From Fodinicola feengrottensis (GTDB taxonomy: Bacteria > Actinomycetota > Actinomycetes > Mycobacteriales > HKI-0501), in contig NZ_WOTO01000002.1 of the NCBI RefSeq assembly GCF_010993775.1, forward strand, positions 1 through 64,000: a stretch of 64,000 nt of DNA, given 5' to 3'. Below are positions 1 to 64,000 of the stretch, in pieces. Position numbers and translations under genes: made by a program. Below the pieces are notes generated by a model. It made no database searches. It was not told the origin of the DNA and saw nothing but the letters and a program-made list of their open reading frames with translations. Position 1 is the stretch's first letter; each line of letters begins with the position of its first letter.

Positions 1-897
1 GGCGGCTGGTTCGTACTTGCGCGCGTCCGGACGCCGGCCGAGACCCCCCAGGCTAGGCCGTACGTGAGGCAGTGACGTGCCGGCGCTCTCCGGGCCGGGG
101 GAGTCCAGCGGGTTGAGCAGATCGGTGTTCCAGAATCCGTCAGGGCGCTGGGTCAGCCGGATGGTGCCGGCCATTTTCCTGAAAACACGGAGATATTCGA
201 CCCGGCGTGGATCTGTGGACGGCAGCGCGGCGAGGACCTTCGCGAGCCCGGCGAAGGCTTCGCCGTTCGCTTGGGAAGAGAACGTGAACGACCCAGAGTC
301 GTGTCTCCACAGCCCGACGGTCTCGTTGAAGAGCCCGCCACCGTCGACCTTTTCGGTGTAGTGGAACAGTTTCTGCATGGATGCGAGGATGGTGTTGTCG
401 CTGTCCAGCACGCCGAGCCGGGCGAAGGACGGCATCGACCGGTTGATCGCCTCCGCCTGCCCCCAGTAGGTCGTCTTGCCCGTGCCGATCTCGGCGAGCA
501 CGTTGTTTCTGAGCGGGACCAGGTTTTCCGGTTCCGGGTGGAAATAGACGTGCAGGTCGAGGTACGCCTCGCCTACTGCCTGGGTGTCCGGGGCGAAGGG
601 GTGGGACGGATCGCTGAGGATTGCGTAGCCGTTGGCATCGGCCCACGGCAGCGTGCGGTGGTTGGACTGCCCGGTGGCCAGCACGACGGCCAGGTTGCCG
701 GTGTAGAAACTGCCGTTCTGCCAGGTGTTCGCGGCGAGTTCGGTGCCGTTGACGACCCAGTAGTTGGCCGCCGAGATCATCGCGTCGGTGACGGGACAGG
801 GCAGCGGGGTGGCGCTCGCCGGGGAGGCTAACAACCCGCTGGCCAGGGTCGCCGTGACGGCCAGCAGGGCGGCGGTGCGGATTCGTCGAACGCGCAT
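1..897 (-). CDS. Secreted GH105/GH88-like unsaturated glycuronyl hydrolase, 3' end outside window
   Basis: Probably removes unsaturated uronic acid ends from oligosaccharides released by polysaccharide lyases, outside the cell. The protein opens with a Sec signal peptide (RRIRTAALLAVTATLASG, cleavage near ASA-TP). Then come family-like stretches: NGSFYTGNLAVVLATG, QAVGEAYLDLHVYF, the Trp-rich GLWRHDSG, a helical block ending in KVLAALP, and DGFWNTDLLNPLDSPGPESA. ATG 897 has GAGGAG 8 nt upstream. Near base 70 the frame breaks: the expected LTYGLAWGVSAGV reads in the neighbouring frame, which points to one extra base. The gene runs off the left edge. The family is fairly clear; the substrate is not. 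Confidence 0.72.
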   Translation of the reverse strand, partial: MRVRRIRTAALLAVTATLASGLLASPASATPLPCPVTDAMISAANYWVVNGTELAANTWQNGSFYTGNLAVVLATGQSNHRTLPWADANGYAILSDPSHPFAPDTQAVGEAYLDLHVYFHPEPENLVPLRNNVLAEIGTGKTTYWGQAEAINRSMPSFARLGVLDSDNTILASMQKLFHYTEKVDGGGLFNETVGLWRHDSGSFTFSSQANGEAFAGLAKVLAALPSTDPRRVEYLRVFRKMAGTIRLTQRPDGFWNTDLLNPLDSPGPESAGTSLPHVRPSLGGLGRRPDARKYEPAA

Positions 898-961
898 GCG
901 CGGAACTCCTCGAAAGCCGAGCGGCCTGGTTTCACGGCTCGAAAAAAGGGTGTGCCGGGTC

Positions 962-990
962 ACTATGCGCACCTCGCGAGACTGTGTCAA
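962..990 (-). promoter_or_regulatory. Sigma-70-type promoter of the GH105-like gene
   Basis: Read on the minus strand there is TTGACA (985-990), a 17-bp spacer and CATAGT (962-967). This is a near-consensus housekeeping promoter about 65 bp upstream of ATG 897. A role is inferred from sequence only. Confidence 0.5.
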
Positions 991-1021
991 GGACCGCGTT
1001 TCTTGTTCATACTGATGAAAG

Positions 1022-1035
1022 TTCACATCTGTGAA
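1022..1035. promoter_or_regulatory. 14-bp palindrome in the 321-bp gap 898-1218
   Basis: TTCACA-TC-TGTGAA is a perfect 6-bp inverted repeat about 35 bp upstream of the minus-strand -35 box. It could be an operator for the hydrolase gene or for the plus-strand gene at 1219. I see no other gene or RNA in this gap. Confidence 0.35.
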
Positions 1036-1218
1036 AGGGTTTGGATGGATCTGCCAGACCGCCGAACGGGCATTCCCGCGAAACCATGAGGGACCGTACG
1101 GCGCAAGGTGTTGCCCGATCGGCTGGCCGCTGGGGCGTTCGGCATCTTCGCCGGCCACGCCACACTGAATCGCCCGCCCAGTTGGTGCGGACAGACGTGA
1201 CGGAGCCAGGAGCCCGGA

Positions 1219-1877
1219 GTGAGCCAGTACGACCCCCAGGGTGGTTACAACCCCTACCCGCAGAACCCCGGCGGCCAGCCGTACGGTGCTCCTACCCCGA
1301 ATTCGGGTGTCCCGTACGGCTCCCCGCCGCCCAGCACTGGCGCTCCTTATGGCGCGCCGGCGCCCGGCGACCCTTACGGCGCTCCTGCCGCGCCCGGCAC
1401 TGGCGCGCCGTACGGGACGCGCCGCGGGTGGGCAGCCGTACGGCATGCCGCCAATGGGACCGCCGCCGAAACAGAAGCGCGGTGGCGGCGGCATCATCCG
1501 TCGTCGTGGTGATCGGCGTCCTGGTGTTGGGCTGCCTCGGCGGCGCCAGCTACGGGGCGTACTACCTCTACACGTTGGCGAACAAGGCCACCTCAGCCGC
1601 CAGTTCGAACAGCCGGCCGGCCGCCGCCAACTCGCCGCGCAACAACCGGACCGGGGACGGCGACGAGGACCACCTGAAGGTCGGCCAATGCGTCACCACC
1701 CGGGACGAGGGTTCGGACTCGTATCTCGACCTGGCGCCGGGCTGCGGCAGTGGCACGTACAAGCTGGTCTCCCGCTATGACGGCACCACGGCCAAGAGCC
1801 TGTGCGACGACGACACGGACTACACGTATACGAACGAGGGCACGCCACCGTACGTGCTCTGCCTGAAATCGAATTGA
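1219..1877 (+). CDS. LppU-like single-pass membrane protein with PYG-repeat N-terminus
   Basis: A low-complexity cytoplasmic N-terminus rich in Pro, Tyr and Gly (repeats of PYGAP/PYGSP) leads to a basic patch (KQKRGGGG) and one membrane helix (VVVVIGVLVLGCLGGASYGAYYL). The outer domain has four cysteines and the pattern KVGQCV, then C, then YKLVSR, then C and YVLCLK, as in the actinobacterial LppU/SCO3897 family, whose function is unknown. GTG 1219 has AGGAG upstream. The frame steps forward by one base near 1420 and again near 1500, so the N-terminus, the GQPYGMPPMGPPPK stretch and the outer domain sit in three successive frames. Both look like one-base insertions. Confidence 0.62.
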
Positions 1878-1961
1878 TCCACGGCATAGTTTCGGAGGGC
1901 CCATAACCTGATTGCCCACCTGGTGCGTCTCCTTTAAAGGCGCATCAAAGGGGATGGTCAG

Positions 1962-3410
1962 GTGGGGTTGCGGGCTCGGCGGGTGGAACTGACGCGGGCG
2001 GCGGGGTACGACGACACTGCTGGTGCTGCTCGCCGCCCTTGTCCTCGATGTCCTGTTCGAAGGCTGGGTCCAACAGATTTTCGGCCATGCCGGACCAAGG
2101 GACGCCAAGGGGCAGCTGACCTGGGTGCTGGCCGGCTGGCCCAAGACTGTGAAGAGCGCGCTCTTCCTGGCCGTACTCGCCGTCACGCTGGCCAAGGTGG
2201 CACTGGACCGGAGTTGGCGTGACTTCGCCACCAAAACCGAGGCCGCGTTGGTCGCGCTGGCTATGGTGATGGTGGCCGCTGGTCTGTTCGGTGGTTGTGG
2301 TCCGGTCCTGATAGGACAGTCGCTGTTCGTCTATTTTCGTGGCGTAATCGTGTTTTTCGCTTGGCGGGCGCTGCGGCCGACGTGCCGCCAGCTCAAGCCG
2401 ATAGTGATCGCCGTCGGGGTGATCGCGGTCCTCAACGCGTCGGTCGCGATGGCGGAGTTCGCCTTCGGTTTGCCGGTTTTCCGGGCGTTGGGCTGGACCG
2501 AGCTGACTGGGCCCGGCCCGGCTCGCGAGGGCCGACGGGTTCTTCAATCATCCCAACCATCTCGGCCATTTCTTGATGGTCGTGGACCTTGGATTGCTCT
2601 GTTGGTTCATGACACTTGAGCGGGTGTCCCGCAAATGGTGGCTGTTGTTCGGCTTCCTGGCTTTCGGCTTGTCCGCGACCCAGTCCCGTGAGTCCACGAT
2701 CGGATTCGTCCTGGGCGCAGCGGTCATGTGGTGGTTCCGTCGCGGATCGGTGAAACCCGTCGTCATCGCCGCGGTCCTGGTTCTCGGATTCGCTGGCCTG
2801 CAGGTGGCTATCCCGAAGAACCAGGCGACCGTCGCCGACCGGCTCGCCGGCGTTTTCAACGCGATCGGCGGGGGTAAGCCAAAACCCAGCGGAAAGGACG
2901 ATCCGGCCGCGAGCCGGCAGGAAACCCGGATCGTCTTTTTCAAGCAGGGCGCCGGGCTGTTGGTGAGACGGCCGCTGCTCGGTTACGGCGTCGGCCAGTT
3001 CGGTGGCACCGTCGCGTCGCGTACCAGCACGACCCGTACTGGTACGACACCTTGGTAGACAACAAGCTGGACCCAGCCCACCCGGATTTCCCGCTGGCCG
3101 GTGCGCATCCCGACCAGGTCGACTCGTTCTGGCTGCATCTCACCGTGGAAACCGGCTTGCTGGGTCTCGCCTTCTATCTGCTTTGGCTCTATTTCCTGAT
3201 TTTTCCCCGATCGTACGGGCACGGCAGCGCGACTCGTTGCTGCGATCGTGGGCTCCGGCACTCATCGCGGCCTCCGTGGTGATCGCGGTGTTGTCGCCCG
3301 CCCTGGAAGATCAGCTCTATCCGGTGTTGCTTTTCACCGTCCTGGGGTGGGCGTGGGCGGCACCTGGAGCCGGGTCGCCGCTGCCCGCAGCTCTTCCTCG
3401 CTCCAGGTAA
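1962..3410 (+). CDS. O-antigen ligase/polymerase-like (Wzy/WaaL) membrane protein
   Basis: A polytopic membrane protein of about 480 residues. Visible parts are a string of hydrophobic helices (LLAALVLDVLFEGWVQ, ALFLAVLAVTLAKVAL, LVALAMVMVAAGLFG), the family-like LSATQSRESTIGFVLGA, a loop with RRPLLGYGVGQFG, then AHPDQVDSFWLHLTVETG followed by a last helix pair. That order fits Wzy/WaaL proteins, which polymerise or ligate lipid-linked glycans. The start is uncertain: GTG 1962 lies behind AAAGGGGA, while GTG 2023 lies within the later frame. Frame changes fall near 2010, 2540, 3050 and 3210. The 3' end overlaps the convergent PadR gene. No glycosyltransferase lies next to it, so the glycan is unknown. 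Confidence 0.6.
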
Positions 3411-3972
3411 TGGATTTGTCGCGGAGCCCCGCCAGAACTTCGTCTATCCACCGCAGTTCCGCCTGGGTCAGCGCCCGCAGATACTCCGACTCCAACAGGG
3501 TGACCCGGGGGAGCTGAAAAAAGCCTTCCAGGGCAGTGGTGAGCTCGGCGTCCCGTTCGGTCAGCTCCTGGATCAAAAGCTCGCGCCTTCGTTCGAAAAG
3601 GTCCGCTGCGGCCTCTGGAGTCAGCAGCGGCAGGAACGACAGTGCGGCGGGGAACTCCGGGAACTCGTTTCTGGGCGTGGACAGGATTTCGTCCATCCAC
3701 TGCCGGGCGGCGGCTCGGCCGGCGTCGGTCAGCTCGTACGACGTCCGCTCCGGGTAGAGGTTGTCCCGGGTGGTCTCGCAGACCTTGATCAGCCGCGCCT
3801 CGGTCAGCCTGGCGATCATCTTGTAGAGGGTGGCGCGCTGCCCGACGTTGATCACCTGGTCCTTCCCCCATTCCTTGATCAGCTGCTGCATGCCGTACGG
3901 GTGCAGGGGGCCGGCCTCCAGAAGGCCGAGGATCGCCAGCGCCAGGGGTGAGCGCTTGAAGCTAGTGGTCAT
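3334..3972 (-). CDS. PadR-family transcriptional regulator
   Basis: Intact, 212 residues. The N-terminal winged helix reads LALAILGLLEAGPLHPYGMQQLI, then GQRATLYKMIARLTEARLIKV and YELTDAGRAAARQWMDE, the PadR pattern. The C-terminal half is helical (PadR-C), the dimer part. PadR proteins usually repress the neighbouring gene and release DNA on binding a ligand. Here the divergent gene starts 69 bp away across a 19-bp palindrome, so that gene and PadR itself are the likely targets. Confidence 0.88.
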   Translation of the reverse strand: MTTSFKRSPLALAILGLLEAGPLHPYGMQQLIKEWGKDQVINVGQRATLYKMIARLTEARLIKVCETTRDNLYPERTSYELTDAGRAAARQWMDEILSTPRNEFPEFPAALSFLPLLTPEAAADLFERRRELLIQELTERDAELTTALEGFFQLPRVTLLESEYLRALTQAELRWIDEVLAGLRDKSITWSEEELRAAATRLQVPPTPTPGR

Positions 3973-4001
3973 AGGACAAAGTTACACTAGTCACCGAACT
4001 G

Positions 4002-4020
4002 CTAGTTGCAATGCAACTAG
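4002..4020. promoter_or_regulatory. Perfect 9+1+9 palindrome, likely PadR operator
   Basis: CTAGTTGCA-A-TGCAACTAG lies midway between the divergent starts at 3972 and 4042. A further ACTAGT lies at 3985-3990 and GCTAGT at the PadR start. Tandem TAGT-type half-sites around a perfect palindrome suit a dimeric PadR repressor controlling both genes. Confidence 0.65.
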
Positions 4021-4041
4021 TTTCTGTGTCACTATCTAGCC

Positions 4042-4512
4042 ATGACAAACACAGAGAGCATCACCGCAGACGTTGTCCGCATCGCCGCAGACCACAACAT
4101 GAGCAAGCACCTGGGAAACTGGACGACCGCGCGCAGCTTCGAGGTTCGAGCGCGTCGCGGCGCGGTGGTCATCGACCTGCGCTCGCCGGCCATCGCCGAG
4201 GGGGACATCGAGCTCGCCGTCGATATCGACCACAGCATGGTGAAACTGTTGCTGCCCAGCGACGCGACCGTCGATCAGTGGGGCATCGAGTGGACTGGCC
4301 GCGGCCGGATCAAGGATCTCGAAGGCGGCGGCGCTGGAGGTGGCCGCCGGGTGGTGATCACCGGCCGGATCCGCGGCGGGGAGATCCGCGTCAACCGCGG
4401 CGGGATCGCCATCCTGTCGGCGCTCTTCTCCCGCGAATTCGTGGCGGACGCGCTCCGGGCGCACCGGGAAGGCGCCATGACCACGATTGACGACCCCACC
4501 CGGGCGTTCTGA
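4042..4512 (+). CDS. Small beta-rich protein of unknown function, PadR partner
   Basis: Intact, 156 residues, soluble, without signal peptide or membrane helix. Alternating hydrophobic stretches (GAVVIDLRSP, DIELAVDIDHSMVKLLLP, RVVITGRIRGGEIRV) suggest a beta-helix or stacked beta fold, as in the C-terminal domain of LiaF-like cell-wall-stress proteins. Gly-rich linker GGGAGGGRR sits near residue 95. It is the only gene facing the PadR regulator and is probably its main target. I cannot assign a function. Confidence 0.75.
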   Translation: MTNTESITADVVRIAADHNMSKHLGNWTTARSFEVRARRGAVVIDLRSPAIAEGDIELAVDIDHSMVKLLLPSDATVDQWGIEWTGRGRIKDLEGGGAGGGRRVVITGRIRGGEIRVNRGGIAILSALFSREFVADALRAHREGAMTTIDDPTRAF

Positions 4513-4516
4513 CCAC

Positions 4517-5826
4517 CTACCAGGAAATGTCCGTACCCAGATCGAGACCGGCGATCGTGATGGGCGTGCCGCTCGCGATGCTGTCGTTGGCCGCGATGCC
4601 AACAGCAACCGAGCGCACCCCGTCGCGATAGTCGGCGGCGGTCGGTGGAGTGGGTCGTCTCCAGGTCCCACGAAAATGTCCTTCAGCAGTTTGGCGTCGC
4701 CGCCACCGTGGGCGCTGCCGTCAGCCGGAATATCGATGTGCCGAGCCGATTCCCAGTGTTGTTGTACGACCAGTTTTTCGCCCTGTGGACGGGTGTCGGT
4801 GCCGACGACGCGGTCCGGGGTAGCGCTCGGATCCACGATGACGCGGCCATCGCTCACCACCACCCCCGCGTTCCACGACTGTCAGCTCGGCTCGGCCTCG
4901 GGTTCCGTTGACGGCGACTGTGTAGCCTTCCCAGGGGCTGTGTGCATTCAGTGCGTACGACATGGTCGCGCCGCTCGCGTAGTCGACGATGACGCACAGA
5001 TTGTCCTCGATAGTGATGCCTCGCTGAAAACGTCCTGGTCGCGGAGATAGCCGTCGTATTTCTCGTTTTCCAGGTAGAGCGAGCGCAGCTTCGGATCGGC
5101 GCGCATGTCCAGCATGAACGGGTCGCGGCTGGGTACGTCCACGCTTCCCCTCGCCGGCCTCGCGGCCAGGCCGCGCCCCATCGCGTTTTCGCTACCGTAG
5201 AACCGAAGACCGCCACTGGCGAAGACGCGGACCGGGGTGTCCTGGATCCACCAGTTCACCAGGTCGAAGTGGTGCGATGCTTTGTGTACGAGCAAACCGC
5301 CGGAATTCTTCTTCTCGCGATGCCAACGGCGAAAGTAGTCGGCGCCGTGCGCGGTGTCCAGGACCCACTCGAAATGAACCGAGGTGATTTTCCCGATGGC
5401 CCCGCTCGCGATGACCTCGCGAAGCGCGGAGTTTCTCGGTGAGTAGCGGTAGTTGAAGGTGACGATGATCGACCGGCCGGACTTCTCCCTTGCGGCGCCG
5501 ATGCTTCGACAGCCTTCGGTGTCGATCGTCAATGGCTTCTCGACGATGACATCCGCACCGGCTTCGAGTGCGGCCACCACTGTCTGCGCGTGGGTGTGGT
5601 CAGGGCTGGTGACGATGACTCGGTCGACCCGCTCGTTCCTGACTATTTCCGCGACGGAGTCCGGTCCGTAAGTTGCCGCGCTGAGATGTCGTCCGTAGTA
5701 GTCGAGGCGCCCTCGGTTGCTGTCGGAGATGGCGACGAGGTCCGCGACGTCGCGGTGGACGGTGGTGCACGCGTCAACGTACATCTGAGCCCGGGATCCC
5801 AGGCCAATGATCGCGTACCGGGTCAC
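4517..5826 (-). CDS. Gfo/Idh/MocA-family NAD(P)-dependent oxidoreductase
   Basis: N-terminal Rossmann domain TRYAIIGLGSRAQMYVDAC, then VIVTSPDHTHAQTVVAALEAG and VIVEKPLT, which hold the conserved EKP lysine. The C-terminal alpha/beta domain includes NFNYRYSPRNSALREVIASGAIG-type sequence and GLLVHKASHHFDLVNWW with the expected His residues. The end DYRDGVRSVAVGIAANDSIASG is typical of the family. Substrates are sugars or cyclitols; the exact one cannot be read. Frame changes near 5030, 4830 and 4625 split the C-terminal third. The first 265 residues are uninterrupted. It stops 5 bp from the convergent 4042-4512 gene and is divergent from the SMC-like operon, 66 bp away. Confidence 0.82.
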
Positions 5827-5892
5827 GCCTTCTTTCTATCAAGAGCGCCCTGAGTAGTCCGATCGTGGGGGAGTCCCTAGAGTTGGGCAGTT

Positions 5893-7112
5893 GTGGAGTC
5901 CGATGAACCGAATCTGGACGGCTGGGCCGCCGAGGTCGCCGTCGTCGATGTCTACCGGCAGATCGTGTCGGTGTTGGGGCGTGGCGCGCGGTCGGTAATC
6001 ACCGATCCGGCGATGTTCGACGTGGCGGAGACCCTCTTCGCGGCCTTCGCGGAGGCCGGCGAGCGGGGCCCTCACAGTCGAGCAGATGCATGCGGCCTGC
6101 CGGCACTACCCGCGGGCCGTGGCCGAGGAGCGGGTACGGGTGTTGCGCGAGCTCAAGGCCATCCGACCGGCCTTCGAGAAGCCGAACGCGCGGGAGTTCC
6201 AGGCGTCCTTCACCGCGTACGTGTCGCTGCTGTTCGTCCAGCGGATGCTGCGTACCGGCGGGCAGGCGGAGCTGCATCAGCTGCTCGCGATCGAGCGGAT
6301 CAATCTGGAGTCGCGGGACGCGACCGAGGGGGACGCGCGGCGGGTCGCGGCGGAGATCACCCGGGCTTTCCGGCTGCTGGCGAACGAGCTGGTCGGGCTG
6401 GCGGTCGGCGGCACGATCGAGTCGTTGCGGGAGCGGGCGCCGTTGCTGTGGAGCGCGGACGAGCTGATCACCCGCGCGACCGGCGTACACGGGCAGATCC
6501 TGGAGCGGTGGCCGTCGATGGGGCGGGCCTGCATGGAGATGCGGGCCGGCGTCGACGCGTACCGGGATGCTTCCCAGTCGGCTTCCGCGCGACTCGCGGA
6601 CGACGCGGGTGCCACCCGCGCACTCGACCTGCTGCCGGTGGAGATGTGGAACTCGTTCGCGAAGCGAGCCACTGTACGAGAGTTGGCGGACGTGCTGGCC
6701 AACCACGTCTTTGACGCGCCGGCGGCGTGGCATGACGCGGTGGCGCTGGACGAGGCGTTGGCCACCACTGCCAAGCCGGTGCCGACGCGCATCCCCCCGC
6801 CACCGCGTCCGGCGCTGCCCGACCGGCAGGCCGCCGAGGGTGCCGTACGCGTCGACGCGGACCTCGAGCGGCTGCGCGTACTGGCCGAGGATTTGCTTGG
6901 CGGCCGTGATGCCGTCAGCATTCCGGAAGTGTTGCGCGAGGTGGGGGACTGGACGACGGCTCGGCGGGGTGTTCGCGGATCTGACCGCCGCGAGCAACAG
7001 CCCGGAGCTGGCGTACCGGATCGACTGGGAGGACACCGTGGAGCTGAGCGGCGTGGGTGCGGCGCACTGGATGACGCACGGCTGGTTCCGGCGGGCTGGG
7101 GCGGCCCGGTGA
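5893..7112 (+). CDS. Gene A of SMC-like operon: about 405-residue helical protein, kleisin-like role proposed
   Basis: I do not recognise the family by name. The N-terminus is a compact helical block that could be a winged helix (MFDVAETLFAAFAEAG, ALTVEQMHAACRHYP). A long helical middle follows (RVLRELKAIRPAFEKPNA, AAEITRAFRLLANELVGLA). After a Pro-rich linker (RIPPPPRPALP) a second small domain ends in YRIDWEDTVELSG and GWFRRAG. Size and layout suit a MukF/JetA-type linker protein, by position only. Frame changes near 6085 and 6965. GTG 5893 is the best start. The stop TGA (7110-7112) overlaps the next GTG. Confidence 0.6.
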
Positions 7113-7640
7113 CGCTGGACTCCGCGCTCTGGCTGGCCCGCGCCAGGGCCACCGGACCGCTGCTGGTGGACGCCGAGGAGCCGACTCCGCCGGGCCTGCG
7201 GCGGCTCCCGGAGCCCGGCTCCCAGAAGGCGTGGCTGATCGCTGGTACGCCCGACGACGTGACGCCGTCGGTGGTCAGCGAGCTGGGCCTGAGCCTGCTC
7301 ACCGTCGACCAGCCGAACGAGACCAACCGGGTGCTGCTGTGTTGCCTGCGGTGCTGTTGGGGTGAGCAGTCGGACCGGCCCTGGCCAGGGATTCCGGCTT
7401 CTTTCGACGACATCCTGGATGTCGCCGGCCAGCTCGCGCCGGGCCGCTCGGCGGAGTCGACCCGGATCCTGACCGTCGGTGCGCTGCGGCGTTTGGCGAC
7501 GCACCGCTGGCTGCTGCTGACGAGACGAGCCGGCGAGTTCGGTCCGGCTCGGTCCCGCGGTCGCGCTGTGGCCGGAGTCCGACCTCGCCAGCCTGCGGGA
7601 TCTGTGCCGGGACACGCCGGGGCCGCGGAGGCCCGAGTGA
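7109..7640 (+). CDS. Gene B of SMC-like operon: about 177-residue protein
   Basis: Starts at GTG 7109, overlapping gene A's stop by 4 nt (GTGA), and ends at TGA 7638-7640, overlapping gene C's GTG in the same way. Visible parts are LDSALWLARARATGPLLVD, KAWLIAGTPDDVTPSVVSELGLSLLTV, ILTVGALRRLATHRWLLL and the end ALWPESDLASLRDLC. One frame change near 7530. This piece reads through into gene C without a stop in the raw frame, which hides the gene boundary. It shows no catalytic motif; a role as a small complex subunit is inferred from the tight coupling. Confidence 0.5.
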
Positions 7641-8278
7641 CGGATCTGTACGCGCCGCTGCTGGACGCCCTGAGCGACCGGGAGCGGGATCAGGTGGTGG
7701 CCGCCTGGTCGGCCCTGGAATACAGCAGTGAGCCGGTGCCCGAGCTGCAGCTCGGTGCGTTGCGCGATGCCACCCTGCGCCAGCGGGTGGACGCACTGCT
7801 GGCGAAATCCGGTCGTACGCTCGTCTCGCTTGGCCCCGGTCTGTGGACTTCCGGTTATCGCGACGACATCGCCGAGCAACTGGTCGACCGTGGCTGGGGT
7901 GTGCTGCCGGAGCTGGACCGGGCGATCCTGACGATCATCCTGGTGCACTCGGTGGCGATTCCGCGATCGGAGGGGAAACTGCCACCCGGCACCTGGGTGT
8001 CGAATTTTCCCACTACTCCCACGCATTTGCGGCGAATCTCGCAGCTGGCCGGTGGTCGGCCGATGACCGACGCGCTGGCCAGGTTGCGCGGCGCCGGGTT
8101 GATCCAGATGGTCCGCGGCGCCGACCCGACCACCGAGGGTGCCTCGTACCAACCCGGTCCGCAGCTGCACCGGCTCACCCCGGCGGCCTCCCGCCGGCTG
8201 CAGGACGAGCTGATTCTCGCGGCCGGGCCGGCGACCCCGCTCGCCGCCGCCATCCGCGCCCGCCGTGGCACTCGTTAG
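7637..8278 (+). CDS. Gene C of SMC-like operon: 213-residue winged-helix-like (MukE/JetB-type) protein
   Basis: Intact from GTG 7637 to TAG 8276-8278. The first half is helical (LLDALSDRERDQVVAAWSAL). The second half reads like a winged helix: LDRAILTIILVHSVAIP, then LRRISQLAGGRPMTDALARL, RGAGLIQM and YQPGPQLHRLTPAASRRLQ. In MukBEF, Wadjet and related complexes a protein of this size made of winged helices (MukE, MksE, JetB) lies directly before the SMC gene, as here. Homology to those proteins is proposed, not shown. Gene D follows after 20 bp. Confidence 0.6.
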   Translation: MTDLYAPLLDALSDRERDQVVAAWSALEYSSEPVPELQLGALRDATLRQRVDALLAKSGRTLVSLGPGLWTSGYRDDIAEQLVDRGWGVLPELDRAILTIILVHSVAIPRSEGKLPPGTWVSNFPTTPTHLRRISQLAGGRPMTDALARLRGAGLIQMVRGADPTTEGASYQPGPQLHRLTPAASRRLQDELILAAGPATPLAAAIRARRGTR

Positions 8279-8298
8279 TCTTTAACGGAAGGAAAATC

Positions 8299-11200
8299 TT
8301 GCCCGCAGCAGTGGCGCGTACGGATGACGGATACGACGATGACGTGGTCGGTGGCCGGGTCCTGGTCGGCCTGCAGACCGTACACATCTCCAGGCTGTCC
8401 ATGCATCCGATCCCGATCAGCGCTGCCAGCCTGATCGCGGTCGCCGGTCAGGGGCCGAAGGATTCCAACGGTGCCGGCAAATCCTCGCTGATCGGTTCGG
8501 CGAGTTTCATCCACGCCGACGACCAGTGGCGGTTCAACTCCGGCGCCACCTCCGCGCTGGATCTGTTGTTCACCGCCGAAGACGCCGGCCAGGAAGGCCG
8601 GTGGTCGGACGCCAAGCATGGCTACATCATCGGTGTTTTCGCCGATCCAGCGGCAGACACCCTGCCGACCTTGCAGGACAGCGCGCTGACGGTGTGGATC
8701 CGGATCGACCGGGAACACAGCCCGCACGTGGTGTTCCGGTGGGCCGACGGGTTGAAGTTGCCGATCGGCCGCAGTGAGGCCGATCGGGAGAAGTCCGCCG
8801 ACGAAACCTGGGCGACACTGCCAAAACGTGGCCGCCGGCGCGGTGACCTGTCGGCTCGCGAAATGCCTCGGGTGTTGTTCGGTGACCATGTCCGGTGCGT
8901 TTCGTTCCTTTCCACGTCCGTACGAGCCAGTGCCACCGCCAACTTGTTGGCGCAGCCGTTGAACGACTTGCCCGCGCACCGGATTTTCTCCGCGATCGCC
9001 GCGTTGACCGGGCTGGACCGGGAAATCGAGCAGGAGCGGGTCGGCCGGATCCGCGAGCACGAAGAGCAGCGCAAAGTCGCCCGGGCGGAGGAACTGCTGG
9101 GCGAGTGGGAAGAGCACGCGCGGGCTATCGAGGCGAGCATTGACGATCGCGACGAGGCCCGGGCCGCCGTCGTCGAGGCCGAGCGGGCCTGGCGGTCCCG
9201 GGTCGCGGTCGCTGTTACCAAGGCGTACGAAGAAAAACAGAGCCTCGACTTCACCATCGACCGGCTCGCCGACGAAATCACCGAGAAGAAGGACAAGATC
9301 CGGGAGATCTCGGCCCAGATCAACGAGGTTTCCAACGACGACGAGTTCCAGCAGAAGCAACGGCTGGTGATGGAAACCCACCGCGGTCTGACCGGCCGGG
9401 AGCGGTATCTGGAAAGCGAACTGGCCCGCCGGGACGACCGGATCGAGCAGGACCTGAAGAAGGCGGACACGCTCCAGGAAGTCGCCGGGGGACGCGGACG
9501 GTCGCGAGGAGAGGCCGCCCTCGTCGAGCTGGAAACCGCGGTCGCCGCCCAGCAAGACGCGGTGAAAGCCTGCGGAGTGGCCGAAAGTCGGGTCGCCGCT
9601 GCCGCTGTACGACTGCGCTCGGCGGAGGCTGGCGAGGACCTGGCGCAGCAGGAGCTGCACCTGCTCGCGACCGCCGGCATTGAGGCGATCGCGGTCGCTG
9701 ACGCCGTCGGCGTGAGTGACGCCCAGCGGGCCCGCTGGGAGCCGATCCTCGCGCCCTACCGGCAGGCTGTCGTAGTGTCGACGGAAAACCTGGATGCGGC
9801 CGTACGAGCGTTGGTCGGCGAGCCGGGGTCCGTGGTTGTCCCGGCCAAGCCCGCGAAGGGCCGCAAACCCAAGGATGTGCCGGAAAGTACCGACCGCCGG
9901 TTCGACCTGTCCGGGTTTTTGGTGGCGCTGGCCGGACAGTACGAGCTGGGCGACGATCCGGAGCGGGTCACCGACATCGGCAGCGGCGCGGTGATCGTGG
10001 GTGGTTTCGCGGAGCCGACCACCGGCCGGGTGCAGCGTATCTCCCGCGCCGAGTTCGAGCTGGAGAATCTCCGGGACCTGTTGGTCGTTTCCGAGCAACG
10101 AAAATCCGCCGCCGACGTGGTCGTACGTGACGCCGAACGTCGGGTGCTTGGCTCCCGTGCTGCTGAGGAAGTCGCCACTATCCGAGAGGCGATCGAAACC
10201 AACCGGGTGGAGCGGGAGAAGATCTCCACCGAGCTGGCGGAAGTGCAGAGCAAGCTCGACGTGGCCGCCCGAGAGCGGGACAAGATGGTCGGCGACGCGG
10301 CTACCCGGAACGGGATCGTCGACAACCTGCTCAAGGAGCGGGACCGGTTTTCCCGGGACGTCACCACAATGCAGGACCAGCGCGGTGAGTTGGAAGCGCA
10401 GCGCGCGCAAACACAGCTGGGGGAGTTGCTCACCGAATGGGGCCACACCCTCGATGAGGCGCACACGTATGTGCTGTCGCTGGAAGAATCGCACCAGACG
10501 TGGAGCGAGAACGACGACTGGTGGTTGGAAGCCGACCGGCAGATGTCCACCGCGATCGCGAAATGCTTCCCGGACCGCGGCGACGCTGCATCACCAGACA
10601 ATGTGGTGCCCAGTGAGCTGCGGAATCTGTTCCAGCAATACCACGGACATGGCGCCGGCCGGGCCGCGCAGGCTCGGCAGGCGTTTCCGGCGCTGCGCAC
10701 GGCGGTCGCCGGTTACCTGCGCCAGCAGGAAACTTTCGACGGGCACCAGCGCCGGCAGATCGGTACCGAGCGTACCGACCGGCACAAGGACCTGGAAGGC
10801 GCCCGGCTCGGCCACGGCCAGGCAACGCAGGCGGCCGGCGCCTATCGATCGTCGCTCGCCGACGCGATCAAGAACCGGCTGAAGTCAGTGTCCGACGAGT
10901 TTGACCGGATCGACCGCAAATACGGCGGGTACGGCGCTTCTTTGCATTATCCGGTGCCAGAAGCGCCGAGCGACCCGACGCAGCCCTGGACCTGGGAGGT
11001 CACTCCGCAATGGCGGCGCGCGCGCGGAGGGAAAGCGGCTGATCGCGTACAACCGGCGCGGCAACACCGCCCAGATGGATGAAAAAGCCGTCAAGTGGTG
11101 TCTGTGCGGCGGCGATGGCGGGTGCGCAAGACCGGCCCTTGACGCTGATTCTGGACGAGCTGGGCCGGAACCTGGGCAAGCAGCACCGGCGGGAGGCGGT

Positions 11201-11456
11201 GTCGCTGCTCGGCCAGATTGGGGCGGACAGCGGGATCACCGTGATCGGCGCGCTGCAGGACGACATGGAGCGCTATGCCATCGACGCCTGCGGGCAATAC
11301 ATCAAACTGCGCCGCAGTTCGGACTCCATGCCGTACAACGAGCAGCCCGTCATCATTGGTTACGAACCGCGGGCGGCGCGGCTGGAACTGCTGCGCGGGT
11401 GGCTCACCGGCAATGGCTACGTGGATCGCGACGAGGAATCCCACGCTGCGGGATAA
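8299..11456 (+). CDS. Gene D: SMC/MukB-like coiled-coil ATPase of about 1050 residues
   Basis: The N-terminal ATPase half has a P-loop in VAGQGPKDSNGAGKSSL (about residues 45-60). A first coiled coil covers about 245-455. A globular hinge-like part (470-580) contains WEPILAPYRQAVVVS and GEPGSVVVP. A second coiled coil follows (580-715), then a helical part. The C-terminal ATPase half has YNRRGNTAQMDEKAVK, Walker B LTLILDELGRNLG and GITVIGALQDDMERYAI. The order head-coil-hinge-coil-head is that of SMC/MukB/JetC proteins. TTG 8299 has GGAAGGAAAA just upstream; the reading frame is open further upstream but overlaps gene C. Frame changes near 11010 and 11090 separate Walker B from the rest. Confidence 0.78.
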
Positions 11457-11524
11457 TGTCGGTTAATCCCATGCACCGGGATAATCCGCGGGGGTTTTCC
11501 TGGTTCTGGTGATAGACAGGGTTC

Positions 11525-12757
11525 ATGGCACAGGTGGACCAGGCGAACGACACGGCGACGACGGTGAACGACCACTGGAAGCGCAATCTTGTCGTGTGTC
11601 TTGTCGGTTCCTTCACCACGATTGTCGCGATGACTTTGTTGCTGCCGTCTTTGCCGCTCTATGTTGAACAACTCGGCGTTCGCGGGCACGCGGCGATCGT
11701 GCAGTGGTCGGGCATCGCGTACAGTGCCACTTTTCTGACGGCCGCGCTGACCGCGCCGATTTGGGGCATGCTCGCGGATCGGTACGGGCGCAAATCCATG
11801 CTGATCAGGGCCAGCCTCGGCATGGCGATCGTGATCTCGCTGATTGGGCTGTCGCAGAATATCTGGCAGTTGGTCGGGCTCCGACTGCTGGTCGGTCTGG
11901 TCGGCGGTTATGCCTCCGGATCGACGATCATGGTCGCCGCGCAGACCCCGAAATCCCGGACGGCCTGGGCCCTGGGGGTGCTGTCCGGTGGCGTGATGGC
12001 CGGCAACATCGCCGGTCCATTGATCGGTGGGGTGGCAGCGGCCACTATCGGTATTCGGCAGGGGTTCTTCGCGGCCGGCGGACTGATCTTCCTTACGTTT
12101 CTGGCGACCTGCTTTCTGCTGAAGGAAAAGCGCGTCGTCCGCGCGGCGAAAAATCCGGGCGTACGAGTAAAACTGTGGTCGGAGATCACCCGTCCAGGCC
12201 AGGTGATCGTGCTGCTGGGCACCGCGAGCCTGCTGATGTTCGCGACCATGTCCATCGAGCCGATTATCACGGTTTTCGTACAGCAACTGACCGGCAGTAC
12301 GGCCAATCTGGCCACCATTTCCGGAATAATCATGGCGGTCGGCGCCGCCGGCAGCATTCTCTCGGCCCCGCGGTTGGGACGGCTGGCGGATCGTGTCGGG
12401 CATATTACCGTCATCATCGGCTGCCTGCTGGCCGCCGGCGTCCTGCTGTTCGCCCAAGCCGCCGCCACAAACATCTATGAGCTCGGAGTTCTGCGGCTCC
12501 TGATGGGCTTCTTCTGCCTTGGTGGTCTGCTGCCCTGTATTGCCGCCGCTATTCGGCATCGGGTGCCGAACTCGGCGGTCGGTCAGGTGCTCGGCTACAG
12601 CGTTTCCGCCCAGTATGCGGGCCAGGTCCTCGGCCCGATCCTGGGCGGCCTGGTCGGCGGCCACCTGGGGATGCGGACGGTTTTCGTGGCCACTGCGGTG
12701 ATTCTGCTCGCGGGTGCCGCTCTCACCTTCTTCTCTCGCCGGAAAGTGCCAGCCTAG
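11525..12757 (+). CDS. MFS drug/proton antiporter, DHA1 type
   Basis: Intact, 410 residues, twelve predicted membrane helices. The loop after helix 2 carries GMLADRYGRKSMLI, the MFS motif A, repeated in reduced form as RLGRLADRVGHITVI after helix 8. Helix 5 region GGVMAGNIAGPLIGG matches motif C of antiporters. These features support export of drugs or metabolites by proton exchange. It begins 68 bp after the SMC-like operon on the same strand and ends in a 35-bp convergent overlap with the next transporter gene. Confidence 0.88.
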   Translation: MAQVDQANDTATTVNDHWKRNLVVCLVGSFTTIVAMTLLLPSLPLYVEQLGVRGHAAIVQWSGIAYSATFLTAALTAPIWGMLADRYGRKSMLIRASLGMAIVISLIGLSQNIWQLVGLRLLVGLVGGYASGSTIMVAAQTPKSRTAWALGVLSGGVMAGNIAGPLIGGVAAATIGIRQGFFAAGGLIFLTFLATCFLLKEKRVVRAAKNPGVRVKLWSEITRPGQVIVLLGTASLLMFATMSIEPIITVFVQQLTGSTANLATISGIIMAVGAAGSILSAPRLGRLADRVGHITVIIGCLLAAGVLLFAQAAATNIYELGVLRLLMGFFCLGGLLPCIAAAIRHRVPNSAVGQVLGYSVSAQYAGQVLGPILGGLVGGHLGMRTVFVATAVILLAGAALTFFSRRKVPA

Positions 12758-14132
12758 GCTGCCGTACGGCGTCGCCGGCGGTGCGGTGCAGGCGAGCGGC
12801 GCCGATCGTAGCCAGGAGCGGGATGACCGCGAGGACACCAAAAGCGACGGTGTAGGCGGCCGCCGGACCGACCAACGTGTTGCCCAGGCTCAGCGCGACG
12901 GTCGCGACCGCGACACTCAGGCCGGCTGCCGTTTGCTGGGTGGTCGCGAGCAGCGTGTTCGCGTCGCGCAAGTGGTCCGGCGGGGGGTGTCGCTGAAGGC
13001 CATGGTGGAATAGCCGGTCAGTCCGACCGAGCGAGCGACACCGCTAAGGAGCGCCACCAAGGCGATCAGCGCGACGGGCGTGTCCGCGGTCAGGAAACAA
13101 CACGCGATCACAGTGGCGGTTAGGCCAACTGTCGAGGCCAGCAGCAGCGTACGAAAGCCGAAACGGTTGAGCAGGTAAGTCGTCGCAGGTTTGATGCCAA
13201 TGTTGCCGACGAAAACGAAAAGCACGATCGCGCCGGACTTGACCGGGCTCCAGTGGAAGATTTCCTGGAAAAGCAACGGAAGCAGGAAAGGCACCGCGCC
13301 GGCGGTCAGCCAGAACAGCGCCCCGCCGGTGACGGACGCTCGGAAAGTCCTGACCTGGAGCGTACCCAGATTGATCAGCGGAGCGGCGGTTTTCAGCAGG
13401 TGCCGCACCGCGATCGCGCCGGCCACCGCGGAAACCGCGATGATCGCCACCACCAGCGGCACCGCGGCATGCGGCTCGGACAGCAGATGCGCCGCGTACG
13501 TGAGGCCGCCCAGCGCCACCCCGGTGAGGACGACGCCACCGGTGTCCAGCCGGCCGGGCCGCGGGCCGGCGGTGGTGGTGATCAGTCGCCAGGCGACGAA
13601 AAACGCTCCGATGCCGAGCGGGATGTTGAGCAGGAACATCCACTGCCAGGTCGCGTACGTGGTGATGATCCCGCCCAGCAGGGGCGCGGCGACCGGCGCC
13701 ACCAGGCCGGGCCAGACGATGTAGGACATGATCCGCGGGATGTCCGGTTTCCGGGTCTTGGACAGTACGACCAGGCGTCCGACCGGCACCATCATCGCGC
13801 CGCCGGCTCCTTGCAGGACGCGCATGGCCACCAGGACACCGAGACTCGTACTGGCGGCGCAGGCGACCGACGCGAGGGTGAAGATCGCGATAGCGGACAG
13901 GAACACCGGGCGCGCACCAAAGCGCGCGGTCAGCCAGCCACTGAGCGGGATCAGCACCGCGAGGGTCAGCAGGTACGCGGTGTGATGACGAGACCGACGG
14001 GGTCGTCGGCGGCACTCCCAGCGCGGTGCCGATCCGCGGCGCCGCGGTCGACACGATGGTGCCGTCCAGGTTCTCCATAAAGAAGCAGCCGGCGACCAGG
14101 AGAGCGGTCGCGCGGTGGCGTGAATCAATCAT
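12723..14132 (-). CDS. MFS multidrug exporter, DHA2 (EmrB/QacA) type
   Basis: N-terminus RHRATALLVAGCFFMENLDGTIVSTAAPRIG contains the DHA2 motif around LDxTIV. TAYLLTLAVLIPLSGWLTARFGARPVFL gives motif A, and about 14 hydrophobic segments follow over 460 residues. Frame changes near 14000 and 12970 move the first 50 and last 80 residues into other frames. ATG 14132 is the chosen start. It is divergent from a LysR gene 66 bp away, its probable regulator. Confidence 0.85.
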
Positions 14133-14198
14133 GGATCTAGACTCGCTGACACCACTACTGCGCACTAGTTCCGATATGTACAGTCAGGATTGCGCCCG

Positions 14199-15138
14199 AT
14201 GCAACTGCCAGACATGAACCTGCTTCCGGCGCTGGACGCGTTGCTTCGGGAGGCGAGCGTCACCGGCGCGGCCGCCCAGCTCAGCGTGTCCGCGTCCGCG
14301 ATGAGTCGCACCCTGAGCCGGCTCCGCCGGGTGGTCGGCGATCCCCTGCTCGTGCCGTCCGGGCGTGGTCTGACGCTGACCCCGCGGGCCTGCGAGCTGC
14401 GGCCGCGGGTGGAGGCCGCGCTGGCCGGTGCGATGGCCGCGCTGCAGCCGCGCTGGGAGGTCGCCATGGCGGACGTACGGCGGGATTTCGCGATCCGGAC
14501 GAACGAACGACGCGGTCGCGATTGGCGTCGGGGCGGCGCTCAGCGGGTATGCGGCGCGGGAGGCTCCGGGCGTTCGGCTGCGGATCCTGCCGGAGGGCGA
14601 CGAGAATCCGGTTGACCTGCGGGATCGGATCGACCTGGACATTGGGGCGCTGCCGGACCTGCCGCACGACGTACGCAGCAGCGACCTTGGCGAGCACCAC
14701 ATCGTGGCCGTCGCGCGGGCTGGCACGTCGTACGCGAAGGATCCTTTGACAGTGGCCCGGTTCGCTGAGATTCCGCACGTCACGGTGTCTCGCCGCGGCC
14801 GCATGCACAGTGTTGTCGACGAGGTGCTGGCTGCTCAAAACCTCAGCCGCCGGGTGCTGGCCACCGTTCCGACAGCGAGTGCGGCCTGTTTCTTCGCGCT
14901 GGAATCGGACGTGCTGGCGCTGGTGTCGTCGGAATTCGCCGTACGGGCGGCGGCCGCCATGCCGTTGGTCGTGATGGACATCCCGCTCGACCTGCCGACC
15001 GTACGGCTCAGCCAGGCCTGGCACCTGCGGTTGGACGCCGATCCCGCGCATCGATGGTTGCGGGAGACGGTCGCGAGGATCGTTCGGCAGAGTGCCCCGA
15101 ACAGTGCCCCAGACCAAGCGACCTCGGTGTCCGGCTGA
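14199..15138 (+). CDS. LysR-family transcriptional regulator
   Basis: The N-terminal helix-turn-helix reads MNLLPALDALLREASVTGAAAQLSVSASAMSRTLSRLRRVV, then GDPLLVPSGRGLTLTPRA. The C-terminal co-inducer domain continues in a second frame from about 14505 (GVRLRILPEGDENPVDLRDRIDLDIG). One base is apparently missing or added there. Length of about 312 residues fits the family. Divergent placement points to control of the DHA2 exporter. Confidence 0.85.
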
Positions 15139-15160
15139 CGTCTCTGCGTACGATTGGGCC

Positions 15161-16179
15161 ATGGCCGACGGTGAGTACGAGCGGGACCAGACCTATCTCC
15201 GAACGCGCATCACCGCCGACGGGCGGGACGGTTTTCCGGTGGAGCCTGGGCGTTATCGGTTGGTCGTCGCGCGCGCTTGCCCGTAGGCGAACAGGGCCGC
15301 GATCGTCCGCCGGCTGCTCGGCCTGGAAGACGCGCTGTCGCTGGCGATGGCCGGGCCGACGCACGACGAACGGAGCTGGAGTTTCGACCTCGACCCGGGC
15401 GGCCGCGATCCGGTGCTAGGGCGCGTCTCCTCATCCACCTGGAATGAGGAGACACGCCCTGGGCATCGAGCGGCTGCAGGAGGCGTTCTTCGCCAGGGAT
15501 CCGCACTACCGCAAGGGAATCACCGTGCCGGCGATCGTGGACGTGCCGACCGGCCAGGTGGGTGACCAACGACTTCGCCCAGATAACACTGGATCTTTCC
15601 AGCGAATGGACCGCTTTTCAGCGACCGGGCGCGCCGGCTCTCTATCCGGAGCCGCTCCGCGAAGAGATCGACGAAGTCGCCGGGAAGGTGTTCACCGACG
15701 TCAACAACGGCGTTTATCAGTGCGGTTTTGCCAGCACACAAAAGGCATACGAGGAGGCGTATGACAAACTCTTCGCACGTTTGGACTGGTTGTCCGAGCG
15801 CCTCACCGACCAGCGCTATCTCGTCGGGGACACCATTACCGAGGCCGATGTGCGGCTTTTCACCACGTTGGCAAGGTTCGACGCCGTGTATCACGGCCAT
15901 TTCAAGTGTAACCGGCAGAAACTCGCCGAGATGCCGGTTCTGTGGGCGTACGCGCGAGATTTGTTCCAGACTCCGGGCTTCGGTGACACCATTGATTTCG
16001 AGCAGATCAAACAGCACTATTACGAGGTCCATCTGACCATCAATCCGACCGGGATCGTCCCGGTCGGGCCGGACGTGTCGACCTGGGCGACTCCGCACCA
16101 CCGCGAACGCCTCTGCGGCCGCCCGTTCGGCGACGGCACGCCACCGAGACCGCCGCCCGAACCTGAGCGAGTGGGCTGA
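15161..16179 (+). pseudogene. Disrupted glutathionyl-hydroquinone reductase (ECM4/YqjG-like)
   Basis: The protein family reduces glutathionyl-(hydro)quinones through a Cys in a CPWA motif; in actinobacteria the thiol partner is uncertain. Clear family stretches are RTRITADG, YRLVVARACP, ANRAAIVRRLLGLEDALSLAM, DPHYRKGITVPAIVD, FTDVNNGVYQCGFASTQKAYEEAYD, LVGDTITEADVRLFTTL and YHGHFKCNRQKL. Two disruptions are unlike the rest of the window. The Trp codon of CPWA is TAG at 15284-15286, in frame. A 43-bp hairpin sits inside a DPVLG-IERLQEA stretch at 15418-15460 and shifts the frame by one. A further shift lies near 15560. Identity is strong; whether it is inactive depends on these differences being real. 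Confidence 0.8.
15418..15460. repeat. 43-bp hairpin inserted in the hydroquinone reductase gene
   Basis: Left arm AGGGCGCGTCTCCTCAT (15418-15434), 9-nt loop, right arm ATGAGGAGACACGCCCT (15444-15460); 16 of 17 arm positions pair. Removing exactly these 43 bases restores the reading frame and a family-like DPVLGIERLQEA. This is the pattern of a small palindromic insertion (REP/MITE-like or a replication foldback). I found no second copy in the window. Confidence 0.7.
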
Positions 16180-16223
16180 AACCCATCCGGACGGGGGCCG
16201 ATGACGAACGTCTGGGTGTGCGG

Positions 16224-17101
16224 ATGACACGTCGATCGGCGCTGCGGTCTTTTCTCAGCGCCGCCCTGTTAGCTCCCACGGCCGGCTGCACGGTCGCGTC
16301 GGCCACCCGCTCGCCGGGGGTGCCCACGGCCGTACCGCTGCGCTATGGACCCGATCCGTCGCAGGTCCTTGACCTGCACCTTCCGGCTGGTACGAGCCGA
16401 TCACTGCCGGTCGTGGTGGTCATCCACGGTGGCTACTGGAGCGACGCGTACGGCAAGGACCTCGGCGACCCGCTCGCGGTCGACCTGGCCAATCGCGGCT
16501 ATGCGGCGGTGAACATCGAATACCGCCGGCTAGGCAGCGGCGGTGGGTGGCCGGCGACCCTCACGGACGTGGCTGCCGCCATCGACAGCCTGGACACCGT
16601 CGTACGACCGGCCGCCCACGACCGCCTCGACCTGACCCGGGTGGTCGCGCTCGGCCACTCGGCCGGCGGCCAGCTGGCCGTGTGGGCCGCCGCCCGACCG
16701 GGTTTTCCTTCGTCCGCACCAGGTTCTGGCCCGAAGGTGCGGCTGCGGGCGGCGATCAGCCAGGCCGGCGTGGTCGATCTGATCACCGGCGCCCCCACCA
16801 GCAGCTCGGCGGGGGAGCGGTGCAGGCGTTGCTCGGCGGCTCTCCGGAGGCGGTCCCCGAGCGGTACACGCTGGCGTCCCCGTCCGAACGAATCCCGGTC
16901 GGGGTGCCGATTTCGTTGGTGCACGGGGACATTGACAGCATCGTGCCGATCGAGCAAAGCGAGCGCTATGCCGCCAAGGCCCAGGCAGCCGGCGACAAAG
17001 TCACTTTCGTGAAGGTGTCAGACGCAGACCATTTCGCCATGATTAACCCCAAAACACCGGCCTGGCAGCGGTGTGTCGAACAGTTGGGCCGGCTGATTTA
17101 G
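16224..17101 (+). CDS. Exported lipoprotein alpha/beta-hydrolase (BD-FAE-like esterase)
   Basis: The N-terminus TRRSALRSFLSAALLAPTAGC has a twin-arginine-like start and a lipobox ending in Cys, so it is probably an exported lipoprotein. The fold is seen in VVVVIHGGYWSDAYGKDLG (oxyanion HGGxW), YAAVNIEYRRLG, the nucleophile GHSAGGQLAVWAA, an acidic residue in HGDIDSIVP and the His in DADHFAMI. This is the kynurenine formamidase/BD-FAE type of esterase. One frame change near 16810. Its TAG stop interlocks with the stop of the convergent acetyltransferase in four bases (17098-17101). Confidence 0.82.
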
Positions 17102-18057
17102 GCGAGCGTGAAGCGGCGCTGCCAGGCGTCGATGACCAGGACCGTACGCATGCCGACGCTGGTGTAGAGGCCGAGCGCCGGAGTCACGTTGTTGGCGTCG
17201 ACGTGCAAAATCGTGCCCTTTCGGCCGCGTGCGGCATCTGCCGCGAAGGCGGTCACCAGCAGCAGCCGGCCGAGTCCGAGGCCGCGGTATTTCGGCCGTA
17301 CGCCCAAAGTCGCGACATAACCGCAGTCCTCGTCCTCGACGAACAGGTCGCTGCCGATGACGACCGCGGCGGGCTCGTCGTCGAGCCGGGCCACTTGCAG
17401 CTGCGTCCAGTCATGGGTGCTGGAGGACTCGTGGTGGGCGTACCAGCGCTCGTACGGGATCGGGACGAAGTCGTGGTGGTCGGCGAAGGACTCCTGGTGG
17501 ATCAGGTACGCCTCGCGGCGGGCCCGGTCCGTGGTGCCGTCGTGCAGGGTGCAGCCGGGCGGCGGTTCGGGCGCCGCGCCGGTGTCGTTGAAAGCTGTGC
17601 CCTCGAAGTCGATCCGCTGCCGGTGATAGCTGGTGGAGGGGCTGAAGCCGTGCCGCTGCGCGAACGCGCGTTTGGTGTCGTCCGCGCGGTGAATGCCCAC
17701 GTCGACCAGGCCGCCTGGGTGCCCCAGCTCGGTGGCAATTTCGCCGGCCCTGTCCTGCACGGCCGTCCAGAGGAGGTCGGCGACCTCGGCGTCGCCCATC
17801 CGGGCATTCACCTCGGCCAGGAAAATGTCACTGCCGCCCTTGCTGTGGACCATCGCGTGGCCGACCAGCTGACCAGCCGCGTCACGTACCAGCCAGCCGT
17901 CCTTGGTCAGGTCGAACTCGGCCGAGGCCAGGTCGTCGACCACGTCCGCAAGGGCCACATCCGGTGCGCCGAGCACGGCGGTGTCGTACGCGGCGATGAG
18001 GTCATAAATCTCGTGGGCGTTGTCGGGCGTGGGCCGGCTGACGGTGTACTTGTCCAT
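17098..18057 (-). CDS. GNAT-family N-acetyltransferase with two GNAT-like domains
   Basis: Intact, 319 residues from ATG 18057, preceded by GAGGT. The C-terminal domain has the acetyl-CoA loop YVATLGVRPKYRGLGLGRLLL, followed by LHVDANNVTPALGLYTSVGM, the usual family ending. The N-terminal half (DAAGQLVGHAMVHSKGGSD, GLVDVGIHRADDTKRAFAQRHG) is a degenerate second domain. The double layout recalls mycothiol synthase MshD, but the match is not close enough to call it that. Substrate unknown. Confidence 0.8.
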   Translation of the reverse strand: MDKYTVSRPTPDNAHEIYDLIAAYDTAVLGAPDVALADVVDDLASAEFDLTKDGWLVRDAAGQLVGHAMVHSKGGSDIFLAEVNARMGDAEVADLLWTAVQDRAGEIATELGHPGGLVDVGIHRADDTKRAFAQRHGFSPSTSYHRQRIDFEGTAFNDTGAAPEPPPGCTLHDGTTDRARREAYLIHQESFADHHDFVPIPYERWYAHHESSSTHDWTQLQVARLDDEPAAVVIGSDLFVEDEDCGYVATLGVRPKYRGLGLGRLLLVTAFAADAARGRKGTILHVDANNVTPALGLYTSVGMRTVLVIDAWQRRFTLA

Positions 18058-18094
18058 GACCTCGATTCTGCTGAATTCCGGTGCCGGCCGCCGC

Positions 18095-18285
18095 TCAATT
18101 TTGGCCGCCGGCAGCGACCTCCTCGTCCTGGGGAATCGGGTGGAAACATCGAAAGAGATGCTCCGCGTCGCCGTCGGAAGTGTCCTGCTGGGGAGCCGGC
18201 ATTTCGTTGGCGCAGGTGGCATCCGCGCCCAACGTGCCGCTGTAGCGCAGGGAGTCGCGGCGGCTGACGGGTTCGGGACAGGCAC
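18095..18285 (-). CDS. Possible small protein of about 63 residues
   Basis: Found in the 342-bp gap upstream of the acetyltransferase. GTG 18285 lies 7 nt after AGGAGAG. After a few codons the frame must move by one base near 18272, after which EPVSRRDSLRYSGTLGAD and CANEMPAPQQDTSDGD read to a TGA at 18095-18097 with third positions that are mostly G or C, as in real genes here. No known family is visible. Confidence 0.35.
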
Positions 18286-18399
18286 GGGTGTCTCTCCTAC
18301 GGGATCATTTCTGGCATCAGATGTCCCACATCCCATGTCCAACGGTTAGGGTGGAGGCTAGGACGGCTCGTTGCCGGGGTCAAGAGGGGGTGCGGTCAG

Positions 18400-19154
18400 A
18401 TGACGGCGAGGTTTCCCGATGCGCGTACGGACGGGACCCGGCGCGGCGCGGCGGCACCGGGTCGGCCGGGCGGTTGAGGTGCAGGAAGCGGTCAAACAGA
18501 TCATTCTGGACCGTCGACTGGGCGCCGGTGATCCGCTGCCCACCGAGTTCGAGCTGATGGAGTCGCTCGGTGCCGGCCGGAACTCGGTCCGGGAGGCGCT
18601 GAAGGCCCTGCAGGCCGTCGGCATCGTGGAAATCCGGCACGGTTTCGGCATGTTCGTCGGCGAGATGACACTCAGCGGCCTGGTGGACGAACTCACCTTT
18701 CACAGCAGGATGACGCTGCCGGAGGGGGCCGCCCAGCTCGGGCACCTGATGGAGATCCGCGAGGTGCTCGAGGTCGGACTCGTACGGCGGCTTATCGAGC
18801 GGCATCCGGACGCGGATCTGGCGCCGGTCACCGAGGTCATCGACCGGATGGCGGCCGAAGCGCTGGCCGGAGCGGTGTCGGCGCAGACCGACCGGCTCTT
18901 CCACGAGGTGCTCTACCGGCCCCTCGGTAACCCGTTGGTCGGCCAGCTGCTCGGCGCCTTTTGGGACGTTTACTACCAGTTACGGGACCATCTCGGCGCC
19001 CCCGCACGACGAGACGCCGGCCGGGGTCGTTCGGCGGCACCGCGACATCTATCTCGCGGTGGTCGCCGCCGACGGACCGGCCGCGGCGGTCGCGATGCGG
19101 GCACATTTCGACAGCATCCGGACCCGGCTGGCCCGGTTGCGGCAACAAGGGTGA
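18400..19154 (+). CDS. GntR-family regulator, FadR/FCD subfamily
   Basis: Winged helix VEVQEAVKQIILDRRLGAG, DPLPTEFELMESLGAGRNSVREALKALQAVG, IVEIRHGFGMFVGE, followed by the all-helical FCD ligand domain (LMEIREVLEVGLVRRLIERH). ATG 18400 follows AGAGGGGG by 9 nt and gives MTARFPDARTDGTRR before a frame change near 18465. A second change near 18995 leads to the end GPAAAVAMRAHFDSIRTRL. FCD regulators bind carboxylic acids or sugar acids; the ligand is unknown here. Confidence 0.82.
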
Positions 19155-19163
19155 CGCGGGACT

Positions 19164-20117
19164 TCAGATGCGCAGCAGGACCTTGCCGACGTTCGTACGT
19201 TCCTGCAGCGCCCGATGCGCCTGGGCGACATCATCCAGCGCGTACACCTGCCCGACCACTGGCGTGATCAGACCAGCCGCCGCGTCCGCGAGCGCGCGCT
19301 TGGTGAAACGTACGGCCTCCGCGGCCGTGACCTGCGCTTCCGCGATGCCAGTGAGCGTGATGTTCCGCTCCCGAGCGCGTTCGGGATCAGCGGCGGTGAA
19401 ACTGCCGGCCGGCGTACCGTGCGCGGAGAACCGGCCGCCGGCCGCGACGATTTCGAAGGCCGCCTGTCCGAGCGGTCCGCCAGCGCCGTCGAAGACCACG
19501 GCTGGCTGGTCAAGGTGGTCGGTCCAGCCCGGCTCGGAGTAGTCGACGGCGGCACCCGCGCCCCACTTCGTCACCATTTCCAGCTTCGCCGCCCCGCGGG
19601 CCGCGCCGATGACGTGGGCGCCGGCATTCCTGGCGAGTTGGACGAGCAGGATGCCCAGCCCGCCGGCGGCCGCGACCACCAGCACGGTCTCGCCCTCGTG
19701 AATGCCGACCTTCTCCCGCAGCGCGTACGCGGTGAGGCCGTCGTGCAGCAGCGACGCCGCGTCACGCTCATCCAGCCCAACCGGGACCTCGACCAGTATC
19801 GCCGCGTCTACCAGCGCCTTTTCGGCGTACCCGCCCCAGTTCTTGGTCCGGCTGGCGACCGACCGGCCGATCAGACCGGGGTCGACCCCGGCACCGACCG
19901 CGGCCACCGTGCCGGCGATCGCACCGCCGGGAACGTACGGCGGACGCAGCGGGAAATACTCTTGGCCGGCACCGCCTCGCAGCGTGGTGTCGAGAAAAAT
20001 GATGTCCGCGTACGACACCTGAACAACCGCTTCGCCGGGACCTGGAACCGGCTCCGGCACATCGGTGCTGACCAGCACCTCCGGGCCGCCGAACTCCGTC
20101 ACCTGGATGGCGCGCAT
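19164..20117 (-). CDS. Zinc-free quinone oxidoreductase (MDR superfamily)
   Basis: Intact, 317 residues. MRAIQVTEFGGPEVLVSTDVPEP is the classic start of NADPH:quinone oxidoreductases. PYVPGGAIAGTVAAVGAGVD and the NADPH site GETVLVVAAAGGLGILLVQLAR follow, and FKALGxG-type zinc ligands are absent. It ends VGQVYALDDVAQAHRALQERTNVGKVLL. It lies 112 bp downstream of the Lrp regulator, same strand. A TTGAGG/CCTCAA inverted repeat lies just upstream, so Lrp may control it. Confidence 0.88.
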   Translation of the reverse strand: MRAIQVTEFGGPEVLVSTDVPEPVPGPGEAVVQVSYADIIFLDTTLRGGAGQEYFPLRPPYVPGGAIAGTVAAVGAGVDPGLIGRSVASRTKNWGGYAEKALVDAAILVEVPVGLDERDAASLLHDGLTAYALREKVGIHEGETVLVVAAAGGLGILLVQLARNAGAHVIGAARGAAKLEMVTKWGAGAAVDYSEPGWTDHLDQPAVVFDGAGGPLGQAAFEIVAAGGRFSAHGTPAGSFTAADPERARERNITLTGIAEAQVTAAEAVRFTKRALADAAAGLITPVVGQVYALDDVAQAHRALQERTNVGKVLLRI

Positions 20118-20229
20118 GGCATCTCTCTTCGCTCGTTGAGGCTTCAGTCTTCAACCTCAAGCAAGTCTGAGGTCATGCCCAACGCTCGACGTCCTACGGC
20201 GCAGCCGAGGTGGCCAGCTGCGGCATCCC

Positions 20230-20739
20230 TCACCCCCATCCCTCCGGCTCGGTCACCGGGCGAGCGTCGGCGGCCGGCTGGTCGAGGGTGTGGCGCTCGT
20301 ATTGAGTGGACAGCACGATGTACGTACGCAGTTCGCCGTGCTCGCCGAGTTGTTCTTGAAATCCCTCGAAATGTCGCAATGACGCGGCGCGCACTTTCAG
20401 CATCGCGCAGGCGTCGCCACTGAGCTTGTGGATTTCCACGATTTCCGGGAAATCTGCGGCCTTACCGGTTTTGAGCAGACACCGGCCGTGTGTGCAGCGG
20501 ATCTGGATGAAAGCGGCCAGCGGGACGCCGGCCCTGGCCGGATCGAGCCGGGCCTGGTATCCGGTGATCACGCCGGTTTCCTCCAGTCGGCGGACCCGTT
20601 CGGCGACCGCGGGCGAGGACAAGTTCACCCGGCGGGCGAGCTGGTTGTACGACAGTCGGCCGTCCTCCTGCAGCTCACGCAGGATGTGCCAGTCCACGTC
20701 GTCCAGCGGTCGGTTCGGCTGCAAGGTCATCCGGGCCAA
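20230..20739 (-). CDS. Lrp/AsnC-family transcriptional regulator
   Basis: Intact, 169 residues. Helix-turn-helix PLDDVDWHILRELQEDGRLSYNQLARRVNLSSPAVAERVRRLEETGVI, then GYQARLDPARAG and the RAM effector domain with CDACAM-like and FPEIVEIHKLSGDACAMLKV. These proteins sense amino acids or related molecules. Likely target is the quinone oxidoreductase on the same strand or the divergent MFS gene 85 bp away. Confidence 0.88.
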   Translation of the reverse strand: MARMTLQPNRPLDDVDWHILRELQEDGRLSYNQLARRVNLSSPAVAERVRRLEETGVITGYQARLDPARAGVPLAAFIQIRCTHGRCLLKTGKAADFPEIVEIHKLSGDACAMLKVRAASLRHFEGFQEQLGEHGELRTYIVLSTQYERHTLDQPAADARPVTEPEGWG

Positions 20740-20824
20740 ACTCCTTCCGATCGATAACCAGAATAGCGCTAACGCCTTTCGCTAGCCCTTCTTGAGAAAG
20801 CCTGTGCCTTTTTAGTCTGAGAAC

Positions 20825-22091
20825 ATGAAAATTCCCGGACGTACGGCTGGGCCGCGGCGACGGACCTTCGCCGCGTTGTTCGCCGGTGTCGTGCTGATAA
20901 ATGCCGCGATGTCGACCACCAGCGCGGCCGGCACCCTGGTCTTTCGCGACGGTGGCCGGCGCCGGCTGGGGTGGCGCGCCGAGCGCCGCCGCGGTCGCTG
21001 TACGGCGGTGGGCGCGATCGCGCTGACGGCGGTGACCGCGCGGCGCGGCCGGCGTACCAGCTTGCTCGCCGGGTACGCGGCTGGCGTGCTCGGAGCGGTG
21101 TTGGCCCTGGTCGGCGTGTGCTGGCCGGCACCGATCGCCTTGCTGGTCGGGATGTTCCTGCTCGGGATGGCGAACGCCGGCGCGCTGCTGTCGCGGTATG
21201 CGGCCGCCGAGTGGTACGCACCAGAGCGTCGCGGGTTCGTGTTGGGCGCGATCGTGTGGGCCGGTGCGATCGGGGGCGGTCGGCGGCCCGCTGTTGCTGG
21301 CACCGTTGGCGCGGCTGGTGGGCGGTGCCGGGTGGCCGCCGCTGGCCGGCGCCTTCGTGCTGGCGGTGCTCGCGACCGCCGGCGCGGTAGCGGCCGCGCT
21401 GGTAGTGGCGTACCGGCCGCCACCGGTGCCGACGGTGACACTTTTCGGCACTGGTACGCCCATCCATCGGTTGCTGGGCCAGCCGCACGTGAAGGTCGCG
21501 ATGGCGAGCGAGCATGCTGACGGCCCAGGTGGTGATGGTGGCGATCATGACCGCGGCGCCGCTGGACATGCACATGCATGGCGATGGTTTGGGTTTGGTG
21601 GGCATGGTTTTGAGCGTGCACACCTTCGGGATGTTCGCGCTGGCACCGCTTTCGGGGTGGCTGACGGACCGTTTTGGTGGCGCACGGGTGATCGCGGCCA
21701 GCCTGGTGACCCTTGCCGCGTCCGCGCTCTTGGTGGTCACCAGCACCGTCGAGGGCTGGCCTGGGCTGCCGATTTCGTTGTTCCTGCTGGGATACGGGTG
21801 GAATCTGGCATTTGTCGGCGGCAGCGGCCTGCTGGTCCGAGGCCGGGTCCAAGCGGACCAGGCCCGGGTGGAAGGCCTGGTCGAGGCCATTTCGTGGGGC
21901 GCCGCGGCGATCGCCACCCTGGGCTCCACCGGAGTGCTCGCGGCCGGCGGATATGTGTTGCTTTCGCCACTGGCCGCCGCGTTGTTGATTGTTCCGGCGG
22001 CATTTCTGCTGTTGTTTCAACCGCAAATGGTCCGTACCATCAAGACCTCTCAAGATCGCGGCCAGCAAACAAAAAACCGAATAGGCTGTAA
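20825..22091 (+). CDS. MFS transporter, heavily frame-broken
   Basis: About 420 residues in twelve hydrophobic segments: FAALFAGVVLINAAMSTTSA, TSLLAGYAAGVLGAVLALVG, LLVGMFLLGMANAGALLSRYAAAEW, LLGYGWNLAFVGGSGLLVRG. APLSGWLTDRFGGARVIAASL is a motif-A copy in the second half. Frames change near 20945, 21000, 21275 and 21500, and again near 22070 at a run of A bases, where KPNRL-stop is the likeliest end. If that last change is not real the frame runs on into the next small gene. Its substrate is unknown. Confidence 0.65.
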
Positions 22092-22198
22092 CGCGGTGAC
22101 CGAATGGTCGGGGGCCTGGATGTCTGGTGCTATCCGGGCGCCCGAACGGCGCAGGTCTCCGGCTGTTCCGGTGAAGCGACAGGGACTTGCGCCCGGTG

Positions 22199-22476
22199 AT
22201 GATGGATGCTGTGCGTGTCGTAGAGGTGTGGTGGAACGCTCTGGAAGAACCGGATTCCCGATGGCTGCGGCTGGTCGAGGACTCCGGTCGCTGGGGCGTG
22301 TTGCTCAGCGCGACACACCAGGCGGACCAGGACGACAGTGTGGATCACGACGACCTGGGCCTCTCTGGGTGTCCCGCGACGAGGATGAGGCCCGGGAGCG
22401 GCTGCGTTACCTGCTCGATGCCTGCCCCGCCCCGCATGGCTGGCGGCTCGCCGAGGTGGACTCCTTCCGCAAATAA
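22199..22476 (+). CDS. Small protein of about 92 residues, unknown
   Basis: Starts among ATG/GTG codons 22196-22202 and reads MMDAVRVVEVWWNALEEPD and RWLRLVEDSGRWGVLLSAT; after a frame change near 22350 it ends WVSRDEDEARERLRYLL and GWRLAEVDSFRK. Trp-rich and soluble. No family recognised. Confidence 0.5.
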
Positions 22477-22605
22477 CGGCTGATCGTACGCGACCGAAAG
22501 TGCCGTGTACGCAGTGCCCAAAGGCCCTCCTGGAACAGGCGTTTGCACCCTGCTGCCAGGGATTTCTCTTCCGTACGGTCAAAGGATCGGTGGGAGGGGG
22601 ATGTG

Positions 22606-23454
22606 GTGGCGGACCGTAACCCGGTGGTGGTCGGGGTGGACTCGGCCGCCCATCAGTTGGCGGCGGTCGGCTGGGGTGCGACCGAGGCGGTCAGCCGCGG
22701 GGCGGAGCTGCGGCTGGTCCGCAACGCGCCGCCGGAGCTGGCCAGCGCGGCATTGTCGACGAATCCGCATAGCGACCGGCATATCGCCCGGGCCGCGCGG
22801 CATTTGCTGGCGAACGCGCAGGCGTACGCGCTGGCCGTGGCGCCGAGTGTACGAGTCTCGACGGTGCTGCCGGAGGGGTCGGCGATCCGCCACCTCGAGG
22901 CCGCGATCGGGACGCCGTCCCTGGTGGTTGTCGGCCAGCCGGACAGAGATCGGCTGGGCGGTTCACAGTTTGCGTCCACCGGGCTCGCGCTGATGGGTTG
23001 TACGACGTGCCCAGCGGTGGTGGTGCGGACCAAGGCGGACTGGCGGCGCCCGTCGGACGCGCCGGTGGTGATCGGGCTGGACGACGACTTTCCGCCCGGT
23101 GTCACCGAAGACGTGCTGGAGTTCGGCTTTCAGTCCGCGCTGCGAACAAAAGCGCCGCTGGTGGCGGTCGAAGCCGGTGAGAACCACGAAACCACCGCGA
23201 GACTGCGGGCTTGCTGGCGCCAATATCCGGATATCCGGGTGTGCCGCCATATTGTCGGGGATCACACCAGCCGGGCCTTGATCGACTGGACACGCAGTGC
23301 CCGGCTGCTCGTGCTGGGGTGTCACCGGGAGGACGATCTCGGCCTGCTGACACCAGGAGCGGCGACTCGTACGTCCGTCGACTTCGCGCGCTGCCCGACC
23401 GTTCTGGTCAGGAGTCGTACCAAAAATGGCGCTCTTCAGAAGGATATGCGTTGA
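22606..23454 (+). CDS. Tandem universal stress protein
   Basis: Two UspA-like domains in about 282 residues. Domain one starts NPVVVGVDSAAHQLAAVGWG and has SLVVVGQPDRDRLGG; domain two starts APVVIGLDDDFPPGVTEDVL and has ARLLVLGCHREDD and CPTVLVRS. The phosphate-loop G-2X-G-9X-G(S/T) motif is degraded in both, so ATP binding is uncertain. GGGAGGGGG precedes GTG 22606 by 5 nt. Tandem USPs are typical of actinobacterial dormancy regulons, and a DosS/DosR-like pair follows. Confidence 0.85.
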   Translation: MADRNPVVVGVDSAAHQLAAVGWGATEAVSRGAELRLVRNAPPELASAALSTNPHSDRHIARAARHLLANAQAYALAVAPSVRVSTVLPEGSAIRHLEAAIGTPSLVVVGQPDRDRLGGSQFASTGLALMGCTTCPAVVVRTKADWRRPSDAPVVIGLDDDFPPGVTEDVLEFGFQSALRTKAPLVAVEAGENHETTARLRACWRQYPDIRVCRHIVGDHTSRALIDWTRSARLLVLGCHREDDLGLLTPGAATRTSVDFARCPTVLVRSRTKNGALQKDMR

Positions 23455-23463
23455 GGAGATAGG

Positions 23464-23643
23464 ATGTTCTGGATCGCTCTCATGGTGGCCGCCGGCCTCT
23501 TCGCCGTGCTGGCATTGGTCTGGACATATCTGGACGGCGCCCGCAGATTTGACCGTACGATCGCGCAAACCCCGGATCGCCAGGAGAATGTTGGGAAAAC
23601 GTCGGCCTCGGCGGCATCTCGCCGGCACCGCCGAGGTGCCTGA
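23464..23643 (+). CDS. 59-residue single-pass membrane protein
   Basis: ATG 23464 sits behind GAGGAG and 10 bp after the universal stress gene, so it is probably co-transcribed. One helix (FWIALMVAAGLFAVLALVW) is followed by a basic, soluble tail rich in Arg (ASRRHRRGA). No family recognised. The good ribosome site and clean codons argue that it is real. Confidence 0.65.
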   Translation: MFWIALMVAAGLFAVLALVWTYLDGARRFDRTIAQTPDRQENVGKTSASAASRRHRRGA

Positions 23644-23756
23644 TTAGCTGGACATTCACGTCCCACGGTCACCAAGTCGCCACTACCTGCTGCACAGGTT
23701 CGTTCCGCCTGCCAGACTGACATCTTCGCGGGACCGGTGATCAGGGGCGGTGTCTC

Positions 23757-25384
23757 ATGAGCGAGCCCAGCGTGCACCATCTGGTGGACGCCGTCGCGGG
23801 CGTGGTGGGCGAGGATGACCTTCCAGACCTGTTAAGGAAAGTGGTCGACAGCGCGCGGGCGCTGGTGTCCGCGCGGTTTGGCGGCTTGGGCGTGCTGGCC
23901 CCGGACGGGAGTCTCGCCGAGTTCATTCATTCCGGTGCGGACTACCGGATGGGCACCTTCGAGGCCGAGCTCGGAAACACGTTGGACCATCCCACCATTG
24001 CAGGGTTCCCGCCGGCCCATCCGCTGTTGGAATCCCCGCTGGTCGTGCCGGTCACCACCGGCGACAGTGTCTTCGGAAATCTTTACCTGGCCGCGAAAAC
24101 CGACGGCACCGCGTTCACCTCGGCTGATCAGGCCATGATGGGGATGTTCGCGACGGCGGCCGGCTCGGCCATCCAGTGCGCGCTCCGGCGCGCCGACCTC
24201 GATCGTCGTGAGCAGTGGCTGGAGGCGTCCCATCTGGTGACCACGGCCATGTTGGCCGGCAAGGGCCCGTCGATGGCGATGCGGTTGATCGCCGAGCGGG
24301 CCCGGAAGGTGGCCGGTGCACCGGCCGCGGCGATCACCCGGCCGAATGCCGCCCGCACCGAGCTGATCTTCGAGATCGTCGATCTGGGTGTCGATCTGGG
24401 CGTGCCGGTGCTGGGCATCACCGTGCCGATCGAGGGCAGCTCGACGGGGCTGGCGTTCACCACCGGCCGGCGGGTTCTCGTACGTGGTTATGGCGGCCAC
24501 GTCGTCGCCAAGGAAGCGGCGGCCCGTGCGCGCCTGCCTACGGCGGTCACCGACCTTGACTCGGCCGTCTGCATTCCGCTGGTGGCCGGCGACGAGCCGA
24601 TCGGTGTCCTCACCGTCGCCCGGTTCAGCGGTCAGCAGCCGTTCACCGAGCGGGAAGCGGACCTCGCCGAGATGTTCGCCAACGACGCCGCGCTCGCGGT
24701 TGAGTTCGCCCGCGCCGAGGACGACCGGCGCCGGCTCGCCGTGCTGGAGGACCGTGACCGGATCGCCCGCGACCTGCACGACTTGGTGATCCAGCGGCTG
24801 TTCGCGATCGGGCTCGGGCTGGAAGGGATCAGCAAACTCATCATGCGCCCGGAGGTGGCCGCCCGGATGACCGGTTTCGTCCGCGACATCGATCGGACCA
24901 TGGACGACCTGCGGGCCAGTATCTTCTCGTTGCAGGAATCGGTACGCCGGCCGGACAGCCTGCGGTCCGAGCTGCTGCGGCTGGCTCTGGAGGCGGCCGC
25001 CGCGTGCTCGGCTTCGAGCCGCGACTGGATTTCGACGGCCCGGTCGACTCGGTGGTGCTCGCGGACGTACGTGCCGACCTCATCGCCGCGCTGCGGGAGG
25101 CGCTGACCAACATCGCGCGGCACGCCGGCGCCACCGCCGTGCTGGTGGAGGTGTCGGTGGACCGCGCCGGGCAGCACCTGACTATGGTCGTCGACGACAA
25201 CGGGGTGGGAATTCCCGAGCAGCGGCACCGCAGCAGCGGCCTCGCCAACCTGGCTGATCGCGCCGCGAGGCACGGCGGGGACTTCTCCGCGACCCAGGTG
25301 CCGGCCGGCGGCACCCGGGTGGTCTGGACCGCGGCGATTCCCAGCACCACACCGGCACTGGCCACCCGAGGGCGGAATTCATGA
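23757..25384 (+). CDS. GAF-GAF sensor histidine kinase (DosS/DevS-like)
   Basis: Two GAF domains (about 1-150 and 150-320), a HisKA_3 dimerisation domain and an HATPase_c domain, about 543 residues, no membrane helix. The phosphorylated His lies in DRIARDLHDLVIQRLFAIG. ATP-site motifs are ALREALTNIARHAGA (N box) and VVDDNGVGIP (G1). This is the layout of mycobacterial DosS/DosT, which sense O2, NO or redox through heme in GAF-A; I cannot confirm the heme ligand. One frame change near 25002. The stop overlaps the response regulator start by ATGA. Confidence 0.85.
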
Positions 25385-26043
25385 CGATTTCGGTGTTCCT
25401 GCTGGACGATCACGACGTCGTACGCACCGGCCTGCGGATGGTGTTGGAAGCCGAGCCGGATTTGCGGGTGACCGGCGAGGCGGGCACCGCGGCCGAGGCA
25501 CTGCCCGGGTGCCGGCGGTGAGACCAGATGTCGCGATTTTGGACGTACGGCTGCCGGACGGCGAGGGCATCAGCGTCTGCCGGGAGATCCGCAGCAGTGT
25601 CACGCCACCGCCAGCCTGTTTGATGCTTACGTCCTTTTCCGACGATGACGCGCTTTTCGGCGCGATCATGGCGGGAGCGGCTGGCTACATCCTGAAGAAG
25701 GTTTCCGGAAACGACCTGGTTTCCGCGGTGCGTACGGTCGCGGGCCGGCGGCTCGCTGCTGGACTCGCACCTGACCACGTCGGTGCTGCGGATGCTGCGC
25801 GGCGAGGATGGCCCGGCGGATCCGCGCTATGACCTGCTGAGCCCGCAGGAGCGCCGGGTGCTGGACCTGATCGCGGACGGACTGAGCAACCGGCAGATCG
25901 GCGCGAGCCTGCATCTTGCCGAGAAGACCGTGAAAAACTACGTTTCCTCGCTGTTGCACAAACTGGGTTTCGCGAGGCGTACGGAGGCGGCCGTCTACGC
26001 GGCCGGCGTCACCACCCGAAAAAACGGCGACGCCTGGGGGTAA
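25381..26043 (+). CDS. LuxR/NarL-family response regulator (DosR-like)
   Basis: Receiver domain: acidic pair in SVFLLDDHDVVRTGLRMVLE, phospho-acceptor Asp in DVAILDVRLPDGEG, switch Thr region LMLTSFSDDD and Lys in GYILKKVSG. The C-terminal LuxR helix-turn-helix is LSPQERRVLDLIADGLSNRQIGASLHLAEKTVKNYVSSLLHKLG. Frame changes near 25508 and 25755. Translationally coupled to the kinase by a 4-nt overlap, so it is its partner. Likely target genes include the universal stress gene upstream. Confidence 0.87.
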
Positions 26044-26048
26044 ATCTG

Positions 26049-27869
26049 CTATTCGACGGTCACGCTCTTGGCGAGGTTGCGCGGCCGGTCGACTTCCCGG
26101 CCGAGTTCTTTGGCCCACGCCCACGCGAACACCTGCAGGGCCACCGAGGACAGCAGCGGGTCGAGCTGTGGTTCGCCGGATGGCACCCGGATGACCTCGT
26201 CGCAAAGCCCGGCTGGTAGGTCGGCTGAGGTCACCGCGATGACCGGGCCGCCGCGGGCCTTGATCTCCTCGACAGTGGAGATGTTGCGGGGGAGCAGGTC
26301 GTCATCCGGAATCACCGCGACGGTGGGCATTTGCGGGGGGTAATCAGTGCGAGCGGGCCGTGCTTGAGCTCGCCGGCCTGATAGGCCTCGGCATGCAGGT
26401 ACGAGATTTCCTTGAGTTTCTGGGCGCCCTCCCGGGCCACTGGCCAGCCGCGTACTCGGCCGACATAGAATAGGTGGCGGGCGTCCCGATAGCGCCGGAC
26501 GATCGCGGTGATGTGGTCCTCCTGCTTCAAAACTGTCTCGATCTGACCCGGGAGTTGGCGCAACGCGCCGATCAGGCGTTCCGCGCGGGCCGCCGGCAGG
26601 TCCCGGACCCGGCCCAGCTTCAAGCCCATCAAAGCGAAGGCGACCACCATCGTGGTGAAGGACTTGGTGGCCGCTACCGAGACCTCCGGCCCCGCGTGCA
26701 GGAAAACCCCGGCGCCGCAGGCCCGGGCGATGCTGCTGCTGGCATTGTTGACCGCACCGACCACGGTGGCGCCTTTGCGCTGTAGCTCGCGGACAGCGGC
26801 GAGCGTGTCATGCGTTTCGCCGGATTGGCTGACCGCTACGTAAAGCGTGTCGGGGTCGACAATCGGGTTCCGGTAACGAAATTCCGAGGCTGGCTCGGCG
26901 TCGGCCGGAATGCGGGCCAGCTCCTCCACCAGGTTCGCGCCGATTTGGCCGGCATAGTAAGCGGAACCGCAGCCGACGAAGGTGACGCGCTGGATCTTGC
27001 GACAGTCCCGTGGTTCCAGCCGCAGGCCGTCCAACCGGGCGGTCGCCGCCGCGTCGTCCAGCCGACCTCGGGTGCACCGGTCCACCGCTTCGACCTGTTC
27101 GTGCATTTCCTTGTGCATGAAGTCGGAGTGCTCGCCGAGTTCGTAATCCTCTTCGGGCGCTTCGATGACGGTCGGCATTTTGGTGGTACGCCGGTCGTCC
27201 AGGGTGCCGGTGCGAAACTCGTCGGCTCGTACGACCGCGATTTCGTCGTCGTCGAGATAGACCACCCGCTGGGTGTAGCGCACCAGTGCGGCGGTGTCGG
27301 ACGCGACGATCATTTCCCGGTCACCGATGCCCAGCACCACCGGACTGCCGCGCCGGGCGGCGACGATCTCGCCGGGCCGCTGGGCATCGAGCACCAGCAA
27401 CCCAAAAGTGCCCTGGACCTGCCGCAGAGCCTCCCGGACGGCACTTTCGAGGGTGTCAGCCGAGCTGAGGGCGACAAGGTGCGCCAGCACCTCGCTATCG
27501 GTCTCGGACATCAGCCGTACGCCGGCGCGTACCAGCCGGGCCCGCAGGTCGGTGGCGTTGTCCAACACTCCATTGTGGACAACCGCGATCCGGCCGCTGT
27601 TGTCGGTGTGCGGATGGGCGTTCGCGTCGGTGGGCGCGCCGTGGGTGCCCCCAGCGGGTGTGCGCGATGCCGACGGTGGCCGGTGGATCGGTGGGCATCA
27701 GTCGGCGTAATTGCACGACGCGGCCGGCCGTGCGGTGCACTTCGAGGCGCTGATTTTCCACCAGCGCGACTCCGGCCGAGTCATATCCGCGGTATTCCAG
27801 CCGCTGCAGCCCGTCCAGCAGGACGGGGGCGGCCGCGCGATAACCTACGTAACCGACGATTCCGCACAT
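26049..27869 (-). CDS. glmS: Glutamine-fructose-6-phosphate aminotransferase (glucosamine synthase)
   Basis: Makes glucosamine-6-phosphate from fructose-6-phosphate and glutamine, the first step to UDP-GlcNAc. The Ntn nucleophile is Cys2 in [13 protein letters not shown], followed by [13 protein letters not shown] and IAHTRWG. Two SIS domains follow: [19 protein letters not shown] with [10 protein letters not shown], and [28 protein letters not shown] with [10 protein letters not shown]. The end is [13 protein letters not shown]. Frame changes near 27645 and, at a G6 run, near 26337. It starts inside the end of the glycosyltransferase gene (25-nt overlap), so it serves as a dedicated precursor enzyme there; an essential housekeeping copy may exist elsewhere. 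Confidence 0.93.
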
Positions 27870-29357
27870 GAGACCGCGTTCCCTTCGTTGCCAACGTCTT
27901 TGTCGTCTTCTTCGACCAGCCGCTCGGTCTTGGCCCACGAGTTGCGTCCGGTGAGGTGCCGGCCCAGAGCCCGCCAGGTGGCCGCGATCCCGATCACCAG
28001 GAAACCATAGGCGAGGCCCACCAGCAGGGTCCGACCGAGCGGCTCGTCGGCGTTCTGGATCCGATGTACCAGACCCCAGACCACGCCTGGGAAAATCAGC
28101 GCGGCCAACCAGATCGCGATCGACAGCGGCCCGGAAGGGCCAGTCGCCACGAAACCGTCGAAGTCATAGCCGGTGGCCAGGCCCGCGGCGGTCAGTGCGG
28201 CAAGGCCGAGCACCAACAGCGACACCGGCGCGATCAGCCACGGCGCCAACAGATAGTAAAGAAATTCCAGCAGTGCCAGCGACGACACTGTGGGAGTGCC
28301 GATTAGTTTTGGTACGTAACGCAAACACTGCAGGTTCCCCTGGGCCCAACGGGCCCGCTGGCGGACCATTCGGCTGACGTCGACCAGGCCCTGTTGGGTG
28401 ATGGTCGCCTTGCTGGCGTACCGAATCCGGTGGCCGGCCAAATGCATGCGCAAACCCAACTCCAGATCCTCGACCAGGCACGAGGACCAGGGCGCGTCGC
28501 CGAGGGTGGCGAGACTGCGTAACCGGACGAACTGGCCGTTGCCGCCCAATTCCGCGCTGCCCACGCTGTCCCGGAGAATTTGCGAAGCGTTCGCTATACA
28601 GCTGAATTCGAGATCTTGCAGGAATGCCAGCAGTCGATCTCGGTTGTGAATGCGTACGCGGGACTGAACACCGCCGACCGCGGGATCCGCGAAATAGCTG
28701 GCCACCTCGCCGAGCATGCCGGACACCCCGCGACCGTCGCCGTCGATAACTCCGACAATGAGACGGTCGAAGATGCCCTCGCGGCGCGCGGTGTCGCGGA
28801 TAAATGTGTAGGCCGCATTCAGCGCTTCACCTTTGCCCTTACGGGCATTTGGTGGTTCACGCCGAAGGACATAAAGGCGTGGATCGTCAATGGTGGCAAG
28901 AACTTCCGGTGTCCGGTCGTCTGAACCGTCGTCCACGACGAGCACCCGGACTGGTGTTCTCGGTTCCTCGAGAGCGAGCGCGGCTCGTACTGTGGCGGCC
29001 ACCACACGCTCTTCGTTCAGGGCCGGAACGACGATCCAGAAAGGGACGGAATTGCCGTTGTGGTCGGAAATCGCCGCCGGCCGCGGCCGCCACCAGGTAA
29101 ATATCGCGAGGACGAGGTTGTAACACGGCCACAACAGCAGTAGGACGAGCATCAAGCTCGCCCAGTTCGTGCTGTCACGCACGATGTGCCCCCTCTCGGC
29201 GTATTGCCACCAGCTGGAACCAAACCCGGCGCGCGAACAGCAACATCGCCAACACCAGAAGCAGTTCTCCGAGCACGCCCAGTGCGCTTTCGCCGAAGTA
29301 CGAGATGCCGATGATGCCGGCGGCCACCGAGACATTCCCAGTGCGGCAGAAAGACAT
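27845..29357 (-). CDS. Membrane GT2 processive glycosyltransferase (PgaC/NodC-like)
   Basis: Two N-terminal helices ([19 protein letters not shown] and [20 protein letters not shown]), a cytosolic GT-A domain and four or five C-terminal helices. Catalytic signatures are [22 protein letters not shown], the DxD in [19 protein letters not shown] and the QxxRW-type [10 protein letters not shown], as in synthases of cellulose, chitin and poly-GlcNAc. ATG 29357 has GGAGA upstream. One frame change near 29190 separates the first helix. GlmS follows in the same transcript, so the donor is probably UDP-GlcNAc or a derivative. The polymer is unknown. Confidence 0.85.
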
Positions 29358-29710
29358 GACGAATCTCCGTTGGTCTCGTACTTTTGTTTGGCTGTGCGGC
29401 ACTTTTTCCTGAGCGGCTGACCGAAAGGCGGATATCCGGCCGTTTTCAGGGCAGCGGCGAGTAGCCCCCCGCGGGGAACCATAGCTTCGATGTCACGTCT
29501 TGGAAACAGGACTAGTCAAATAGAGCCGTTGGTCCTACCGGGCTCGCCGGATCGGCCACTGTTCGAATGAGCTCCCGACTGTGAGGCTGTGCGCCGGGGG
29601 CTGGTAGCGCTTGCACGGAGGAGATTTCCTCTCCAGGCAGAGCGAAGGCGACAAAGACATCAGGTCGACAGCGGCCGTTCGCCGAATGCTGCCCGGAATG
29701 GAGTTTATTC
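29358..29710. promoter_or_regulatory. 353-bp divergent control region of the exopolysaccharide locus
   Basis: Lies between the start of the GT2-glmS transcript and the start of the wecB transcript. It must hold both promoters. Translating all frames gives nothing gene-like. An imperfect hairpin GGAGGAGA-TT-TCCTCTCC lies at about 29616-29633 in the wecB leader. I cannot identify a known riboswitch. Confidence 0.4.
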
Positions 29711-30988
29711 GTGCAAGCGAAAGTGCAGATTCACAGTGTTGGGGGCAACACCGCTGGGCTGCCGGAGATTTTCCTGGTGGCCGGCACCAGGCCCGAGTCG
29801 ATCAAGCTGGCGCCGGTCGCCGCGGCGATCCGCCGAACCGGACGAATGCGACCAGTCATGGTCGCTTCCGGGCAACATCCGACCATGGTGCCCCAAGCAC
29901 TTGAGGCATTCGATCTCATTCCGGACCACACCCTTTCGGTCAACCGCCAATCGGGGACCCAGGCCGAGTTGTGCGGCCAGTTGATGTCGGAGCTGGACGG
30001 TTTGTGGAAACCCGACAGCCGGCCGCGGTGGTGGTTCAAGGGGACACCACCACTACCTTGGCCGGTGCATTGGGGGCGTTCTGGCGGCGAATTCCGGTCG
30101 TTCACCTGGAAGCGGGCCTGCGTTCGTACGATCTCACCTCGCCCTTTCCCGAAGAGGCAAATCGCAAGCTGGTCGGTCAGGTGGCGGCGCTGCATTTAAC
30201 GCCGACAGCGGTGGCGGCCGCGAACCTGGCTGCGGAGGGAATTGCCAGCGAACGCGTGTTGACCGTCGGAAACACGGTTGTCGATGCGGTCCTGGAGGTC
30301 GCCGGTAAATGCCGCCCCTATCAGGACAGCCGGTTGGCCGCGGTCGATGCGGAAGTGCGTGCCGGCCGTCGCCGGCTGGTGCTCGTCACCGTGCACCGGC
30401 GCGAGTCGTGGGGCGAGCCGATGGAACGGGTGCTGCGTGCGGTGGCGGAGATCGTGCTGACCCATCCCGATATCGAGGTGGTGTTGCCGGCGCATCCGAA
30501 TCCGGCGGTTTTCGGGCAGGTTCAGGAGATTCTCGGCCAGCTCGACCGGATCACCGTGACCGAGCCATTGAGTTATTCAGATCTTGCCCGGGTGCTGTCG
30601 GTGGCCACCCTGGTTTTGTCGGACTCCGGCGGAATTCAGGAGGAGGCTCCGAGTTTCGGGGTGCCGGTGCTGGTTCTACGGGACGTGACCGAGCGCATGG
30701 AAGCGGTCGACGCGGGGGTGTGCGCGGTTGGTGGGTACGGACCGGCCGCTGATCGTCGCGCAGGCGCATCGGCTGTTGACCGATGAAACGGCCCGGCAGT
30801 CGATGGCCGCGGTCGGGAACCCGTTCGGCGACGGGCTCGCCGCCGAACGTACCGAACAGGCGCTCGGCTGGCTGATTGGCCTACAGGCCGAACGGCCGGC
30901 GGATTTCACGTCCCTCACAGGAAAAGACACGGCGGCCGGACAGGGCCTCGATGGTGGCGTCGCGATGGACGCGCAGGCAGTGGCCTGA
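29711..30988 (+). CDS. wecB: Non-hydrolysing UDP-GlcNAc 2-epimerase
   Basis: Interconverts UDP-GlcNAc and UDP-ManNAc. Nearly every family motif is visible: LVAGTRPESIKLAPV, GQHPTMV, QGDTTTTLAGALGA, HLEAGLRSYDLTSPFPEE, NRKLVGQ, GNTVVDA, TVHRRESW, PAHPNP and SDSGGIQEEAPSFGVPVLV with RDVTERMEAVDAG. Frame changes near 30010 and 30725. The C-terminal 35 residues after the family end are unusual and low in structure. It leads the plus-strand half of the exopolysaccharide locus, which suggests ManNAc or a derived amino sugar in the polymer. Confidence 0.92.
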
Positions 30989-31026
30989 ATCCATCGGGCC
31001 GACGCAACTCACGGAGAGAAGCAGAG

Positions 31027-32861
31027 ATGAAAGGCATCGTCCGGAAACACCGGGTAGGGTAGCGATCGGCATCGTCGCGATGAGCGCGGTCGCGCTGATG
31101 GTGACCACGCTGACCGGAGCCAACGCGTCGGCGACCGCCGACCGGAAAACAACGCCGGCGGCGCCGTCCGGCCAGGAGACCACCCAGTCACTGCCGGCCC
31201 CACCCCGCCCAGCTGCGGTAAAGCCGGCCACTGCAAATCCCATCCCCAAGCGGTCGAACCAGCCGCGGCTGGCCGTTCATCCGGCCGCTTTCGGCGCTGG
31301 GAAGGCTCAGGTGGCCACTGCGGCGGCGACCGCGGCCACCACGTCCGGCGGCGCGGCCCCTGGCGCCAGTACGACGCAGAAGACACTGATTCTTTATGAC
31401 AGCACCGGACAGTGGGGCTGGCTGGGGGAGGCGTACGCGGTCAACGCCGCGAACCTGGTTTCCCATGGCAGCCCGTACGTGATGCAGCCGGTCAGCAAAT
31501 ACACGGCCGGCCAGATGGCCGCCTACACCGGTGTCATCTACATCGGCTCGACGTACGACGAGCCGGTGCCGTTGGCATTCCTGGACGACGTGCTCAGCGG
31601 TAGCCGGCCGGTGTTGTGGATGAACGACAACATCTGGCAGTTGACCGCGCGGGCCGCCGACTTCGGCACGCAGTACGGCTGGAACTGGCAGCAGTTCGAC
31701 TTCGCCACCACACCCATCGTCACGTACAAAGGCGTTGCCCTGCAACGGGATCCCCTCGCCGCGCCGTCGGGGCTGCTGGCCACCACGGTGCTGGACCCCA
31801 CCAAGGCGACTGTCCTCGCGACCGCGACCCGGACCGACGGCAGCACCTTGCCGTGGGCGATCCGGGGCGGGAATCTGACCTATATCGGGGAGATACCGTT
31901 CAGCTACGTCGGTTCGACGGACCGGTATTTCGCCGCCGCCGACCTGGTGGGCCAGATCGCGAACCCGGCGCAGGTCAGCCGCAAACGCGCGTTGGTACGG
32001 GATCGAGGACGTGAGCGCGGACGACGATCCCGCCCAGCTGCGGCAGGTCGCGGACTACCTGTTCGCGCAAGGTGTGCCTTTCAGCGTCGCGGTCATTCCG
32101 CAGTACAAGGACCCGAACGGTTACTACAACAACGGAAAAGCCGTGAACAAGTCGCTCCTGCAGGTGCCGGCGCTGATTTCGGCGCTGCGGTACATGCAGT
32201 CCAAGGGCGGCACGATCATCATGCACGGCTATACCCATCAGTATTCGAACGTGGCCAATCCGTACGACGCGGTGAGCGCGGACGACTTCGAGTTCTACCG
32301 CTCGCACATCGACGCGTCCAACAACGTCGTCTATGACGGTCCGGTCGCTGGTGACTCGGCTTCCTGGGCGCAGGGCCGGATCACGTCCGCGAAGCTGAAC
32401 TTCCTGCTCGCCGGGCTGAGCCAGCCGACGATCTTCGAACCGCCGCACTACGCCGCCTCGGCGGCGGACTACCAGGCTTTCCAGCAGACATTCGGAAAGC
32501 GCTACGACCGCGGACTCTATTTCGGCGGCTACTGTCCGAACGGCGCCTGCGGCACCGGTACGCCCGACTACACCAAGATCTATGGGCAGTATTTCCCGTA
32601 CCTGGTGAAGGACATCTACGGCTCGACGGTCATTCCCGAGGACCTGGGCAACATCGAGCCGGTGCCGTTGAACAATCACCCGGCGCGGCTGCCGGCCGAC
32701 ATCCTGGCCAGCGCGGCGGGCATGAGCGTGGTCACTGACGGTGTGCAGAGTTTTTCTTCTACCACCCGTATTTGGGCACCAGTTACCTGCAGCAAATCGT
32801 GCCCGGTATCAAGGGCATGGGCTACCAGTTCGTCTCACCGGCTACTGTTCTTGCCGGGTGA
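31027..32861 (+). CDS. Secreted DUF2334 polysaccharide-deacetylase-like protein
   Basis: ATG 31027 follows GGAGAG. A signal anchor (AIGIVAMSAVALMVTTLTGANA) and a Pro/Ala-rich stretch lead to a domain beginning TLILYDSTGQWGWLGEAY, then YTGVIYIGSTYDEPVPLAFLDD. The DUF2334 catalytic part has EDVSADDDPAQLRQVADYL, VPFSVAVIPQYKDPNG and GGTIIMHGYTHQYSN, with Asp and His residues that match the metal ligands of the deacetylase superfamily, and ends FYHPYLGTSYLQQIV. DUF2334 proteins are linked to de-N-acetylation of exopolysaccharide. Frame changes near 31060, 32005 and 32755. Confidence 0.83.
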
Positions 32862-32932
32862 CCCACACGTGTCGCCGGGCGTGGCCGAGGGGGCCACGTC
32901 CGGCGACCGTTCGTCGATGACGGGGGCTGGGA

Positions 32933-33571
32933 ATGCTTGATCGCCGGTGGATCGCCGGGTGTGCCGTCGTCGCGATGACGGCGGCCGCCGTGCATGGATG
33001 CCAGCGGGACGGCCAGGAGTCCTCCGGTGGCTGGAAAGTCACCACCTACTACACGGCCGTGGAGTCGTTGCACCAGGACGATCCACGGCAGGTGACCGGC
33101 TGCCCGAAGCTGGAATGCGACAACGGGCACGATGATCTTGGCTCTTATCCGGCCGATTTCGTGCAGGCGGTCCAGGACGAAGGAGCCGGCCGGATTACCA
33201 CCGGTCCGCACGCCGGCCGCTATCTCAACTGGTCGTCCGGATCCGGATACTGGCTGGACACCGCCGCACGGGACACCCACGGCCGGCCGTTGCGGCCGTT
33301 CGTCACCGCGGCCGCGGATGGTTTTCCGGATGGCACCCCGATAAGGCTGGCTGGCTGCGGTCGGCAGGAGGATGGTACGACCGTGCCGGCAACCATCTGC
33401 CGGCGGCTTTCCTTGGCGCGCTGGAAGATCTTGGACGCTTTCACGCCGGGCCTGGGCGGCAAACGTCATGTCGACCTCTATCTCGGCGAGGAAACCGGAC
33501 CCGACTTCACCTCCGCGCCGATCTACACGACGCTGGTGGATGCGGACGTACGCACCGGCGCCGGCAAATGA
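32933..33571 (+). CDS. Lipoprotein with 3D/RlpA-like double-psi barrel, tentative
   Basis: Intact, 212 residues. Signal IAGCAVVAMTAAAVHGC has a lipobox-like end at Cys. The body starts WKVTTYYTAVESLH, a beginning common in 3D-domain proteins, and has GRPLRPFVTAAADG and DGTPIRLAGCG before KRHVDLYLGEETG, where an Asp in the active groove would be expected. Such domains occur in lytic transglycosylases and resuscitation factors. The start is set by GGGA 8 nt before ATG. Its end overlaps the next gene by ATGA. Confidence 0.6.
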   Translation: MLDRRWIAGCAVVAMTAAAVHGCQRDGQESSGGWKVTTYYTAVESLHQDDPRQVTGCPKLECDNGHDDLGSYPADFVQAVQDEGAGRITTGPHAGRYLNWSSGSGYWLDTAARDTHGRPLRPFVTAAADGFPDGTPIRLAGCGRQEDGTTVPATICRRLSLARWKILDAFTPGLGGKRHVDLYLGEETGPDFTSAPIYTTLVDADVRTGAGK

Positions 33572-34276
33572 CCTGCTGGGGCCGGTGGGCAGCAGGCCTG
33601 GCCTGGTTACTGCTGCTGGCTGTGGTGCCGGCGGCTGGAGCGCAGCTGCCCTTCCAGGAAAGCTGGGACCAGTTGCCGCTGTCGTCCTATGTGGACGGCG
33701 GCCGGATCGGCCCGTGTGGGTGGACGCCTGGAACGGCGGTGGCACCGGCCAGATCGCCACCGCACCGCACCCGGGCACGGCCGGGTGTTGCAGCTCGCGC
33801 CGCCGTTCACCAGCAATTCCGCCACGCATTCGGCGTTGGCGCTGTCGGACGGGGTTTTCGGACATTCCGACTCGGCGGTGCAGGTGCGTACGCTCCGGCA
33901 GGTGAAAAGCCAACCCAATCCCTGGGAGGTGGGGTGGCTGCTGGTCGACTACCACCTGGACCACTGTGGAAACAAGGTTTTCTACTACCTGCTCTTGAAG
34001 CAGGTCAGTGGCTGGGAACTGGGCAAGACGTATTCGGACGGCCAATGTGGTTTCCGGCAACAGTTTCTGGCCACTGGCGCCGGGACCTTTCCGCTGGGCC
34101 AGTGGTACACGGCGCGGATCAAGATCTCCGGCGACCAGTTGTCTGCCTACGATGGAACGCGGTTGCTGGGCACCGCGGTGGATGACGGCGCCAAGGGCGG
34201 TTTCTACCGCAGTGGGCGGATCGGGTTCTACACCGAGGACGCGGTCGTCCAGTTCGACGAGGTGACAGTGCATTAG
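33568..34276 (+). CDS. Secreted jelly-roll (concanavalin-like) protein
   Basis: Translation is coupled to the lipoprotein (ATGA overlap). A signal peptide (GLAWLLLLAVVPAAGA) precedes a single beta-sandwich: LPFQESWDQLPL, VWVDAWNGGGTGQIAT, SHSA-like, WYTARIKISGDQLSAYDG and GRIGFYTEDAVVQFDEVTV, the ending typical of DUF1080/3-keto-disaccharide-hydrolase-like and laminin-G-like domains. It probably binds or cuts glycan. Frame changes near 33715 and 33780. Confidence 0.65.
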
Positions 34277-34320
34277 CGCAATATATTTGGTTTGTATGTG
34301 TCGGTCCCATACTCCGTCGC

Positions 34321-35572
34321 ATGGACAAACCAAGGCCCCGGAAGAGGCGAATCTTCCTGCTCAGCGCGAGCACGGTCGCGGTCGCACTCGCTGTCGCGAT
34401 GCCGGCGCAGGCCGCGCCGGTGCCAGGTCCCAGCGCGGGAGCCTGGCACGAAAACCTGTCCGCCACGGTGGCTGGGCAGGTGAACCTGACCAGCCGGACG
34501 GGACGGGCTGACGATCGCCAATCGGGCAGTACGCCCAGCGGCGACCGGAGGCCAGCGGCCGTACGGCATGGAGATTCTCGCGCCCCGCACGCTGGCCGCT
34601 CCGGTTGACCAGATTGCCGTGCAGGTGACCGGAAAAGTGCCGGCCGGCGGGGCGGCCACGGTGGACGTCCGTACGACAACACAAGGCCAGCAGTGGTCCT
34701 CCTGGCAGCAGGCGTCCGGCACCGCGGCGACGCTGGGACCGGCCAGCCACCCAGGTGCAGCTGCGGATCACCTTGTGGGGCAACGATTCTGGCGCCAGCC
34801 CTGCGGTTTCCGGCCTGGACGTGACGGCGAAGTCGATCGGCGTCCGCAAGGTTGCCGCGCCGGCCGCCGCTCTCAGCTATCGGGTTTACGCGACTCGCGA
34901 AGGCCTTGTCGGTGGCACGACCGCCAATGGTCACGTGATTGTGTCCAGCGACCATTTTGTGGCGTTGCCATCCGGACGCAATCTTTCGCCGAAGGGCAGC
35001 ACCCAGTATTCGGTGCAGGTTTGTGGACCGACGCGGTGCGAAACCGCGCCGGTGTGGGACATCGGCCCGTGGAACACCAAGGACGACTACTGGAATCCGG
35101 GCAGCACCCGGCAGGAATTCAAGGATGTCGCCCAAGGCACGCCTGAGGCGCAGGCCGCCTACCTCAACGGCTACAACGGTGGAAAAGATGAATTCGGCCG
35201 GCACGTCAGCAATCCCGCCGGCATCGATCTCGCGGACGGCACCTTCTATAACGTCGGCATGAATGACAACGGCTACGTCACCGTCACGTACCTGTGGACC
35301 AGCGGCGGCGGCAGCGGCGGCACCACCGGCACGGTCAGCACCGGCGGCTCCGCGCTGAACGTACGCTCCGGCCCACACACCACGGACTCGGTCGTCGGCA
35401 GCGTCGCCAACGGCTCCACCGTGACGATCACCTGCCAGACCAGTGGCACCTCGGTGACTGGTACGTACGGCACCAGCACCCTGTGGGACAAGATCACGTC
35501 CCCCCGGTCGGCTACGTCTCCGACACGTACATCTACACCGGATCCGACGGCCAGGTCGCGCCGAACTGCTAG
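34321..35572 (+). CDS. Secreted protein with C-terminal bacterial SH3 domain
   Basis: Signal peptide RRIFLLSASTVAVALAVAMPAQA. The N-terminal part resembles secreted actinobacterial proteins (GMEILAPRTLAAPVDQIAVQV, WSSWQQASGTAATLG, QLRITLWGNDSGASPAVSGLDV). A middle domain has GPWNTKDDYWNP and TPEAQAAYLNGYNGGKDEFG. A Gly/Ser/Thr linker leads to an SH3_3 domain (GSALNVRSGPHTTDSVVGSV, GYVSDTYIYTGSDGQV). It likely binds cell wall or exopolysaccharide. Frame changes near 34520, 34740 and 35500. Confidence 0.65.
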
Positions 35573-35597
35573 TGCGGCGAACCTCAGACGCAGGACG

Positions 35598-36172
35598 CTA
35601 GTGCATGGAAAGAAGCATCACGACCATGGCGGCGGCCATCGCGGCCTCGCAGAGTGAGACGGCCCGCGGGCCGAGCGGTGCGGTTCGGATCGGCGGCCCG
35701 TCGGCGACGGCGAGGCCGCCGATGCCGACTCGTACGCCGGTGGCCGGCAGCAGCGCGACCACAGCGCGACGGCGCCGAAATATGCCACCAGCGTCCAGGT
35801 AACCGCCGGAACCATCGCGGAGGACATCTGCATCATGTCCGTGCCGGACATCGGCATCTCGGTCGTCGTGAGCATGTAGAGCATCCCGCCACCGGCGACT
35901 GCCTGCCGCAGCCACATCCACGCCCGCCGGGAGTGCGACCGGCCGGCGGAAAAGGCGGCCCATCCGACTGCCACCGCGAAAGCGGCTTCCCAACCGGCCC
36001 GCGGGATCGGGCCGCCGATCGGCGACACCATCGCCGCCATGCCGGCACTCATCGCAGCTTCGATGGCGTTGTGCGTACGGTCAACGGCGCAATGAGCCCG
36101 TTGGGCGACCACCAGCCGGGCGACGCAGTGCCCCGCGACGCCCAGCAACACGATCGTCCACAACCACATCAA
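35598..36172 (-). CDS. DUF5134-like integral membrane protein
   Basis: About 190 residues and five or six helices. It starts MMWLWTIVLLGVAGHCVARL and contains HNAIEAAMSAGMAAMV and the Met-rich TTTEMPMSGTDMMQMSSAMV, as in DUF5134, a family of actinobacterial membrane proteins of unknown role; metal handling has been guessed from the Met and His content. One frame change near 35760 leads to the end ALCEAAMAAAMVVMLLS-like sequence. Confidence 0.7.
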
Positions 36173-36277
36173 GAGCGCGGCCCTTCGCGGTCTGTTGGGG
36201 GGGTGATGAGGACATCATCCGCCAAACTTGGTCATCCGTCACCAAGACAGACCGCCGCCGGGACCAAAACTCATCGC

Positions 36278-37129
36278 TCAGCCGAGAGATTTCACCATCT
36301 GGGCGACGGTGTCCTGGTACGGCGTGGTCGGTCGGCCGATGAGTGCTCGCAGCTCACCGGAGGTCTGGCCGAGCAGGCCGTCGGCGGTGTTGCGGTCGAG
36401 CCCGACGACCAGTTCGACGACTGGCTCCGGCAGGCCGGCCGCGGCCAACGCGGTGCGATGGGCGTCCGGTGTCAGGTCTTCGTACGTGACCGCCTTCCCA
36501 GCGGCCTGGGCGATGGTCTCGGCGAGGTCCGCGTACGTCCACGCATGGTCGCCGGACAGCTCGTACACCCGGCCGTCGTGGCCATCGCTGGTCAGCACCG
36601 CGACCGCTGCGGCAGCGTAGTCGGCGCGGGTGGCAGTCGCGACGGCTCCTTGGCCAGCGCTGCCGGCGAAAGAGCCCCGCGCGACCCCGTCCTGGACTTT
36701 CTGCGCGTAGTTCTCGGTGTACCAACCGTTGCGCAGAAACGTGAACGGTAGCCCGGACGCCCGGATGATCCGCTCGGTCGCGGCGTGGTCGGGCGCGAGG
36801 ACCAGCGCGGTGTCGTCCGCTTTCGGGGCGCTGGTGTAGATGAGGTGCTTCACACCGGCCTGCTGCGCGGCTTCGACGACGGCGGTGTGCTGCGGGATCC
36901 GCTGTCCCACCTCGCTGCTGGAGATCAGCAGCACCTGGTCGGCGCCGGCGAACGCGGCGGCCAGCGTGGCAGGCTTGCCGTAGTCCGCTTCTCTCACCTG
37001 TACGCCCAGGTCAGCGGCCTTTTCTGGGGTGCGGACGGCGGCCACGATCTGGTCCGCGGGCACCTTGGCGCGCAGGCCTTCGATGACGAGCCGGCCGAGC
37101 TGGCCGGTGGCGCCGGTAACGACGATCAT
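36278..37129 (-). CDS. NmrA-like atypical SDR, quinone oxidoreductase QorB type
   Basis: Intact, 283 residues from ATG 37129, which has AGGAGAG upstream. Rossmann start MIVVTGATGQLGRLVIEGLRA, then VAAVRTPEKAADLGVQV and KHLIYTSAPKADD, with the substrate side FLRNGWYTENY. The YxxxK pair of classical SDRs is absent, as usual in NmrA/QorB proteins, which bind NADPH and reduce quinones or act as redox sensors. It is divergent from an HxlR regulator, a frequent pairing for quinone-responsive genes. Confidence 0.85.
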   Translation of the reverse strand: MIVVTGATGQLGRLVIEGLRAKVPADQIVAAVRTPEKAADLGVQVREADYGKPATLAAAFAGADQVLLISSSEVGQRIPQHTAVVEAAQQAGVKHLIYTSAPKADDTALVLAPDHAATERIIRASGLPFTFLRNGWYTENYAQKVQDGVARGSFAGSAGQGAVATATRADYAAAAVAVLTSDGHDGRVYELSGDHAWTYADLAETIAQAAGKAVTYEDLTPDAHRTALAAAGLPEPVVELVVGLDRNTADGLLGQTSGELRALIGRPTTPYQDTVAQMVKSLG

Positions 37130-37168
37130 GTGACTCTCCTCTGGGTCCCGAGTACTAACCACGAGTAT

Positions 37169-37189
37169 GCACTAACTATTCGAAAGTGC
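37169..37189. promoter_or_regulatory. Inverted repeat between NmrA-like gene and HxlR
   Basis: GCACT-N11-AGTGC lies in the 93-bp divergent gap, centred on TTCGAA-like sequence. Additional CTAAC/GTTAG halves flank it. It is a plausible HxlR operator controlling both genes. Confidence 0.35.
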
Positions 37190-37222
37190 TAGCTCAGGGT
37201 TAGCTCGAGGTACCTTCGGTGC

Positions 37223-37603
37223 ATGGAAGAGTTCGATCGCATCCTGTTCGACGTGTTCGCCCGCGGCTGCCCGTCGCGCGACGCGCTCGAGCACGTCACC
37301 GGCCGCTGGGGGGTGCTCGCGATGGTTGCCCTGCGGGACGGCTCGCTGCGCTTCAACGCGCTGCGCCGCCGGGTCGACGGGGTGAGCGAGAAGATGCTGT
37401 CGCAGACCCTGCACGCGCTCGAGCGGGACGGCTTCGTCGACCGGGTCGCGCAGCCGGTGATCCCACCTCGGGTCGATTACAGTCTGACGCCACTGGGATC
37501 CGAGGTCGCGGAGAAGTTGTTCGCGCTGATGGATCTGGTCGAGTCCCGAATGCCGGCGGTGCTGGCGGCGCGCGATGAGTACGACGGCGCGAAGGCCGTC
37601 TAG
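37223..37603 (+). CDS. HxlR-family transcriptional regulator
   Basis: Intact, 126 residues. ARGCPSRDALEHVTGRWGVLAMVAL carries the family Cys and the GRWxxLILxxL-like helix, then LRFNALRRRVDGVSEKMLSQTLHALERDGFV and YSLTPLGSEVAEKLFAL. One N-terminal Cys is kept, as in the redox- or quinone-sensing members HypR/QorR. This fits control of the adjoining quinone-reductase-like gene. Its stop interlocks with that of the convergent desaturase (CTAG, 37600-37603). Confidence 0.9.
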   Translation: MEEFDRILFDVFARGCPSRDALEHVTGRWGVLAMVALRDGSLRFNALRRRVDGVSEKMLSQTLHALERDGFVDRVAQPVIPPRVDYSLTPLGSEVAEKLFALMDLVESRMPAVLAARDEYDGAKAV

Positions 37604-38670
37604 CGGGAGCGGAACTGGGCGGTGATCGGGCACTCGAAGGGGTCGCTGTGTCCGAGGCCGACCCGGTTGAGGTAGCGGACCACGATGGCGTACGAGTGCA
37701 CCAGGGTCGTCTCGGTGTAGGAGATTCCGCGCTCGGCGCAGTAGCGCTGGACGATCGGGCGAGCCAGTCGGAGGTTGCCGCTGGGCATGCTGGGGAAGAG
37801 GTGGTGTTCGATCTGGTAGTTCAGGCCGCCCATCGCGACACCCATGCCGCGGCCGCGGATGTTGCGTGACATCAGCACCTGGCGGCGCAGGAAATCGATA
37901 TCGGCGGTCGGCGGGACGATCGGCATTCCCTTGTGGTTCGGGGCGAAACTGGCTCCCATGTAAACGCCGAAGGTCACCAGTTGGACGGCGATAAACGCCA
38001 GCCCGAGCGGAATGCCGAGAATCCACAGCACCAGCAACGGAAAAGCAAGCAAACGAATGGCGAGCAGAGCGAGTTCCAGATTTCGATGCTTTCCACGGTC
38101 GGGGGACAGTAGCGTACGAACCGCGGTGATGTGCAGGTCGATGCCGGCAAGTGTCAGTAACGGAAAGAAAAACCAGCCCTGCCGGCGGACCAGCCAGCCG
38201 GCCAGTCCGGTACGTTCGCGGGCCTCGTCGGCGGTGAAGACCAACGCGCCAGCCTCGATGTCACCGTCTTTGCCGACCTGGTTGGGATTGGCGTGGTGGC
38301 GCGAGTGTTTGTTCATCCACCAGCGATAACTCAGGCCCACGACCAGGCACCCGACGATCCGGGAAAACCACTCGTTGTGCTTGCCTGCGGCGAAAACCTG
38401 CCGATGCGCCGCATCGTGCGAGAGGAACGCGACCTGGGTGACCAGGATGCCGAAAACCGCGGCCACGGCCAGTTGCCACCACGAGTGGCCGAGAGTGACC
38501 AGCAACACCGTCGGGACGGCGAAAAGTCCGGCGAGTAAAGCGATCCGGGCGAAATACCAGCCTACCCGTCTGTTCAGCAGGCCTTTTTCCCGTACGATCT
38601 TCGCGAGTTCGGTGTAGTCGCTGATCTGGTTTCGCCGGATCGGGCGCTCGGCAAGGGTGGCTGCGGGCAT
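37600..38670 (-). CDS. Membrane acyl-lipid fatty acid desaturase
   Basis: Intact, 356 residues. The three di-iron histidine boxes are present: HDAAH, HSRHH and QIEHH, with membrane helices around them (ALLAGLFAVPTVLLVTLG, LAVAAVFGILVTQVAFLS). The QxxHH third box marks a front-end (delta-6-like) desaturase group, also used by actinobacterial delta-9 lipid desaturases. It introduces a double bond into membrane acyl chains with O2 and an electron donor; no ferredoxin reductase is next to it. A 22-bp palindrome lies about 100 bp upstream. Confidence 0.92.
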   Translation of the reverse strand: MPAATLAERPIRRNQISDYTELAKIVREKGLLNRRVGWYFARIALLAGLFAVPTVLLVTLGHSWWQLAVAAVFGILVTQVAFLSHDAAHRQVFAAGKHNEWFSRIVGCLVVGLSYRWWMNKHSRHHANPNQVGKDGDIEAGALVFTADEARERTGLAGWLVRRQGWFFFPLLTLAGIDLHITAVRTLLSPDRGKHRNLELALLAIRLLAFPLLVLWILGIPLGLAFIAVQLVTFGVYMGASFAPNHKGMPIVPPTADIDFLRRQVLMSRNIRGRGMGVAMGGLNYQIEHHLFPSMPSGNLRLARPIVQRYCAERGISYTETTLVHSYAIVVRYLNRVGLGHSDPFECPITAQFRSR

Positions 38671-38768
38671 AGAGAATTCTCCAGGTCGGCGGAATCAATC
38701 CAGCGGATGCACGATGAGCGTATGAATCGCGCGATGCCCGGCGCGTCACCCAGGAGAGTCCCTTCAAG

Positions 38769-38790
38769 ACCCCCTACTCAAGTAGGGGGT
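38769..38790. promoter_or_regulatory. Perfect 10+2+10 palindrome between desaturase and Rv1733c-like gene
   Basis: ACCCCCTACT-CA-AGTAGGGGGT lies in the 214-bp divergent gap. Without a T run in either direction it is more likely an operator than a terminator. It could control one or both divergent genes. Confidence 0.6.
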
Positions 38791-38884
38791 ACCGAGAAAT
38801 CGGTCACAGAGTGCACAGGGTCACTGAGGCAATGGCGAATTCTCGTTACCATCGGAAGGCAAAGCGGCCGGACGGAGGAAAACG

Positions 38885-39534
38885 GTGTCGTTTCTGCGCG
38901 GTGGGCGTCGTTTTCTGTTGTTGAGCCTGCGAAATCTGGGCTTTGGGCGGAGTCCGATGCGGCGGCACTCGGACTGGATCGAGAGTGTTGTGCTGCGTGT
39001 CGGTCTGGTCGCCACGGTCGTCGTGATCGCGCTCGCCCCGTCGATCGGCACCGACACGTACACGCGCGAGATGCGCCAAGTGGCCACCCAGACCGCCAGC
39101 CGGCACCAGATTTTCGCGGTGGCGCTGGGAAATGCCGCCACCCAACCGCCCAGCGGCGCGGAGCCCAGCGGGATCGCGCCGCCGCCGGTACGAGTCCCGG
39201 GCTCCTGGCGTACCGCGGACGGCCGTACGCACCGGGGGTCCATCGAGGTGGACAGTGGCACCCTCGCCGGCGCGCGGGTGCCGATCTGGGTGGACCAGAC
39301 CGGCCAGCAGGTGCCGGCGCCGGAAACCGAGTCCAGCGCGATGATCGGTGCGGTGGTGGCCGCCGGTGGGGTAGTCGCCTTCACGATCCTGGTGTTCGTG
39401 GCTCTCTACTGGCTGGTCCGCTGGCCGCTGGACCGGCTCCGGATGGCCAGCTGGGAGCGCGAGTGGCGGCGCACCGCGTCCGACTGGGCGCCCGCCGCAC
39501 GCACCGCCCGCCGGCCGACGACACCTCAGTCTGA
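38885..39534 (+). CDS. Rv1733c-like two-helix membrane protein
   Basis: Starts [20 protein letters not shown] with [20 protein letters not shown], a layout seen in the Rv1733c family (N-terminal Arg-Pro-rich stretch, helix, outer domain, helix). The outer domain has [19 protein letters not shown] and [16 protein letters not shown]. The second helix is [24 protein letters not shown]. After about 39510 the frame is either open far into the RecQ gene on the other strand or, with one base change, ends [10 protein letters not shown] at 39534; I prefer the latter. In mycobacteria Rv1733c belongs to the DosR regulon. Its function is unknown. Confidence 0.65.
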
Positions 39535-41382
39535 GAGTCCCGCCAGCACTTCCAGGATTTGTTCGCCGTATTTGGCCAGCTTGCTCTCGCCGACGCCGCT
39601 GATCGTGCCCAGCTCGGTGAGGGACGAGGGCCGCTCGACGGCGATTTGCCGCAGCGTCGCGTCGTGGAAGATGACGTACGCCGGGAGGCCCAGCTCGCGG
39701 GCCGCGTTGCCGCGCCAGGACCGCAGCTCCTCGAACACCGGCGTCGCCTCGGGCGTCAGGTCGATCGTTGCCTTGCTCTTGCTCGGCTTGCTGGTCCGGG
39801 CCGCGCGGGCCGGGCGCTCTGGCTCCCGGCGCAGCCGCACTTGCCGGCTCTCAAAAAGGACCTGCGAGCTGGCGTCGGTGAGCACGAGGGTGCCGTAGTC
39901 GCCTTCGACCCCGAGCAGCTGCTGAGCCAACAGCTGCCGCACCACACCGCGCCATTCGAGGTCTTTGAGCTCGGTGCCCTTGCCGAAGACAGTCAGCGAG
40001 TCGTGACCGTGCTGGCGCACCTTGTCGGTGGTTTTTCCCAGCAGGATATCCACAATCTGGCCGGCACCGAACTTCTGGCCGCGCTCGCGGCGGAGCCGGT
40101 AGACGGCGGACAGCAGTTTCTGCGCGGCGACCGTGCCGTCCCAGGACTCCGGCGGCGTCAGGCAGGTGTCACAGTTCCCGCAGGCCTGGCCGGCGTCCAC
40201 TGGCTGCCCGAAATACGCGAGGAGTTGACCGCGCCGGCATTCGACCGTCTCGCAGAGCGCGAGCATCGCGTCCAGATGGATACCGAGCCGCCTGCGGTAG
40301 GCGTCGTCGCCCTCCGAGGTGTCGATCATCCGGCGCTGCTGGACGACATCCTGCAGTCCGTACGCCAGCCATGCGGTCGACGGCAGCCCATCGCGGCCGG
40401 CGCGGCCGGTTTCCTGGTAGTAGCCCTCGACCGACTTGGGCAGGTCGAGATGGACGACGAAGCGTACGTCCGGTTTGTCGATGCCCATCCCGAAAGCGAT
40501 GGTGGCGACCATGATCAGGCCGTCCTCGCGCAGGAACCGGGACTGGTTTCGGGCCCGCGTACGCGAATCCAGGCCAGCGTGATAGGGCAGGGCCGGAATC
40601 CCGTTCTCCACCAGGAAATCGGCGGTCTTCTCCACCGATGCGCGGGACAGGCAGTAGACAATGCCGGCGTCGCCGGCGTGCTCGGACCGCAGTAGCTCGA
40701 GCAGTTGCCGCTTGGGCTCCTTCTTCGAAGCGATCCGGTACTGGATGTTGGGCCGGTCGAAGCTGGACACGAAATGCCGGGCCTCGACCAGCTGCAGCCG
40801 GGTCGCGATCTCCTGGCGGGTGGCGTCGGTGGCGGTCGCGGTCAGCGCGATCCGCGGCACGTCCGGCCAGCGTTCGTGCAGCGCCGACAGCTCCAGGTAG
40901 TCCGGCCGGAAGTCGTGGCCCCACTGGGCGACACAGTGCGCCTCGTCGATGGCGAACAGCGAGACTTCGCCGCGGTCCAGCAGCCGCATGGTCGCGTCGA
41001 GTTTGAGCCGCTCCGGCGCCAGGTAGAGCAGGTCGAGCTTGCCCTCGACGAAGGCGGTCTCCACCTCGCGACGCTGGTACGAATCCTGGGTGGAGTTGAG
41101 GAATCCGGCCCTTACGCCGACCGCCTGCAGCGCGTCGACCTGGTCCTGCATCAGCGCGATCAGCGGCGAGATCACCACGCCGACGCCGTCCCGTACCAGC
41201 GCCGGGATCTGGTAGCAGAGCGACTTGCCGCCGCCGGTCGGCATCAGGACCAGCGCGTCCCCGCCGCCGATCAGGTGGTCGATGATCTCCTGCTGGCTGC
41301 CCCGGAACGAGTCATAGCCGAAGACCCGGGTGAGAACCTCGAGGGCGTTGCTCACTTCCGAGGGGACGACGGGAGAGGCCAC
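39526..41382 (-). CDS. recQ: ATP-dependent DNA helicase RecQ
   Basis: Intact, 618 residues. Helicase motifs in order: [20 protein letters not shown], Walker [34 protein letters not shown] (DEAH box and aromatic loop), [28 protein letters not shown]-like motif IV, and [10 protein letters not shown] (motif VI). The zinc-binding RecQ-Ct has C-x-ACGNCDTC. A winged helix and an HRDC domain ([35 protein letters not shown]) complete it. It unwinds DNA 3'-5' in recombination repair. That such a long gene is unbroken shows that frame breaks are not uniform here. Confidence 0.95.
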
Positions 41383-41410
41383 CCACCGATCGTACGGTCC
41401 GGGCCGGACG

Positions 41411-41439
41411 CTCCAGCGCCCGACTCGCGGGCGCCGGAG
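41411..41439 (-). terminator. GC-rich stem-loop after the YCII gene
   Basis: CTCCAGCGCCCG-ACTCG-CGGGCGCCGGAG forms a 12-bp stem with one mismatch and a 5-nt loop. It lies 7 bp past the stop at 41446 and before RecQ on the same strand. There is no U run, as often in actinobacteria. Confidence 0.5.
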
Positions 41440-41445
41440 CGGCCA

Positions 41446-41802
41446 TCAGCCTTCCGGCTGCTCGATCAGCTGCCGGACTTCCATGCCCCAGTAGCGCGCG
41501 TCCGGCCAGCGGCCGGCGATCTCCACGGCCCGTTCTTCGGAGGCCACATCGACGATGAGCAGGCCCGCGAGCTGCTCCTTCGCCTCGATGTACGGCCCGT
41601 CGGTGACCGCCGGGACACCGCCGCGAGTACGCACCGCCTTGGCCGTGGAAGCCGCGAAAAGCGCCTCGCCGCTCACCCACTCGCCACTGTCCGCGAGTTC
41701 CTGCCAGAGCGCGCCGGCCTCGTTCATGACCGCGGTCTGCTCGTCCTTGGACAGCGCCTCGAAAACGGCGGGGTTCTGGAAGATCATCAGCATGTACTTC
41801 AT
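41446..41802 (-). CDS. YCII-domain protein (DGPF family)
   Basis: Intact, 118 residues from ATG 41802, 7 nt after AGGAG. MKYMLMIFQNPAVFEALSK is the usual start. The signature DGPYIEAKEQLAGLLIVD (variant of DGPFxExKExLGGF) is present, followed by EIAGRWPDARYWGMEVRQL. The family has a ferredoxin-like fold with a His-Asp pair of unclear role and is often encoded beside ECF sigma factors; none is visible here. Confidence 0.9.
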   Translation of the reverse strand: MKYMLMIFQNPAVFEALSKDEQTAVMNEAGALWQELADSGEWVSGEALFAASTAKAVRTRGGVPAVTDGPYIEAKEQLAGLLIVDVASEERAVEIAGRWPDARYWGMEVRQLIEQPEG

Positions 41803-41976
41803 CGTCACGCTCCTGCCAGCTGGTGCGGCCCCGCTTGCCGGGTGCCTCTCGCGGATACGTCGGAACCGCCTTGCCGGTCTCTACATTTCCCGACTCGGCA
41901 CCTCATCCGCGAGTCAGGGCCGTCGTACGAACTAGTTTTGGGCCTTGGTGGAGGACCATGACGAGGAGGCTGTGCG

Positions 41977-43002
41977 ATGAAGCTCGGGTGGAGCATGGGC
42001 TACTGGGGAGCCGGGCCGCGGCCGGGTATCGAGCAGGTCGTGGCCGAGGCCGACCGGCTCGGCCTCGACTCGATCTGGACGGCCGAGTCGTACGGCTCGG
42101 ACGCGCTGACCCCGCTGGCCTGGTACGGCGCTCGTACGACCCGGCCGCGGCTGGGCACCGGCATCGTGCAGATGAGCGCTCGTACGCCGACCGCCGTGGG
42201 AATGGCCGCGATGACGCTGGACCACCTGTCCGGCGGTCGGTTGATCCTCGGGCTCGGCACCTCCGGACCGCAGGTGGTCGAGGGCTGGTACGGCCAGGAA
42301 TACGGCAAACCATTGGCCCGTACGCGCCAGTATGTCGACATCGTAAGGAAAGTCGTCGCCCGGGAGCGGCTCACGTACCAAGGTGCTGACTACCGGATGC
42401 CGATCGAGGGTGGCACCGGCCTCGGCAAGCCGCTGCGGTCCACGATCCGGCCGCTTCGTGACGACATCCCGATTTTCCTTGGTGCGCAAGGACCGAAGAA
42501 CGTCGCACTGGCGGCCGAGATCGCCGATGGGTGGCTCACGTTGTTCTTCGGGCCGAAACTCAACGATCACTACCGGAAAATCCTCGCCGAGGGTTTCGCT
42601 CGTCCAGGCGCCCGTCGGGACAAGGACGGTTTCGAGGTGGCGGTCAGCGTCGACGTGGTTGTCGACGACGATATTGAGGCCGCGGCGGACAAAGTACGGC
42701 CGGGTCTCGCGCTCTACATCGGCGGGATGGGTGCCGCGGAGGTGAATTTCCACCGTAACCAGTTCGTCCGGATGGGATACGAGCAGGAGTGCGAGAAGAT
42801 CACCGAGCTTTACCTCGCGGGCCGCAAAGACGAGGCGATCGCCGCGGTGTCCACGAAGATGGTGGAAGAGGTGGCGCTGATCGGCCCGAAGGCCAAGATC
42901 GCCGACGACCTGGCCGGCTGGCGGAACACCATCGCGACCAGCCTGATCCTCCAGCGCGGCGACATCCCGACACTGCGTACGATGGCGGAGCTAATGGAAT
43001 AA
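41977..43002 (+). CDS. F420-dependent LLM-class oxidoreductase
   Basis: Intact, 341 residues. ATG 41977 has GAGGAGG upstream. A TIM barrel of the luciferase-like group: KLGWSMGYWGAGPRPG, LGLDSIWTAESYGSDALTPLAWYGARTTRPRLGTGIVQM, MTLDHLSGGRLILGLGTSGPQVVEGWYG, then DDIPIFLGAQGPKNVALAAEIADGWL. This pattern is typical of the F420-using members of actinobacteria. The substrate is not readable. A paralogue lies at 44284, separated by HxlR and SRPBCC genes. Confidence 0.9.
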   Translation: MKLGWSMGYWGAGPRPGIEQVVAEADRLGLDSIWTAESYGSDALTPLAWYGARTTRPRLGTGIVQMSARTPTAVGMAAMTLDHLSGGRLILGLGTSGPQVVEGWYGQEYGKPLARTRQYVDIVRKVVARERLTYQGADYRMPIEGGTGLGKPLRSTIRPLRDDIPIFLGAQGPKNVALAAEIADGWLTLFFGPKLNDHYRKILAEGFARPGARRDKDGFEVAVSVDVVVDDDIEAAADKVRPGLALYIGGMGAAEVNFHRNQFVRMGYEQECEKITELYLAGRKDEAIAAVSTKMVEEVALIGPKAKIADDLAGWRNTIATSLILQRGDIPTLRTMAELME

Positions 43003-43023
43003 TTCAGGACAAAGTGCGGGAAA

Positions 43024-43134
43024 ATGCAGAAAGCTCTGAAGCGCGTCCTGCGGACCGGGGTGTGCTGGGGCTGGCGTTACACCGGCTCCGGTTACGAGAG
43101 CCTCGGCCTGCCCTGCTTCACGATCGAGGTCTGA
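43024..43134 (+). CDS. Possible 36-residue protein or gene remnant
   Basis: ATG 43024 starts MQKALKRVLRTGVCWGWRY and ends GLPCFTIEV, in the gap after the LLM gene. Aromatic and Cys-containing. It could be the tail of a lost gene. There is no good ribosome site and no family match. Confidence 0.25.
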   Translation: MQKALKRVLRTGVCWGWRYTGSGYESLGLPCFTIEV

Positions 43135-43164
43135 GCCTGGCCCGGCAGGCTGCCCGGGGAATGC

Positions 43165-43674
43165 TCAACCGGCGGCCTGCCGGGCGAAGCGGGCGACCAC
43201 GTCCGGGCGGGTGGCGAGCTTGGGCGGATAGCCGGGTCCCATCGCGAACCGCACCTCGTCCGATGCCAGCGGGGTGTGGCAGTGCGAGCAGACCACCTCG
43301 GCGTGCGCGTCGTGGTCGCATGTCGTGTGGTGCATCGTGATCGGCGCTGAGCTCTCCTCGTACAGCCACCTATCGCCCCACGCGGCGATGGCGGCGAGCA
43401 CCGGGAAGAAGTCCTTGCCCTTGCCGGTCAGCACATACTCGTACCGCACCGGCTCCTGGTGATAAGGCACCTTTTCCAGCAGACCCTCGGTGACCAGCCG
43501 GTTCAGCCGCTCGGTGAGGGTGTTGCGGGCGATCCCGAGTGCTGACTGGAACTCGTCGAAGCGCTTGATGCCGTAGAACGCCTCCCGCAGGACGAGCGGT
43601 GTCCACCAGTCGCCGAGCAGGTCCACGGTCTGGGCGATCTGACAGGGCCAGTTGGCGAACGACGTCCTTCTCAT
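43165..43674 (-). CDS. HxlR-family regulator with zinc-ribbon-like tail
   Basis: Intact, 169 residues. PCQIAQTVDLLGDWWTPLVLREAFYGIKRFDEFQSALGIARNTLTERLNRLVTEGLL is a clear HxlR winged helix. The C-terminal extension carries CDHDAHAEVVCSHCHTPL, with three Cys and several His, which may bind zinc. It faces the SRPBCC-LLM pair across 109 bp that include a 12-bp palindrome. Confidence 0.88.
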   Translation of the reverse strand: MRRTSFANWPCQIAQTVDLLGDWWTPLVLREAFYGIKRFDEFQSALGIARNTLTERLNRLVTEGLLEKVPYHQEPVRYEYVLTGKGKDFFPVLAAIAAWGDRWLYEESSAPITMHHTTCDHDAHAEVVCSHCHTPLASDEVRFAMGPGYPPKLATRPDVVARFARQAAG

Positions 43675-43745
43675 GGCCGAAATGGTACTCAGTTGTTCGA
43701 CAGGACTGGCGGTATTTCGCCGTTGACTCCTGCGTCTATTTACGC

Positions 43746-43757
43746 AACTCTAGAGTT
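43746..43757. promoter_or_regulatory. 12-bp palindrome AACTCTAGAGTT
   Basis: A perfect palindrome 27 bp upstream of the SRPBCC start and about 70 bp from the HxlR start. It is a candidate operator for the HxlR regulator. Confidence 0.4.
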
Positions 43758-43783
43758 CAGAGCCGGGAAGGTGGAGGGAACCC

Positions 43784-44284
43784 ATGCGGTACGCGGACAC
43801 GCCGACGGTCGAGGTCGACACGTACATCCAAGCGGCACCGGACCTGGTGTGGGATCACGTCATCGATTTCGACCTGATGGTGAGCATGAGCCCTGAGCTG
43901 CGAGGGTTCGAGTGGGAAGGCGAGGGCGACGGGCCGGCGGTCGGCCGATCGTACGTGGGGAAGAACTTCCACAAGGACTTCGGCGAGTGGCAGACCACGT
44001 CGACGGTGATCGCGTACGACCCGCCGCGGGAGTTCGCGTGGGCGGTGTCCGATGTGGACTTCCCGTCTTCGATCTGGCGGTTCCGGCTGCGCCCGGAAGG
44101 CGGCGGGACAGTGCTCAGCCAGTGGATGCAGATGGGGCCGGCGCGGTCCGGGCTGAGTTTCGCGATTGACCGGATGCCGGACAAGGAGGAGCGGATCGTG
44201 GCCCGCCGGCTGGGAGAGTTCCGCACCGCGATGGAAAACAACCTGCGTACGTTCAAAAAGCTGAGCGAAGAGGCGGCCGGCTGA
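43784..44284 (+). CDS. SRPBCC (polyketide cyclase/START-like) protein
   Basis: Intact, 166 residues. VEVDTYIQAAPDLVWDHVIDFDLMVSMSPELRGFEW is the first strand and helices of a Bet v1-like pocket. FHKDFGEWQTTSTVIAYDPPREFAWAV and the long last helix RLGEFRTAMENNLRTFKKL follow. These proteins bind hydrophobic ligands and sometimes catalyse cyclisation. It is joined to the next LLM oxidoreductase by a TGATG overlap, so the two probably work on one substrate. Confidence 0.87.
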   Translation: MRYADTPTVEVDTYIQAAPDLVWDHVIDFDLMVSMSPELRGFEWEGEGDGPAVGRSYVGKNFHKDFGEWQTTSTVIAYDPPREFAWAVSDVDFPSSIWRFRLRPEGGGTVLSQWMQMGPARSGLSFAIDRMPDKEERIVARRLGEFRTAMENNLRTFKKLSEEAAG

Positions 44285-45360
44285 TGCGTACCGCGACCAC
44301 CGTGGAACCCGCAGGACACTTCCGCGAGACAATGGATTTCGCGGTGGAAGCGGAGAAACTCGGGCTCGACGTGTGCTTTGTGGCCGAGGCCTGGGGCTCG
44401 GACGCGGTGTCCGCGCTCGGGTATCTGGCGGCGGTCACGCACCGGATGCGGCTCGGCTCCGGCATCGTCCAGCTCGGCACTCGTACGCCGGCGGCCATCG
44501 CGATGAGCGCCATGACGTTGGCGGAGTTGTCCGAAGGGCGTTTCATTCTCGGTCTCGGCGGCTCCGGACCGCAGGTCATCGAGGGGTTGCATGGCGTGCC
44601 CTTTGCCCGGCCGCTGGGCCGGATGCGGGAAACCGTGCAGATCATCCGGCGGATTTTTCGCCGGCGAGAAGGTGGATTTCCAGGGCGAGCATTTCCAGAT
44701 TCCGTTGCCTGGCGGAGATGCCCGGCCGATGCGGCTCAGTATGTCGCCGAACGAGGACATTCCGATCTACCTGGCCACGCTTTCCCCGAAAATGCTCCGA
44801 CTGACCGGGGAAGTCGCGGACGGTTGGCTGGGCACCAGCTTCGTGCCCGAAGGCGCGGCCGACGCGTATTTCAGCCATCTCGCCGAGGGCGCGCGGATTT
44901 CTGGCCGCAAGCTCGAAGACCTGGACATCTGTCAGGGCGCCGAGGTGTGTTTCGCGGCCGATGAAGAGGAACTGCGGACGATGGTCGGCAGCCGCAAGAA
45001 GGAGCTGGCCTTCAGCCTGGGCGGAATGGGTTCGGCCACCACGAACTTCTACAACGCGGCGTACAGCCGGCAGGGGGCTGGTCGGAGGTGGCGGCGCGGG
45101 TACGGGCGCGTTGGCTGGCCGGCCGGCGGGACGACGCGGCCGCTCTGGTGACCGACGAGATGGTGCTCGCGACGACCCTGATCGGCACCGAGCCGATGGT
45201 CCGCGAGCGGCTCCAGGTGTGGCAGAAGGCTGGTGTGGACACCGTACGGCTCTACCCCGCGGGCGCGACGCTGGCGGCGCGGCTGGACACCCTGGGCCGC
45301 GCGATCGAGCTCGTCCGGGAGGTTAGTCGGTCTCGGACAGCCGCCGCAGCAGCGGAGTGA
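44284..45360 (+). CDS. LLM-class flavin/F420-dependent oxidoreductase
   Basis: Paralogue of the 41977 gene. It has AEKLGLDVCFVAEAWGSDAVSALGYLAAVTHRMRLGSGIVQLGTRTPAAIAM, then FILGLGGSGPQVIEGLHG and DIPIYLATLSPKMLRLTGEVADGWL. The C-terminus has MVLATTLIGTEPMVRERLQVWQKAG and DTVRLYPAG. Frame changes near 44665 and 45080. The start overlaps the SRPBCC stop by one base. The 3' end overlaps the convergent Lrp gene by 38 bp. Confidence 0.85.
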
Positions 45361-45805
45361 TCCGGTAGCCGACCATCTCCCGCATCACCAGCGCCGTACT
45401 CGTGCGTTCCACCCCACCGATGGCGAGGATCTCGCCAGCGACCCGGTAGAGGTCGTCGCCGTCGGTGGCCACCACCCGCACCATCAGGTCGGTCTGCCCG
45501 CTGATGCCCTGCACCTGCAGAACCTCTGGGATGTCCGCCAGTGCTGCGCCCACCTCGTCGAGGCGGCGCTGGGTGACCTGGGTCGTCACGTACGCCGTCA
45601 GCGGGTAGCCGAGCGTACGCGGCGCGATCCGCCGCTCGAACGAGTCCAGCAGGCCATCCTGTTCGAGCTTGGCGAGCCGGGCCTGGACGGTGTTGCGGGA
45701 CATGCCGAGCCGGTCGGCGAGCGCGATCGCGGTGGCTCGCGGCTGGTCGGTGAGGGCCAGCAGGAGCCGCGCGTCGGTCTGGTCGACCCGGTCGCGGTTG
45801 GGCAC
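45323..45805 (-). CDS. Lrp/AsnC-family transcriptional regulator
   Basis: Intact, 160 residues. GTG 45805 is preferred because GGAG lies 8 nt upstream. Helix-turn-helix VDQTDARLLLALTDQPRATAIALADRLGMSRNTVQARLAKLEQDGLL, then the RAM domain DIPEVLQVQGISGQTDLMVRVVATD. It is divergent from the AceE-like gene, which places pyruvate or branched-chain metabolism under amino-acid-type control. The interval between the two starts is 131 bp. Confidence 0.88.
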   Translation of the reverse strand: MPNRDRVDQTDARLLLALTDQPRATAIALADRLGMSRNTVQARLAKLEQDGLLDSFERRIAPRTLGYPLTAYVTTQVTQRRLDEVGAALADIPEVLQVQGISGQTDLMVRVVATDGDDLYRVAGEILAIGGVERTSTALVMREMVGYRITPLLRRLSETD

Positions 45806-45936
45806 GATGCTCACTCCGTATGGGCGCGTCGATGCTGGGCAGTGCAACCTGACCAGCCGGTGCTCATCACATTGTGCACTTCACCCGGACGTGGTCTGCT
45901 CCTACTCACCATATGCACTGCCGAAACAGGGTGAAG

Positions 45937-48278
45937 ATGATGACCAGTGCCGCTCCCGCCGGCGCTTTGCCGCAGTCCGACGGCCCCGAGGGTGCTGGCC
46001 GAGATCGAGAGCCGGGTGCTGTGGCTCGCGAGCGCGATCGTGCACCATGCGAACCGGGTCCGGCCGAACCCGTCCGGCCTGAAGGTGGGCGGCCACCAGG
46101 CGTCATGCGCGTCGATGGTGTCGATCATGACCGCGCTCTGGTTCAGGCACCTGCGCCCGCAGGACCGGGTGTCGATGAAGCCACACGCCTCGCCGGTGCT
46201 GCACGCCGTGAACTATCTGCTCGGCGAGCTGGACGAGTCCTATCTGAGCACGCTGCGAGATTTTGGTGGTTTGCAAAGCTATCCGAGCCGCTCCAAGGAT
46301 CCCGACCCGGTGGACTACTCGACCGGATCGGTCGGGATCGGCGCCACCGCCCCGATTTGGGGCGCGCTGGCCCGCCGGTACGTACGGGAGAAGATCGGTG
46401 CCGGTGCCACCGGGCGGCAGTACTCGCTGGTCGGGGACGCGGAACTGGATGAGGGCGCGGTCTGGGAAGCGATCCTGGATCCGGCCGTCGCCGAGCTGGG
46501 CGAGCTGGGCGAGCTGGTGTGGATCATCGACCTCAACCGGCAGTCGCTGGACCGGGTGGTGCCGAACATCGCCGCCGAGCGGCTGGAGGGCATGTTCGCC
46601 GCCGCCGGCTGGCAGGTCATCGCACTGAAATACGGGCAGCTGCTGGAAGAACTCTTCGCGCGGCCCGGTGGGGACGCGTTGCGGGCCCGGATCGACGAGA
46701 TGTCCAACCCGGAATACCAGCGGTTGTTGCGGTGTACGGCCGAGCAACTGCGCGAGCGGCTTCCCGGCGATGGACCTGGCGGCGCGGCGATCGCGAGGCT
46801 GATCGCGGAAATCGACGACCCGTCGCTGGTCGCCGCGATCCGCAATCTCGGCGGACACGACCTGGCCGCGCTCGACGCTGCCTACGCGTCCATTGAGGAC
46901 ACTCGGCCGACCGCCATTTTCGCGTACACGGTCAAGGGATATCGGCTGCCGGTCCAGGGCCACCCACAAAATCACTCGTCGTTGCTGACCACCGACCAGA
47001 TGCGAGAGCTGGCGGGGGAGTTGGGCACCGATCCCGACCATCCCTGGCAGGGCTTGGAAACGGACAGCGCGGCTGGCCGGCTCTGCGCTGCCACCGCGGC
47101 GAAACTTCGTCGTGCGGCCGAAATCCCGCAGCCGCCGCCAACCCTGCCCGTCGATATCGGGCGTACGCCCGCCGGGACCCGCGACCACCCAGGCCGCCCT
47201 CGGCCGGGTTCTGCTCGATCTCACCCGGCAAGCGCCGGAGGCGGCCGCTCGGGTGGTCACCGTCAGCCCGGATGTGAGTTCGTCGACGAACCTCGGCGGC
47301 TGGGTGAATAAGGTCGGTGTCTGGTCGTCCAGGGAACGGGTCGACTGGTTCGCCGACGACAGCGAGACAATCCTGCACTGGCGGGGAAAAAAACCCACCG
47401 GCCAGCACATCGAGCTGGGGATCGCGGAGACCAACCTGGTGGGTTTGCTGGGCGAACTGGGCGCGACCTGGAGCCGGTGGGGGCAGCCGCTGCTGCCGAT
47501 TGGCGTGATGTACGACCCGTTCGTGGAACGGGCTCTGGAGCCGTGGTCATTCGGGATTTATGCCGGCGGGCAGTCGATTCTGGTTGGCACGCCATCGGGA
47601 ATCTCACTGGCGCCCGAGGGTGGCGCGCACCAGTCGATCACCACTCCATCGATTGGCATTGAACAGCCGGGCTGTGTCGCGTACGAGCCGGCTTTCGCGA
47701 TCGACGTGGAATGGACGTTGCTGGCGAGCCTTGCCCAGCTCGGAAAGCCGGACGGCACCTCAGCATATCTGCGGCTGTCCACTCGAGCCGTCGACCAGAC
47801 GCTGGCCGAAGTCCCCACCGATCCAGCCGCTCGCGAGCGCCGCCGGCGACAGGTCGTCGCGGGCGCGTACCTGTTGCGTAAAGCCGAGAACCCGGGAGTC
47901 ACGATCGCCGCGATGGGCGCCATGATCCCGGAAGCGCTGGCAGCGGCCGATCGGTTGGAGCAGGCCGGCGTCGGCGTGGACGTGGTCTGCGTGACGAGTC
48001 CAGGTTTGCTTTTCCACGCTCTGCGGGCAAAGCAGGGCCGGGAGGACGGGCCGAGCTGGATTCTCGACCAAGCCTTCCCGGGCTCCCGGGCCACCCCGCT
48101 GGTCACTGTCCTTGATGGACATCCGCACACTTTGGCATTCCTGGCCACTATCAACCGGGTGGCGAGCACCTCGTTGGGTGTCACCCGGTTTGGCCAGTCC
48201 GGATCTCCGGAGGACGTCTACCGCTATCACGGCGTCGACGCGGACAGCATTGTCCGCGCCGCGCTGGACATTCTCTAG
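45937..48278 (+). CDS. AceE/transketolase-like ThDP-dependent dehydrogenase E1
   Basis: About 780 residues, near the size of homodimeric pyruvate dehydrogenase E1 but shorter than typical AceE (about 890-920). Motifs: VGGHQASCASMVSIMTALWFRHL, the ThDP-binding GDAELDEGAVWEAILDPA through VWIIDLNRQSLD, IFAYTVKGYRLP and, in the second half, IELGIAETNLVGLLGELG with a transketolase-type C-terminal domain (VTIAAMGAMIPEALAAADRL). No E2 or E3 gene is adjacent. Frame changes near 45990 and 47190. It probably decarboxylates pyruvate or another 2-keto acid; the true substrate is unproven. Confidence 0.82.
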
Positions 48279-48280
48279 AT

Positions 48281-48487
48281 CTACTTGTCCTTGTTGCCGG
48301 TGATGCCGTCGACGAAGCCGGAGACCTTGTCCTTCGCGGTGTCCAGGGCATCCTTGGCTTTCGCCTTGGCCTGCTGGCCCTGCCCCTCAGCCTCGGTGCC
48401 ACGGTCACCGGTCACCTTGCCGACGGTTTCCTTGGCCTTGCCAGCAAACTCGTCGGCCTTGTTTTCGACGTGATCGTGCATTCCCAT
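48281..48487 (-). CDS. CsbD-family stress protein
   Basis: Intact, 68 residues from ATG 48487, with GAAGGAG upstream. NKADEFAGKAKETVGKVTGD is the family core, followed by EGQGQQAKAKAKDALDTAKDKV. Small, charged, helical or disordered. CsbD genes belong to general stress regulons (SigB in Bacillus). It is followed on the same strand by an Asp23/AmaP-like operon, which supports a shared stress role. Confidence 0.92.
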   Translation of the reverse strand: MGMHDHVENKADEFAGKAKETVGKVTGDRGTEAEGQGQQAKAKAKDALDTAKDKVSGFVDGITGNKDK

Positions 48488-48574
48488 GATGGATCTCTCC
48501 TTCTGACGTGGGTGGGTGGTGCCACCCTTGAGTGCCCGCGATGCGGGGTTTCTAATCACCCGTTCGCGAGTGAA

Positions 48575-49130
48575 TCAGGCCACTCGCTGGCGGGAGCTGG
48601 CGCCGACGGTGAATTCCACCCTTGCCGGCAGGTCTGTTTCCAGGGCCTCGCGTACGTGCGCGATCGCCGCTGTTTCGATCCGATCGCGGAGCGCACCGAG
48701 GTCGGCGGTCGGTTCGGCTTGGATCTTCAACAGAAGTTTGCGGTCGGCGGGTGCGGCCGATCATCCGAGCGCTCGCCCTTCGTACCCCGGAAATATCGGC
48801 GACCTCGGCTCCGACCGCGTCGAGCAGCGCTCGGCACATAAGTGTGGTGCCGCCAAGACTGGGGTCTTTCTCGAGTTCCAGCCGGGCCACTCGGTCCAGC
48901 CGGGTCTGGGCCACCACCCACCAGAGTCCGAGTGATGCCAACACAATGCTCCCGGCAACTACCGCTGGAAGAAGCCACGGCGGCACTGCTGGAAACTTTA
49001 CTTTGGCGCTCGCGCGAATGGCTTGGATCGAGCCAAAGCTCACCATCAGACCGGCGATCCCAGCGGCCAGAATGAGCAGGCTGAACAGGGTGAGGAGAAC
49101 GCGGTTCGCGCGATCTGTGCGCGGGTTCAC
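48575..49130 (-). CDS. AmaP-like membrane anchor of Asp23 proteins
   Basis: Two helices near the N-terminus (VLLTLFSLLILAAGIAGLMVS and WLLPAVVAGSIVLASLGLWWVV) and a cytosolic beta/alpha domain ending ALRDRIETAAIAHVREALET and LPARVEFTVGAS. This matches AmaP, which holds Asp23 at the membrane in Firmicutes, and its actinobacterial relatives. One frame change near 48755. GTG start overlaps the upstream gene by GTGA. Confidence 0.75.
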
Positions 49131-49450
49131 CGGGCATTCCGCAGGGATGTGCGGACCGCGACCGAGTCGATGCCGTTGGTGACCGGGGCCAGTCGGGTGA
49201 ACCGCCGGCGGCGAGGCCAGAGTTGACTGCCCAGTAACAGAAAGCCGGCCGCGGTGAGGCCGCCCAGGGCTAGTCGTACGGGCAGGTCCTGCCAGGTTCT
49301 CATGGTCAGATAGGCGGTGACGGTGTCCAGGTGGACAAGCCAGGGTTGCATGCCGAGCGCCGTGCGCACCACTTCGGTGATAATGACCACGGCCAGTGCG
49401 ATGGCGGCCAGGCCGAGGACGAGAGCAAGCAGTCGGTCGAAAACGCGCAT
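49127..49450 (-). CDS. DUF6286-like two-helix membrane protein
   Basis: Intact, 107 residues. Helices LLALVLGLAAIALAVVIITEV and LALGGLTAAGFLLLGSQLW flank an outer loop with TVTAYLTMRTWQDLPVR, and a basic tail follows. It lies between two Asp23-type genes, coupled by overlap. DUF6286 proteins accompany Asp23 in actinobacteria; function is unknown. Confidence 0.78.
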   Translation of the reverse strand: MRVFDRLLALVLGLAAIALAVVIITEVVRTALGMQPWLVHLDTVTAYLTMRTWQDLPVRLALGGLTAAGFLLLGSQLWPRRRRFTRLAPVTNGIDSVAVRTSLRNAR

Positions 49451-49454
49451 GAAC

Positions 49455-49799
49455 TCACACCACCCTTCGTTTCGCAGCGCCAGTAGTCGGCATTGCGGTG
49501 ACGGTCACGTGGACAGCCGCGACCGCGAAGCCGGTGAGCAGTGGCACCTGTTCGGCGACTTTTTCGCGTACCCGCCGGGCCGTCGCGCGGAGCGGGGCCG
49601 GCCAGCGTACGACGACTTGCAACTCGATGGTGGCCCGATCGTCCGCCATTCGTATTCTCGCGCGCGGTGGACTTGTCGAAACCGCCTCGACCTGGGCGGC
49701 CGCGGTGGCCGCGATCCGCTCCACCACCCGGTTGTCGATGTCCAGCCGGCCACGAGTGTCCACAGTGGACTGAGCAGTGGCCTCAACAATGGCGGTCAT
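49455..49799 (-). CDS. Asp23-like protein without extended N-terminus
   Basis: Intact, 114 residues from ATG 49799. Core RLDIDNRVVERIAATAAAQVEAV and ATIELQVVVRWPAPLRATARRVREKVAEQVPLLTGFAVAAVHVTV is the Asp23/Gls24 pattern of alternating strands and a long helix. Soluble. It starts within the ATGA end of the next upstream gene. Confidence 0.8.
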   Translation of the reverse strand: MTAIVEATAQSTVDTRGRLDIDNRVVERIAATAAAQVEAVSTSPPRARIRMADDRATIELQVVVRWPAPLRATARRVREKVAEQVPLLTGFAVAAVHVTVTAMPTTGAAKRRVV

Positions 49800-49981
49800 C
49801 GCCGCTGCCGGTCTTGGCCGCCAAGATAACTGGCGATATCCAGTTCGCCGGCGAGAACCTTGCCGACACCAAGGCCGACGATCCCGAAGACAACGGCGGC
49901 CAGGAATCCGAAGAATCCGCCGGTGGTCGTCGCAACGGCGATCAGTAGCCCTGCGAACAGGCCTATCGTGCTTCGAGACAT
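49796..49981 (-). CDS. DUF2273-like small membrane protein
   Basis: Intact, 61 residues. Helices TIGLFAGLLIAVATTTGGFFGFLAAVVFGIVGLGVGKVLAG make up almost all of it. DUF2273 is a known companion of Asp23 and AmaP. Coupled to the Asp23-like gene by ATGA. Confidence 0.82.
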   Translation of the reverse strand: MSRSTIGLFAGLLIAVATTTGGFFGFLAAVVFGIVGLGVGKVLAGELDIASYLGGQDRQRR

Positions 49982-50119
49982 GATTTTCTCCCTCTAGAGC
50001 CATAGTCCGGGACCAGTTGGCGGCGCCGGAGCGTGCTGCCCGGCACCGCCAACCGGCTTGCCGGCAGGCAACCCCCCTCGCGATGCCTACCGGCGCTTCA
50101 CCGCCGGGCCACCGCGGTC

Positions 50120-50605
50120 CTATTGCACGCGGGTCTGCTCCGGTTCGGACTCCTCGCCCGGAATGTGGATGTCGTTGACGGCCACGTTGACCTCGGTGAC
50201 CTCCAGGCCGGTCATTCGCTCGACCGACTGGATGACGTTGCGCCGGATAGCTACCGCGAGGTCGGCGATGGAAACGCCGTATTCCACCACGATGTTCAGG
50301 TCCACCGCGGTCTGCCGCTCGCCGACCTCGACCGCGACGCCCTGAGTGATGTTGGTGGCACCGCCGGGAATCCGGTCTCGGAGCGCGCCCAAGGCGCGGC
50401 CAAAAGAACCGCCGAGATCATGGACACCGGAGATTTCGCGGGTCGCGATGCCGGCGATTTTCTGGACGACACCGTCGGCGATCGAGGTACGGCCGTCCGG
50501 TCCAGTCAGGCTTTCGATGGCGGCGGTGCCGTGCGGCTGCGTCCGGACCGCCGGCGCGGCGGTGGTTTTCGGTGCTTCCTTGGCAACTGTGGCGTTGTCG
50601 GCCAT
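50120..50605 (-). CDS. Asp23/Gls24 envelope stress protein
   Basis: Intact, 161 residues. A low-complexity N-terminus leads to TSIADGVVQKIAGIATREISGVHDLGG, then GVAVEVGERQTAVDLNIVVEYGVSIADLAVAIRRNVIQSVERMTGLEVTEVNVAVNDIHI, a clear Asp23 domain. It likely forms a membrane-linked assembly together with the AmaP-like protein. It heads the operon, 139 bp upstream of the DUF2273 gene. Confidence 0.92.
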   Translation of the reverse strand: MADNATVAKEAPKTTAAPAVRTQPHGTAAIESLTGPDGRTSIADGVVQKIAGIATREISGVHDLGGSFGRALGALRDRIPGGATNITQGVAVEVGERQTAVDLNIVVEYGVSIADLAVAIRRNVIQSVERMTGLEVTEVNVAVNDIHIPGEESEPEQTRVQ

Positions 50606-50845
50606 GGTGACGGTCCCTTTCTCGCGGTGCCGCCGGCGTCCTCGCCGTGCGGCTTCACTGGGAAAGAGGCCGCTCGGCGCGATTCGTCACGGGCACCGAC
50701 TTGTGACTGCTGTCACAGCGGATTCCCGTTCGGAGCGTACGGGTGACCTTTGGCATCAGGATCCGGTGACATCGGGCAATTGTTTCCTTCTGTAGAGCCA
50801 AAATAGGCTGCCGGAAATCAAAATCGGCAGAAGGACCCATACATC

Positions 50846-51922
50846 GTGCTCTGGAAACACCTCGCGGCCGCCGGAGTCGTCGCCGCGGCTATTTTGGCCA
50901 CTCCGACGGTGGGCCACCGCGACACCGGCCGGCGCGGCAGTCGCCACCGCTGTGCCGTCCGTCGTCTATGACAGTGACATGGATTTTTGACGACGCGTCG
51001 ACGCTGGCCTTGTTATGTCAGGAAGACAAACAACACCACATCAAGCTCCGCGCCGTCACTGTCGTCAACGACGGATTCGGCACTCGGGGGCGATCACTCA
51101 CCCACGCACGCGCGATTCTCGACCAGTGCGGGCTGTCGAACGTACCCATCGCGGACGGCTCGGACACCGGCGTCAACCCGCCGCCACCGGAGGCGCGCGA
51201 GATGATCGAGCGGGTGTTGACGGGCGCGCTGGCGGACGGCTCGCGCGTCGGTGCCGCCGGCCACGGGTTCGGCGCCACAGCTGATCGCGGCCGCCGCGCT
51301 TTCCTCGTCGACACCGGTGACCGTGCTGGCCACCGGCCCGCTGAGCAACGTGGCGGCGGCACTGCGGATAGCGGGAGTGGCCGCCAAAATCAGCCGTTTG
51401 TACGCGATGGGCGGCGCCTTCACTGTGCCAGGAAACCTCTTCGGTTCCACGGTGGGTGGCTTCGACAACACCCAGGAAGCCAACATGTGGGTGGATCCGG
51501 CCGCGCCGGCCAGCGTTTTTGGTGTAATGCGCCGAGGTTCCGTGCGTCTCGTGCCGCTGGACGCCACCTCCCACGTGCCGATCACGCCTGCGTACGTCGA
51601 CCGGCTTGGCGGTGCGGCGCGGACCGACCAGGCGCGACTGGTCCATTCGATCGTCACCCAGCCGGACGTGGCCTCGCTGATCACCCTGGGCGGACTCTTC
51701 TGGTGGGATCCGCTGACCGCTGTTTCCATGCTGTCGTACGTTGACAAAACAGGTGACGACCCGGTTACTTTCCAGCCGCAAAACATATCGGTGACCCCCC
51801 CAACCGGCGCGTCCGCCGGACGTACCACCGTGTCCCCCGCTGGTGCACCGCAGAATGTCGGCAGCACGGCCGATCAGGCGGAATTCGAGCAGTCTTTCCT
51901 TGACCAGTTGAACGGAAACTGA
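50846..51922 (+). CDS. Secreted inosine/uridine-preferring nucleoside hydrolase
   Basis: Splits ribonucleosides into base and ribose. A signal peptide (WKHLAAAGVVAAAILATPTVG) precedes VVYDSDMDFDDASTLALL, the DxDxxxDD calcium-binding motif of the family. Then come TVLATGPLSNVAAALRIAG, the family core YAMGGAF, NTQEANMWVDP and a His region. Frames change near 50930, 50985 (at a T run), 51090 and 51260; the region 50930-51270 is the least reliable. GTG 50846 is 9 nt after AAGGA. It probably scavenges nucleosides. Confidence 0.8.
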
Positions 51923-51925
51923 TCG

Positions 51926-52759
51926 TCAGGTGACGGGGAACTGGCGGGCCCAGAAGCCGTCCCACATCGAGGTGGGAAGCAGCCGGTACATCACCGGCAT
52001 CAGTCTGGGCGCCACGCCGACCTTGTAGCGGGCCCGCGGCCGGGTGGCGGTCGCGGCCCGTACGACTACTCGCGCGACCTGGTCGGGAGTGGACATTCCG
52101 CGGGCGTTGTCGTTGGTCCATCCGGCCATCCGGGCACGGTGGTTCTGCCGGAACTTCTCGTACGGGCCGCTGCCGGCCGGCCAGGTTTCGTGCTCGGTGG
52201 CGGCGAATCCGGTGGTGATCACGCCACCGGGTTCCAGAACCACCACCCGGACCCCGAAATCACGCACCTCGTAGCGGAGCGCGTCCGACAGCGCCTCGAC
52301 CGACCACTTACTCATCGCGTACGTGCCAGTGGCCGGCACTCCCATCAGACCGGCCGCGGACCCGATGTTGACGATCGTGCCACCTCCTTTTGTTCGCATG
52401 TTCGGCAAAGCCAGCTGACACATCCGGATCAACCCGTAAACGTTGGTCTCGAACTGCCGGCGGACCAGGTCCAACGGCACTTCCTCGATCGGGCCGGCCT
52501 GCGCATAGCCAGCGTTGTTGACCAGCGTGCCGATGGCGCCGTGTTCCGCTTCGACCGCCTTGACGGCACGTACGCGCGACTCCTCGTCGGTCACATCGAG
52601 CTGGACCAGTCGGCAACCGGCAGCCGCCAGGTCCTGGATCGTGTCCAGCCGACGGGCTGACGCCCAGGTCGGAATTCCGGCCTTGACCAGCGCAATCGCG
52701 GTGGCACGGCCGATGCCGCTGGAGCATCCGGTGACCAGGGCGGCGGGTGAACGACTCAT
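51926..52759 (-). CDS. SDR-family oxidoreductase
   Basis: Intact, 277 residues. TGCSSGIGRATAIAL (TGxxxGxG), LVNNAGYAQAG (NNAG), catalytic Ser in NIGSAAGLMGVPATGTYAMSK with the YxxxK pair, and PGGVITTGF. Specificity for NADP is suggested by ASARR after strand 2. The C-terminus has AATATRPRARYKVGVAPRLMPVMYRLLP, common in actinobacterial SDRs. It is divergent from a TetR gene across two palindromic sites, its likely repressor. Confidence 0.92.
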   Translation of the reverse strand: MSRSPAALVTGCSSGIGRATAIALVKAGIPTWASARRLDTIQDLAAAGCRLVQLDVTDEESRVRAVKAVEAEHGAIGTLVNNAGYAQAGPIEEVPLDLVRRQFETNVYGLIRMCQLALPNMRTKGGGTIVNIGSAAGLMGVPATGTYAMSKWSVEALSDALRYEVRDFGVRVVVLEPGGVITTGFAATEHETWPAGSGPYEKFRQNHRARMAGWTNDNARGMSTPDQVARVVVRAATATRPRARYKVGVAPRLMPVMYRLLPTSMWDGFWARQFPVT

Positions 52760-52774
52760 CTGACGGCCTCCATC

Positions 52775-52792
52775 TTACTAAATGTTCAGTAA
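52775..52792. promoter_or_regulatory. TetR operator candidate 1
   Basis: TTACTAAATGTTCAGTAA is an imperfect palindrome (7 of 9 positions) lying 15 bp upstream of the SDR start. It is close to a TTACTGAAC-type half-site repeat. Confidence 0.55.
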
Positions 52793-52809
52793 GTTGGACG
52801 CTAGCTTAC

Positions 52810-52827
52810 TTACTGATTATTTAGCAA
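52810..52827. promoter_or_regulatory. TetR operator candidate 2
   Basis: TTACTGATTATTTAGCAA has the same half-site layout as the site at 52775, and lies 13 bp before the TetR start. Two related sites in one 81-bp divergent gap suggest autoregulation plus SDR control. Confidence 0.5.
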
Positions 52828-52840
52828 GTAGGCTGCAGGC

Positions 52841-53405
52841 ATGAGCAAACGGTCCGGCGATACGAGCGAGCGCATCCTGTCCATCGCGCGGGAGCTGTTC
52901 GGCAGTCGCGGCTACACCGGCACGTCGATCGCGGACATCGCCACCGAGCTGGGCACACACCCCGGCCGCGCTGTACTACCATTTCCGTTCCAAGGCAGAC
53001 ATCTTGAACGCGCTGGTCGCCGAACCCCTGGCAGCGTACGTAAGACTCGCTGACCGAACCGTCGCCGGCAAGACTGCGCCGGCGGAGTTACTGCAGGCAT
53101 TCCTGGACTTCACTGTGGAAACCAGGACCTTACTGCCGATCGTCGGCAGTGATCCGTCCGTACGAGCGATCATCGATCCGCAGCTGCCGCGCCGGCCGGA
53201 CGAGATCTTCGCCGCGCTGCTGGCGGGCCTCGCCGGCCCGCGACCCAGTCGAGCCGGGAAAATTCGGGCACAGGCGGCTTTCGCGGTGGTGAAGGAGGCC
53301 ACCGTCGGCGCGATGGGGTCCGCCCATGACTCGCTGCGACCGGCCGATCGCGCCGAGATCCTCGCCGCCGCCCTCCGGGCTTTGAACCCGCCAAGTGACG
53401 GTTAA
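52841..53405 (+). CDS. TetR-family transcriptional regulator
   Basis: N-terminal helix-turn-helix SERILSIARELFGSRGYTGTSIADIATELG, followed after a frame change near 52965 by AALYYHFRSKADILNALV, the standard recognition helix ending. The C-terminal ligand domain is helical (ELLQAFLDFTVETRTLLPIVG). About 188 residues. It is probably a repressor of the SDR gene and of itself. Confidence 0.88.
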
Positions 53406-53414
53406 GATCCGATC

Positions 53415-54147
53415 ATGACCGATCAGGCGACCTCGCTTCAGCTGGCTGTCCACAATGCGGCGACTTTCTGGTGCGCATTGGGCGAAACCCGCGGGAATCA
53501 GATCGTACGCCGGCCCGGATTCCTTTGCGTGCACGGCAGCGAGCGTGGCGGGATGCGCATGATGGTGCTCTCGGCCGAACCGTCCAGTGATGACCTCGCC
53601 GAGCTGACCGCGCTGATAAAGGGCCGCGCGGACGGGAAAGTCACAGTCGAGGACGCTTTCGGCGTGGTCGACCTGTCCGCGTTGGGGCTGACCTCGCGAC
53701 AGCTGCCGGTGATGATCCGGCAGCCCGGCGCGGCTCTTCCGCCGTCGTCTTTGGAGGTTACTCGGGTCGAGCTCCCGGAGCAGTTGGAGCAGGCCGAGCG
53801 CACCGTGGTGCACGGCTTCGCATTGGAGAACTTCCAGCCGTACCAGCTGGGTCAGGTGTTCCCGGCAAGCCTGCTGGCCCGCGACGGGATCGACCTTTTC
53901 CTGATATCGCGGGACGGAACGCTGGCGGGAGCATGCATGACGGTGGCTGACGGCAGCGTTGGTGGTGTTTATTGGGTGACCACCTTGCCCGCATCATCGT
54001 TCGCGCGGGGTTGGCCGGGAGCTCATGTACGCGGTTTTGGCTTATCTGAAGGACCAGCCCGTGACACTCAGCGCGTCACGGGCCGGCAAACCGCTGTACG
54101 ATTCCCTCGGGTTCACCGAAATCGCCTCATCCACCTGGTGGGCATAG
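53415..54147 (+). CDS. GNAT-family acetyltransferase
   Basis: About 244 residues. The N-terminal half (SLQLAVHNAATFWCALGETRG and SDDLAELTALIKGRADG) resembles sequences in two-domain GNAT proteins. The C-terminal part has LFLISRDGTLAGACMTVADG and, after a frame change near 54005, RGVGRELMYAVLAYLKDQPV and SRAGKPLYDSLGFTEIAS, the acetyl-CoA site and the family ending. The substrate is unknown. It overlaps the convergent peptidase by 21 bp. Confidence 0.78.
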
Positions 54148-56218
54148 AGCGCGAGCCAGGAATTCGGCCTGCAGAGCGAAAAGATTCGCCACGACGTTGG
54201 TGTCGGTGGGCATGTGCGAGGCGGCCGGCAACGGCAGCACAGTGTGCGGTCGGCCGGCGGCCACCAGCGCCGCGGACAGTCGCAGGGTGTGCGCCGGCAG
54301 CACATTGTCGTCGGCGAGCCCGTGGATCAGCATCAGCGGCCGCGACAGGTTGGGCGCGTCGGCGATCAGCGAACCACGGTCGTAAACGTCAGCGTGTTCG
54401 GCTGGATGCCCGAGAAAGCGTTCCTGATAGTGCGTGTCGTAAAGGTAAACATCGGTGACGGGCGCGCCGGCCACCGCCACGTGGAAGACATCCGGGCGTC
54501 GCAGCACCGCGAGAGCGGACAGATAGCCGCCGTACGACCAGCCGCGGATGCCGACCCGGCGCAGATCCAGGTCGGGAAACGCCTCGGCGGCCGCGTGCAG
54601 GGCGACGATTTGGTCGGCCAGCGCCGCGTCTCCCTTGTCGAGGTGAATGCTGTGATCCCAGGCAGGGTCGCGGCCAGGCGTGCCGCGACCGTCCGCGATG
54701 ACCACCGCATAGCCCTGGTTCGCCCACCACTGCGAACTCACATAGCCGTCCAGGGCCGCCAGCACTCGGCGTCCGGCCGGCCCGCCGTACGGGTCCATCA
54801 GCACCGGCAGTTTTCCCGCTGCCTGGCACGTGACCGGCAGGGAAGAGCACCGCGGTGCGGAATTCCTGTTTGCCGGCCCGAAGGAAATGCGGCTGAGCTG
54901 TCAGCGCCGGCAATTCAGCCAACGAGGCGATCGCGGCGACCGGTCTTCCGTCACGCTGAACGGAAATCTCGACGCCATGGCGTTCGCCCGTACGGCTGGC
55001 GATGACCGTCGTACCGCCGCCGAACGCTCCACTGTGGACACCGGGAGTGTCGGTGAGCGCGACGACGCCGGAGGAAGCCGCATATTTCCACAGGTGGTCC
55101 TCGGTCTGTTCGTATGACGCGGTGAACAGCACGTTTTCACCGTCGACACCGAGAACTTCCCGCACCTGCAGCCCGACCGGGCTGACCGGCCGGCCGTTGA
55201 CGACCAGCCTTCGGGTGTTCTCGCTGTCCCGCGGCGGTGATGATGTCGCCGGCGTCGGTACGGGCCGGTACCCCGGCGACTATCGTTGTCCACTGTGGAT
55301 CGTGGTCGTCCTGGACGACAGTGGACATGCCGGTGTCTGGGTTCACGGACAGCAGCCGCAGGGTCGTCTGCGGGCGTTTTTTGCACGGCCAGCAGCAATC
55401 CGTGGGCTGACCAGTGGACGTCGACGACATATTCGTACGCGTCACGGTCCCATTCGACCGCGACCGAGGTGCCGTCGAGGTCGCGTACGGACAGCGTCAC
55501 CTCGGCATTCGCGGTGCCGGCCAGCGGATAGCGCAGCATCGTGGGCGCAATGGCGGGATGGGTTGGGTCGCTGAGATAAAGCCGCTCCACCGGGCTGGTG
55601 TCGACGCGAGCGACCAGCAGCCGGCGGCCGTCCGGCGCCCACCAGTAGCCGCGGAACCGGTGCATGGACTCGGAGGCGACGTGCTCGGGCAGTCCGTACG
55701 TGAGGTCGGCCGCCTCGGACCGCGCCAGCACCCGGTCGGTGCCGTCCGCGAGGTCGATGACGTGCAATGACCCGGCCGAAACGTAAGCGACAGCAGTGAA
55801 GGCCGGGTTGGGGCGCGGGTCGGCAATCGGGCCGGCGGTTGGCCATTCTCGTACCGCGGCGGTGCCGACCTCGACTGTCCACAGTCGACCGGCCAGCGCG
55901 AAAACCGCGTGCTCGACGTCGGAATCAGTCGCGTACGCGGTGATGCCGGTCGACCGTTCCCGAGCGCGCTCCCGTCGTACCCGCTCCTCGGGGTGTGAGG
56001 TCATCCGCGCGGTCGCCCAGCAGCGTGGACGGGTCGGCGAGCAGGGTTTCGGTGCCGGTGGGGACATCGAGCCGCCACAGGCAGCTGGCCGGATCGGTGC
56101 CCGACTTGGTGCGTACGAACAGGACTTGTTGTCCGTCCGGGCTCACGGTGAACTTTCGGGGCACCCCAAGGGACAACTGTCGGGTGCGGCCCCACTGGGC
56201 CAGGAACTCCTCAGTCAT
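54127..56218 (-). CDS. S9 family prolyl oligopeptidase/DPP-IV-like peptidase
   Basis: About 697 residues: an N-terminal beta-propeller (QLSLGVPRKFTVSPDGQQVLFV, WWAPDGRRLLVARVD) and a C-terminal alpha/beta-hydrolase. Catalytic Ser in RGWSYGGYLSALA, Asp in LIHGLADDNVLP and His in AASHMPTDTN are all present. YGGPAGRR and DGRGTPGRDPAWDHS are typical of the dipeptidyl peptidase IV branch. No signal peptide, so it acts inside the cell. Frame changes near 56000, 55385, 55230 and 54830. It starts inside the end of the DUF885 gene (ATGA) and is translated with it. Confidence 0.86.
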
Positions 56219-57876
56219 CTGTCATCGCCTTTCCGCGACAGCGCGGTCGCAAGGCGGTCGGCCGCCTCAATATGGTCGGATTCCGCCAGCAATTCCCAGC
56301 GTTGTAAGGCGAGCGGCACGTTGCCTTCCAGCCACAGCCGATCGTGGAATCGGCCGAGGTCGAAAGCCGTGCCCAAGTGCAGCTGCGCGGCCGCCAGGAG
56401 GTCGAGAATCTGCTGTTTTCCAGCCTGGTAACTCAACCGCTGCCCCCCCGGCGTGGCGGCGAGCCCGGCGGCGTCGTGCTCGGCCATCCGCGATCGACCG
56501 GACCGTACGAACCAGCCGATCAGAGGCTTGCGCGAGGGTGATTTCTCCGAGTGCGAGCAACACGTCCAACTCGGCGCGAAGGGCCCGTAGGCGCAGGAAG
56601 TTGGCGATCCGAGTCGCGCTGTGCGGCCGGTCGTCGAAAAGGCCACCGAGCAGCGTCATTTCCTCGTGGTAAAAGGCGATGCCCTCGGTGGGCAGCGAGT
56701 CGTAATGGTGTCGCCGGATGGGATTGGGGTGGCGCCAGGAAAGTGCCTGCTGCTGGGCGTGGACGCCTTCGTGGATCAGGCCGCCGCACAGCGGGTCGTA
56801 CGCCTTGGCACGCTCGAAGTACGGCAGTGTGTCGCTTGGCGGCGCCACGTAACGGAGAGCGTTCTGGTCGACGCGTGCCGCGCTGGTCAGGTCGTCCGCC
56901 AGCCCGTACCAAGCCAGTGGCGCGAGATAGTCCGGCATAGGGGCGAAAAGATAGCGCCGGAGGGTGTCCGGTTGGCTGAGCAGGTCGGTGTCGGCGTAGA
57001 ACCGCCGAAGGCGCCGCTCGTCGTCATCCTCCCTGCGGACCTGCGCGTCCGTACTGGACGCGATGAGCTGCGGGGGAGCGTTTCGGTGCCGCTGAGACAG
57101 AATCGCCTCCGCGGCCGCCGCGCGTTGCCATTCGTGCCTTGCCAGCAGCACGATTTCGTCCGCCGGATGCGGATAAAGCGCGACCTTGTGCAGGAAGAAG
57201 CCGAAGGCGGCCGGGCCTACCGCGACTTCGCCGCGAAAGCTCGGCAGCGTCGCGGCCAGCCACTGCCGGTAGCCGGTCGGCGCGCGGCGACCGCGGCCTC
57301 GGCGTGGATGGCGACCGTTTTCCTTTGTTCTGCGGATAAATGCGGGGCCAGTGCGGCCATCGAGGCGGCCAAGCTGGTAGGCATCTGGTCGAGCTCTCGC
57401 AGCGCGAGGGTGGCGAACGGCCCGACGGCGTCCGGGCCCAGGTTCGTACGCGCCTGGGCCAAAATCTCCGGCAGATGTGCCAGCAGAGCCGCGATCCCAG
57501 CGGCTCGCTGGTCGTTGAACGGCCCTGGCGGGAGCATCGCCTCGAAGATCGGCACCACCGCCTGCTCGACATAGAAGCCCGGATGGCGCCGCCAGCCGCG
57601 CTGCAGGTCCAGCTCCCAGTACACCCGGTCAATCGCCGACTGGATCAGCCGGCCGTCCACCCGTACGGCCACCGGCTCGGCATCCAGTGCCAGCGCGGCG
57701 AGCCGTACGCGAAAGCCCGCGGCGGCCTGCCGGCGGGCGTCCACCGCGCTCGCCGACCAGTCGGGTAACCAGCCCGTCGGGCGGTCCATCCTGGTCAGGT
57801 CGTCGGTGCTGGCCGGCGCGGTGGCGGCCCGCCAGTCCCAGAAGTCCGCGGCAAGGCGCCGCAGCTCGGTGGTCAT
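56215..57876 (-). CDS. DUF885-family metallopeptidase-like protein
   Basis: About 553 residues. ATG 57876 has GAGAGG upstream. N-terminal helices (WDLQRGWRRHPGFYVEQAVVPIFEA-type region), then the motif GGLIHEGVHAQQQALSW, whose HEGxxA resembles the zinc-binding HEGxPGHH site of DUF885, and EGIAFYHEEMTLLGGLFDD. The end GQRLSYQAGKQQILDLL and FDLGRFHDRLWLEGNVPLALQRW is the family signature. The second His pair is replaced by AQQ, so metal binding may differ. Frame changes near 57215 and 56500. Confidence 0.76.
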
Positions 57877-57901
57877 CGGCACCTCTCTCATGGCGTACAA
57901 T

Positions 57902-57920
57902 TGGGTCACCCAGTGACCCA
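57902..57920. promoter_or_regulatory. Perfect 8+3+8 palindrome, likely FadR-family operator
   Basis: TGGGTCAC-CCA-GTGACCCA lies in the 64-bp gap between the divergent peptidase operon and the FadR-oxidase operon, 20 bp before the FadR start. Position and symmetry suit a GntR/FCD dimer controlling both directions. Confidence 0.7.
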
Positions 57921-57940
57921 CTATACCTCGGGAGCCAGTG

Positions 57941-58623
57941 GTGTCAGAGGACGTTTTCGAGCCGGTGACCGGGTCGCGGCTGTACGAGCTGGTGGTGGAG
58001 CAGATTCTGCGGTTGATCGCGACCGGGGAGATCCCGCCGGGCGCTCGGCTGCCGGTTGAGCGCGACCTGGCGGAGCGTTTCGGAGTCAGCCGGAACGTGC
58101 TGCGGGAGGCGATCCGGGTGTTGGAGGTGCGCGGCATCGTGCGCTCGCGGCCGGGCGGCGGCAGGTACGTGCGAGACGCCAACATCTCGGCACGGCTGTC
58201 ACCGGTCGGGGTGATTCTCCGGCTGGAACGGGCCGCGATCCTGGATGTGCTGGAATCAAGGGAAATGCTGGAGGTCCAGGTGGCCCGGCTGGCGGCCCGA
58301 AAGGTGGCGGAGGGTGCCGATGGTCAGCCGCTGCTGGAGGCCGCGCGGGTCTCCAGCGGCAGCTGGGAGGACAACGCCCGCTTTCATACCGCGATCGCCG
58401 CCGCCACCGGCAACTTCATGGTGGAGCGGCTGGTCCGTCTGCAACTGGATCTGCTTCGGGACGTACGCCAGCGCGACCACTACTCGACTCGGAGGCCCGC
58501 GCCGGGCTGGCAGAGCACCGCGCCATCGCGACCGCGATCAGTGGCGGCGATCAGGACGCCGCCGAGGCCGCTCTCCGGGCGCATTTCGCGCACACCCGTG
58601 CCAATGTCGAGCAGGGGGCCTGA
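57941..58623 (+). CDS. GntR-family regulator, FadR/FCD subfamily
   Basis: About 227 residues. GTG 57941 lies 6 nt after GGAG. Winged helix LYELVVEQILRLIATGEIPPGARLPVERDLAERFGVSRNVLREAIRVLEVRGIVRSRPGGGRYV, then the FCD domain with metal or ligand residues in ARFHTAIAAATGN. One frame change near 58485, after which it ends AEAALRAHFAHTRANVEQ. It is joined by TGATG to the oxidase gene. Confidence 0.88.
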
Positions 58624-59767
58624 TGTCGGATGTGGTCGTTGTGGGTGGCGGGGTTATTGGCTGCGCGACCGCGGTCTTTCTGCTTCGGGGCGATCCTGGG
58701 CTGGAAGTGACGGTGGTGGAACCGGATCCCACCTATGCGGTCGCCGCCAGCCCGCGTGCCTCCGGCGGCATCAGGCAGCTCTTCAGTTGCCAGGAGAACA
58801 TTCAGCTTTCCCGATATACGTTGGACTTCATCGACTCGTGGCCGGATTTCGCCGACACCGACCTCGGGTGGCGACCGAACGGCTACCTTTTCGTTGCCAG
58901 CAGCGACCAAGCCGGCGCCTTGCGAGAGAATCTGCTGGTGCAGCAGGAAGCAGGCGTACCGGCGTTCTGGCTGGCTGCGGCTGAGGTTGCCGACCGGTAT
59001 CCGTTGCTGGCGACCGAGGATCTGGGCGGCGCGGTGCTGTCGCCGGACGACGGCTGGCTCGACCCGTACGCCTTCCTGATGGGATTCCGGCGGGCGGCCC
59101 AGCGGCTCGGGGCTCGATTCGTCCGCGATCGGGTGGTGAATTTTATCGTACGGGACAGGAAAATCACCGCCGTGGACTTGGCGTCGGGCGATGTCCTGCC
59201 GGCCGGCCATGTGGTCAACGCGGCCGGCTGCTGGTCAGCCGAGCTGGCGGCCAGGGTCGGCCTACCGATTCCCGTCGAACCGATGCGTCGCTACGAGCAT
59301 TTCGTCCGCGCGGACGGCGACTTTTCCTTGCTCCCGTTCATCAAAGACCCGGCCGGCCTGGCCGTACGTCCGGCCGGCGACGGACTGTCGGTCGGGCTGG
59401 TCGACTTCACCCACCCGGGCGGCTTCGATGACAGCATCGACTCGAGCTATTTCGACACCGCTGTTTGGCCGGCTTTGGCGCACCGGCTGCCGCGCTGGAT
59501 CGCGCCCGGTTGCACTCGACAACGGTCGGCCACTACGACCAGAACCGCCTCGACGGGAACGCGATCATCGGGACCTGGCCGGCTGTGCTGCGGAATTTCT
59601 CCTTGGCCAGCGGGTTTTCCGGCCACGGCATGATGCACGCGCCGGGTGTCGGGCGGGCCCTGGCCGAGCTGATCCTGCATGGTGAATTCCGCACGATCGA
59701 CCTCAGCCGTTTCGGCTACCGGCGAATAGCCGACGGACGGCCGTACCCGGAACGCGGCATCCGCTGA
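58623..59767 (+). CDS. FAD-dependent D-amino-acid oxidase-like enzyme (DAO/sarcosine oxidase fold)
   Basis: About 381 residues. MSDVVVVGGGVIGCATAVFLL is the FAD-binding GxGxxG, followed by SPRASGGIRQLFS. VVNAAGCWSAELAARVGLPIPVEPMRRYE and the end NFSLASGFSGHGMMHAPGVGRALAELIL are typical of DAO-family oxidases. The substrate could be a D-amino acid, sarcosine or another N-substituted amino acid. One frame change near 59505. Co-transcribed with a FadR regulator and facing two peptidases, it fits peptide or amino acid scavenging. Confidence 0.85.
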
Positions 59768-59839
59768 CGTCTATGGACCAGTCCATCGAGGCGAGAATGG
59801 CCCTTAACTCCAGGGCCAAGCGGCTCGTACGTTGGCACC

Positions 59840-60747
59840 ATGGGTGTGGACAAGATCCGTGGTGGGCTGTGTTGTGCGCTGGCGATGATGCTGGTGGGGA
59901 GCTCCTTTCCGGCTTCCAGCTTGCTGCTGCATTACCCGTACGCGGGCGGGCAGGCGATCCGGTACGCGCTGGGTGCGCTGATACTGCTGCGCTGGCCTTC
60001 CGGCGCGGTGCGCCGCCACCACATCGGGTGACGGCCCGCGAGTGGGGTTTGCTGGCGCTGCTCGCGGCGACCGGGCTGGTCGGCTTCAACCTGGCGATCC
60101 TGTTCGCGCTCAGAACCGCTGAACCGGCCGTACCAGGCGTCATCGTCGGCTGCGTGCCGGTCGTGCTGGCCACCGTGGTGCCGCTGGCGGCCCGAAAACG
60201 TCCGTCCGGACGCATTCTGGTGGCCGCGGGCCTGGTGGTCGCCGGCGCCGCGATCGTGCAGGGTTTCGGCCGCAGCGACCCAGCGGGGCTGGCGTTTTCG
60301 CTGCTGGCGCTCGCTGGCGAGGCGGCCTTCTCGCTGTTGGCGATCCCGCTGCTGGGCCGCCTCGGGGCGCTCGGTGTCTCCGGCTATACGACCGCGCTGG
60401 CGACCGTACAAGCGCTCGTTCTTGCCCTGGTCCTGGACGGGCCGGCGGCTTTGCGGTGGCCGACCCCGGTGGAGGCGTTGGCGCTGTTGTGGATCGCGCT
60501 GCTGGTCACCGTGGTCGCGTTCATCAGCTGGTACACCGGGCTGCAACGGGTCGGCGCGGAACACGCGGGGCTGTTCGCCGGCATCCTGCCGCTGACGGCC
60601 GCCCTCGTCGCGCCGCTGGTCGGCGCTGGCACCTTGGGCCTGTCCCAGCTTGTCGGTGGCCTCGCGGTGGCCGGTGGCCTCGCGTTCGGTCTGGTGAGCG
60701 GCCGGCGGTCAGGACAACCCGCGGTCGAGCCGCCGGTGCCGGTGTGA
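59840..60747 (+). CDS. EamA/DMT-family transporter (RhtA-like exporter)
   Basis: About 302 residues and ten helices in two EamA repeats: GLCCALAMMLVGSSFPASSLLL, then WGLLALLAATGLVGFNLAILFALRTAEPAVPGVIVGCVPVVLA, and in the second repeat GLAFSLLALAGEAAFSLLAIPLLG with LWIALLVTVVAFISWYTGLQRVGAEHAGLFAGILPL. One frame change near 60010. It may export amino acids or metabolites and follows the oxidase on the same strand. Confidence 0.85.
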
Positions 60748-60821
60748 CAGATCAGTCTGCCGGGAATGAGGGCCGGCGTCGACAGGTTTGCGCCGAAAGG
60801 ACACCTCGTAAGGAGCTTTCG

Positions 60822-61686
60822 ATGGCAACGATTTCGGCCGCGCAGTCCGGGACGTACGTGCTGGGCGGCAAATACCCGATCAACCGGCTCGGTTTCGGCA
60901 GCATGCAGCTCACCGGTCCGGGCGTCTGGGGCGATCCGGAGGACCCAGCCGAGGCCGTACGAGTGTTGCGGCGCTCCGTTGAGCTGGGCGTGAAACTTCA
61001 TCGACACGGCGGACTCGTACGGCCCATTTGTCGCTGAGCAACTGATCAAGAAAGCTCTGCACCCGTACGCGGATGACGTGATCATCGCGACCAAGGCCGG
61101 TTTCACCCGCTCCGGGCCAAACGACTGGCGGGCGGTCGGCCGCCCGGAATACCTGCGCCAGCAGGTCGAGCTCAGCCTCCGGCACCTCGGCCTGGACCGG
61201 ATCCCGCTGCTGCAGCTGCACCGGATCGACCCGAAGGTGCCGCTCGCGGATCAGGTCGGCGAGCTGAAACTGCTGCAGGACGAGGGAAAGATCGGTCTGA
61301 TCGGACTGTCCGAAGTGGACGTCGATGAGCTGAAGGAAGCACAGAAAACGGCGACTATCGCGTCCGTACAGAACCTTTACAACCTGACGAACCGAAAGTC
61401 CGAGGCGCTGCTGGACTTCGTCGAGGCGAACGACATTGCCTTTGTTCCGTGGTTCCCGTTGGCCACCGGCAAGCTCGCCGAGCCGGGCGGCCCGCTGGGG
61501 TCGATCGTGAAGCGGCTCGGCGTCAGCGGCTCGCAACTTGCTCTTGCCTGGCTGCTGCAGCGGTCGCCGGTCATGCTGCCGATCCCGGGCACGTCCAGCG
61601 TCGACCACCTGGAGGACAACATCGCCGCGGCCGGCGTGAAGCTGTCCGCCGACGACGTCGAGGCCCTGTCGACCGTACGATCCTAA
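60822..61686 (+). CDS. Aldo/keto reductase
   Basis: About 288 residues. AAGGAG lies 6 nt before ATG 60822. Start INRLGFGSMQLTGPGVWGDPED, then FIDTADSYGPFVAEQLIKKAL (catalytic Asp and Tyr), IATKAGFTRSGP (Lys) and LLQLHRIDPKVPLADQVGEL (His). Cofactor-loop SQLALAWLLQRSPVMLPIPGTSSVDHLEDNIAA. NADPH-dependent reduction of an aldehyde or ketone. One frame change near 60995, where the catalytic stretch moves to the next frame. Confidence 0.9.
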
Positions 61687-61688
61687 CT

Positions 61689-61730
61689 CCCTATCATTCC
61701 CTATCGCTCCTTGCATAGGGTAGGTTAGGG
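61689..61730. promoter_or_regulatory. Repeated CCCTAT/ATAGGG half-sites before the excisionase-like gene
   Basis: CCCTATC at 61689-61695 and 61699-61705 face ATAGGG (61715-61720) and TTAGGG (61725-61730). The pair CCCTAT-N10-ATAGGG is a perfect inverted repeat. The cluster ends 3 bp before ATG 61734 and covers the promoter and ribosome site, so autorepression is likely. Confidence 0.55.
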
Positions 61731-61733
61731 AAC

Positions 61734-62171
61734 ATGGGGCCCCAGTTGTATTCGGTGGAGCAGGTCGCGGACCTGCTCCACCTGCATGTGAAGACGGTCC
61801 GGGGGTATGTGCGGGACGGCCGGCTGAAGGCGGTCCGGATCGGCAAGCAATACCGGATCTCCAGCGAGGAAGTCGAGACGTTCACCGGTGGCGCGCTGCC
61901 GGCGCCGGTACGCGAGACGGTGTCCCGTCAGCGGCACGCCGAGGTGTCGAGCATCGTGCAGGTCGACGCGGCCAGCCCAGCTCTGGTGAGCCGGCTGGCG
62001 ACGGCGGTGATGAGCTCGGCGAACGGTCGCCCGTACGACGACGGCCGGCTGCGCATCGACACTGTGTACGACCAGGAGCGGGCAAGTCTGAAGATTGTTT
62101 TGTTGGGTGGTTTGGAAACCACTGGTGAAATGCTGAAAATGATCCACGTGATTCTGGAGGACACGCCATGA
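61734..62171 (+). CDS. Excisionase/MerR-like DNA-binding protein
   Basis: Intact, 145 residues. The N-terminus LYSVEQVADLLHLHVKTVRGYVRDGRLKAVRIGKQYRISSEEVETF is a helix-turn-helix of the excisionase (HTH_17) type. The C-terminal 85 residues form a separate domain (SIVQVDAASPALVSRLATAVMS, ASLKIVLLGGLETTGEMLKMIHVIL) that may sense a ligand. It overlaps the DUF4180 gene by ATGA. No phage genes are nearby, so it is a chromosomal regulator. Confidence 0.85.
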   Translation: MGPQLYSVEQVADLLHLHVKTVRGYVRDGRLKAVRIGKQYRISSEEVETFTGGALPAPVRETVSRQRHAEVSSIVQVDAASPALVSRLATAVMSSANGRPYDDGRLRIDTVYDQERASLKIVLLGGLETTGEMLKMIHVILEDTP

Positions 62172-62554
62172 TCGGCACCGTGCTGGAGCTGTCCGGCGTG
62201 AACGTGTTTGTCTGCGCGGAGGACGGTCCGGCGATGGTCGGCGACGCGGACGCGGTCGACGTGCTGGGCAGCATGTACGGCCTCGGTACCCGCTGGGCGG
62301 CCATCCCGGTCGGCCGGCTGGCTGGCGACTTTTTCCAGCTGAGTACGGGGATTGCCGGCGCGATGGTCGGGAAACTGGTCGGATACCAGGTCAGAGTGGC
62401 GATCGTCGGTGACATTTCCTCGTACGCGGCGGCCAGCGAGCCGTTCCGGGACTGGGTCCGCGAGTCGAACCGCGGCACCGATGTGTGGTTTGTCTCCGAT
62501 CTGGACGAGCTGGCCGAACGGCTGACGCAGAACACCCGCGCTAGGTTGACCTAA
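62168..62554 (+). CDS. DUF4180-family protein
   Basis: Intact, 128 residues. VLELSGVNVFVCAEDGPAMVGDADAVDVLGSMYGLG, FFQLSTGIAGAMVGKLVGYQVRVAIVGD and FRDWVRESNRGTDVWFVSD match DUF4180, a family of unknown function often beside HTH regulators. Tight coupling to the excisionase-like gene makes it a pair with it. Confidence 0.88.
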   Translation: MIGTVLELSGVNVFVCAEDGPAMVGDADAVDVLGSMYGLGTRWAAIPVGRLAGDFFQLSTGIAGAMVGKLVGYQVRVAIVGDISSYAAASEPFRDWVRESNRGTDVWFVSDLDELAERLTQNTRARLT

Positions 62555-62569
62555 ACCCAAGGAGCGTCA

Positions 62570-63343
62570 GTGGACCTGTTTGATCTGAGCGGCAAGGTGG
62601 CGGTGGTGACCGGCGGCAGCCGGGGGGGATCGGTTTCATGATCGCCCAGGGCCTGCTGCGAGCCGGGGGCGCGGGTGATTATCAGCAGCCGCAAGGAAGC
62701 TGAGCTGACCGACGCCGCCGAACGGTTGCGGGCCGACGGTGACGTGACCGCATTCCGGTCCGACCTGTCCACCGAGGCCGGCTGCTTCGCGCTGACCGCC
62801 CAGATCGCCGACCAGGAGCCGCTGGTCCATGCGCTTTTCAACAATGCCGGGGCCGCCTGGGGTGCGCCGCTGGAGGAATTCCCGGACTCCGGGTGGAGCA
62901 AGGTGCTCGACCTGAACGTCCGGGGCGTTTTCCATCTGACCCGCCTATTGCTTCCGCAGCTGCGGGCCGCTTCCACCCCGGACGACCCATCTCGGGTCGT
63001 CAACATCGGGAGTATTGACGGGATCCGGGTGCCGGCGCGCGGCTTCGACAACTATTCGTACAGCGCCAGCAAAGCCGCTGTCCACATGCTCACCCGTCAC
63101 CTCGCCCGGGACCTCGCGCCGGACATCCTGGTCAACGCGATCGCACCCGGTCCTTTCGAGTCGAAAATGACGGCCGGCCTGCTGGCCCAGTACGGCGACG
63201 AGTTCGGCAAGATGGCTCCGCTTCGCCGGATGGGCCGCCCCGAGGACATGGCCGGCGTCGCGATCTATCTGGCCAGCCGCGCCAGCACTTTCGTCACGGG
63301 TGCGGTGATCCCCGTCGACGGCGGCATCAGCTCACTCGGCTAG
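62570..63343 (+). CDS. SDR-family oxidoreductase
   Basis: About 256 residues. GTG 62570 follows AAGGAG by 6 nt. LFDLSGKVAVVTGGSRG and IGFMIAQGLLRAG give the TGGxxGIG site, which is split by indels in a G7 run near 62625 and another G run near 62665. ALFNNAGAAWG, VNIGSIDGIRV, YSYSASKAAVHMLTRHLARDL (catalytic Tyr-Lys) and VTGAVIPVDGGIS follow without breaks. Its stop interlocks with the stop of the convergent LuxR gene (CTAG, 63340-63343). Confidence 0.9.
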
Positions 63344-63979
63344 TTTCCTGCGGCTTGGGACGTCCGCACCCATTGGGCGAGGGCGACCCGCGACTCCAGC
63401 CGCAGCCGGTGGTAGCTGTTCCGCAAGTGTGATTCGACCGTACGTTCGCTCGCTGATCGTCAGTCTCTGCGCGATGTGCGCGTTGGAGAGGCCGTCGGCG
63501 ACCAGCGTGGCGATCTCAGATTCCCGCCGGCTGAGCGGTTCGAGCCGCTCGGAGGCCGGCAGGTGCATGCCGCGCGCGGCAGCGAGCCGCCGGCATCGCC
63601 GAGCCCAGGAATGCATCTCGGCGCGTTCGAACGTGTCCAGGCAGGCCACGATCGCGGCCCGGGTGTCGTCGGCCCGGTCGGTACGCAGCTCGGCCCACTC
63701 CAGCCGGGCCTGCGCGGCGAGCAGGTGCGCACCGACCGCGGCCAATCCGTCGGCGGCCGCGTCGAGCCGGCCTACGCCCCGCTCCACCTCGCCATAAGCG
63801 CCGGCCGACAACCCGTCGATCCGGGCGCCGAGCGCGGCCAGGAAGTCGCCGGTCCGGCCGGTCGTACGCAGGTGGGTCGCCATGCGTACGACCTCGTCTT
63901 CACCGGCGAGTGCGAGGAATCCCCGCTCGGCCACGCTGCTCGTCATGGATCGCCTCGCTCGCCGCCGGTGTGCTCTCAC
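63340..63979 (-). CDS. LuxR-family regulator, probably C-terminal part of a longer protein
   Basis: The C-terminal helix-turn-helix is [43 protein letters not shown], ending ALAQWVRTSQAAGN after a frame change near 63445. Before it come TPR-like helices (EDEVVRMATHLRTTGRTGDFL, RLEWAELRTDRADDTRAAIVACLD), as in the large LAL-type ATPase regulators. An in-frame TGA lies just ahead of GTG 63979, close to the edge of the window, so either this is a short version or the front part has been cut off by another frame shift. Confidence 0.65.
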
Positions 63980-64000
63980 TCAGGAGGCGTAAACCCGGCG

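What the first reader, a model, noticed from the sequence alone, without database searches (positions are those of the whole stretch)
5893..11456. Four-gene SMC/MukB-like operon without a JetD-type nuclease
Seen: four coupled genes (about 405, 177, 213 and 1050 residues) joined by GTGA overlaps at 7109 and 7637 and a 20-bp gap. The last encodes a head-coil-hinge-coil-head ATPase with P-loop DSNGAGKSS and Walker B LTLILDELGRNLG. Known: MukBEF, MksBEF and Wadjet (JetABCD) use linker, winged-helix and SMC genes in this order, and Wadjet adds a nuclease, JetD. Inferred: this could be a distinct SMC-type complex with an additional small subunit (gene B) and no JetD gene, acting in plasmid or phage defence or in chromosome folding. 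The C-terminal motif NTAQMDEKAVK with DELGRNLG is not the usual SMC signature I would expect for Smc or Rad50.
Basis: partly seen in the sequence, partly recalled or inferred. Interest (0 to 1): 0.75.

Follow-up and report, generated by a model that had tools for sequence, protein, structure and literature searches.

The report
Nuclease-free Wadjet-like SMC complex
Many filamentous soil bacteria carry a conserved but apparently undescribed four-gene DNA-handling motor that is a distant cousin of the plasmid-killing Wadjet system without its DNA-cutting part; some relatives carry the cutter and others seem to have swapped it for a protein kinase, so defence and housekeeping versions of one machine can be compared directly.

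Summary
The operon is real. The same-genus relative G001 has it intact as A (400 aa), B (171), C (212) and D (1036), with overlapping genes. The window copy has about five net frameshifts. Neighbouring genes and the host's own Smc are also broken, and dN/dS is 0.06-0.11, so I read these as assembly errors. D is an SMC ATPase. A's closest solved folds are MukF kleisins, and C's are KITE proteins (ScpB, Nse3, MukE, JetB). B has no match. No part of the window operon matches Pfam, NCBIfam or PADLOC convincingly. All four genes travel together in actinomycetes, with one exception. The 4-gene form follows host genera and is fixed in Kribbella (38/38) and Jiangella (12/12). In Micromonospora the family is patchy (18/151). 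There D is usually followed by a JetD/Toprim nuclease gene, or by a kinase sharing that protein's N-terminal domain. JetD of this type was not found in the 11 four-gene genomes tested. D lacks the ABC signature SGG in 105 of 106 sequences. Best reading: a new Wadjet-like SMC class whose nuclease-free branch has become a chromosomal complex, as proposed for MksBEF. The anatomy is well supported. The function is inferred.

The parts
5893..7112 (+). Gene A: MukF/JetA-type kleisin (400 aa intact in G001). Frameshifted in the window near 6069 and 6966.
   Evidence: 88% identity to the intact G001 gene across three frames; indels. The AlphaFold model of a homologue shows an N-terminal winged helix, helices, linker and C-terminal winged helix. 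Foldseek PDB top five are MukF chains, then JetABCD core at rank 7.
7109..7640 (+). Gene B: additional small subunit (171 aa in G001), probably with a winged helix in its C-terminal half. Frameshifted near 7520.
   Evidence: 75-78% identity to G001 B. Conserved upstream of C in nearly all loci. No PDB profile match to an SMC partner and no Pfam match. Weak profile similarity to C only.
7637..8278 (+). Gene C: KITE subunit (213 aa), intact, two winged-helix units
   Evidence: AlphaFold pLDDT 90.4, pTM 0.81. Foldseek PDB hits: ScpB, Nse1-Nse3-Nse4, MukE, JetB of Wadjet 8as8. dN/dS 0.09 against G001.
8299..11456 (+). Gene D: SMC-type ATPase (1036 aa in G001). Frameshifted near 11016 and 11097.
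   Evidence: 83-95% identity to intact G001 D. Head profile aligns to canonical JetC, prob 90.6%, E 1.3e-6. Whole-genome match to self at 100%.
8467..8487 (+). Walker A of D, DSNGAGK within GPKDSNGAGKSS (approximate span)
   Evidence: Sequence. The Walker A pattern was found in 105 of 106 homologues.
11057..11100 (+). Signature region of D, RRGNTAQMDEKAVK (approximate span). Canonical JetC has NTA..SGGEQEK here; SGG is absent.
   Evidence: Profile alignment. 105 of 106 homologues have NTAxMDEKAVK or close variants.
11138..11174 (+). Walker B of D, LTLILDELGRNLG, with D-E catalytic pair (approximate span)
   Evidence: Sequence. LVLDELGRNL or LILDELGRNL in 105 of 106 homologues.

Best explanation
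The operon encodes an SMC-kleisin-KITE ATPase complex of the MukBEF/Wadjet architecture: A is the kleisin bridging two D heads, C is a KITE subunit on the kleisin, and B is an extra small subunit, probably a second winged-helix partner (shown by sequence and predicted fold, except B; the contacts are inferred). By analogy with relatives, the complex binds DNA and extrudes or compacts it with D's ATPase (inferred). In the mobile form an effector sits on the same complex: JetD-like nuclease E, or a protein kinase joined to the same N-terminal adaptor domain. The window belongs to a branch that has no effector and follows host genera, so it most likely acts as a non-cutting chromosomal or plasmid-handling SMC complex next to the normal Smc, as proposed for MksBEF after loss of JetD (inferred).
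For: Fold matches of A to MukF and of C to ScpB, Nse3, MukE and JetB. D head profile aligns to JetC. A, B and C lie upstream of D in every locus with enough flank except L071, with 4-bp overlaps common. E matches JetD_C at 23.0 bits (cut-off 22), DUF2399 at 30.8 (cut-off 23.4) and PADLOC JetD1; invariant Toprim residues E and DxD; profile match to canonical JetD, E 1.8e-5. The adaptor is shared by E, the kinases and the L176 JetD. 4-gene forms cluster by genus in the tree. Kribbella 38/38, Jiangella 12/12, Actinomadura 48/65, Micromonospora 18/151. E was not detected in the 11 tested four-gene genomes and was detected in the control. Canonical Smc is also present. Purifying selection.
Against: No function was tested. 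The kleisin model has low overall confidence (pLDDT 63) and low TM-scores. B has no predicted structure. D matches canonical JetC only at one head segment. Fixation in a genus is compatible with a useful defence gene. 48 of 65 in Actinomadura, some with stop codons or splits, shows the operon can be lost. An effector could act in trans and escape a sequence search.
Confidence: 0.6

Rival explanations
1. The four-gene form is still a defence system. It blocks or silences small plasmids by entrapment or compaction without cutting, like a Wadjet sensor that needs no nuclease.
For: Homologues with a nuclease or kinase are patchy, and some are broken, as defence genes often are. Architecture like JetABC.
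Against: Fixed in Kribbella and Jiangella and clusters by genus. Not found in phage or viral records.
Confidence: 0.2
2. The four-gene form is a full defence system whose effector is encoded elsewhere, for example a kinase or another nuclease acting in trans.
For: Kinases replace the nuclease in some relatives. Eleven Actinomadura or related loci have a kinase ORF within 6 kb downstream of D. In L176 a JetD lies convergent to the operon.
Against: E is not found elsewhere in the 11 four-gene genomes tested. The Actinomadura kinases lack an observed adaptor domain and may be ordinary lineage synteny.
Confidence: 0.12
3. A canonical Wadjet, MukBEF, Smc-ScpAB or SbcCD operon seen through sequencing errors.
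For: SMC architecture; weak coiled-coil hits to SMC_prok_B.
Against: The intact G001 genes also match no Pfam or PADLOC Jet model convincingly. G001 has a separate canonical Wadjet-like operon and a separate Smc.
Confidence: 0.03
4. A decaying pseudogene operon in the window's species.
For: Five net frameshifts in A, B and D.
Against: C is intact; dN/dS 0.06-0.11. Neighbouring genes and Smc are frameshifted in the same assembly, which is 74.6% complete.
Confidence: 0.05

Closest known systems
Wadjet (JetABCD, types I-III; EptABCD; MksBEFG)
   Same: SMC, kleisin and KITE genes in one operon. In some relatives a JetD-type Toprim nuclease gene follows the SMC gene. D head aligns to JetC.
   Different: Extra gene B; no recognisable sequence match of A or C to JetA or JetB; signature SGG missing in D; no nuclease in most lineages; kinase in place of nuclease in some. 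The review read here lists only types I-III (PMC10586767).
MukBEF / MksBEF condensins
   Same: Kleisin with MukF-like fold; KITE with MukE-like fold; no nuclease, as in the window.
   Different: Extra gene B; order kleisin-B-KITE-SMC; no sequence-level match in Pfam.
Smc-ScpAB
   Same: KITE fold closest to ScpB.
   Different: A separate canonical Smc exists in 11 of 12 genomes tested, including the window's; D is not it.
Lamassu and MADS (LmuB, mad3, mad8)
   Same: Weak SMC-like or ATPase profile matches of some D homologues. Lamassu effector proteins carry diverse enzymatic domains (PMC10586767).
   Different: Matches are partial; no kleisin/KITE set is known to me for them; gene content differs.

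Membership tests
Wadjet (JetABCD) | SMC ATPase JetC | tested here: inconclusive
   Head segment aligns to JetC. PADLOC JetC2 in 5 of 18 homologues, best 1.9e-6, but not in the window-genus protein.
Wadjet (JetABCD) | Kleisin JetA | tested here: inconclusive
   Fold search: MukF first, JetABCD core chain at rank 7, E 0.034. No sequence-profile match to actinobacterial JetA.
Wadjet (JetABCD) | KITE JetB | tested here: met
   Fold matches KITE proteins, including JetB 8as8_C with TM 0.47-0.50. No sequence-profile match.
Wadjet (JetABCD) | JetD Toprim nuclease in the operon | tested here: not met
   Absent after D in the window and in G001; no E-type match in the genomes. Present in other branches.
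Wadjet (JetABCD) | Restricts circular plasmids | not testable with these tools
   Needs an experiment.
MukBEF / MksBEF | Kleisin and KITE with MukF/MukE folds, SMC, no nuclease | tested here: met
   the kleisin model is of low confidence.
MukBEF / MksBEF | Three-subunit set with sequence similarity to MukB/MksB | tested here: not met
   Fourth gene B is conserved. No Muk/Mks family match in Pfam or NCBIfam.
SMC / ABC-type ATPases | Walker A, Walker B with catalytic Glu | tested here: met
   Walker A pattern in 105 and Walker B D-E pair in 106 of 106 homologues.
SMC / ABC-type ATPases | ABC signature motif (SGG) | tested here: not met
   NTAxMDEKAVK replaces NTA..SGGEQEK.
Smc-ScpAB | Match to SMC_prok_B over the curated cut-off | tested here: not met
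   18.9 bits against a cut-off of 567.

The most novel reading that the evidence does not exclude
A previously undescribed class of bacterial SMC complexes with two small subunits and a variant ATPase signature, on which the output module is exchangeable through a common adaptor domain: JetD nuclease, protein kinase with an unknown partner protein, or nothing. The no-effector branch would be a domesticated chromosomal complex fixed in whole genera.
Probability: 0.5. Interest if true: 0.85.

Novelty: new variant of a known kind. Interest (0 to 1): 0.72.

Why it matters
A published review suggests that nuclease-free MksBEF, and perhaps MukBEF, arose from Wadjet-like defence systems by losing JetD (PMC10586767), but clear intermediates would help test this. 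This family appears to hold nuclease-armed, kinase-armed and unarmed forms of one complex in related, often culturable bacteria. It could show how defence and chromosome organisation interconvert, whether SMC sensors can drive signalling instead of cutting, and how an SMC ATPase works without the usual signature motif.

Tried and rejected
Single-protein searches of Pfam, NCBIfam, PADLOC and the PDB with window pieces gave no family. The first scan of named genomes with the window D fragment found nothing, because exact peptide patterns from one sequence were too strict; the alignment scan then found 194 relatives. One order-wide search failed technically. Conserved neighbours: SbcD-type genes appear in 18 loci, but at varying distance and in at least two contexts, so I treat them as synteny or a separate module, not a subunit. 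A HEAT-repeat-like 1100-aa gene and kinases follow D in Actinomadura; left open, since it is restricted to that lineage. Profile comparison of B with C, and of A, B and C with canonical JetA/JetB, gave no usable match. One dN/dS segment (9520-11010) was misframed and is discarded. The plasmid hit is an 11.85-Mb record, clearly a chromosome. A regular-expression count of 'SGG-like' motifs (51) picked up glycine-rich loops after the signature region and is not evidence of a signature motif. The 'no A' line is a script error; co-occurrence rests. Gene calls come from my own codon-position script, not a gene finder, so lengths of flanking genes are approximate.
Full report
OBSERVATION. In the window only gene C is an open frame. 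The other three are broken by small indels, but the same-genus genome G001 carries the whole operon intact, at 75-95% protein identity in most segments. Aligned to G001, the window has net +1 changes near 6069, 6966, 7520, 11016 and 11097, and a compensating pair at 9485/9510. Neighbouring genes are also split across frames, the host's own Smc gene is in three pieces, and the genome is listed at 74.6% completeness. In correctly framed segments dN/dS between window and G001 is 0.06-0.11. I therefore treat the frameshifts as assembly errors, not decay; resequencing would settle it.

WHAT THE PROTEINS ARE. None of the pieces matched a family convincingly, nor did the intact proteins or their homologues beyond weak SMC-type hits for D and winged-helix hits for C. 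C was modelled confidently (pLDDT 90.4, pTM 0.81). Its best solved relatives are KITE proteins: ScpB, Nse1-Nse3-Nse4, MukE and the Wadjet KITE JetB. A was modelled poorly overall (pLDDT 63), but with an N-terminal winged helix, helices, a flexible linker and a C-terminal winged helix. The five best of 350,542 PDB chains are MukF (best E 5e-4), with the JetABCD core at rank 7. TM-scores are low, so this rests on the consistent identity of the top hits. D has SMC-type Walker A and B motifs at its two ends. Its C-terminal head aligns to canonical actinobacterial JetC with 90.6% probability, E 1.3e-6. B remains unassigned: it is conserved, has no match, and I could not model it. A winged helix in its C-terminal half is only my reading of the sequence.

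A VARIANT ATPASE SIGNATURE. The JetC alignment places the canonical NTA..SGGEQEK signature opposite NTAQMDEKAVK in D. In 105 of 106 homologues the segment is NTAxMDEKAVK or a close variant, and the SGG is missing, while the Walker B D-E pair is kept. Its mechanistic meaning is unknown.

THE FOUR GENES TRAVEL TOGETHER. D relatives were found in 7 of 101 close genomes, 29 of 395 genomes of the class and 194 candidate stretches of named genomes, the 80 kept loci all being actinomycetes or actinobacterial MAGs. Among 86 loci examined, C is upstream of D in 84, and A and B in 80 and 81; all but one of the gaps are contig ends. The exception is Antribacter (L071), which has D and E but no detectable A-C. 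Adjacent genes usually overlap by 4 or 8 bp.

A NUCLEASE IS A FACULTATIVE FIFTH GENE. In nine named loci a gene E starts inside the end of D. Examples match JetD_C at 23.0 bits (cut-off 22) and DUF2399 at 30.8 (cut-off 23.4) in Pfam, and PADLOC JetD1 at up to 9e-11. E keeps the Toprim glutamate and DxD and aligns by profile to canonical JetD. Further Micromonospora loci show the same D-E order. E was not detected in any of 11 whole genomes with the four-gene form, including the window's and G001, and was strongly detected in the control. The window's genome has no JetD_C match above the cut-off, though its frameshifts weaken that single result.

A KINASE CAN STAND IN ITS PLACE. In L081 (Saccharothrix), L167 and L168 (Micromonospora) the gene after D keeps the N-terminal part of E but continues into a protein kinase (Pkinase 94-95 bits in L081 and L168). 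It is followed by a protein of about 340 aa with no known family. More distant Micromonospora loci carry a related kinase, next to D (L180) or on the opposite strand nearby (L177), and one carries a convergent JetD gene (L176). The E N-terminal profile detects the L176 JetD (3e-8) and, more weakly, the L177 kinase; the L180 match alone is not significant, but L180 is about 42% identical to the other kinases. These E-values are for a database of six sequences. I infer a common adaptor with exchangeable catalytic parts.

TWO LIFESTYLES. In a tree of D, four-gene forms cluster by host genus (Kribbella, Jiangella, Nonomuraea, Actinomadura and others), while nuclease carriers fall in two clusters, and starred branches force at least three changes of state. 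The rooting is unsure because the outgroup branch is very long, so gain versus loss of E is not decided. The gene is in 38 of 38 Kribbella and 12 of 12 Jiangella genomes, 48 of 65 Actinomadura, but only 18 of 151 Micromonospora, several of them broken or interrupted. No relative was found in phage records or viral contigs, and the single plasmid hit is an 11.85-Mb record. Canonical Smc was found in 11 of 12 genomes tested, and G001 also has a separate canonical Wadjet-like operon. The four-gene complex is thus an additional SMC system.

MECHANISM. Shown: gene content, conservation, selection, kleisin-like and KITE-like folds, SMC motifs, and facultative nuclease or kinase partners. Inferred: ATP-driven DNA loop capture or extrusion by ABCD, effector docking through the adaptor, and a non-cutting chromosomal or DNA-maintenance role for the unarmed branch. 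Published work supports the analogy: JetABC is the sensor and JetD the cutter, and P. aeruginosa MksBEF, which contributes to chromosome organisation, probably arose by loss of JetD (PMC10586767); MksG/JetD is a Toprim nuclease needed for plasmid control (PMC10123090).

NOVELTY. The review read here recognises Wadjet types I-III. My literature searches found no description of a five-gene or kinase-bearing form, but only open-access papers were searchable. I do not file the window operon as a Wadjet, because its defining nuclease was tested and not found. It works like the SMC core of one. I rate it a new variant of a known kind, with an unresolved possibility that the family deserves its own class.

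Noticed in passing
L183 (G001:C2:1066000-1085000): The same-genus relative carries a separate canonical Wadjet-like operon (JetD_C match, P-loop SMC of 1132 aa), so both systems coexist in this genus.
   Followed up: partly
L046:78-7186, L101:13-7174 (L097 similar): Upstream of the nuclease-bearing operon lies a same-strand module: an unknown protein, a helicase, an SbcD-like phosphoesterase and an SbcC-like ATPase. It may be a second defence module.
   Followed up: partly
L168:11459-12493, L081:9221-10279, L180:12536-13552: A protein of about 340 aa (beginning ...RIALEPYFLHQ...) follows the kinase in the loci looked at; no Pfam or PADLOC family.
   Followed up: partly
L168:8793-9707: The D gene of a Micromonospora kinase-type system is interrupted by a transposase-like ORF.
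   Followed up: no
L071 (Antribacter gilvus): D and the nuclease gene E are present without detectable A, B and C in the 10 kb upstream.
   Followed up: no
L050, L052, L056, L068, L079, L084, L087, L094, L103: In Actinomadura and Thermomonospora a protein kinase ORF, often after a HEAT-repeat-like 1100-aa gene, lies on the same strand downstream of D.
   Followed up: partly
L177:12949-16068: A 1039-aa ORF near a kinase-type system has a C-terminal stretch that by eye resembles a GHKL ATPase; a transposase-like ORF lies between it and D.
   Followed up: no
window 4500-14200: Small insertions split several genes across frames here; other genes in this window should be read with that in mind.
   Followed up: partly
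NZ_LT559118.1 (L193): The plasmid collection holds an 11.85-Mb Nonomuraea gerenzanensis record labelled plasmid I, which is almost certainly the chromosome.
   Followed up: no
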